Shown here piece after piece: positions 1 to 28,969 of a stretch of DNA of 28,969 nt. Under the pieces are notes generated by a model, which saw only the letters and a list, made by a program, of their open reading frames with translations, did no database searches and was not told the origin of the DNA. Source of the stretch: a virus. Made by a program: the position numbers and the translations under genes. Position 1 is the first letter of the stretch, and the number at the start of each line of letters is the position of its first letter. Where the stretch lies: IMG/VR virus record IMGVR_UViG_3300030329_004977, positions 1 to 28,969 of that record; one strand, written 5' to 3'.

Positions 1-102
1 GTAAAGAATCTTTTCACCTTCGTAAAAACACTCAACCGGACAAACAACCACGCAGTCCGTATACTTACAATCATAACAAGGTTCACAAACTACATGTGTC
101 AT
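1..102 (-). CDS. Ferredoxin, FdxA-like 7Fe/8Fe type (5' part only)
   Basis: Thirty-four N-terminal residues are visible; the gene runs off the left edge. It starts [17 protein letters not shown] and continues with [10 protein letters not shown]. Cysteines fall at 9, 12, 17, 21 and 25, the spacing of bacterial FdxA-type ferredoxins with a [3Fe-4S] and a [4Fe-4S] cluster; Cys6 is extra. Such proteins carry single electrons in the cytoplasm. The start has a good ribosome site (AAAGGAG). It lies 27 bp downstream of the HesB-like gene on the same strand, so an Fe-S carrier and an Fe-S protein are probably co-transcribed. The second half of the protein, with the other cluster ligands, cannot be checked here. 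Confidence 0.85.
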
Positions 103-129
103 TTCTTACTCCTTTAATCAATATTGCCT

Positions 130-462
130 CTAAGATATTCCAAAACTACTACCACAACCACAACTTTTAACTGCGTTTGGATTATCGAACTTAAACCCCT
201 GTTTCATTGCATCTTCATACCAATCCAGTGTAGTTCCATCGATATATAATTCAGCCTTTTTATCTACAAGTACGCTAAACCCTTCGTAGTCATATTTATT
301 ATACCTAGCTGGATCGTCTCCTTCTTCTTTTGGCCATAGGTCTAGCTTATATTCAAATCCCGAACAACCACCTCCTACAATACCTACTCTTACGTAAAAA
401 TCTGGTTGACCTTCTATGGTCTTTTTAAGTTGGACTTGTGCTGCTTCAGTTAGAATTATCAT
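130..462 (-). CDS. A-type Fe-S cluster carrier (HesB/IscA/ErpA family)
   Basis: 110 residues, the usual length for this family. The three cluster-binding cysteines are present: Cys33 in GGGCSGF and Cys101/Cys103 in SCGCGSSF. Family members accept Fe-S clusters from a scaffold and hand them to apo-proteins in the cytoplasm. The start codon overlaps the end of the upstream membrane-protein gene by 17 bp, and a ferredoxin gene follows directly, so a likely client is encoded next door. The ribosome site is weak and purine-rich, which suggests translational coupling. The family call is firm; whether it serves a phage or a host target is unknown. Confidence 0.93.
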   Translation of the reverse strand: MIILTEAAQVQLKKTIEGQPDFYVRVGIVGGGCSGFEYKLDLWPKEEGDDPARYNKYDYEGFSVLVDKKAELYIDGTTLDWYEDAMKQGFKFDNPNAVKSCGCGSSFGIS

Positions 463-808
463 TTTTTTCTTTCTCTATAGCTGTTGGTACATTCTCCTCG
501 GGTGAATATGCAAAACGGTCGACGTAATCCTCTTCTGGAATCTCTACACGCAACCTTAAACCATACTTAGTACAAGCAAACATAATGTTTAGTATAATCG
601 CCTGACAACCTCCATAAAGAAATCCTAAAATGCCGCCCGATAGTGGAGCAACAATTAGACCGCCGACTATTGCAGGTAAAGGATTGTGCGGACCAGCAGC
701 AGCCATGAAAGGAAGTCCAGCAAACAAAAAACCAAGGATTACTGCCGGTATAGCAAACATTCTTCCAAAATCAACACAATCAACCTCTTTCAACTTTACT
801 TCTTTCAT
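446..808 (-). CDS. Small membrane protein of unknown function
   Basis: 120 residues. Residues about 18-40 and 46-78 are strongly hydrophobic and glycine-rich, giving two or three membrane spans (AGLPFMAAAG, GGILGFLYGG). The charged C-terminal tail (about residues 85-120) is probably cytoplasmic. The start has an AAGGAA site. It sits 9 bp after the next membrane protein upstream and overlaps the HesB-like gene downstream, so it belongs to the same operon. I do not recognise a specific family; small transporters and assembly factors can look like this. Confidence 0.7.
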   Translation of the reverse strand: MKEVKLKEVDCVDFGRMFAIPAVILGFLFAGLPFMAAAGPHNPLPAIVGGLIVAPLSGGILGFLYGGCQAIILNIMFACTKYGLRLRVEIPEEDYVDRFAYSPEENVPTAIEKEKNDNSN

Positions 809-817
809 TATAATTCC

Positions 818-1300
818 TTACAAACTAATTGGTTCGTCTTGACTGGTGAAATCAAGAGTTTTAGTAAAATTAGATATCATTATTAGTTCAGGGATTGAAA
901 ATAATAGCCAATATGACATCATAGCAAGTACTAACGCCGCAATATCTACTTCAGGACTATATCTTTTTACGAGGACAATAAAACCTAAACATACTCCTAT
1001 TCTCATTGGCATTGCACCGATTGTCAGTGGTAACAAAAAAGCCTTTCGATCAAAAAATTTCCAAACCGGAATAATCCAACTTAAACACATAAACAACATT
1101 GGAAACAACGCCAATAAAAATGCCTTACCTAACTCTATATTTATTATAAACGCCGGTAGGGTAAAAAATGCTAAAGACCCCAATACGCAGTAAAGTAAGG
1201 TTTTCAAGCATGATTTAATTAATTGATTTTTAATATCCGCTCTTTGGTCCCAGTTAATATTCTTGTCAGCTAATCTTTGATACACAGTACTTGATGCCAT
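818..1300 (-). CDS. Four-span membrane protein, weakly AtpI-like
   Basis: 160 residues. A hydrophilic N-terminus of about 30 residues is followed by four hydrophobic segments near 32-55, 58-80, 90-110 and 117-140. The third contains MPMRIGVCLGFIVLV, which faintly recalls the AtpI/ATP-synthase subunit I group, where a conserved Arg lies in a membrane span. That resemblance is only by eye. It sits between the NTF2-like gene and another membrane protein, all on the same strand with short gaps. Role unknown. Confidence 0.6.
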   Translation of the reverse strand: MASSTVYQRLADKNINWDQRADIKNQLIKSCLKTLLYCVLGSLAFFTLPAFIINIELGKAFLLALFPMLFMCLSWIIPVWKFFDRKAFLLPLTIGAMPMRIGVCLGFIVLVKRYSPEVDIAALVLAMMSYWLLFSIPELIMISNFTKTLDFTSQDEPISL

Positions 1301-1317
1301 CCTAATTCTAGTATTCC

Positions 1318-1701
1318 TTATTTAAGTTTATAACTTCGTAATGCTTTAATCTTACCACTAGTATTAAATTCGATTATATATACTAAATCGGTACTAGTTA
1401 CAGTACCTTCTTCTCTAGGAACTGAATCGAACACATCTGCGACATTATAAATATAGGAATGGGTTAGTTCGCACTCAATAACTATATATTTATCTTTATA
1501 TGCCGTGTTATGGATTTTTATCTTAGTTTCATATACTAAATCAAGATGAGTTTTATTGGCAAGTATAGCAGTATCTTTACCTTTAACATCACAAGCCCAA
1601 CTACGAAAATGAACGTCATCCGCAAATAGATCAGACATTATATCTAAATCTTTTGCACAAATTGCCGTAAGAAACTTTTTTGCTTTATCTACCCAAATCA
1701 T
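1318..1701 (-). CDS. NTF2-like / SnoaL-like fold protein
   Basis: 127 residues with the layout of small NTF2-like proteins: an N-terminal helix pair (VDKAKKFLTAICAKDLDIMSDLFADDVHF), then beta strands carrying YKDKYIVIECELTHSY and a C-terminal strand ending KIKALRSYKLK. The phrase 'LFADDVHFRSW' is typical of SnoaL-like polyketide cyclase relatives. The fold is used both by enzymes and by ligand-binding proteins, so the reaction cannot be given. It lies 8 bp after apt and 17 bp before a membrane-protein gene, within one operon. Confidence 0.7.
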   Translation of the reverse strand: MIWVDKAKKFLTAICAKDLDIMSDLFADDVHFRSWACDVKGKDTAILANKTHLDLVYETKIKIHNTAYKDKYIVIECELTHSYIYNVADVFDSVPREEGTVTSTDLVYIIEFNTSGKIKALRSYKLK

Positions 1702-1709
1702 AAGACTAC

Positions 1710-2207
1710 CTATTCGTATTGAATTAAACTTTTGACATTTATATCAAAATCGCTTACTCTTGGTATAGTTAATAAATCAATTAAAACTAAATTATCAATA
1801 ACCTCATAACCAGCTATATCACATAAATGATTTGCCGCTTGTATTGTTCCACCAGTAGCTAATACATCATCAACAATGACCACTTTTCCGCTACCTTCTT
1901 TTATAGTTAATTCATCTGTACTATATTCTGTTTGATATTTATAGTTAATAGTAGGAGGAGGTAATTTACCAACCTTTCTACACATGATAACTCCAGAACC
2001 CTGAATTGCCGCTAAAGCTGATGCGAATAAAAACCCTCGTGCCTCAATTCCAACCCAGTATGTTGGTGGCTCTACAAGGTCTGCTAGCTGCCGTATTACA
2101 TCTTTCCAGTGAGGAGATGCAAGCAACGGAGACATGTCTCTGAAGGTAATTCCTTCGATTGGAAAGTTAGGAACCGCTGCAATGTGTTCTTTAAGTTTAT
2201 TTATCAT
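1710..2207 (-). CDS. apt: Adenine phosphoribosyltransferase
   Basis: 165 residues, close to the usual 170-180. It should convert adenine and PRPP to AMP and pyrophosphate in purine salvage. The PRPP-binding motif is clear at about 109-121 (VVIVDDVLATGGT), as is the upstream EARGFLF segment at 55-61 and the N-terminal FPIEGITFRDMSPLL typical of Apt. The start (MINKLKEH) has no obvious ribosome site and the upstream DNA is almost pure A/T. It is the first gene of the accessory operon that runs left to the ferredoxin. Salvage of host adenine would fit DNA synthesis during infection (inference). Confidence 0.92.
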   Translation of the reverse strand: MINKLKEHIAAVPNFPIEGITFRDMSPLLASPHWKDVIRQLADLVEPPTYWVGIEARGFLFASALAAIQGSGVIMCRKVGKLPPPTINYKYQTEYSTDELTIKEGSGKVVIVDDVLATGGTIQAANHLCDIAGYEVIDNLVLIDLLTIPRVSDFDINVKSLIQYE

Positions 2208-2271
2208 TAATTAGAATTCAATTATATTTTAATTATATATAGGGGATATAAATAGCTTATTTCATTTATAA

Positions 2272-2496
2272 TTAATGCTTATTTTGTTTACGTGTATGTT
2301 CAGCTATAGAAAGCCTATCTTTAAGGACAATATAACCGTTAATTCTATGCTTTCTAAGTTTGGCTTTATGTTTTTTTATCATCTTTTCTGCTCTTAGGTA
2401 TTCTACTAAAAACCCTATTAATAATAGTATAAGAACTAATAAAGGTAATACTAAGAAAGACCAAGATAGTATATGTTGAATATGAATTAAACTCAT
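2272..2496 (-). CDS. Single-span small membrane protein
   Basis: 74 residues. One long hydrophobic stretch covers about residues 11-33 (VLPLLVLILLLIGFLVEYL) and is followed by a strongly basic tail (KMIKKHKAKLRKHR), so the C-terminus should stay in the cytoplasm. No good ribosome site is visible before the ATG. A consensus promoter lies about 170 bp upstream at 2672-2699, leaving a long leader. No family recognised. Confidence 0.5.
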   Translation of the reverse strand: MSLIHIQHILSWSFLVLPLLVLILLLIGFLVEYLRAEKMIKKHKAKLRKHRINGYIVLKDRLSIAEHTRKQNKH

Positions 2497-2671
2497 TAAA
2501 ATATATACTCGAAGGAAGTATGGGAGTGAGATTATCTATAGTATTTATCGGCATTTTAAAGGTGGTGCCTTCACAATAAGTGGACTTTTGATTAATTTTA
2601 TTGAATTTTGGGGCCAAAACCCCGCATTTTAGTTGTTTTTTAAGTATAGTTGGGCACTTAACCCACATATT

Positions 2672-2699
2672 ATTATACTCGTATATATAGGAATGTCAA
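2672..2699 (-). promoter_or_regulatory. Sigma70-type promoter
   Basis: Read on the minus strand: TTGACA, 16 bp, TATAAT. Both hexamers are perfect. It lacks the GCCGATA box found between the hexamers of most other promoters in this window and has no dyad cassette behind it. Likely target is the membrane protein at 2272-2496. Confidence 0.75.
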
Positions 2700-2799
2700 T
2701 AGGGTGAAATGAAAAAGATAGAAAAACCCCGGAAAGTTATTGAGTTTTAAACTATTTGGAAAATCTGGAAATTTTTTTTGGGAAAAAGCGTTCCGCCGG

Positions 2800-2827
2800 T
2801 TGTATAACTAAGTACCAAGTGTATAAT
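2800..2827 (+). promoter_or_regulatory. Probable sigma70-type promoter
   Basis: TTGTAT, 16 bp, TATAAT on the plus strand, followed by GAGTG. The -35 is poor, the -10 perfect, and the 16-bp spacer is the same as in the minus-strand promoters. It sits 27 bp before a small plus-strand gene. Confidence 0.5.
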
Positions 2828-2853
2828 GAGTGTTTTTCAGGAAAGGGTATAGG

Positions 2854-3015
2854 ATGAGTGTACTAGGTTCGTTATTGTATTTGCTTATATTTTATGTGTG
2901 CTTATGTTTATTTCTTTGGAACTTTAATTCGTTTAGTTTTCAGGAAAAAGTAATAGTTGCTTTGATTATATCGGGTTTTCAATGCATTTCTACTATATGT
3001 GGAAGGGAAAAGTGA
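2854..3015 (+). CDS. Small single-span membrane protein
   Basis: 53 residues starting MSVLGSLLYLL. I chose this ATG over an upstream in-frame start at 2830 because AGGAAAGGG lies at the right distance. A hydrophobic segment spans about residues 5-20 and a second moderately hydrophobic one 28-44. Transcription probably starts at the promoter at 2800-2827. Function unknown. Confidence 0.5.
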   Translation: MSVLGSLLYLLIFYVCLCLFLWNFNSFSFQEKVIVALIISGFQCISTICGREK

Positions 3016-3017
3016 AG

Positions 3018-3235
3018 TATAATATATAAGGGTTATTAAGATTTCTTGAATTGTTGCTCCCGGTAAAGTTTGCTATTTCTTTAACTTAATTCAAGCACCT
3101 ACAAAAATAGTAAGGTTTCTTGAGTACCTTTATGAGCTATGTTTCACCGCTTCATAAACTCCAAACTCAAGTACTATCAAAAGCGGTTTTTTACGGGGTT
3201 TGATTAACTTTTCTATATAAGGGAAACACCAATAT
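3018..3235 (+). promoter_or_regulatory. Candidate structured leader with terminator-like hairpin
   Basis: A TATAATATA motif without a -35 lies at 3018-3026. Downstream are several inverted repeats: CTTGAATT (3045) with AATTCAAG (3088), CTTGAG (3119) with CTCAAG (3166), TTATGA (3130) with TCATAA (3152), and ACCGCTT (3146) with AAGCGGT (3181) followed by six T. The last looks like an intrinsic terminator. Its left arm overlaps the right arm of TTATGA/TCATAA, so the two cannot form together. The next gene begins at 3236. This could be an attenuator, or just a terminator with chance repeats. Confidence 0.4.
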
Positions 3236-3424
3236 ATGTCTGTAGAATATAATGCACAAGACAATAGTGTTAAGCTATGCTGTGGTGCAACTAATTGTCC
3301 AGAAGTGTCACTACAAGATGGCAAGGTACGCATTGATGACGACTACGGTAATCATATTCTATTAGATCATGGTCAAGCCAATTTACTTAAAGAAGCACTT
3401 ATTTTAGTACGTTCAAAAAGTTAG
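3236..3424 (+). CDS. Small Cys-containing hypothetical protein
   Basis: 62 residues. An N-terminal half with three cysteines (LCCGATNCPEV, Cys15, Cys16, Cys21) is followed by an acidic stretch (RIDDDYGNH) and a helical C-terminus (QANLLKEALILV). Two or three cysteines are too few for a full zinc site in a monomer. An AAGGG lies about 12 bp before the ATG. It stands alone on the plus strand after a terminator-like hairpin. Family not recognised. Confidence 0.6.
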   Translation: MSVEYNAQDNSVKLCCGATNCPEVSLQDGKVRIDDDYGNHILLDHGQANLLKEALILVRSKS

Positions 3425-3441
3425 AAAAATTTAAGAAGAAT

Positions 3442-3562
3442 AGCGGGATGGTCAAAGATTATTTTTATAAAAACTCGCGTGCTACACTCATTGGCGCGAC
3501 ACCAAGCTATAAGGGACGAGACATATGCTACGATACCTGAGAATTTTCCTTGCCACCCCGCT
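3442..3562 (-). ncRNA. Candidate structured RNA enclosing a 15-bp repeat box
   Basis: Long-range arms AGCGGGATGG (3442-3451) and CCACCCCGCT (3553-3562) pair over ten positions. Read as minus-strand RNA, the one non-Watson-Crick pair is G-U; read as plus strand it is an A-C mismatch, so the minus strand is favoured. Inside lie the AAAACTCGCGTGCTA box (3470-3484) and a TTGG/CCAA hairpin. No open frame fits. It lies downstream of the holin-like gene on the minus strand. Confidence 0.35.
3470..3484 (+). repeat. Box AAAACTCGCGTGCTA, copy 1
   Basis: One of four exact copies of a 15-bp box (also 4245, 4335, 7580), all in the same orientation and all outside genes. Copies 1 and 4 share the following ACTCATT; copies 2 and 3 share CTATCAC. 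Confidence 0.8.
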
Positions 3563-3646
3563 TTATTTACTTGCTAGTTTGTTTCTCTTAATTTCTTTGA
3601 GAATTTTCCCCTCAGATATAAGAGAGGAAGCTAAAGAGAGTTTTCT

Positions 3647-3829
3647 TTAATCAGTAACTCGTAAAGAATCACCAACAATCCAAGAACCAAGTACAAGAAC
3701 AACATTAGTAGTTTGATCTGGAGTAATGCCGACCTTAGAACGGACAGTCTCACTCGCAACAATTACAACACCTGCTACAGCAACCCAAAATCTCCGCGAC
3801 TTAAACAATGAATTAATTTTCGTACCCAT
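3647..3829 (-). CDS. Small membrane protein, possible holin-like
   Basis: 60 residues. The layout is a short basic N-terminus (MGTKINSLFKSRRFW), a hydrophobic helix (VAVAGVVIVASETV), a turn with GITPDQ and a second apolar segment (VVLVLGSWIVGDSL). Many small phage proteins with 'RRFW-A-hydrophobic' starts sit in lysis or holin positions, but there is no lysin next to it here, so the role is a guess. A GGAG site precedes the ATG. A -35-less TATAATATA lies about 80 bp upstream at 3908-3916 (minus), which would fit late expression. Confidence 0.6.
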   Translation of the reverse strand: MGTKINSLFKSRRFWVAVAGVVIVASETVRSKVGITPDQTTNVVLVLGSWIVGDSLRVTD

Positions 3830-3907
3830 TACAGTTCTCCATTTATTAGATAGGAAACTTACCTGACACCGAGTCAGATTTAATAAGATTTCCCAAATTA
3901 CCTATAG

Positions 3908-3916
3908 TATATTATA
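3908..3916 (-). promoter_or_regulatory. Candidate late-type -10 motif
   Basis: TATAATATA on the minus strand with no recognisable -35. The same nonamer is at 3018 (plus) and a near copy heads the late operon at 13337 (plus). The leader that would follow contains a CTGAC/GTCAG hairpin (3863-3877). Confidence 0.35.
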
Positions 3917-3924
3917 CCCTAGCT

Positions 3925-4227
3925 TTATTTATATTCGGGTAAAATTTCGGGATCACACCCAGAAATACAATTTTCTTTTATTGTACAAAAATAACTATGC
4001 TTAATTTGATAACTAGGCGCACATGCAAAGTCAGGCCAGTAAGTAGTCCAAACATTAATTCTCCATTTATCATCGAATACATTCTTTGCCGTTATTTGAT
4101 GAAAGTCATTGACTACGCCCATCTTGTCTAAAACTTCTTGACAAATTAAATCATTCTGAAAGTCAGGTCTAATATTATTTTTCTTCTGTACTTTTTTCTT
4201 TGCATCTTTCTCTAGACTGCCACTCAT
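3925..4227 (-). CDS. Hypothetical protein behind a tandem-element leader
   Basis: 100 residues. I start at MSGSLEKD (4227) because GGAGGT is placed correctly for it; four codons further upstream the frame also has an ATG, but that one lies in the ribosome site. The N-terminus is very basic (KDAKKKVQKKNN), the middle is mixed, and the C-terminal part holds four cysteines (FACAPSY, YFCTIKENCISGCDP). No family recognised. Its leader carries two copies of a conserved 60-70 bp element and starts at a promoter at 4467-4494, so it may be controlled through its leader. Confidence 0.6.
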   Translation of the reverse strand: MSGSLEKDAKKKVQKKNNIRPDFQNDLICQEVLDKMGVVNDFHQITAKNVFDDKWRINVWTTYWPDFACAPSYQIKHSYFCTIKENCISGCDPEILPEYK

Positions 4228-4244
4228 ATTTACCTCCATTTGTA

Positions 4245-4396
4245 AAAACTCGCGTGCTAAGGACTATCACGGACCAAAGGGCTAGGTGGGCCGATACACC
4301 TGTACAGTTTAGTAATAAATTAAATTATGTACAAAAAACTCGCGTGCTATAGACTATCACAGACTTCAAAGGGCTATAGGGGCAAGTACACCCCTG
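4245..4396 (-). repeat. Two tandem copies of a conserved leader element
   Basis: Copies at 4245-4302 and 4335-4396. Each has the box AAAACTCGCGTGCTA, then CTATCAC, AAAGGGCTA and a hairpin with an 8-nt loop. The hairpin is AGGTG/CACCT in one copy and AGGGG/CCCCT in the other, a compensatory base-pair change. A second pairing (GTG with CAC across about 12 nt) holds with a G-U pair only if read as minus-strand RNA. Both copies lie between a minus-strand promoter and the start of the 100-residue gene. Confidence 0.6.
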
Positions 4397-4434
4397 TTTT
4401 TTCTGACTTTTCTGTTTATTTCTTCATAACTTTT

Positions 4435-4544
4435 CATAAGTCGTTACCCTATAAGCACTTACGTATATTATACAATACACATCGTCCAAATCAAGGGGTT
4501 AAGTTGAGGAAATTTCCATAAGTCTTTATATATCAACAACTTAT
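4435..4544. repeat. Two single dyads of the TAAGT/ACTTA type
   Basis: CATAAGT (4435) with ACTTACG (4457), and ATAAGT (4518) with ACTTAT (4539). They resemble the arms of the double-dyad cassettes but lack the GC-rich core. They flank the promoter at 4467-4494 on both sides. Confidence 0.55.
4467..4494 (-). promoter_or_regulatory. Sigma70-type promoter
   Basis: TTGATT, 16 bp, TATAAT on the minus strand. The spacer has GACGAT in the place where most others have GCCGATA. It should drive the leader with the two tandem elements and the gene at 3925-4227. Confidence 0.65.
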
Positions 4545-4576
4545 AGAGTGGCACAAGAATTGCACTAGAGAATTGC

Positions 4577-4658
4577 CGTAAGTCTATATATAGTAACAAC
4601 TTACGTCAAGCGGGGCGGGCCGCGATTTCCCTAAGTCCTTTGGTAGTAAGGGTTTAGG
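4577..4658. repeat. Double-dyad cassette, copy 1
   Basis: Left dyad CGTAAGT/ACTTACG (4577-4605), GC-rich core with GGGGCGGGCCGCG (about 4612-4624), right dyad CCTAAGTCCTT/AAGGGTTTAGG (4629-4658). It stands 35-85 bp left of another single dyad rather than directly behind a promoter. Confidence 0.75.
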
Positions 4659-4660
4659 TC

Positions 4661-4699
4661 AAATAAAAAAACCCCGCTCCCAGAGAGTTGGGAACGGGG
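4661..4699 (-). terminator. Intrinsic terminator of the DUF932-like gene
   Basis: On the minus strand a CCCCG-TTCCC / GGGAG-CGGGG stem with an 8-nt loop is followed by seven T. It begins about 20 bp after the stop codon at 4720. Confidence 0.85.
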
Positions 4700-4719
4700 T
4701 CAAGGAAAAAGCAACGCTT

Positions 4720-5682
4720 TTACGTCGCAAGTGCTAGAGCAGTGTCAAGAGCTTTTTGGTTAAGATTACCATTTTGTCCGAACCAAAGGGAATCCATACG
4801 ATTTTCATTATTTCTTCCCTTGTTGTAGTTCAGATGCTCACTCACGGCATTGTATGCCGCCCAATAAGTACCCTTCACATGTGGAAGATCGTTACCCTTA
4901 CCTGTCAGGAATAAATCTTCAATGCTCTGAATAATATTTTCAGTTCGCGTTGAAATTTCTTTGTCTTCCTGATCTTGGACATTAAGCACGATCTTGACGT
5001 ACTTCCGCAGATCCTTCGAGTTAATTTGACGCGCCGCAAGAAAACGGTAGTTTTCCGCAGTGGTCTCAAACTCTTGATTTGCCAAGTTCATAATATCGCG
5101 GAGCTTTTCCACATTATTCTTGACAAACCTGTGATGCCTCACCCGAATCAACTTCGAGGCTTTAGAACCTCGTGCCATTGCTTCAGTATTGGCACAAACG
5201 ACGCGAATGGGCGTAAATCCAAGATGAACAGCCAATTTTCCATCATGCCCATTGGAGAGCAGGACAAATTTTGCGATTTCATCATCTTTGACGATTTCCG
5301 TATTATCTGCACCAAGTTGGCACAGAACCCAAACACGTTCACCATTTCGCAAAGACCCAGCAGTGTGCAAAACCAGATCACCGGAATCTACCAGCGGTTC
5401 AAATACTTTGAACGCATCTCGATTCTGGAGCGGAGTCCAACGAGGACCGACCACGCCCAGAACCCGATTATCTGACGTTCGCACGGCAGCTTGGGCCTTG
5501 ACTTCCTCACCGACAACCTGATCCGCTGCACCTTTACGATAGAGCGGTTCGGTTTCAACTTCCCAATCCAAACCAGCCAACTTGAACGCATCCCAAAAAT
5601 TGGTAGCGCTGTCAATCTCGGTTCCCAAACCATGCCAAGGAACCTGTCCTGCAAAAACCATTCGTTCTACTTCGTGAGACAT
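4720..5682 (-). CDS. DUF932 / phage-plasmid-like protein (TIGR03299 type)
   Basis: 320 residues starting MSHEVERMVFAG, chosen over an ATG 16 codons upstream because AAGGAAA fits this one. The N-terminus PWHGLGT, the phrase VVGPRWTPLQNRDAF and the centre HLGFTPIRVVCANT are hallmarks of the DUF932 proteins common in phages and plasmids; their biochemical role is not established. The gene is a single transcription unit with its own promoter (5722-5749) and terminator (4661-4699), bounded by double-dyad cassettes on both sides. It is visibly richer in G+C than its neighbours, which suggests a different recent origin. Confidence 0.85.
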   Translation of the reverse strand: MSHEVERMVFAGQVPWHGLGTEIDSATNFWDAFKLAGLDWEVETEPLYRKGAADQVVGEEVKAQAAVRTSDNRVLGVVGPRWTPLQNRDAFKVFEPLVDSGDLVLHTAGSLRNGERVWVLCQLGADNTEIVKDDEIAKFVLLSNGHDGKLAVHLGFTPIRVVCANTEAMARGSKASKLIRVRHHRFVKNNVEKLRDIMNLANQEFETTAENYRFLAARQINSKDLRKYVKIVLNVQDQEDKEISTRTENIIQSIEDLFLTGKGNDLPHVKGTYWAAYNAVSEHLNYNKGRNNENRMDSLWFGQNGNLNQKALDTALALAT

Positions 5683-5721
5683 TGCTTTTCCTTTCAAAAG
5701 AGTGAAACTTGTTATGCTCTC

Positions 5722-5749
5722 ATTATACAAGTAAATATCGGCAAGTCAA
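5722..5749 (-). promoter_or_regulatory. Cassette promoter
   Basis: TTGACT, 16 bp, TATAAT on the minus strand, with TGCCGATA in the spacer, GGGG just before the -35 and GAGAGCATAACAAG after the -10. Its -35 starts 41 bp from the dyad at 5790. Drives the DUF932-like gene. Confidence 0.85.
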
Positions 5750-5789
5750 CCCCTCCAGCTTTAATTTTTCCAGAAATAAATCAGATTGC

Positions 5790-5873
5790 CGTAAGTCGTT
5801 GTGTGCTAAGGGGTTACGTCAAGCGGGGCGGGCCGCGCTCGCTCTAAGTCGTTACGCTGTAAGGGGTTACGTC
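5790..5873. repeat. Double-dyad cassette, copy 2
   Basis: Left dyad CGTAAGTCGTT.../GGGGTTACG (5790-5818), core GCGGGGCGGGCCGCG (about 5823-5837), right dyad TAAGTCGTTAC/GTAAGGGGTTACG (5842-5873). Core orientation G-rich on the plus strand. Confidence 0.85.
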
Positions 5874-5923
5874 ATAATAAAAAATCCCCCACGAGCGCAG
5901 CTCTCAAAACGCCCGCAGGGGAT
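5874..5923 (-). terminator. Intrinsic terminator
   Basis: ATCCCC and GGGGAT arms (5918-5923 and 5884-5889) enclose a 28-nt GC-rich loop and are followed by a T run on the minus strand. It ends the operon of genes at 7447-5946 and lies against the dyad cassette. Confidence 0.75.
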
Positions 5924-5945
5924 CACCCACATCACAACACGGAAT

Positions 5946-6122
5946 TTACAAAGATGGGTTTAGATTATACTTTTGCTTGGCAATTCGCCTAATGTAGGGA
6001 AGTTGTCCAGTGTGTACAGTCTTACCATTTTCTACAATCTTTGCCCATTGTTGTTTATCGCGTCGGTTAGTGTTAACGATAATACGAGCAACACGGTGCA
6101 AGTTAGATTTTACAGCTTTCAT
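5946..6122 (-). CDS. 58-residue basic protein, paralogue of 11312-11488
   Basis: Too short for most gene finders but well supported: AAGGAAG before the ATG, and 30 of 58 positions identical to the product of 11312-11488 with no gaps. Shared segments are MKAV at the start, HRV, QWA-IV, GQ--YI-RIAK and YN near the end. The protein is rich in Arg and Lys and could bind nucleic acid (inference). It is the last gene before the terminator at 5874-5923. Confidence 0.75.
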   Translation of the reverse strand: MKAVKSNLHRVARIIVNTNRRDKQQWAKIVENGKTVHTGQLPYIRRIAKQKYNLNPSL

Positions 6123-6125
6123 AGT

Positions 6126-6176
6126 TTATTCTTCCTTAATCCAAATAATTGTGGCAAAAATTAAAATCCCGATCAT
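6126..6176 (-). CDS. Possible 16-residue membrane peptide
   Basis: MIGILIFATIIWIKEE: a hydrophobic stretch with an acidic tail, ending 4 bp before the next gene's ATG. There is no clear ribosome site. It resembles other tiny membrane peptides in this region, but may be only a chance frame. Confidence 0.25.
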   Translation of the reverse strand: MIGILIFATIIWIKEE

Positions 6177-6190
6177 TAAAATATAGCCGC

Positions 6191-6481
6191 TCAATCGCTC
6201 TCCTTTTCTAAAATAGTTTTGTTTAATCCGTCATTAATGCTGTGGAAAATTGCAATAGCCTCCTCTTCTGTTGGAATCCGTCGCTTGTCACTACTAAATG
6301 GAATAAATTCTTTAAAAAGATTAGGGTAGCGTTTCCGCTCAACACCAAGGCGCTGCTTAAAGCTAGCCGGTGTCATTCCCAACGCGCTTGCTGCCTCTTC
6401 GACCGATGAGAATTTCTCTCGATCAACCAAGACTACCATCAAAAACTCTGCCAAGTCTACAACTGCTTTTTTCTTAGCCAT
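6191..6481 (-). CDS. Helix-turn-helix DNA-binding protein candidate
   Basis: 96 residues from MAKKKAVVDL (GGAG at the right distance; an upstream in-frame ATG is less likely). Residues about 26-50 (FSSVEEAASALGMTPASFKQRL) read as a helix-turn-helix: 'sveEaA-alGm-paSfkqRl'. The C-terminal third is acidic. Its start overlaps the end of the gene upstream. It is a candidate regulator for the repeated dyads and promoters of this region, but nothing in the sequence proves that link. Confidence 0.65.
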   Translation of the reverse strand: MAKKKAVVDLAEFLMVVLVDREKFSSVEEAASALGMTPASFKQRLGVERKRYPNLFKEFIPFSSDKRRIPTEEEAIAIFHSINDGLNKTILEKESD

Positions 6482-6671
6482 TTTGTTCTCCAGTGATTGA
6501 AATAAAAAGTCTATCTCCACCTATTATAACATCGTCTTTCCCGGTTTCAAGTAGGTCAGCAGGAAAAAAGTCACCCTTTGACACGTCCCAGACAAAAACC
6601 GTTTCCCGTAAAAAGTCTGCGTTTTCTAAATTTTTCTTTCTCATGTACTTAAATAACTCACCCCATGTCAT
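6474..6671 (-). CDS. Hypothetical 65-residue protein
   Basis: The start is firm: AAGGAGGT sits 4 bp before an ATG that overlaps the stop of the preceding gene. The sequence (MTWGELFKYMRKKN... VFVWDV... IIGGDRLFISITGEQNG) suggests a small alpha/beta domain. The 'W-e-L---i' start and the 'p-d---' middle recall small phage proteins next to recombination genes, but I cannot name a family. Part of a four-gene operon from the promoter at 7483-7510. Confidence 0.65.
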   Translation of the reverse strand: MTWGELFKYMRKKNLENADFLRETVFVWDVSKGDFFPADLLETGKDDVIIGGDRLFISITGEQNG

Positions 6672-7447
6672 ACTACCTCCTTCCTTTTCTTTCGACTATA
6701 CGAGCCTTTACCCTTTAATTTTTTTAGTGCATCTGCTGCTTCCGTACCCTTTGGTTGTGTGCCGTGAATAAGTAAAGCAAAATCCTCATTCTTTTTGGCC
6801 GGATCTGCGGCATGACTATCGTCGTGGTCAATTTCCAGACCTAGCGAATCAGCTTCTTTTTCTGAAAAAATTACCTTGGCCGACCTGAGATTCTGACTAC
6901 TGATCAACTCATCATCTCTACCACCATAGCTCGCGGTGAGAATAAAATTCGGCAGACTATCAACAACCTCTCTACGGTGCAACCAATATCGCAAGGACTT
7001 CGTGTAAGCATAAAATAAGATTTGCGGTTTTAATGCTGCTAGTGCCAACCATGCGTCAAAATACTTTTGGTTGAAAAAATCACCAGCCACATGAATTCTA
7101 CAAATACCGGTATCATTCATCATTGCCATTTGTAATCTTTGCACCATTTCACCGGTTGACAAATTTTTCAGACTATCAAAATTATGTTTGCGTAAATTGT
7201 AAACATTGGTATACTGCACTTCCTGACTTGCTGAAAAACACCGAAACTCAGTATCGGGACCGTCTTTGATTTTCCGCTTACCTTCTGCGTTGACCGTAGC
7301 CTTGCTCAGACACTGCTTTGCAAATGGGCACGAATAACCTGACAGAAGATCGAACGAATAAACCTTTTTTCCTTTGAGATATGGTTGTAAAGAAGGAACC
7401 TCTTGTAACGCTTCAATTTTCGCATTAGCTTTTGAGAACTTAACCAT
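6668..7447 (-). CDS. Gp88-like phage protein with Cys motif
   Basis: 259 residues. The N-terminal SGYSCPFAKQCLSKA followed later by FRCFSASQ is the pattern of the phage 'gene product 88' type proteins, with clustered cysteines (SCP....C) and a conserved HVAGDFFNQKYFDAW segment near 115-130. The cysteine pattern could hold a metal or Fe-S cluster, but the role is unknown. The C-terminus is very basic (KKLKGKGSYSRKKRKE). First gene of the operon from the promoter at 7483-7510, with AAAGGAAA before its ATG. Confidence 0.7.
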   Translation of the reverse strand: MVKFSKANAKIEALQEVPSLQPYLKGKKVYSFDLLSGYSCPFAKQCLSKATVNAEGKRKIKDGPDTEFRCFSASQEVQYTNVYNLRKHNFDSLKNLSTGEMVQRLQMAMMNDTGICRIHVAGDFFNQKYFDAWLALAALKPQILFYAYTKSLRYWLHRREVVDSLPNFILTASYGGRDDELISSQNLRSAKVIFSEKEADSLGLEIDHDDSHAADPAKKNEDFALLIHGTQPKGTEAADALKKLKGKGSYSRKKRKEVV

Positions 7448-7482
7448 TTTGTTTCCTTTCGTGTGTTGTGTCTTATGCTCCC

Positions 7483-7510
7483 ATTATACAATACTTATCG
7501 GCTAAGTCAA
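7483..7510 (-). promoter_or_regulatory. Cassette promoter
   Basis: TTGACT, 16 bp, TATAAT on the minus strand, with AGCCGATAA in the spacer, AAGGGG before the -35 and GGGAGCATAAGA after the -10. The partial dyad at 7550 begins 40 bp behind the -35. Drives the gp88-like operon (7447 to 5946). Confidence 0.85.
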
Positions 7511-7549
7511 CCCCTTCACTTAAAAAAAACTTAGAGAAATTCAACTTGA

Positions 7550-7577
7550 CGTAAGTCGTGTCGTGCTAATACTTTAC
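7550..7577. repeat. Single partial dyad (cassette copy 3)
   Basis: CGTAAGTCGTGTC... with ...ACTTTAC. Only the left dyad is present; the GC-rich core and right dyad are replaced by the AAAACTCGCGTGCTA element at 7580-7594. Distance to the -35 is the usual 40 bp. Confidence 0.55.
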
Positions 7578-7579
7578 AG

Positions 7580-7594
7580 AAAACTCGCGTGCTA
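7580..7594 (+). repeat. Box AAAACTCGCGTGCTA, copy 4
   Basis: Exact copy of the 15-bp box, followed by TATAACTCATTCAC. It lies 45-60 bp downstream of the tRNA 3' end on the minus strand. A GAGC/GCTC hairpin at about 7618-7628 lies between them. Confidence 0.8.
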
Positions 7595-7638
7595 TAACTC
7601 ATTCACAACTCTACGAGCCTAGCTCGCCTAAGACAAAG

Positions 7639-7712
<74 letters not shown>

Positions 7713-7721
7713 ATATAAGTT

Positions 7722-7749
7722 ATTATACAATAGAAATCGGCAAAGTCAA
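7722..7749 (-). promoter_or_regulatory. Cassette promoter of the tRNA
   Basis: TTGACT, 16 bp, TATAAT on the minus strand, with TTGCCGAT in the spacer. The dyad cassette at 7779 begins 30 bp behind the -35, about one helical turn closer than in the other cassettes. Confidence 0.85.
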
Positions 7750-7778
7750 CTCTAAACTTTACAATAAAATAGAATTGC

Positions 7779-7862
7779 CGTAAGTCGTTACACAGTAAGA
7801 GGTTACGACGAGCGGGGCGGGCCGCGATAGCCCTAAGTCCTTATACCGTAAGGGTTTACGTC
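7779..7862. repeat. Double-dyad cassette, copy 4
   Basis: Left dyad CGTAAGTCGTTAC/GTAAGAGGTTACG (7779-7807), core GCGGGGCGGGCCGCG (about 7812-7826), right dyad CCTAAGTCCTTA/GTAAGGGTTTACG (7831-7860). The stop codon of the 29-residue gene overlaps its outer edge. Confidence 0.9.
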
Positions 7863-7950
7863 AAGGATACATCAGAAATGCAATTGTACAAAAAACGCAC
7901 CAAGCTATAATGCCAAAAATTTCAGCTATTTGAACTATCCTCTTGAACAT
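7861..7950 (-). CDS. 29-residue membrane peptide
   Basis: MFKRIVQIAEIFGIIAWCVF followed by CTIAFLMYP: a basic start and one membrane span. Its ATG lies inside the preceding 47-residue gene in another frame, so translation may be coupled; no strong ribosome site is seen. The stop codon is the first part of the dyad cassette. One of several such peptides at operon ends. Confidence 0.5.
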   Translation of the reverse strand: MFKRIVQIAEIFGIIAWCVFCTIAFLMYP

Positions 7951-8065
7951 CTGTAAATTCTACCTTTTCCTGCAAATTTTCCTGATTCCCGTAAAAACAA
8001 TCCTCTTCAATAGTCGGCCAACCATTTCCCGTATAGTTGCTCAGGTCGTCAGAATAATCGTACAT
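7922..8065 (-). CDS. 47-residue acidic protein
   Basis: Begins MYDYSDDLSNYTGNGW and ends DVQEDSSNS; about a quarter of residues are Asp or Glu. AAAGGT precedes the ATG at normal spacing. It lies after the terminator at 8086-8118, so it depends on read-through or an unseen promoter. No family recognised. Confidence 0.6.
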   Translation of the reverse strand: MYDYSDDLSNYTGNGWPTIEEDCFYGNQENLQEKVEFTDVQEDSSNS

Positions 8066-8085
8066 AATTCTTACCTTTCTGGGTT

Positions 8086-8118
8086 AAAAGCGCAACCCCT
8101 CGAAAGAGGTTACGCCTT
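8086..8118 (-). terminator. Intrinsic terminator
   Basis: GGCGTAACCTC and GAGGGGTTGCGC arms around a 4-nt loop, followed by TTTT on the minus strand. The arms resemble the dyad half-sites (GTAACC/GGGGTT), so this may be a dyad reshaped into a terminator. Confidence 0.7.
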
Positions 8119-8152
8119 ATGAATCTAAGTTCTAGCGATATTTATAAGTTAT

Positions 8153-8323
8153 TTAGTTTACTAGGAACTTAGCTTTACTTTGTCGATACGATTTGAAGTG
8201 GTCACCATGATCCACACAAAATGCGGGTTCGGGTTTCTTGTTGAATAATCGCTCAACTTTACCCTGCCGTACTTTATTATGATACACAAATTTCACGGTT
8301 TGTCCTACTTTTAGCTTTGACAT
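8153..8323 (-). CDS. Small basic protein, SH3/KOW-like start
   Basis: 56 residues from MSKLKVGQTV; an in-frame ATG five codons upstream is possible. The opening KVGQTVKFVYHNKVRQGKVERL is the beta-strand pattern of small SH3-like or KOW-like barrels that bind nucleic acid or protein. Overlaps the end of the gene upstream by 13 bp and is followed by a terminator. Confidence 0.6.
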   Translation of the reverse strand: MSKLKVGQTVKFVYHNKVRQGKVERLFNKKPEPAFCVDHGDHFKSYRQSKAKFLVN

Positions 8324-8592
8324 ACTTCGTTTCCCCATTGTTTGAGTAAAAATTCCAAATCCGACCTATCCAGTGGGGCTTTTCCTAAGCTTTCAGGATA
8401 ACCCGCATCAATCCACATTTTCATTAATTCTTCATCATCATTGTCAGGGCTTATATCAGCGTATAATTCCTGCCCGTTGGGCTTTCTGACTATATACCAA
8501 GCCTTGCTCTTTTCCTCCCTTATTCCACCACGGATAGTAACCCATTCCCGATCATACTCTATACGGCATTGGTGGTCTTTGTATAAGAACAT
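8311..8592 (-). CDS. Hypothetical 93-residue acidic protein
   Basis: The start has GGGAGA and a promoter 19-46 bp upstream. The protein opens MFLYKDHQCRIEYDREWVTI, a beta-strand-rich stretch, and continues with helical DNDDEELMKMWIDAGYPES and EFLLKQWGNEV. No motif identifies a function. First gene of a two-gene unit that ends at the terminator at 8086-8118. Confidence 0.65.
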   Translation of the reverse strand: MFLYKDHQCRIEYDREWVTIRGGIREEKSKAWYIVRKPNGQELYADISPDNDDEELMKMWIDAGYPESLGKAPLDRSDLEFLLKQWGNEVCQS

Positions 8593-8610
8593 GGTTTCTC
8601 CCTGTACTTT

Positions 8611-8638
8611 ATTATACTATAGAATTGTCTGATGTCAA
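8611..8638 (-). promoter_or_regulatory. Sigma70-type promoter inside a gene end
   Basis: TTGACA, 16 bp, TATAAT on the minus strand. The spacer lacks GCCGATA and ends ATTCTATAG, as in the promoter at 10165. The -10 contains the stop codon of the 48-residue gene. Drives 8592 leftward. Confidence 0.8.
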
Positions 8639-8758
8639 ATCGGTTTTTACAATCGCATCGAAAATTTCCTCCGCAGCTAGTAATTCGTCCCATGCTACAA
8701 AATCGTCACAATAATATTCTTCGCAAGTAATTTCCGCATCAAAGTGATCTGCCATCAT
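8612..8758 (-). CDS. 48-residue acidic protein
   Basis: Begins MMADHFDAEITCEEYYCDDF and ends TSDNSIV; strongly acidic, with two cysteines five residues apart. AAAGGG precedes the double ATG. The TAA stop is part of the -10 hexamer of the next promoter, so gene and promoter share bases. Upstream on the minus strand is an AACC-GAAA-GGTT hairpin with a GNRA loop (about 8796-8807). Function unknown; small acidic phage proteins are sometimes DNA mimics, but there is no direct evidence here. Confidence 0.6.
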   Translation of the reverse strand: MMADHFDAEITCEEYYCDDFVAWDELLAAEEIFDAIVKTDLTSDNSIV

Positions 8759-8854
8759 CAATCCCTTTAAAAAGTGCCGATTCAGTGACTTACGTCCTAA
8801 CCTTTCGGTTCCAGTTCGGCTGGTTTCTTACTTCCACATCCGTTGTCAAACACC

Positions 8855-9064
8855 TTATTCGCAAGAAAAACGACCATTGCAAGTCACAGCTTCCCACGTT
8901 GGCGGGGTCACTTCTTCAGTTGTGATAACCTCAGAAGGTTGTCTGTAAATCTTGCAGTATTCCTCGCCGTCTTCATTTTGAAACAAACGATCTCGGCTAA
9001 TGTACATGTGCTTTTCTTCGCGTCCCGTGTTTGGGTTTTGAACTGTTACGTTGAAGTACTTCAT
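8855..9064 (-). CDS. Hypothetical 69-residue protein
   Basis: MKYFNVTVQNPNTGREEKHM then a mixed middle with EDGEEYCKIYRQ. The start is firm (AAAGGAAA, promoter 39-66 bp upstream). The first 25 residues read as a beta hairpin (FNVTVQNPNTGREEKHMYI). No family recognised. First gene of the operon from the cassette promoter at 9103. Confidence 0.65.
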   Translation of the reverse strand: MKYFNVTVQNPNTGREEKHMYISRDRLFQNEDGEEYCKIYRQPSEVITTEEVTPPTWEAVTCNGRFSCE

Positions 9065-9102
9065 AGCTTTCCTTTCGTGTCGTTCTTGTTTCTTACTCCC
9101 TC

Positions 9103-9130
9103 ATTATAACTATATATCGGCAGAAGTCAA
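9103..9130 (-). promoter_or_regulatory. Cassette promoter
   Basis: TTGACT, 16 bp, TATAAT on the minus strand, CTGCCGATA in the spacer, GGGGG before the -35 and GAGGGAGTAAGAAACAAG after the -10. The dyad at 9170 begins 40 bp behind the -35. Confidence 0.88.
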
Positions 9131-9169
9131 CCCCCTAGATCAATAATTCTGAGAAATTTCCCATATTGC

Positions 9170-9251
9170 CGTAAGTCGTTACTACCAAAGGAGTTACGTC
9201 GAGCGCGCCCCGCCCCCATCGCCGTAAGTCGTTACAGCGTAAGGGGTTACG
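9170..9251. repeat. Double-dyad cassette, copy 5
   Basis: Left dyad CGTAAGTCGTTAC/AGGAGTTACG (9170-9198), core CGCGCCCCGCCCCC (about 9204-9217), right dyad CGTAAGTCGTTAC/GTAAGGGGTTACG (9223-9251). The core is C-rich on the plus strand, opposite to copies 1, 2, 4 and 8, although the flanking dyads keep their orientation. Confidence 0.9.
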
Positions 9252-9255
9252 TCTT

Positions 9256-9348
9256 TTAAAAATCTTTATCTTTATAGCTGATATATAGGATGGCCGTCCA
9301 TACTCCAATCACAGCTACCAACCATAAAAAAGTCCAAATTACTGGCAT
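9256..9348 (-). CDS. 30-residue membrane peptide
   Basis: MPVIWTFLWLVAVIGVWTAI then LYISYKDKDF: one membrane span with a charged C-terminus. TGAGGA precedes the ATG, which overlaps the end of the 54-residue gene. The stop codon lies 5 bp from the dyad cassette. Last gene of the operon from 10165. Confidence 0.65.
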   Translation of the reverse strand: MPVIWTFLWLVAVIGVWTAILYISYKDKDF

Positions 9349-9503
9349 GTTATTTCCTCAACCTGCTTTTGTGTGAGTTTAGTGATTTTTCCCTTTTTAT
9401 CAGAGAAAATACAAACCACACCGCCGCTCTTGGTGTTTTCAATCTTAGTAAAAGTCAATTCAGCACCATCAAACTCAATCTTGCTACCATAAGGGAAATT
9501 CAT
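9339..9503 (-). CDS. 54-residue hypothetical protein
   Basis: Starts MNFPYGSKIEFDGAELTFTK; I prefer this ATG (GGAG, 7 bp) to an in-frame start 17 codons upstream that lies in a probable structured RNA. Alternating beta-type pattern (SKIEFDGAELTF, GVVCIFSDKKGKITKL) suggests a small barrel. It directly follows the RNA candidate at 9535-9639, which could control it. Confidence 0.65.
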   Translation of the reverse strand: MNFPYGSKIEFDGAELTFTKIENTKSGGVVCIFSDKKGKITKLTQKQVEEITCQ

Positions 9504-9534
9504 AATTTTCTCCAAAAAAAGTAAAGTGTAGGCT

Positions 9535-9639
9535 ACCCCGCTTCGGACTTGCACCGAGAATGCTTGCGGTGTCTACTTGTGGCTAGGTTACCACACCATA
9601 TTCACCGACCTATCAAGCATCGCCTGCTATGACCGGGGC
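9535..9639 (-). ncRNA. Candidate structured RNA with T-loop-like hairpin
   Basis: Between two genes of one operon. Read on the minus strand: an outer helix GCCCCG (5') with CGGGGT (3'), a perfect 7-bp helix ATGCTTG/CAAGCAT, an inner helix TGTGG/CCACA or GGTGT/ACACC, and a hairpin TCGG-TGCAAGT-CCGA whose 7-nt loop has the U....A layout of a T-loop. The loop ACCTA can pair back with TAGGT upstream, a possible pseudoknot. The 3' end is followed by a ribosome site and the 54-residue gene. It does not fold as a tRNA. Confidence 0.5.
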
Positions 9640-9801
9640 TCAATAAATTTTTGATACTTCCTGTGAAATTTCGTAGTTAATGTGTTGGTCTGGGAGTGAT
9701 TGTCGCACCACCATTTTGGTAGTTGTAACACACCCGTGCAAACAAATCAATCCCCAAATAATAAGAATTACACCAACATATCGAGCTACTGTTTTATTCA
9801 T
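9640..9801 (-). CDS. Small putative lipoprotein
   Basis: 53 residues: a basic start (MNKTVARY), a hydrophobic helix (VGVILIIWGLICLHGC) and a lipobox-like LHGC with Cys24, leaving about 30 polar residues outside. The ATG overlaps the stop of the upstream gene. Small phage lipoproteins act as outer spanins (Rz1) or in superinfection exclusion, but this one is not next to lysis genes and lies in the early region, so exclusion seems the more likely of the two (inference). Histidine at -2 is unusual in a lipobox. Confidence 0.55.
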   Translation of the reverse strand: MNKTVARYVGVILIIWGLICLHGCVTTTKMVVRQSLPDQHINYEISQEVSKIY

Positions 9802-10135
9802 CTAAGTCAATTCCTGCTGCTGTGGCAAAGTTCAACTCTGCCTTATTTTGTTTGTAGTGGTCAATGTGTACGTTTGAGCGATCCAATTCACCTGACAAGT
9901 CGACAAACTGACCGTATTCATCATATTGTGCCAGTTGCTCTACCTGTTGCCGGTATTGCTCTACATTATATGATCGGTTGCGGGTCTCTTCCAACTTTAG
10001 ATTTTCTTTCTCTTTCCGTTCTTTATTCTGATTTTCAATCCGGTCAATATCGGCTTGCCATTCTGCGATAGATTTACCGTTGTATTCAAAGGCTTCAGCG
10101 AGTGCGTTGTCAAGTTCATTCATGTCAAAATTCAT
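9794..10135 (-). CDS. Coiled-coil hypothetical protein
   Basis: 113 residues from MNFDMNELDNALAEAFEYNG (GGAG site; the frame is open further upstream without support). Residues about 22-75 are a charged helical stretch with heptad-like spacing (IAEWQADIDRIENQNKERKE, LKLEETRNRS, EQYRQQVEQLAQY). No enzyme motif. First gene of an operon with the lipoprotein, the RNA candidate and two small genes; promoter at 10165-10192. Confidence 0.65.
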   Translation of the reverse strand: MNFDMNELDNALAEAFEYNGKSIAEWQADIDRIENQNKERKEKENLKLEETRNRSYNVEQYRQQVEQLAQYDEYGQFVDLSGELDRSNVHIDHYKQNKAELNFATAAGIDLDE

Positions 10136-10164
10136 AGTTTTTCTCCAGTGTTGTTTGTCTCTGT

Positions 10165-10192
10165 ATTGTACCATAGAATATGTGGTTGTCAA
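10165..10192 (-). promoter_or_regulatory. Sigma70-type promoter without dyads
   Basis: TTGACA, 16 bp, TACAAT on the minus strand, with GGGGG before the -35. The spacer lacks GCCGATA and ends ATTCTATGG, like the promoter at 8611. The previous gene ends directly behind it, leaving no room for a dyad cassette. Confidence 0.8.
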
Positions 10193-10196
10193 CCCC

Positions 10197-10415
10197 CTAA
10201 ATCTCCATTTCTGGGGCACGGCATAAAATCTCGTCGCTCCTCAACCATCCAAACCATCCATCTTCCGATCTTAAGAATACGCTAGGAACGCCATCCATGC
10301 AAGCTGGATTGTCAAACTCTACCATTTTAAACACGGGACCGTGTTCCCTAATCCTATCCTTGGTACGTTTGCTCGCGTTGGGTGTAAAGGTAATTTCTGC
10401 CATTAAGTTCATCAT
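10197..10415 (-). CDS. Hypothetical 72-residue protein
   Basis: Starts at MMNLMAEITFTP (three other in-frame ATGs lie within 12 codons, so the start is uncertain). Overlaps the stop of the 45-residue membrane protein, suggesting coupled translation. The C-terminal half (VFLRSEDGWFGWLRSDEILC) looks like a small beta domain. No family recognised. Confidence 0.6.
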   Translation of the reverse strand: MMNLMAEITFTPNASKRTKDRIREHGPVFKMVEFDNPACMDGVPSVFLRSEDGWFGWLRSDEILCRAPEMEI

Positions 10416-10549
10416 GATAATACCCATTCTAACATAGTGAAAGCTGTTTCAATCATAACTCCTGCACTTACTATTATTACCAAAAGTGCCGGTATAATGC
10501 AAGTGCAAACTATAAACGCATTGAGAACATGGATAATTTTACTGAGCAT
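10412..10549 (-). CDS. 45-residue membrane protein, paralogue of 12369-12476
   Basis: MLSKIIHVLNAFIVCTCIIP then ALLVIIVSAG: one long membrane span after a short amphipathic start. The first 33 residues resemble the 35-residue protein at 12369 (shared MLS(K/R)I and IPA-LV--VSA). Its ATG overlaps the end of the 39-residue gene. Confidence 0.65.
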   Translation of the reverse strand: MLSKIIHVLNAFIVCTCIIPALLVIIVSAGVMIETAFTMLEWVLS

Positions 10550-10658
10550 TTTCTATCCTTTTTGCTTGACGAACCATAGCGGCCCAACGTGCTGGGCTGA
10601 TATTGGCGGGACGAACTTGAGTGAACCGAATCCGAAGTTGAACTTGTGCGAGTGTCAT
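10539..10658 (-). CDS. 39-residue basic protein
   Basis: MTLAQVQLRIRFTQVRPANI then SPARWAAMVRQAKRIENAQ: Arg-rich and probably helical. AAGGAG at good spacing and a cassette promoter 25-52 bp upstream make the start firm. Function unknown; could bind nucleic acid. Confidence 0.65.
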   Translation of the reverse strand: MTLAQVQLRIRFTQVRPANISPARWAAMVRQAKRIENAQ

Positions 10659-10682
10659 AATGTGTCTCCTTGTTACTCCCTT

Positions 10683-10710
10683 ATTATAATTACTTATCGG
10701 CTTTTGTCAA
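10683..10710 (-). promoter_or_regulatory. Cassette promoter
   Basis: TTGACA, 16 bp, TATAAT on the minus strand, AGCCGATAA in the spacer, AAGGGAGTAACAAGGAG after the -10 (the ribosome site is part of the conserved start region). The dyad at 10750 begins 40 bp behind the -35. Confidence 0.88.
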
Positions 10711-10749
10711 TAGCCACAATCAACAATTCTGAAAAGTTTTCGAGATTGT

Positions 10750-10831
10750 TGTAAGTCGTTGGTATCAAAGGAGTTACGGCAATCGCGGCCCGCCCCCATC
10801 GTCCTAAGTCGTTGCATCACAAGGGGTTAGG
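10750..10831. repeat. Double-dyad cassette, copy 6
   Basis: Left dyad TGTAAGTCGTT/AGGAGTTACG (10750-10778), core CGCGGCCCGCCCCC (about 10784-10797, C-rich on plus), right dyad CCTAAGTCGTT/AAGGGGTTAGG (10803-10831). The right dyad is also the last nine codons and stop of the 65-residue gene. Confidence 0.88.
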
Positions 10832-11001
10832 TCAACATAAGTATATCCAGCTTCTTTCAACAGGTCCACAAATTGGATTTCGTGTTCGAGTTGTGTAAAA
10901 TATACACATTTTTCAAATGGTCCTGTCACATAGGTTATAAAGACACCCTCCATTCTTACCCATCGTTTGATTGTATACTGTTTGTTCTTTAGTTTAGTCA
11001 T
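10804..11001 (-). CDS. 65-residue protein whose end is encoded by a dyad
   Basis: MTKLKNKQYTIKRWVRMEGV with a basic start and an amphipathic C-terminal half. Ribosome site is weak (GGAG 10-11 bp before the ATG, within the end of the preceding gene). The last nine residues (DLTPCDATT, roughly) and the TAG stop are read from the right dyad of cassette 6, so the cassette has replaced or trimmed the original 3' end. No family recognised. Confidence 0.65.
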   Translation of the reverse strand: MTKLKNKQYTIKRWVRMEGVFITYVTGPFEKCVYFTQLEHEIQFVDLLKEAGYTYVDLTPCDATT

Positions 11002-11004
11002 TTT

Positions 11005-11118
11005 TTATACTCCAGAGTATCTCATATATAGTTCAAAGATATAAGCCCATACCATAGTCCACAAGCCCAGTACGATCATCCATCTTTGCAGTCTAGTTAT
11101 TCTTGAATGATTTGTCAT
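11005..11118 (-). CDS. 37-residue membrane peptide
   Basis: Basic start (MTNHSRITRLQRW) then one span (MIVLGLWTMVWAYIFELY). AAAGGA precedes the ATG. Middle gene of three closely spaced small genes between the terminator at 11251 and cassette 6. Confidence 0.65.
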   Translation of the reverse strand: MTNHSRITRLQRWMIVLGLWTMVWAYIFELYMRYSGV

Positions 11119-11127
11119 TTTAATCCT

Positions 11128-11238
11128 TTACATATTATTTAAAAGAACCATAGTACCAATTGCCGCAGTTAACAACACCATACTTGTCAAGAGAAATATA
11201 ATCATAATTTCTTTAATCCAATTTAAAAGAGTTCTCAT
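11128..11238 (-). CDS. 36-residue membrane peptide
   Basis: MRTLLNWIKEIMIIFLLTSM followed by VLLTAAIGTMVLLNNM: almost entirely hydrophobic after the first ten residues. GGAGG five bases before the ATG gives a very strong start. It begins 13 bp after a terminator-like hairpin, so its level depends on read-through. Confidence 0.7.
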   Translation of the reverse strand: MRTLLNWIKEIMIIFLLTSMVLLTAAIGTMVLLNNM

Positions 11239-11250
11239 GTTATCCTCCGT

Positions 11251-11295
11251 AATAAAAGAGGGGACACCTAGCCGGAGTACAAGCCAGATGTCCCC
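11251..11295 (-). terminator. Intrinsic terminator within an operon
   Basis: GGGGACA and TGTCCCC arms around a 22-nt loop, followed by TCTTTTATT on the minus strand. It lies between the 58-residue gene and the 36-residue membrane peptide and may allow partial read-through. Confidence 0.75.
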
Positions 11296-11311
11296 ACACG
11301 AAAGGAGAGAG

Positions 11312-11488
11312 TCAGATATTTACACTATGATTGTATCGCTCTTTTGCAATACGTTTGATATACTGAGGTTGTCCAACATGACGGACAACGCCATCAACTA
11401 CAATACGCGCCCATTGGTGGCGATCCTTACGTGGTGAATTCAAGATAACTCGAACTACTCGGTGAACATTTCCTTGAACAGCTTTCAT
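11312..11488 (-). CDS. 58-residue basic protein, paralogue of 5946-6122
   Basis: From MKAVQGNVHRVV (GGAG site; an ATG seven codons upstream is less likely). Same length as the product of 5946-6122 and identical at 30 of 58 positions without gaps. Rich in Arg, Lys and His. First gene behind the cassette promoter at 11539, whereas its paralogue is the last gene of its operon. Confidence 0.75.
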   Translation of the reverse strand: MKAVQGNVHRVVRVILNSPRKDRHQWARIVVDGVVRHVGQPQYIKRIAKERYNHSVNI

Positions 11489-11538
11489 AACACATCTCCA
11501 ATCGTACAAGTAAAAGGTTTGTTTCTTCTTACTCCCCC

Positions 11539-11566
11539 ATTATACATAGTTATCGGCCATTGTCAA
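11539..11566 (-). promoter_or_regulatory. Cassette promoter
   Basis: TTGACA, 16 bp, TATAAT on the minus strand, GGCCGATAA in the spacer, GGGG before the -35, GGGGGAGTAAGAAGAAAC after the -10. The dyad at 11606 begins 40 bp behind the -35. Confidence 0.88.
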
Positions 11567-11605
11567 CCCCTCTCACCACTTATTATTCAAAGTTTTTAAT
11601 ATTGC

Positions 11606-11687
11606 TGTAAGTCGTTACTGTATAAGGAGTTACGACGTTCGCGGCCCGCCCCCCTCGCCCTAAGTCGTTTGATAGTAAGGGTTTACG
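11606..11687. repeat. Double-dyad cassette, copy 7
   Basis: Left dyad TGTAAGTCGTTAC/AGGAGTTACG (11606-11634), core CGCGGCCCGCCCCCC (about 11640-11654, C-rich on plus), right dyad CCTAAGTCGTTT/GTAAGGGTTTACG (11658-11687). The stop codon of the 51-residue gene lies 2 bp from its edge. Confidence 0.9.
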
Positions 11688-11688
11688 T

Positions 11689-11844
11689 TTAATATCCTAA
11701 GAAGTTAAGAACCTCATAACCATAGTACTCCTCTCTATCGCCACGCTCTTGAGCAAACTCATGGAACGGTGCGCCGTGCGCCTCTAGTTCAAGGCGTGCT
11801 TCCTGTCGTGATACAATCGCTTCACATGCTTCGTGGTAGTCCAT
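11689..11844 (-). CDS. 51-residue acidic helical protein
   Basis: MDYHEACEAIVSRQEARLEL followed by an acidic, aromatic tail (GDREEYYGYEVLNFLGY). GGAGG before the ATG is partly formed by the stop region of the upstream gene, so the two are coupled. It ends at the edge of cassette 7. Function unknown. Confidence 0.65.
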   Translation of the reverse strand: MDYHEACEAIVSRQEARLELEAHGAPFHEFAQERGDREEYYGYEVLNFLGY

Positions 11845-11845
11845 G

Positions 11846-12073
11846 TTAATCCTCCAACGTGATAGGGTGAGCGTCTGTAATAAACTCAGCGTGTAGGGAA
11901 TCGATAGCGTCTCCTACTTCCTCATTGTTGCGGCATACAATCGATAGTCCGTCATTAACCTGTGGGCACCTATGCCATACCTCAACGAGATTAGTTCCAA
12001 TTTCAATTTCAATATCATTATCCTGTGCGAACTTGATATCATTCTTGTGCGGAGGGTGAAGTTTAAAGTTCAT
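11846..12073 (-). CDS. Hypothetical 75-residue protein
   Basis: MNFKLHPPHKNDIKFAQDND continues with a beta-type pattern (IEIEIGTNLVEVWHRCP, LSIVCRN) and an acidic helix (NEEVGDAIDSLHAEF). AAAGGAAA and a promoter 40-67 bp upstream make the start firm. Coupled to the 51-residue gene. No family recognised. Confidence 0.65.
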   Translation of the reverse strand: MNFKLHPPHKNDIKFAQDNDIEIEIGTNLVEVWHRCPQVNDGLSIVCRNNEEVGDAIDSLHAEFITDAHPITLED

Positions 12074-12112
12074 TGTCTTTTCCTTTGTTGTAGTGTTGCT
12101 TGTTATGCTCTT

Positions 12113-12140
12113 ATTATAACTAGTTATCGGCTCAAGTCAA
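12113..12140 (-). promoter_or_regulatory. Promoter with GCCGATAA box but no dyads
   Basis: TTGACT, 16 bp, TATAAT on the minus strand, AGCCGATAA in the spacer, AAGAGCATAACAAG after the -10. Behind it is the end of the next gene with a CTTGG/CCAAG hairpin, not a double dyad. Confidence 0.85.
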
Positions 12141-12149
12141 GTGCTTGGA

Positions 12150-12356
12150 TCAAACAAACTTCCAAGAATAACTGATTTCACCATATTGGTTACAATGGTT
12201 ATCCCAATTGGATCGTACCTGTTCACTTATTTTTGTACAAATGTCCCGATACGCGCCCGTAGTTCTGATGGTATAGTTATTGTTATACGTATGGCCTTGC
12301 TTGGTGTTTACCGTTACGCAAACCGTTTCAACATGGGTCTTGTGATTGTAGTCCAT
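12150..12356 (-). CDS. Hypothetical 68-residue protein
   Basis: Opens MDYNHKTHVETVCVTVNTKQ and has a beta-rich first half, then a helix (AYRDICTKISEQVRSNW) and an aromatic end. It follows the 35-residue membrane peptide by 12 bp. Ribosome site is only AGAGAGAAA. No family recognised. Confidence 0.6.
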   Translation of the reverse strand: MDYNHKTHVETVCVTVNTKQGHTYNNNYTIRTTGAYRDICTKISEQVRSNWDNHCNQYGEISYSWKFV

Positions 12357-12368
12357 TATAGTTTCTCT

Positions 12369-12476
12369 CTAGTTAGTAAGTAGTATAGTAGCCAGTGCGG
12401 AAACAAGCAATACCAAAGCTGCCGGAATAAAGGTTGAAATTAAAAGCGTCACGCCGTACAAGATTCTACTGAGCAT
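12369..12476 (-). CDS. 35-residue membrane peptide, paralogue of 10412-10549
   Basis: MLSRILYGVTLLISTFIPAA then LVLLVSALATILLTN, a single long span. AAAGGAAA precedes the ATG. A longer frame upstream (to 12659) crosses a promoter and a dyad and is not believed. Similar in its first 30 residues to the 45-residue protein at 10412. Confidence 0.7.
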   Translation of the reverse strand: MLSRILYGVTLLISTFIPAALVLLVSALATILLTN

Positions 12477-12515
12477 TGTGGTTTCCTTTGTTGGGTTGTT
12501 GTTTGTCATGTCCTC

Positions 12516-12543
12516 ATTATATATACTTATCGTCTGATTGCAA
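12516..12543 (-). promoter_or_regulatory. Cassette promoter, diverged
   Basis: TTGCAA, 16 bp, TATAAT on the minus strand, with AGACGATAA in the spacer and GAGGACATGACAAACAAC after the -10. The dyad at 12585 begins 42 bp behind the -35. Confidence 0.75.
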
Positions 12544-12584
12544 TAGCAGTATGAAACAATTCTAAAAGAATTCCAGAATAGTTG

Positions 12585-12628
12585 TAACCCTATACAGCGT
12601 AAGGGGTTAGGGCGAGCGGGGCGGGGGG
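12585..12628. repeat. Double-dyad cassette, copy 8 (degenerate)
   Basis: Left dyad TAACCC/GGGTTA (12585-12610) and a G-rich core (about 12614-12628) are present. The right dyad is reduced to AGCCCTA (12634-12640). It is the outermost copy, next to the divergent control region. Confidence 0.7.
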
Positions 12629-12692
12629 AGAATAGCCCTAGATAAGATGGGGGATTCACCTTACTATATAGATAAAGGGGGGTTTTTTCAAT

Positions 12693-12743
12693 TCAAGTGA
12701 ATTCGCGTAAAATATACGAAAAAAGCCGGGGTGGTACAGACAT
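12693..12743 (-). CDS. Possible 16-residue leader peptide or remnant
   Basis: MSVPPRLFSYILREFT with a strong ribosome site (GGGAGGT, 6 bp). The stop lies in a perfect AATTCA-AG-TGAATT palindrome (12690-12703). Good initiation signal but too short to trust; may be a decayed gene start. Confidence 0.3.
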   Translation of the reverse strand: MSVPPRLFSYILREFT

Positions 12744-12797
12744 ACTAAAACCTCCCAATTCAAATGTCCACTTTTATTCTCAAGACCGTGATAAAAT

Positions 12798-13094
12798 TCA
12801 CCAACCCTTTTTCGGCTGCTCTAAGTCCCTGTCTTTTCTATAGTCTACGAGTAATTCTTCTCCCTCTTCAACTTCATTAAGAGTGACTAAATATTTAAAA
12901 TCTCCCAGCGTAAGAGATCGACAATTCGGCTCGTTAGAATGATTATAAGAACAGTTCGGCACAAGATTAAGCCACTGCAAAGCGCCGCTTGTTTTCTTAT
13001 GTGTCTCAAACAAGACCGTATTAGCCGGTATAGCCTCCTTAGCAAATATACCCTTTCCATGTACATCACTAGTACGCAGTTCGCAGAAACTCAT
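12798..13094 (-). CDS. Minimal SET-domain protein
   Basis: 98 residues from MSFCELRTSD (GGAGG right before it; an ATG six codons upstream overlaps the ribosome site). SET signatures are in order: GKG at 13-15 within VHGKGIFAKEAIP, NHSNEPNC at 51-58 (the pseudoknot NHS..PN motif) and EEGEELLVDY at 76-85 with the catalytic-type Tyr. SET proteins move methyl groups from S-adenosylmethionine to lysines. There are no pre- or post-SET cysteine clusters, so it is about as small as the domain can be. The target could be a host or phage protein. It is coupled to the gene upstream by a 4-bp overlap. Confidence 0.85.
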   Translation of the reverse strand: MSFCELRTSDVHGKGIFAKEAIPANTVLFETHKKTSGALQWLNLVPNCSYNHSNEPNCRSLTLGDFKYLVTLNEVEEGEELLVDYRKDRDLEQPKKGW

Positions 13095-13288
13095 TTTTCC
13101 TCCAGCTCGCATCTGCCTCGTCCACTTTTCTTAATAATACCTAGTCGTTGCCGCAGTTTTCTTACTGCGTCTATTGAAATACTACGTTGATTCCGCAAGC
13201 TTAATTCTTTAGCTAGATCTTTATCTTTCGTATTGTGCGCATTTTCTCTAACAAATTGCTTATCTTTACTAGTCCATCTATTATTCAT
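13091..13288 (-). CDS. Small Myb/SANT- or HTH-like DNA-binding protein
   Basis: 65 residues. WTSKDKQFVRENAHNTKDKD followed by LAKELSLRN and SIDAVRKLRQRLGI is the W...F...N....d..iA..l....s..aV..kr..lgi layout of small Myb-like phage regulators. No ribosome site precedes the ATG, so it may start near the 5' end of the message. It is the first leftward gene after the divergent region and overlaps the SET gene. A candidate early regulator (inference). Confidence 0.7.
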   Translation of the reverse strand: MNNRWTSKDKQFVRENAHNTKDKDLAKELSLRNQRSISIDAVRKLRQRLGIIKKSGRGRCELEEK

Positions 13289-13366
13289 TTAACCCAAGTG
13301 CCTGTTTTGTGTATTAATAAAGTGGTCATTTGCGTATATAATATTATAGTCAAGGAGATCAGAATA
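13289..13366. promoter_or_regulatory. Divergent control region with palindromic -10
   Basis: Leftward early genes and rightward late genes diverge here. TATAATATTATA (13337-13348) is a perfect 12-bp palindrome, so it offers a -10 in both directions. Neither direction has a recognisable -35 at 16-18 bp. A strong AAGGAGAT follows for the first late gene. Confidence 0.55.
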
Positions 13367-13513
13367 ATGAAAAAAATTATAGAATCTATTGAGCCTACTA
13401 CTATTGCTGCTAGCGGTTTAGACGAAGCTGTAATGGCTCAAGCAAGCATTTCCGCTGAAAAAAATATCACAGATTTTTTAGGAGAAGAACATGAAGCTGA
13501 AGATAGTGTCTGA
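13367..13513 (+). CDS. 48-residue acidic protein, first late gene
   Basis: From MKKIIESIEPTTIAASGLDE (AAGGAGAT, 8 bp); the frame is open upstream but without signals. Acidic, probably helical, ending FLGEEHEAEDSV. It overlaps the next gene by 23 bp. No family recognised. Confidence 0.65.
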   Translation: MKKIIESIEPTTIAASGLDEAVMAQASISAEKNITDFLGEEHEAEDSV

Positions 13514-13760
13514 AGGTTCAGGAGAAACTACTAAAGTGGTTGATGCTGAAACTGGTGAAGAGCTAGAGAATGTAATAGGTTTAGAATTAAGTATGGATGC
13601 GTTTAATGTGCAGGCTGCTCTATTAGTTAGAGATCCTCATTTAGCTATTAATAATTTAGAAGCACAGGAGATTCGACAAGGTGATTCCGCAGGGTATGAC
13701 GGAGGAACAAGTAGTTCAGATAATCAACAACATATCGAACAGGCTAGCCAACAAGTTTAA
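13491..13760 (+). CDS. Small phage protein of unknown function
   Basis: 89 residues. MKLKIVSEGSGETTKVVDAE followed by TGEELENVIGLELSMDAFNV is a pattern I associate with short beta-sheet proteins near phage structural genes ('kivsdG....TkV.d..TGe.l.nV..i'). The C-terminal 25 residues are polar and Gln/Ser-rich. AGGAG before the ATG. It overlaps the sigma-like gene by 80 bp in a different frame, an unusually long overlap. Confidence 0.65.
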   Translation: MKLKIVSEGSGETTKVVDAETGEELENVIGLELSMDAFNVQAALLVRDPHLAINNLEAQEIRQGDSAGYDGGTSSSDNQQHIEQASQQV

Positions 13761-14304
13761 GTTCGGCTACCATGATATTGACGATATGAAGCAGCAGGCA
13801 AGGCTTTTTGCTTGGGAGGGAATAGAAAATTACGATGGTGTTAGACCGCTTGAAAATTTTCTCTGGACACATGTTAGAAACCGTTTGTATAATTTTAAGA
13901 GGAACAACTTCGGAAGGCCAGATAAGCCCTGCGATTCCTGTCCATATTTTGATATAGCCCATGAGAACGACAAGGGATATCCGTGTAAAGCATATGATGA
14001 CCACGAAGAATGTGATCTATATATGGGATGGCTCAAGAGAAACACCGCAAAACGCAATATTATGAATACCGCACAACTAGACCTAGAAGTACGACAGTCG
14101 GACGCAATCGAAGAAATGCTCGACAAAAAACAAATATTTAATTTAATCGATAAATCTATTCCTGTACATTACCGAGAAGATTGGATCAGGTTTATTAATA
14201 ATTTAAAACTCTCTAAAGCTAAGAGAGAATCGCTCGTAGCTACTATTGTTGGAATTCTGAAGGAGAACAAGATTGACGAAAAAGCGTGGAAAACTGTCGA
14301 TTGA
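13681..14304 (+). CDS. Phage sigma factor-like protein (late sigma candidate)
   Basis: 207 residues if the GTG at 13681 is used (AGGAG 10 bp upstream); an ATG five codons later is the alternative. Residues about 28-75 match sigma70 region 2: YHDIDDMKQQARLFAWEGIE (core binding) then PLENFLWTHVRNRLYNFKR. A stretch with Cys84, Cys87, Cys102 and Cys111 follows and could form a zinc site. No clear region 4 is visible. Phages such as T4 use a region-2-based sigma (gp55) for late genes, and this gene heads the late operon. It overlaps both neighbours. Confidence 0.75.
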   Translation: MIPQGMTEEQVVQIINNISNRLANKFKFGYHDIDDMKQQARLFAWEGIENYDGVRPLENFLWTHVRNRLYNFKRNNFGRPDKPCDSCPYFDIAHENDKGYPCKAYDDHEECDLYMGWLKRNTAKRNIMNTAQLDLEVRQSDAIEEMLDKKQIFNLIDKSIPVHYREDWIRFINNLKLSKAKRESLVATIVGILKENKIDEKAWKTVD

Positions 14305-15076
14305 GGAGATGAACTATATTCGGCAGAATTGTTTTGATCTTCCGATTGAGGATATTGCGGAAAAGTTAAACAGAACAGTATCTCCGATTCAAAAGTTTAT
14401 CGATAAAGAAAACCTCAAGATGAGGAATATGAGTGACGATGAACATTTATTAGTGAATCTACGGGGCCGCTATTATTATAAGGAACTTAGAAAACAGTTC
14501 GGAGATCCCGAGCTTATTTTTTTTGAACATCAGTGGATAGATTATTTCAAGCAATTCTCCGAAGATGTAACCCACACCGAGGAAATGGAAATATTAGAGG
14601 TTATTAGAACTGAGGTACTTATTAACCGTGGGATGGAAGATCGCCAAGAAGTTTTAAGAAATATTGATAGATTAAATAGGTTGATTGAAGATGAAATGGA
14701 TAAGCCGCCTGCGGCACAGGATACACAGGCCATAGCGTCGTTTCAAACTCAACTCGGCGCGGCTATATCGTCTAAATCTGCGTACATTAATGAACACGAA
14801 AAGTTACTGACAAAAAAAGAGCGGCTTTTGAAAGATCTTAAGGGCACGAGGGAGCAGCGGAAAAGGAATGCAGACGACGCAAAAACAAACTTTACATCAT
14901 GGTTGCGCCAACTGCAAGACTTGGAGGTGAGGGAGAAGGAAGGATTTGATATGGAAGTTCATCGGGTAGCGGCTGAAAAGGCAGTGGATAAACTAGCTAA
15001 GTACCATGAGTATGAGGACGGTACTGTCGATCAGCCGGTTTTAAACGCAGACACTCTAATTGAGGAGAACAAATGA
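14273..15076 (+). CDS. Small-terminase-like protein
   Basis: 267 residues from a TTG start with a strong AAGGAG; it overlaps the sigma gene by 32 bp. The N-terminus (LSIEEMNYIRQNCFDLPIED then IAEKLNRTVSPIQKFI) is a helix-turn-helix as in terminase small subunits. The middle and C-terminus are long charged helices (residues about 115-235) able to form a coiled coil and oligomer. Role: recognise phage DNA and load the large terminase. Position supports the call, but large terminase lies 3 kb away behind an inserted block. Could also be another DNA-binding scaffold. Confidence 0.6.
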   Translation: MTKKRGKLSIEEMNYIRQNCFDLPIEDIAEKLNRTVSPIQKFIDKENLKMRNMSDDEHLLVNLRGRYYYKELRKQFGDPELIFFEHQWIDYFKQFSEDVTHTEEMEILEVIRTEVLINRGMEDRQEVLRNIDRLNRLIEDEMDKPPAAQDTQAIASFQTQLGAAISSKSAYINEHEKLLTKKERLLKDLKGTREQRKRNADDAKTNFTSWLRQLQDLEVREKEGFDMEVHRVAAEKAVDKLAKYHEYEDGTVDQPVLNADTLIEENK

Positions 15077-15429
15077 CGCCTAAAACTCAGGAAGAAGTGC
15101 AGGAATGGATAGTCCAATGGTTGGTCGATGTTGCAGCAGTTACAAGAGACTCTATTGAACTTGATAAACCTTTTAATGATTATCACTTGGATTCTTTAAC
15201 GGCGGCAGAATTTAGTGATGATATTCATGACTGGCTTGGTGTTGAGGTTCCTATTACACTCATCTGGAACTATCCGACGTTAGCCGATATGACGAGCTAC
15301 CTGTCGGCAAGGTCAAATGGCAAGACCGAAGAAGAAATGCGTCCTGCACCAACTGCGGAAGCTGTGCAGGCGATTTTAAATGATGTTGAAAATTTAACTG
15401 ATGATGAAGCTGAAAAATTGTTGGAATAG
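15073..15429 (+). CDS. Acyl/peptidyl carrier protein, PKS type
   Basis: 118 residues. The phosphopantetheine site is clear: DYHLDSLTAAEF with Ser41, preceded by IELDKPFND and followed by WLGVEVPITLIWNYPTLADM, the consensus of polyketide-synthase carrier domains rather than of fatty-acid AcpP. After the four-helix domain (about 8-82) comes an acidic tail ending NLTDDEAEKLLE, resembling the end of PKS modules. It would need a host phosphopantetheinyl transferase; none is in view. It overlaps the small-terminase-like gene by 4 bp with GAGGAG before the ATG, so it is firmly inside the late operon. An FkbM methyltransferase and Gmd follow. Confidence 0.88.
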   Translation: MTPKTQEEVQEWIVQWLVDVAAVTRDSIELDKPFNDYHLDSLTAAEFSDDIHDWLGVEVPITLIWNYPTLADMTSYLSARSNGKTEEEMRPAPTAEAVQAILNDVENLTDDEAEKLLE

Positions 15430-15431
15430 CT

Positions 15432-16253
15432 ATGTTCTGGTTGAAGAAAAAAATAAAATTACCTTACGTTGATATAGGTTCTGTTAAATATACATATCCA
15501 TTAGAGTCAAGGGATAATATTATAGACTATCTAATTGACCAAGAACGTCTATTTAATAACAGTTCCGATATAAGAAAATTACAGTTATGTTTAAGGACAG
15601 GAGGGTGCATAGTCGATGCAGGATGTCATATTGGAAGTAAAACGCTATACTTAGCAGAATATAAAAGATATCGATTTATTTCGATTGATGCCTGTCCAGA
15701 AAGTATTAATTGTTTAAAGGAAAGTGTTAGGGAAAATGATTTAGATGACTATGTGCGACCAGTACAAGCAGTTTTATCCCATTCAAATTTTTTATGTAGT
15801 TTTGATCAACAGACTAACGAACGTTCTATTATTGAAAAGCCTATATCGTTTTGGAAATCCTTATTTTCTAAAAACACTAAAAGATACAAAACAAAAACTC
15901 TTGATAAAATTATTGGCGATACACGCTGTGGAGTAATTAAGGTCGATGTCGGTGGTTATGAGTTGTCTATATTACATGGCGCTATAGAAACAATAAAAAG
16001 GGATAGTCCTAATTTATTAATTAATTTTGATGGGCGTAATGCATCAATTGATTCTATATTAGACTTATTGGACGAATTAGAGTATGAGGCATTTTTTTTA
16101 ACTGATCAAATAGACCCTACTAATTCACTTCCTATTATATATAAAGTTGATAAGGCTTGTGACAATTGTCAACCAACATTTATGATGTGTTTTCACAAAG
16201 ATGTTCAGAAACATGGGTTGTCGCTTGGTCAGTTAGAGGGAGCAATGATATGA
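15432..16253 (+). CDS. FkbM-family methyltransferase
   Basis: 273 residues. VDAGCHIGSKTLYLAE at 60-76 is motif I of SAM-dependent methyltransferases and is followed by an acidic residue after a strand (FISIDACPES). KTLDKIIGD with GVIKVDVGGYELSILHGA is the FkbM signature (usually K-D-EG-E-VL-GA; here the Glu is replaced by Gly in DVGGYE). FkbM enzymes O-methylate sugars or polyketides. It begins 3 bp after the carrier-protein gene and overlaps gmd by 4 bp, which points to a joint role in making or capping a glycan or acyl product. Confidence 0.85.
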   Translation: MFWLKKKIKLPYVDIGSVKYTYPLESRDNIIDYLIDQERLFNNSSDIRKLQLCLRTGGCIVDAGCHIGSKTLYLAEYKRYRFISIDACPESINCLKESVRENDLDDYVRPVQAVLSHSNFLCSFDQQTNERSIIEKPISFWKSLFSKNTKRYKTKTLDKIIGDTRCGVIKVDVGGYELSILHGAIETIKRDSPNLLINFDGRNASIDSILDLLDELEYEAFFLTDQIDPTNSLPIIYKVDKACDNCQPTFMMCFHKDVQKHGLSLGQLEGAMI

Positions 16254-17353
16254 AGACAGCGTTAATTACTGGTGTTACAGGACAAGATGGTTCATACTTA
16301 GCAGAGCTATTACTTGCTAAAGATTATAATGTAATTGGTCTTAAAAGACGTTCTAGTATTGATAATTTAACTAGATTGTCTAAATGTATAAACCATCCTA
16401 AGTTTATTATAACCGAAGGAGAAGTGGCGGATTCGGGCTGTGTATATGATATTGTAAATAAATACCAACCTGATGAAATTTATAATCTTGCGGCACAATC
16501 TCATGTAGGAACGTCGTTTGAACAACCAGATTTTACCTTTCAAGTCAATGCTTTGGGGCCGTTGCACTTTTTAGAGGCTATTCGGCGTTATTCACCTCAT
16601 ACAAGATTTTATCAAGCTTCTACAAGTGAGATGTTTGGTAAAAATTATACAGAGGTTAATGATTTTTATGATGGCAGAACTGTTGAGGCAAAATATCAAA
16701 ATGAAGAAACGCCTTTTCAGCCTCAATCTCCATATGCTGTCGCTAAGGTAGCTGCACATCATCTTGTGCGTATTTATCGTGAAGCATACGATGTGTTTGG
16801 TTGTTGTGGAATTCTTTTTAATCATGAGAGTGAGCGTCGTGGAGAGAATTTTGTAACACGTAAGATTACAAAATGGATAGGCGAGTTTTCGGTTTGGATA
16901 GATAGACACAATGTTTCTTATACAGATTTAGTTTTTGACAATGATGAACTTTACATTCCGGGCAGGACTTCTAAAGAACAGGGATTTCAATTTCCTAAGT
17001 TGCGATTGGGTAATTTAGAAGCGCGTAGAGATTGGGGGCATGCTCAAGATTATGTTGAAGCTATGTATCTCATGACTCAACAAGAAGAGCCTAAAGATTA
17101 TGTTATTGCTACTGGCACTACCCATTCCATTCGAGACTTACTTGATGCAGCATTTAAATATATTGATATATATGAATGGGAAAAATTTATTGTGATAGAT
17201 CCTAAGTTCTATAGACCTGCCGAAGTTGAATATCTTCAAGGTCTACCTACTGATGCAATTGAATCATTGGGATGGAAACCTCAAAGAACTTTTGAAGAAT
17301 TAGTCAAAACCATGGTGGAACACGATATAAATGAGTCGCAGAAATTGGAATGA
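16250..17353 (+). CDS. gmd: GDP-mannose 4,6-dehydratase
   Basis: 367 residues from the ATG at 16250 (GAGGGAG site), matching the usual 345-375; an upstream open frame lies inside the FkbM gene. The NAD(P)-binding GVTGQDGSYLAE is at 8-19, the catalytic Thr125/Glu127 in STSEMFG and Tyr162/Lys166 in YAVAK. The enzyme makes GDP-4-keto-6-deoxymannose, precursor of GDP-fucose, GDP-rhamnose and perosamine. No reductase or glycosyltransferase is in the window. Its place between carrier/methyltransferase and nuclease genes, inside the packaging operon, marks it as cargo. Confidence 0.95.
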   Translation: MKTALITGVTGQDGSYLAELLLAKDYNVIGLKRRSSIDNLTRLSKCINHPKFIITEGEVADSGCVYDIVNKYQPDEIYNLAAQSHVGTSFEQPDFTFQVNALGPLHFLEAIRRYSPHTRFYQASTSEMFGKNYTEVNDFYDGRTVEAKYQNEETPFQPQSPYAVAKVAAHHLVRIYREAYDVFGCCGILFNHESERRGENFVTRKITKWIGEFSVWIDRHNVSYTDLVFDNDELYIPGRTSKEQGFQFPKLRLGNLEARRDWGHAQDYVEAMYLMTQQEEPKDYVIATGTTHSIRDLLDAAFKYIDIYEWEKFIVIDPKFYRPAEVEYLQGLPTDAIESLGWKPQRTFEELVKTMVEHDINESQKLE

Positions 17354-17603
17354 TCCAGCATATGCTCAATGGCGAAAGGATATAAGGTCACGCGATAAAG
17401 GTGTGTGTCGGTGGCCCGGATGTAACTCTAAAAAAAGACTGGAGGTGCATCATATTAAAAAATGGCAAAATAATCCGGCTTTGCGTTATTCTATTAATAA
17501 TGGTATTACTTTGTGTAAGCTCTGTCATCAGAGGATTAAGGGCAATGAAGAAAACTTTGAAATCTTTTTTCTCAAGCTCTTAGAGTGGGGTGCTAGACAA
17601 TGA
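17331..17603 (+). CDS. HNH endonuclease
   Basis: 90 residues. Zinc-type Cys pairs CRWPGC (26, 31) and CKLC (62, 65) flank the active-site LEVHHIKKW (His40, His41), INNGITLC (Asn57) and His66, a full HNH fold. Small HNH proteins beside terminase genes take part in DNA packaging in HK97-type phages; others are homing enzymes. It overlaps gmd by 23 bp and the next nuclease by 4 bp. Both roles remain possible. Confidence 0.88.
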   Translation: MSRRNWNDPAYAQWRKDIRSRDKGVCRWPGCNSKKRLEVHHIKKWQNNPALRYSINNGITLCKLCHQRIKGNEENFEIFFLKLLEWGARQ

Positions 17604-18064
17604 GTAGATTTACCGTTATTAGAGATACGCGAGAGAAAGAGGGTCATGGATGGTGGTTTGACGAAAACGCTTATTGTATAGGTACTGAGAAGACTAAATT
17701 AGATATTGGTGATTATAGTATAAAAGATAAAGAGCATATATTGTGTATAGAAAGAAAGGAATCGGTTTCCGAGTTAGCTGGAAACTGTGGGGAGAAAAGG
17801 TTTTTGCGAGAATTAAAAGCAATGGCCTCTTTTCCTCACGCCTTTCTTCTATTGGAGTTTGGGTGGCATCAAATAGAACAATACCCTGTGGGTTCTACAG
17901 TTCCCAAATCCAAGTGGAAAGATATACGAATTAAGGGTAAGTATATCATGCGAGTGCTGACTAGCGCACAGATTGAGCAAGGGATTCATGTTATAGCGTG
18001 TGGAGATAGCAAGCGAGCTGAAGAGATAGCCTTTAGAATCATGAGACATGTCAATGACCTATAA
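17600..18064 (+). CDS. ERCC4-domain nuclease (XPF/Mus81 type)
   Basis: 154 residues. VIRDTREKEG at 6-15, KLDIGDYSI at 33-41 and IERKESVSEL at 50-59 are the GDxn/ERK core of ERCC4 nucleases. The classical ERKxxxD has Ser in place of Asp here, with Glu next to it. Family members cut branched or flap DNA, so a role in resolving replication or packaging junctions is likely. It has no helix-hairpin-helix tail. It overlaps the HNH gene and the large terminase gene (17 bp). Confidence 0.85.
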   Translation: MSRFTVIRDTREKEGHGWWFDENAYCIGTEKTKLDIGDYSIKDKEHILCIERKESVSELAGNCGEKRFLRELKAMASFPHAFLLLEFGWHQIEQYPVGSTVPKSKWKDIRIKGKYIMRVLTSAQIEQGIHVIACGDSKRAEEIAFRIMRHVNDL

Positions 18065-20123
18065 TGTAGAAACTGCTGAACATGCATGGTTAAATGTTAG
18101 TAAAGAAGATTTAAAGGAAATAAATAATCCTTTAAAAGATCTTACACAAAAGCAAAAGGACAGTTTACATCTTCATGTTCTATCATTAATGCGTAAGCCC
18201 GAGTATTTTCAATGGACTGTTAAAAAGTTATTGAATATTGAACTATTACCAGAACAAGTAGTTATATTGCAAGAGTTGTGGACGCGAGCATTTCCTATGT
18301 ATATTGCATCGCGTGGTTTTGGTAAATCATTCTTACTTGCAGTATATGCAATCTTAAAATGCACTCTCATTCCCGGTTCTAAGATAGTTATTGTTGGTGC
18401 TGCGTTTAGACAGAGTAAAGTTATTTTTGAATACATGGATACTATATGGCGCAATGCTCCAATTTTGCAAAGTATTTGTACTGATAGTAGCGGCCCTCGT
18501 CGAGACGTAGATAGATGTACTATGCGTATCAATGATAGTTGGGCGATGGCTGTGCCTTTAGGCGATGGAAGTAAGATTAGAGGTTTGCGTGCGCATACAA
18601 TTATTGCAGACGAATTCAATTCTATTCCTGTAGAAATTTATGAAACGGTTGTTTCTGGTTTTGCTGCCGTATCTGCGAATCCTACCCAAAATGTTAAACA
18701 GGCGGCTCGTAGAAAGGTGCTTCAAGCTAAAGGTGAATGGAATGAAGATATGGAGGATGATTATAAAGAGCGTCAAGCAAACCAGTCTATTATTTCTGGA
18801 ACATGTGGATATGGTTTTGAACACTTTGCATCTTATTGGAAGAAATATAAATCTACAATCTTAACTAGGGGTGATTTTAAAAAAGCAGCTGATGATGCGG
18901 GAGATGATATAGAAAAACTTCCTGAATATATGAAGCGTCTTGATTGGAAAGCATTTTCTATCATGCGTATACCATACGAGCTTATTCCAGAAGGGTTTAT
19001 GGATGGACAGCAGGTAGCGCGAGCTAGAGCAACTATGCATAATGGTATATACCAGATGGAGTATGGTGCGTGCTTTACATCAGATAGTCAAGGGTTCTTT
19101 AAAAGAAGTTTAATCGAAGGCTGCGTTGCACATGATCGTAATTGCGAGTCTCAGGGATGGCCTGCATGGTGCGATACTCCGTTTGATCCCCTTACTCGTG
19201 GTAATCCAAACGTAAAATATGTATTTGGTATAGATCCTGCCTCTGAACAAGATAATTTTGCATTGATTATTATTGAAATTCACCCAGAACACCACAGATT
19301 AGTTTATAGTTGGACAACCAACAAGAAAGACTTTCAAAGTCGTAAAAGAATTGGTCTTACTGATGATAACGATTATTATAGTTTTTGTTGTAGAAAGATT
19401 AGAGAGCTTTATAAAGTATTTCCTTGTGCTAGAATAGGAATCGATGCTCAAGGTGGGGGTTTTGCTATAGCAGAAGGTTTGCGTGATAGTGATAAGTTAC
19501 ATGAGGGTGAAAGGCCAATATTGCCGATTATAGATGACAAAAAACCACAGGATACTGATCAGATTGCTGGAGATCATATTGTAGAATTGGTTAATTTTGC
19601 AAAAGCCGAGTGGACCTCTCAAGCTAATCATGGACTTAGAAAAGACATGGAAGATAAAGTATTGTTATTCCCCAGATTTGATACTTTAAGTCTAAGCCTA
19701 ATGAGTGAAAAAGATAAAATCTCTTTTAAACAGCTCAAAGATCGAGTAGGAGAGTCTAATGCTTTAAGACTATATGATACATTAGAAGATGCTGTTATGG
19801 AAATTGAGGAATTAAAGAATGAATTAGTAACGGTAGTTGTTTCTGTTACTTCTGGAGGTAGAGAAAGATTTGATACTCCTGAAATTAAGATGGATACTGG
19901 TAAAAAAGGACGTATGAGAAAGGATAGATATAGCGCATTGGTTATTGCAAATATGATAGCACGACAGGCTCAACGAGAAATACCCGCTCCAACATACACT
20001 AATATAGGAACTGTAATTAAGCCCGGAGTTTTTCAAGCCAATCCGTCTAATCAAATGTACGTCGGTCAAGAATGGGCTACTAATATGAATCAAAATACTT
20101 GCTTTGCAATAAAGAGAAATTAG
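18048..20123 (+). CDS. Terminase large subunit
   Basis: 691 residues. The ATPase motor is clear: Walker A SRGFGKS at 88-94 and Walker B TIIADEF near 184-190. The C-terminal nuclease of RNase H fold shows FGIDPASEQDNFALIIIE and later RIGIDAQGGGFAIAE. It pumps DNA into the prohead and cuts concatemers. Longer than the usual 420-600 residues; the extra length lies mainly between the ATPase parts and after the nuclease core. An alternative ATG two codons on is possible because no strong ribosome site is present. Portal follows after 69 bp. Confidence 0.95.
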   Translation: MSMTYNVETAEHAWLNVSKEDLKEINNPLKDLTQKQKDSLHLHVLSLMRKPEYFQWTVKKLLNIELLPEQVVILQELWTRAFPMYIASRGFGKSFLLAVYAILKCTLIPGSKIVIVGAAFRQSKVIFEYMDTIWRNAPILQSICTDSSGPRRDVDRCTMRINDSWAMAVPLGDGSKIRGLRAHTIIADEFNSIPVEIYETVVSGFAAVSANPTQNVKQAARRKVLQAKGEWNEDMEDDYKERQANQSIISGTCGYGFEHFASYWKKYKSTILTRGDFKKAADDAGDDIEKLPEYMKRLDWKAFSIMRIPYELIPEGFMDGQQVARARATMHNGIYQMEYGACFTSDSQGFFKRSLIEGCVAHDRNCESQGWPAWCDTPFDPLTRGNPNVKYVFGIDPASEQDNFALIIIEIHPEHHRLVYSWTTNKKDFQSRKRIGLTDDNDYYSFCCRKIRELYKVFPCARIGIDAQGGGFAIAEGLRDSDKLHEGERPILPIIDDKKPQDTDQIAGDHIVELVNFAKAEWTSQANHGLRKDMEDKVLLFPRFDTLSLSLMSEKDKISFKQLKDRVGESNALRLYDTLEDAVMEIEELKNELVTVVVSVTSGGRERFDTPEIKMDTGKKGRMRKDRYSALVIANMIARQAQREIPAPTYTNIGTVIKPGVFQANPSNQMYVGQEWATNMNQNTCFAIKRN

Positions 20124-20192
20124 AACGAATGGTGTAAGAATCAATAGGTATTGTTTTTAATTCAATTACTATTACTTCTATAGGATAAAAAA

Positions 20193-22448
20193 GTGGCAAA
20201 AAAACCCTCTCCAAACGACAAAGTGAATTTTCCTTCCGATGGTCCCGCATATGTTAGTTGGGCTGGAACTAAGGCTGAACGAGATAGCTCTCTTAAAATC
20301 TATACCAATGCTATTCAAGAAGCTTCTACTGCTTCATATTCATCTCGTAATCGCAATTTTTCTGACTTAACCACGTATATGAGTGGTAAGCCCGGAATGC
20401 GTGATTCTGATTATGATTATTTTCGTCCTGATCAGAGGGTGCCAGAAAAACATAAAGATATAATTGCTTTTGCTAGAGCAGCTTATAGAAGAATAGGATT
20501 AATTAGAAACTCTATCGATCTTATGGGAGACTTTGCTTGCCAAGGCGTTCGCTTAGTTCATCAAAATAAGCGCGTGGAAAAGTTTTATAACGATTGGTTT
20601 ACAAGGGTTCGAGGTAAAGAAACCTCGGAGCGTTTATGCAATCTGTTATTTAGAGAGGCTAATGTTCCCATAAGAATGAGGACTGCCAAGATTAATAAAC
20701 AAAAGCGATTGGAAATGCAACGTTCGGTTGCCTCTCCTGATATGAATGCAGACATAAAGATTTCTAATTTTTCTAAGGGCGAAATTCCTTGGCAGTATTC
20801 TTTTATTGATCCTTTAACAGTCGAAGTTATTGGAGGTCCAATTGCTTCTATGACAGGCGATAGAAGATATGTTATTAAACTTCCTAGTAATATTTCTAGC
20901 ATGATTAGAAAATTACGTAATTCTGCAAACCCTCAAGAACGAGCGTTGCTAGAGCAAATACCAACAGAAATTTTGCAGGCAGCAGAAAATAAACAGGGTG
21001 TTTTACTTCCTCCCGATAAAACGTTTGTTTATTTTTATAAAAAAGATGATTGGCAAGAATGGGCAGATCCTATGACCTATGCTTGTTTTAATGATCTTAT
21101 TTTATACGAGAGATTAAAGCTTGCCGATAAGACAGCTTTAGATGGTGCAATATCTAAGATTCGTATTTTTAAACTAGGTAGTTTAGACCACAAACTTGCA
21201 CCTACTCCCGCTGCTGCTTCTGCTTTACAGTCTATATTGGGATCAAATGTCGGAGGAGGAACCACCGATATTGTATGGGGTCCAGATATAGAACTTATCG
21301 AAACAGGTAGTGATATTCAAAGATTCTTAGGAGAAGAAAAGTACAGACCAACTCTAATGGCTATATATGCATGTTTAGGTATTCCTCCAACTTTAACAGG
21401 AACTTTTGGTGCGAGCGGAACCACGAATAACTTTATTTCTTTAAAAACTTTAACTGAGAGATTGAGCTATGTTCGTAATACTGTATTAGAATTTTGGAAT
21501 CATCAAATTAAAATAGTGCAGGAGGCTATGGGCTTTAGGTTTCCAGCGCAGGTAGAATTTGACTTTATGTATCTTGACGATCCTACGGCTATGAGTAATC
21601 TATTGCTAGCAATGGCTGATCGTAATATTGTTAGTGATGAGTTTGTTCAAAGGCATATTAAAGCCAAACCCGATATTGAACAAAGACGGGTATTGTCTGA
21701 AAACAAGGCTAGAGATACTAAAAATCTTGAAAAGGTTAGTCCTTATCATTCTGTTGATAAAGATTACGGTTTGGAAAAAATTGCTTTACAGACTGGTGTT
21801 GTGTCTCCAAGTCAAGTTGGTGTTAAGCTTAAAGATAAAGATGGAGATCAGTCTGCATTGGAGTTAAGAAGACCAAAAGAAACTACGCCTTCTCCACCCA
21901 CTGATCAAGAAGACAATCCCGGAGAACCCGGACGACCTAAAAATTCAAAAGATAGCCAACCTAGAAAGCAAAAAGAGTTTAAGCCGAAAGTCAAAGCTTC
22001 TATTGAACTTTGGGCTAAAGACGCTCAATCTAAAATATCTAAAATTTTAAATCCGGGCATTCTTAAGCAATTTGATAAAAAGAACATGAGAAGTCTTACT
22101 GCTGAAGAATATAACCAAGCAGAACAGATTAAATTTGCTGTTTTATATTCCTTGGATTATCTTCAACCTATAGATGACGCCAGTGTTCGGGCGATATTAA
22201 CTGAAAAGTTGCCAAATGGTGTAATTCAAAAATGTGAGAAGTGGATATCTAACGCTAAAACTGATATCAAGAGAAAGCTTAGTATCGAAGAGATAAGAAG
22301 TATACGCGCTTCTTTTTATGCAGAAGACTATATTGCTGAAGGTAAGTATGCGTATAGAGATATAATTACAAACGAAATTTATTATTATACCCGTAGGGGT
22401 GTATATAGAAAAAACGGTAGATTATTAGTGTTTGTTCAAAATCCATAG
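20193..22448 (+). CDS. Portal protein with extended C-terminus
   Basis: 751 residues from a GTG start with AGGA 8 bp upstream. It lies between terminase and protease, where portal genes sit. Features expected of portals are a middle region with LMAIYACLGIPPTLTG, a Gly/Ser loop (GASGTTNNF) and a long helix (LSYVRNTVLEFWNHQIK). From about 560 on comes a Pro/Lys-rich linker (KETTPSPPTDQEDNPGEPG) and an extra 170-residue domain ending in RRGVYRKNGRLLVF, not part of a minimal portal. It forms the dodecameric ring at one vertex through which DNA enters. Confidence 0.88.
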   Translation: MAKKPSPNDKVNFPSDGPAYVSWAGTKAERDSSLKIYTNAIQEASTASYSSRNRNFSDLTTYMSGKPGMRDSDYDYFRPDQRVPEKHKDIIAFARAAYRRIGLIRNSIDLMGDFACQGVRLVHQNKRVEKFYNDWFTRVRGKETSERLCNLLFREANVPIRMRTAKINKQKRLEMQRSVASPDMNADIKISNFSKGEIPWQYSFIDPLTVEVIGGPIASMTGDRRYVIKLPSNISSMIRKLRNSANPQERALLEQIPTEILQAAENKQGVLLPPDKTFVYFYKKDDWQEWADPMTYACFNDLILYERLKLADKTALDGAISKIRIFKLGSLDHKLAPTPAAASALQSILGSNVGGGTTDIVWGPDIELIETGSDIQRFLGEEKYRPTLMAIYACLGIPPTLTGTFGASGTTNNFISLKTLTERLSYVRNTVLEFWNHQIKIVQEAMGFRFPAQVEFDFMYLDDPTAMSNLLLAMADRNIVSDEFVQRHIKAKPDIEQRRVLSENKARDTKNLEKVSPYHSVDKDYGLEKIALQTGVVSPSQVGVKLKDKDGDQSALELRRPKETTPSPPTDQEDNPGEPGRPKNSKDSQPRKQKEFKPKVKASIELWAKDAQSKISKILNPGILKQFDKKNMRSLTAEEYNQAEQIKFAVLYSLDYLQPIDDASVRAILTEKLPNGVIQKCEKWISNAKTDIKRKLSIEEIRSIRASFYAEDYIAEGKYAYRDIITNEIYYYTRRGVYRKNGRLLVFVQNP

Positions 22449-22457
22449 GATTATACT

Positions 22458-24035
22458 ATGAGTAATAAAATACAAGTTTATCAATCTGAAATCGATGCTG
22501 GTTTAGAAGATATTATTGTAGCTAACGCATCAATAGCTTACGAGGCACCGGCTTTGAGCAACCCCAAGTTGTTGGTTAATAGCTCGAAAGATATTCGGGA
22601 TGCAATTTTACCAGAACCTTTCACGAAAGCCGCGCAGGATGACCCAGATATTCATCATGTGTACTCAATTTTAGTTTCAACGACGTGGAACAAAAATGAC
22701 GATGTTTTCGACAAGGCCGAAGTGTGGACTGCTAAAAATACCCCTAAATTTAAGCCTACAAATCTAGAACACGATGAAAAACAGATTGTTGGTGGAATTA
22801 TTGACAACTGGGTTGTTGATAATAATTTTGAATTAATTGCAGAAAATTTAGAACCTAATGACCTTCCAGACCACTATCATATATTAGTAGCCTCTGTTAT
22901 TTATAAGCAATGGCAAGATCCAACATATCGTCAACGTGCTTTGGACCTTATTCAGGAGATTGAGGCTAATCAGAAATATGTTTCGATGGAATGTGTTTTT
23001 AATGGGTTTGATTATGCGGTAATTGGACCTGATAATAAGCATCATGTGATTGCTAGAAATAATGAAACTGCATTTTTAACACAACATCTTAGAGCGTATG
23101 GAGGAACGGGTTCCTATCAAGAACATCAAGTAGGGAGACTTCTTAGGAATATAACATTTAGTGGCAAAGGCTTTGTAGATAGGCCTGCTAATCCAGAAAG
23201 TGTTATTTTTGATAAAAATAAAGTATTTGAATTTAATAATGCTTCAATTTCTTCCAAAAACATCCTTTTTAACGAGAATGGTGTACTAACAAAAGTAGAC
23301 AACTACAATCATTCTGATTTACAGGAGAGTACTAATATGTCTAATGAAATTTTAAGTGATCAAATCGCTGATTTGAAAGCTGCTCTTGATTCTGCGCAAG
23401 CAGAAAACAAAGAATTAGCTGATAAACTCGCAGAAGCTAATGTCGAAAAATATGAGCAGAGTATCAAAGAGCAATCTGAACAGCTCGCTGTTCGAGCTGA
23501 AGAAGTCGAAACTTTAACTACGGAATTAGAAACTTCTCAAAAAAGCGTTTCTGATTTAACTGCTTCTCTTGAAGAGGCAAAGGAAGCATGTGCAAAATTT
23601 GAGAGCCAAATCGCAGAGATGGAAGCTGCTGAAAAAGCACGCGCTCGTAAAACTATGCTTATTGAAGCTGGTTTGACTGATGAAGAAGCTGAAGCCAAAA
23701 TGGAGACATTTGGTGATCTTTCGGACGAGCAGTTCACTGCTTTATCTGAAACTTTAGCTGGATACACTTCTAAGAAAAAAGAAGAAGAAGAAGAAGAAGA
23801 AGACACAGAGGCTACTGTTGAAACTGAAGAGATTCAAGACACTGAAGCTGTTGAAGAAGTCGAAGAAGTTGAAGCTAAGGTTGACGAAGAGGTTTTGGAA
23901 ACTGTACAAGCCGAAGAAGCTGCGCCGCTTTCTGTTGAATCAGATGCTGCTGTTGCCTCAGACGAAGGCTTGGAAGTAGTTCGTGCCGGTCTTCAAGATT
24001 GGGTGCAAACCGTTATTTTAGACAACAATAATTAA
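22458..24035 (+). CDS. Prohead protease fused to scaffold
   Basis: 525 residues. The N-terminal half is a herpesvirus-type prohead protease: conserved His105 in NLEHDEKQIVGGI and Ser176 in KYVSMECVF, with the strand VYSILVSTTWNKND before them. From about 293 the protein is coiled coil (KAALDSAQAENKELADKLAE), then a poly-Glu tract near 443-450 and a very acidic C-terminus, typical of scaffolds. It would guide capsid assembly and then degrade the scaffold. A start with its own ribosome site lies at 23337 in the same frame. Confidence 0.88.
   Translation: MSNKIQVYQSEIDAGLEDIIVANASIAYEAPALSNPKLLVNSSKDIRDAILPEPFTKAAQDDPDIHHVYSILVSTTWNKNDDVFDKAEVWTAKNTPKFKPTNLEHDEKQIVGGIIDNWVVDNNFELIAENLEPNDLPDHYHILVASVIYKQWQDPTYRQRALDLIQEIEANQKYVSMECVFNGFDYAVIGPDNKHHVIARNNETAFLTQHLRAYGGTGSYQEHQVGRLLRNITFSGKGFVDRPANPESVIFDKNKVFEFNNASISSKNILFNENGVLTKVDNYNHSDLQESTNMSNEILSDQIADLKAALDSAQAENKELADKLAEANVEKYEQSIKEQSEQLAVRAEEVETLTTELETSQKSVSDLTASLEEAKEACAKFESQIAEMEAAEKARARKTMLIEAGLTDEEAEAKMETFGDLSDEQFTALSETLAGYTSKKKEEEEEEEDTEATVETEEIQDTEAVEEVEEVEAKVDEEVLETVQAEEAAPLSVESDAAVASDEGLEVVRAGLQDWVQTVILDNNN
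23337..24035 (+). CDS. Nested scaffold protein (internal in-frame start)
   Basis: ATG at 23337 is in frame with the protease (codon 294) and preceded by AGGAG at 9 bp. The product would be 232 residues, beginning MSNEILSDQIADLKAAL, exactly at the start of the coiled coil. Phage lambda uses the same arrangement (Nu3 inside C). This would supply scaffold in excess over protease. Confidence 0.7.
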   Translation: MSNEILSDQIADLKAALDSAQAENKELADKLAEANVEKYEQSIKEQSEQLAVRAEEVETLTTELETSQKSVSDLTASLEEAKEACAKFESQIAEMEAAEKARARKTMLIEAGLTDEEAEAKMETFGDLSDEQFTALSETLAGYTSKKKEEEEEEEDTEATVETEEIQDTEAVEEVEEVEAKVDEEVLETVQAEEAAPLSVESDAAVASDEGLEVVRAGLQDWVQTVILDNNN

Positions 24036-24053
24036 TTAATCGGGAGAGATAAA

Positions 24054-24506
24054 ATGGCTTTGAGACCAGATAGAAATGAAGTTATTACCGACCTTAGCTT
24101 TTTCTTAAACGAAACTGCTGAGAGAGGTTTAATCGTTGTTGCAAATACTCAGGGTTCTGGAGCTGCAATGGACGATTCCAGCGCTGCTGTAAAAGTTCCT
24201 AGCGCGCCGGGAGTTGCTGGCAAACCTGTGGGTTTATTGCTCAATGATGTTGTTAATTTAGATCTTACTAGACAGCATATTAATTATGCTAAAGACGAAG
24301 TTCAAAAGGGAAGTAAGGTTCTTGTACTTCGTCGAGGCACCGTGGTAACCGATCAAATTTCAGGTTCAGTTACTATGGGATCGGCTGCTTACTTTGATGA
24401 CACCGGAAAGTTGCGTAGTGGTGATTCTGGTAGCGCCCAAGTTGGTCGCTGGTTGTCGAAAAAAGATGCTGATGGTTTTGCAAAAATTGAGATCAACATT
24501 GTTTAA
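24054..24506 (+). CDS. Capsid decoration protein candidate
   Basis: 150 residues with a beta-rich, Gly/Ala/Ser-rich make-up and no enzyme motif (VPSAPGVAGKPVGLLLNDVV, GSKVLVLRRGTVVTDQISGS, KIEINIV). It lies directly between scaffold and major capsid genes, the place of lambda gpD-like or related head-stabilising proteins. GGGAGAG precedes the ATG. The call rests on position and composition. Confidence 0.7.
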   Translation: MALRPDRNEVITDLSFFLNETAERGLIVVANTQGSGAAMDDSSAAVKVPSAPGVAGKPVGLLLNDVVNLDLTRQHINYAKDEVQKGSKVLVLRRGTVVTDQISGSVTMGSAAYFDDTGKLRSGDSGSAQVGRWLSKKDADGFAKIEINIV

Positions 24507-24524
24507 TATATAAAGGGAGAGAAC

Positions 24525-25532
24525 ATGTCTACTAAAAAGTATTTTGAACCCACTCCAGAAATGAACGAGCTTCTCACTAGAGCAGGCTCAATGAACAGAG
24601 AGGAATCGCTTGGCGCAACTCGTGAGTTGGCTAAAGCTCTTGAGCTTCCTCTTCGTAAGGGCGTTATGAGCGGAGATATTCTTGATGGTATTTTTGAGCC
24701 CATTACCTTAGCTCCGGGTGCCACTTCGGAATTTCCACTTGATTTCTTAGCTCCCGGTACAGAGAAGGAATTTGTGGCTTACACAATTCCAAACCATGGC
24801 CGTATTCCTGAGCGCCATGTTGAAGGTGATTACGTCATGGTTCCAACGTATGACGTTGGTGCATCGATTGACTTTTTGCTTAAATATGCCCGTGATGCAA
24901 GGTGGGATGTTGTTGGGCGTGCTATGGATGTCCTTCAAGGTCAGTTCACTAAGAAAATGAACGACGATGGATGGCACACCCTTATTTCCGCTGGCGCTGA
25001 CCGTAACGTCATGATCTATGACGCAGATGCTTCTAACGGTCAGTTTAGCAAGAGACTTGTTTCTCTTATGAAAGTTATCATGAGAAGAAACGGAGGAGGG
25101 AACTCCACCTCGATTAATCGTGGCGAGTTGACTGATCTTTATATTAGCCCCGAAGGTATCGAAGATATTCGAAATTGGGGTGTTGATGAGGTTGATCCTA
25201 CTACTCGACGCGAACTCATTGTTAGCGATAGTGGATTGTTGACGCGAATCTTTAACGTCAATCTTCATACATTGGATGAGCTGGGCGAAAGTCAAGAGTA
25301 TCAGAATTTCTATACTCAAGATCTTTCTGGTTCATTCCCAAGCGGTAAGGTTGAATTGGTTGTTGGTCTTGACCTTCGCAATACTGACAGCTTTGTCATG
25401 CCAGTTCGCGCTCCTGTAGAAATCTTTGAAGACGAGACCCTTCATCGTCAAAGACGCGCAGGTATGTATGGATGGGGCGAGCATGGTTTTGCAGCGCTCG
25501 ATACTCGACGAGTATTATTAGGCGCATTCTAA
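24525..25532 (+). CDS. Major capsid protein
   Basis: 335 residues, the usual size for an HK97-fold shell protein without a large delta domain. A helical N-terminus (MNELLTRAGSMNREESLGAT) is followed by FEPITLAPGATSEFPLDFLA, a long spine-like helix (FLLKYARDARWDVVGRAMDV) and a C-terminal VLLGAF typical of a capsid end. GGGAGAG before the ATG is strong and the gene is closed by the best terminator in the window. Codon choice is richer in C than in the genes around, as expected for the most abundant protein. Confidence 0.92.
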   Translation: MSTKKYFEPTPEMNELLTRAGSMNREESLGATRELAKALELPLRKGVMSGDILDGIFEPITLAPGATSEFPLDFLAPGTEKEFVAYTIPNHGRIPERHVEGDYVMVPTYDVGASIDFLLKYARDARWDVVGRAMDVLQGQFTKKMNDDGWHTLISAGADRNVMIYDADASNGQFSKRLVSLMKVIMRRNGGGNSTSINRGELTDLYISPEGIEDIRNWGVDEVDPTTRRELIVSDSGLLTRIFNVNLHTLDELGESQEYQNFYTQDLSGSFPSGKVELVVGLDLRNTDSFVMPVRAPVEIFEDETLHRQRRAGMYGWGEHGFAALDTRRVLLGAF

Positions 25533-25565
25533 GCTACGCTAAATAATCAAAAAAACGGGATATTT

Positions 25566-25600
25566 ATCCGGTGGTGGCACTCGCTGCCACCGGATTTTTT
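25566..25600 (+). terminator. Strong intrinsic terminator after the capsid gene
   Basis: ATCCGGTGG and CCACCGGAT arms with a short inner stem and six T after it. It ends the head operon 34 bp after the capsid stop codon. Confidence 0.95.
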
Positions 25601-25629
25601 ATTAGATTTAATTATTGAAAGGGGAAAAT

Positions 25630-25929
25630 ATGGCTACTTTTTGTGTTGAAATTCCCGATGAGGAAATAGGTCGTATTGTAGCCGCAATATGTTCCAATTA
25701 TCATTATCAAGCTCAAATTCCTAATCCTGAGTTTGATCCTGCTTTAGAAGAAGATGCAGAAAACAACTCTCAAACGATTGACAATCCAGAAAATCCTTAT
25801 CAATTTACTAATCGTATGACAAGAGACTATCTTGTTCAAAATACTATGGCCTATGAAATAGCTGTTGCGAAAGCAGAAGCTATGCAAAGTACGGCGGGGC
25901 CACCGACTATAACAGATCCAGCACTTTAA
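25630..25929 (+). CDS. Hypothetical 99-residue phage protein
   Basis: From MATFCVEIPDEEIGRIVAAI (AAAGGGG 6 bp before the ATG; an in-frame ATG five codons upstream lacks spacing). The first line 'v-IPdeei-riv-Ai' followed by a loop and then NRMTRDYLVQNTMAYEIAVA is a pattern of small proteins often found among phage tail genes, function unknown. First gene after the head terminator. Confidence 0.65.
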   Translation: MATFCVEIPDEEIGRIVAAICSNYHYQAQIPNPEFDPALEEDAENNSQTIDNPENPYQFTNRMTRDYLVQNTMAYEIAVAKAEAMQSTAGPPTITDPAL

Positions 25930-25946
25930 TATAAGGAAGCTTGAGC

Positions 25947-28900
25947 ATGGCCAAGGCTTTTGATAGGAATATAGTGTTTTTGGATCGAGCTAAGGAAACC
26001 ACCAGTACTCTAGGTAGGGGCGCTTTAAGTTTAGCAGGAGCTGTTGCAGGCTTCCAACCATTATCAGGTATAGGATGGGGCACCGGATTGTATGGAAGTC
26101 CTCAAAACTATAGTTATTATACTCTTGAAGAGGGTGAAGAATGGGAAGTTGGTCTTGGTGCGTATTATCCCCTAGGCAATACTTGGGGTCGTGAGGAAAT
26201 TTTTGACAGTAGTGTAACTGGAGCAGCTGCCGCTGTTAATAAGAGAATTGATCTACGGGGTTATGGAACGATATTTTTAACACTTCCAGCTTCTAAGCTT
26301 ATTGCTGCTAGCTCTGGTAATTATGTAGGTATAGGAGTTGAACAACCACAATATGAATTAGATGTTTCTGGAACTACAAATGTGGGTCAGATTAGAGTAG
26401 ATGCTGAAGGAGCAGATGCGCCATTTGAGATTAAAGGTGGTTCTAATGTTGAAATTCATTGGTCTGACGGCACAGTACAGAATACTTCTCCTACTGGAGC
26501 TATTAATACTGTTTCTGGAATGTTGTCACCGGCTGGATCGAATCGCGCCATACAATTTAATAATAATGAATTATACGGGGGATCTAATTCTCTTGCATTT
26601 CGTAATGTGGGCTTAGGAACTTTAATTGTAAGTGGGAATATTGTCTCAGATGTTGCTCATACTGGGTATGGTCGTATTATTAGTATAGGACCGGCAGCGG
26701 GCGCATCGCTATCAGGAAGTGATCAAGTTATTATTGGTCATGATGCAGGCGAGGGTAGTGGTAGTAATAGTGTAATTATAGGGTCAGCGGCTGGATCACT
26801 CGCACAAAGTATAAACAATTCCGTAATCTTAGGCTATCAAGCAAAAGCAAGAAGTAATAGCGTTGTTGTTGGCGCTAGCAACGCTTCTCAACAAGGAGGG
26901 GCAAATTCAGTAGGTATAGGATATTATACCTTAACTGATTCATCAGCTCCATACTCAGTTGCAATAGGTAGCACTGCTGGTCAAAATACATCTGGTGCTC
27001 ATACTATTAATATTGGATATAATGCTAGCGCAAAAGGCGCATCTTCTGTATCTATAGGCTCAAACTCATCAACCTTATTACCATCTACTACTGGTTATAA
27101 TTATTCTGTAGCTGTTGGAGCTGCTGCTGGCGCCGTTGATCGTGCTATTGCTTTAGGATATGGTGCTCAAGCTATTCAGCCCTCTGGTTTTGTTGTTGCA
27201 AATGATTCTACAAATAGCAATATGATATTGAGTGGTATGATTGGTGAAAAGCTTAATGTACTTAATGCAAAGCTAGGTATTAATCAAAACGATCCAGAAG
27301 CAATGTTACATACTACTGCTAAAAATTCTACAGATGTTCCAATTATAATTCAAGGGACTTTTACTCAAAGCTCTGATCTCACTCGTTGGAATAATATATT
27401 GGGCGATACTTTAGCTAGGGTAACTAATGATGGAAATATTTCGGTAGTAAGTGGAAATGTTATTGTAAATAACTCAGGTAATTTCATTGCAGATAGTGGA
27501 AGCATTACTACCAATGGATTAATGAGTGGTAATTTTGACGAATTGAGATTTGTATCTGAAGGATCAAATAGAATAAAAATAGGCGTTGGAGGTGGTAATA
27601 GTAGCGGAGAAATATTTGATAATGACAGTATTTATATAGGAAATTTTGCAGGTAGTGGAATACAATTACCATCCAATTATAATACATATGTTGGGGCACA
27701 GGCTGGTGCTCATGACAGTATGGCGACACAACCAAGTGGAAAATTTCAAACATTTATTGGTTATTATGCGGGGAATAAAGCAATTGGTGGTAATTTTGGA
27801 TCTTTAGCTGGTTCCGATTATACAACCTTTGTTGGTCATACAGCAGGAAAGGACGCAAGTGGGCTTAATAGCGTTGCGATGGGCGCTAGTGCAGGCATTA
27901 GTTTTCAAGGTAGAGATGGTGTTCATATTGGAGCTAACGCTGGAGCTTATGGGAGTGGCGTATGGCAAGTTAATATAGGCTCAAGCGCTGGAGGTGGAGC
28001 TAATTCAATTGCAAATTATGCAATTAATATGGGCTACGGCGCCGGTATATTGTCAACTGGAGACAATACTATATTTATAGGAAAATATGCAGGGACAACT
28101 ACTAATGGCGATGATAATATAGAGATCGTTACTGATGGAGCAAATCCAAGCATTATTGGAGTTAATAGCAATAAGCTTCATATTCAAAATGTTATAGTTG
28201 GTGATACGTCAACTAAGAAATTGGCCATTGGAAATGTAGGAGCGTCCGACTTATCGCCTGACGCCACTTTAGAGGTTAAGCCAAACGCTAATTCAGACAT
28301 TGGTTTTGTTGTACAGGGTGCGTCTAGTCAAACAGCTAATCTTACCGAATGGCAGAATAATTCTGAAACTGTTTTAGCAAGTGTAGCAGCCGATGGTACT
28401 ATCTCTGCGAGTGGGGCTATAACAGCTGCTACCGGAATTACACTTCAACGAACTACGCCAGCAATTACAACAGATAAGCTTTATAATGTTGGTGGGGTGT
28501 TATACTTTAATGGTTCTGGAGTCAATGGTGCTGGTGGTGGTGGTGGTGGAACTAGCTATACTGCTGGAAGTGGTCTTCAATTAAATGGAACGACGTTTGA
28601 TGCTTTAACGGCTACTACTTCTACTAGCGGTATAATACAACTACAAGATTCGGCTACTGATGGAACAACAAATAGAGCAATTACTCCAAATGCTGTATAT
28701 GATATTTCTGGAGTGTTGGCAGCGGACGTGGCAAGCACCGGAACAACCAATGCTGCCGCTATCACAACGAACACCACAAATATTGCGACCAACGTTACGA
28801 ATATCGCTGCTACAGGCGCGACAAACGCTGCTGCTGCCGCGACAAACGCGACCAACATTGCGACCAACGTTACGAATATCGCTGCTACAGGCGCGACGAA

Positions 28901-28969
28901 CGCTGCTGCTGCCGCGACAAACGCGACCAACATTGCGACCAACGTTACGAATATCGCTGCTACAGGCGC
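25947..28969 (+). CDS. Tail fibre / adhesin with YadA-like head repeats (3' end missing)
   Basis: Open from ATG 25947 (AAGGAAG) to the right edge, at least 1007 residues. The N-terminus (FDRNIVFLDRAKETTSTLGR, WEVGLGAYYPLGNTWGREEI) matches the attachment domain of many phage fibres. Then come many short repeats like SVAIGSTAG, FIGYYAGNK and IGANAGAYG, the left-handed beta-roll of trimeric autotransporter heads. Two LT-W-N-----LA-V--DG-I units (near residues 475 and 803), a Gly-rich hinge and an Ala/Thr-rich coiled coil follow. It should form a trimeric fibre for host binding. The last part is encoded by 75-bp tandem repeats of higher G+C. Confidence 0.88.
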   Translation, partial: MAKAFDRNIVFLDRAKETTSTLGRGALSLAGAVAGFQPLSGIGWGTGLYGSPQNYSYYTLEEGEEWEVGLGAYYPLGNTWGREEIFDSSVTGAAAAVNKRIDLRGYGTIFLTLPASKLIAASSGNYVGIGVEQPQYELDVSGTTNVGQIRVDAEGADAPFEIKGGSNVEIHWSDGTVQNTSPTGAINTVSGMLSPAGSNRAIQFNNNELYGGSNSLAFRNVGLGTLIVSGNIVSDVAHTGYGRIISIGPAAGASLSGSDQVIIGHDAGEGSGSNSVIIGSAAGSLAQSINNSVILGYQAKARSNSVVVGASNASQQGGANSVGIGYYTLTDSSAPYSVAIGSTAGQNTSGAHTINIGYNASAKGASSVSIGSNSSTLLPSTTGYNYSVAVGAAAGAVDRAIALGYGAQAIQPSGFVVANDSTNSNMILSGMIGEKLNVLNAKLGINQNDPEAMLHTTAKNSTDVPIIIQGTFTQSSDLTRWNNILGDTLARVTNDGNISVVSGNVIVNNSGNFIADSGSITTNGLMSGNFDELRFVSEGSNRIKIGVGGGNSSGEIFDNDSIYIGNFAGSGIQLPSNYNTYVGAQAGAHDSMATQPSGKFQTFIGYYAGNKAIGGNFGSLAGSDYTTFVGHTAGKDASGLNSVAMGASAGISFQGRDGVHIGANAGAYGSGVWQVNIGSSAGGGANSIANYAINMGYGAGILSTGDNTIFIGKYAGTTTNGDDNIEIVTDGANPSIIGVNSNKLHIQNVIVGDTSTKKLAIGNVGASDLSPDATLEVKPNANSDIGFVVQGASSQTANLTEWQNNSETVLASVAADGTISASGAITAATGITLQRTTPAITTDKLYNVGGVLYFNGSGVNGAGGGGGGTSYTAGSGLQLNGTTFDALTATTSTSGIIQLQDSATDGTTNRAITPNAVYDISGVLAADVASTGTTNAAAITTNTTNIATNVTNIAATGATNAAAAATNATNIATNVTNIAATGATNAAAAATNATNIATNVTNIAATG
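28785..28969 (+). repeat. 75-bp tandem repeats in the fibre gene
   Basis: Units start at 28785, 28860 and 28935 (the last cut by the window). The two complete units differ by one base. Each encodes 25 residues of the type ATNVTNIAATGATNAAAA, keeping the frame and a coiled-coil-like register. G+C is well above the rest of the gene. Confidence 0.95.

Follow-up and report, generated by a model that had tools for sequence, protein, structure and literature searches.

We propose, with a probability of roughly one half, that the acyl carrier protein (ACP) encoded in this DNA from an uncultivated phage group is part of an optional glycan-decoration cassette, which is inserted behind a conserved upstream gene and in front of the core gene for GDP-mannose 4,6-dehydratase (GMD). 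The window, which is the whole stretch of 28,969 nucleotides that was analysed, was compared with related phage loci. At the sequence level, the comparison demonstrates a carrier with a conserved Ser41, a variable slot, a linkage with FkbM and GMD genes, purifying selection on the ACP, and turnover of the FkbM genes. Phage ACPs have been noted for years, and here a distinct PKS/FAAL-type ACP is tied to a slot, a variable FkbM methyltransferase, and a core deoxysugar enzyme. The presence of ACPs in phages can now be tested for a role in the acylation and methylation of glycans, either on virions or on the host surface.

The open reading frame that a sequence-only reading had taken for a PKS-type ACP was confirmed at 118 residues, with a Shine-Dalgarno site and an ATGA overlap that joins its start to the upstream gene (Table 1). 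Its family and fold matches identify it as a genuine acyl/peptidyl carrier protein, whose phosphopantetheinylation itself is predicted. The Pfam PP-binding family PF00550 matched the ACP at 7.9e-14 (52.1 bits against a cut-off of 20.8) and was also above the cut-off in the phage records G001, G002, G003, G004, and G006. At E≤0.01, 28 PDB sequences matched, all of which are named carrier proteins or carrier-containing megasynthases. These matches were led by Anabaena Asl1650, a free-standing carrier of A. baumannii, and PKS ACPs. The fold was predicted by AlphaFold with an input including four phage homologues, and the model has a mean pLDDT of 80 with helices at residues 6-19, 41-55, 61-66, and 70-81. 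Therefore, Ser41 opens helix II, and the predicted structure is a four-helix ACP fold with a modifiable serine at the start of helix II. The best fold matches in the PDB were Pks13 N-terminal ACPs, Asl1650, and 4hkg. The textbook site and the PKS type claimed earlier are both supported. Residues 94-118 form a tail with two predicted helices (95-106 and 110-117, pLDDT about 60-68). The tail aligns to the end of a Planktothrix type I PKS, with which it has the motif 'V..L(S/T)(D/E).EA..LL' in common, and it is kept in all of the ACP homologues. The two helices and the alignment agree with the earlier remark that the tail resembles the ends of PKS modules. A chance open reading frame was ruled out by the family match, the fold, and the dN/dS values.

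Table 1. Features of the window around the carrier protein gene.
Feature	Coordinates	Strand	Evidence or remark
267 aa protein preceding the slot ('TerS-like' by position only)	14273..15076	+	phrog_323 transcriptional regulator 6e-5
GAGGAG Shine-Dalgarno / ribosome-binding site	15062-15067	+	inside 3' end of upstream gene; read from sequence
Acyl carrier protein, PKS/FAAL-type, 118 aa	15073..15429	+	PF00550 match, PDB matches, predicted fold, Ser41, dN/dS
Phosphopantetheine site of the ACP, Ser41 codon	15193-15195		motif LDSL
FkbM-family SAM-dependent methyltransferase (FkbM-a), 273 aa	15432..16253	+	TIGR01444, PF05050
GDP-mannose 4,6-dehydratase (GMD), 367 aa, clade core gene	16250..17353	+	PF16363 7.1e-110
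HNH endonuclease, downstream of GMD	17331..17603	+	PF01844 3.4e-8
ERCC4-type nuclease	17600..18064	+	PF02732 3.5e-10, phrog_3490 1.1e-17
Terminase large subunit (TerL)	18048..20123	+	phrog_2 8.9e-19

ACP homologues that can be aligned end to end were found on viral contigs only. Their identities to the window ACP are 93% in L002, 66% in L003 (two near-identical contigs), and 38% in L046, and the ACP of L006 is present as a tail fragment. The conservation of Ser41, which had been suggested as a check on the site, was verified in the four full-length versions (window, L002, L003, and L046; 38-93% identity), in which the residue is invariant. Pairwise dN/dS values are about 0.14-0.16 (dN 0.037 and dS 0.258 for the window against L002, dN 0.21 and dS 1.34 for the window against L003). 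Therefore, the protein is maintained by purifying selection. On sequence and predicted fold, the ACP core is nearest to FAAL-loaded carriers (the Pks13 N-terminal ACP, 4hkg, and the Nostoc and Planktothrix ACPs), and neither to AcpP of FAS nor to the ACP families known from phages. Its nearest cellular relatives adjoin FAAL and PKS genes, and no close cellular homologue was found in genome_contigs with six exact peptide patterns. Neither the window ACP nor that of L003 matched phrog_5934 or phrog_4154, and the L046 ACP reached E=1.5 only. Membership in the phage ACP families of PHROGs was ruled out, as no match had a useful score.

No phosphopantetheinyl transferase (PF01648) was found in 14 phage records, and neither a ketosynthase (PF00109) nor an AMP-binding/acyl-AMP ligase (PF00501) was found in nine phage records, all of these records being fragments. 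The control genomes matched as expected in these searches. The result agrees with the earlier statement that no ketosynthase or phosphopantetheinyl transferase is in view. The ACP is free-standing; it does not share one module with a ketosynthase as in a type I PKS, and no FAAL is encoded alongside it in the nine records. Searches for these three families thus revealed no loading, activation, or chain-building enzymes of the phage's own in the records covered, and the chemistry of the cassette would rely on host enzymes. The scan of genome_contigs with the upstream protein gave no relative, the tblastn search with FkbM against the phage records gave no relative, and that with TerL gave only distant Bacillus, Microcystis, and SPbeta-type matches. 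A cellular donor or host did not surface from the scans with the ACP, the upstream protein, FkbM, and TerL.

The gene behind the ACP was matched by TIGR01444 (2.3e-18, 67.1 bits against a cut-off of 37.7) and PF05050 (1.7e-10, 41.7 bits against a cut-off of 22.7). Its closest fold is the FkbM protein 2py6 and the remaining fold matches are generic methyltransferases; therefore, the structure permits no substrate call. The next conserved gene, which the sequence-only reading had left unnamed, is a GMD gene by its matches. The protein matches the GMDs in the PDB at about 1e-88, its YxxxK (SDR) and TSEMFG motifs are invariant, and all related loci that span the slot contain it. Its TIGR01472 score of 380.6 is under the cut-off of 415, and its exact activity is a prediction. 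The upstream 267 aa protein is 74-100% identical across 37 loci. The description of its gene as small-terminase-like was not supported, as no TerS-family match was obtained; the PHROG matches are weak ones to transcriptional regulators, and NCBIfam gave none. Directly upstream in the operon, a 207-aa protein (13681-14304) has a weak similarity to sigma-70 region 2 and a cysteine cluster, and it is possibly a late transcription factor. A small SET-domain protein (12798-13112, minus strand; PF00856 7.3e-9) is conserved in L002, G002, and G006. The leftward arm carries genes on the minus strand for an IscA/HesB-type iron-sulphur protein (130-462) and a phosphoribosyltransferase (1710-2207). A long open frame (25941-28969) runs off the end of the window, and its final few hundred bases look repetitive (repeated antisense ORF 28577-28942). 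The scan of promoters and terminators gave scores near chance level.

Gene order was compared across related loci, 11 of which were collected by a TerL scan and 37 by the upstream-protein scan. The usual order is sigma-like, TerS-like, GMD, HNH, (small ORF), ERCC4, TerL, and portal. The slot between the TerS-like gene and GMD is empty in most of the 37 loci, where the two genes directly abut each other, often with an ATGA overlap and a purine-rich ribosome-binding site before it. The GAGGAG site of the window serves any gene occupying the slot. Nuclease-like genes fill the slot in L018 and L037, which makes the TerS-like/GMD junction a general site of insertion. By eye, these two fillers (L037:3391-4704 and L018:2-772) are of the HNH or homing type, that of L037 having no Pfam match. 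The slots of the window, L002, L003, and L006 are occupied by the ACP and one or two FkbM genes, and that of L046 by the ACP alone. On the trees of the TerS-like protein and GMD, the ACP is confined to one part of the clade, in which about three gains or losses are needed. Translational coupling of the ACP to the upstream gene had also been claimed. The ATGA overlap exists in the window and L002, but it is absent in L003 and L046. Since loci with an empty slot show the same overlap at the junction of the upstream gene with GMD, the coupling belongs to the slot.

FkbM matches were obtained in six of the 14 records, solely in the slot and solely in ACP-bearing records (of the ACP, the fragment G005 includes the tail). 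The suggested partnership of the ACP with FkbM is therefore retained in part: FkbM is restricted to the slot of ACP carriers, but L046 has an ACP without FkbM before GMD, which rules out an obligatory pairing. Between the window and L002, the upstream proteins are 100% identical and the ACPs 93%, whereas the FkbM-a proteins are only 40% identical, and FkbM-a shares 40-44% identity with the corresponding proteins of the other cassette loci. The difference indicates that FkbM was exchanged or diverged much faster while the ACP stayed. In L003, the 59 bases from FkbM-a to GMD (L003:11270-11328) contain a recognisable 3' end of FkbM-b, which is a deletion scar with a local score of 35, whereas 2000 shuffles reached 15 at most. 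Therefore, the L003 lineage formerly had the order ACP-FkbMa-FkbMb-GMD, as in L002 and L006.

In the proposed glycan-decoration cassette, a phosphopantetheinyl transferase of the host would make holo-ACP, and a host enzyme, most plausibly of the FAAL type, would load an acyl or hydroxyacyl group on it. The docking-like tail may direct the ACP towards a partner enzyme. The acyl group would then pass to a 6-deoxyhexose made from the GMD product, and either this sugar or the acyl group would be O-methylated by FkbM. The finished glycan could reside on the virion or on the host surface, and a change of the host surface would alter receptor recognition. The virion is slightly preferred, given the location of the genes in the structural operon and the glycosyltransferases encoded by the relatives. 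Swapping of FkbM beside a fixed ACP would vary the outer glycan chemistry. A more specific version, in which a PKS-type carrier diverts host acyl chains into a virion coat of acylated, O-methylated deoxysugars with FkbM varying and the carrier fixed, is rather doubtful. The cassette is supported by the position of the ACP, which immediately precedes GMD in L046 and one or more FkbM genes followed by GMD in the other loci, and by the closeness of its core to FAAL-loaded carriers. It is also supported by the other sugar genes of the relatives. The ACP-bearing G002 encodes GT2, GT11 (a weak NodZ match), an RmlD-like protein, and an epimerase, and G010, which has no ACP, encodes a group 1 glycosyltransferase and a nucleotidyltransferase. 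Against it stand the negative searches for a loading enzyme and a phosphopantetheinyl transferase in the fragmentary phage records, the lack of FkbM beside the L046 ACP, the many relatives having GMD without an ACP, and the diversity of FkbM substrates, which is too large for prediction. G002, a 56.9-kb relative, also encodes a sulfotransferase-like protein (30796-31269, L008:10796-11266; PF17784 7.4e-14), which is another possible glycan-modifying enzyme. A glycine cleavage H protein, a lipoyl carrier, is encoded at 38833-39252 of G002 (L008:18833-19249; PF01597 7e-38), and thus one phage has two swinging-arm carrier proteins.

The phage records without a partner enzyme and the L046 ACP without FkbM could also be explained by a decoy or takeover function, in which the phage holo-ACP acts as a sink for acyl chains or phosphopantetheine or as a competitor of host ACPs and thereby redirects host lipid metabolism. 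Other phages also carry AcpP-like ACPs (phrog_5934 and phrog_4154; PMC5463345), and PHROGs assigns these two families to its category of moron, auxiliary metabolic gene, and host takeover. However, the core of the present ACP is of the PKS/FAAL type and not of the AcpP type, its docking-like tail is kept in all homologues, and it shares its location and inheritance with FkbM and GMD. This function is considered unlikely, and the sequestration of host acyl chains or pantetheine raised by the sequence-only reading is less economical than a glycan-modification cassette. Lower still is the chance that the ACP is an alternative carrier for a secondary-metabolite or lipid pathway of the host, used by a host FAAL or PKS, with the adjoining sugar genes being incidental. 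Its likeness to the N-terminal ACP of Pks13 and the FAAL and PKS genes beside its nearest cellular relatives are in line with such a carrier, but the six peptide patterns gave no close cellular homologue in genome_contigs, and the linkage with GMD and FkbM is consistent.

The patchy distribution, with its few gains and losses on both trees, and the FkbM-b scar would be expected from neutral or transient cargo that was taken up from a host glycan island and has no stable function. The low dN/dS and the invariance of Ser41 make such cargo very unlikely. The least probable explanation is that the ACP is a packaging or head subunit which acts with the coupled upstream gene and may be a modified virion protein. 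It would account for the ATGA overlap in the window and L002 and for the location of the ACP in an operon with TerL and head genes, and one peptide of the putative ACP of another phage was found by mass spectrometry (PMC10892097). In contrast, most relatives keep the same upstream gene, TerL, and portal without an ACP. The overlap is missing in L003 and L046, and in loci with an empty slot it joins the upstream gene to GMD instead. The packaging genes are independent of the ACP since the slot is usually empty. The functional link to packaging seen by the sequence-only reading was therefore not sustained, and the coupling of ACP and packaging was rejected as the main reading.

Compared with known systems, the carrier core is alike in sequence and predicted fold to the Pks13 N-terminal ACP and to the free-standing FAAL-partner ACPs (Asl1650, 4hkg, Planktothrix, and Nostoc). 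The carrier is free-standing at the cyanobacterial ACP loci, as in the phage. In contrast to the FAAL-partner ACPs, the phage ACP has no adjoining FAAL or ketosynthase, adds a PKS-like two-helix tail, and is placed beside FkbM and GMD. Asl1650 was described with a variant site, whereas the site of the phage ACP is the canonical DSL. PKS docking domains of class 2 have a two-helix C-terminal element (PMC9113145). Like the phage tail, such C-terminal docking tails consist of two short helices after an ACP, although the phage tail sits on a lone ACP and no partner N-terminal docking domain was identified.

A literature search with phrases on phage-encoded ACPs gave no match. Phage ACPs have already been reported (PMC8224337, PMC5463345), and their function was called unclear in the latter study. 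The ACPs of phrog_5934 and phrog_4154 (Erythrobacter R6L, Salmonella ViI, Caulobacter phiCbK, and others) are likewise phage-encoded with a single-domain ACP fold. These two families are matched by E. coli AcpP, whereas the window ACP gives no useful match to them and has a tail and context of its own. The new element is a member which, by its matches, is of the PKS/FAAL type and stands outside the AcpP-like PHROG families.

In Enterobacteriaceae, the islands for flagellin glycosylation contain ACPs and FkbM methyltransferases alongside sugar genes, and close strains differ by single modification genes (PMC4875605). Likened by description, they have a variable cassette beside structural genes with FkbM, ACPs, and sugar genes, as in the phage. 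However, these islands are bacterial and contain LuxE, LuxC, or ligase loading enzymes, and the phage cassette has none in view. Perosamine is a sugar of the GMD pathway. In the V. cholerae O1 antigen, which is a phage receptor, perosamine is N-acylated with tetronate and O-methylated by the FkbM-family protein RfbT/WbeT (PMC3441752, PMC12146696). By description, an acyl-decorated deoxysugar with an FkbM-family O-methyltransferase is parallel to the proposed phage cassette, although perosamine synthetase and tetronate genes were not identified in the phage records. As analogies, the flagellin islands and the V. cholerae O1 antigen combine parts similar to those of the phage cassette.
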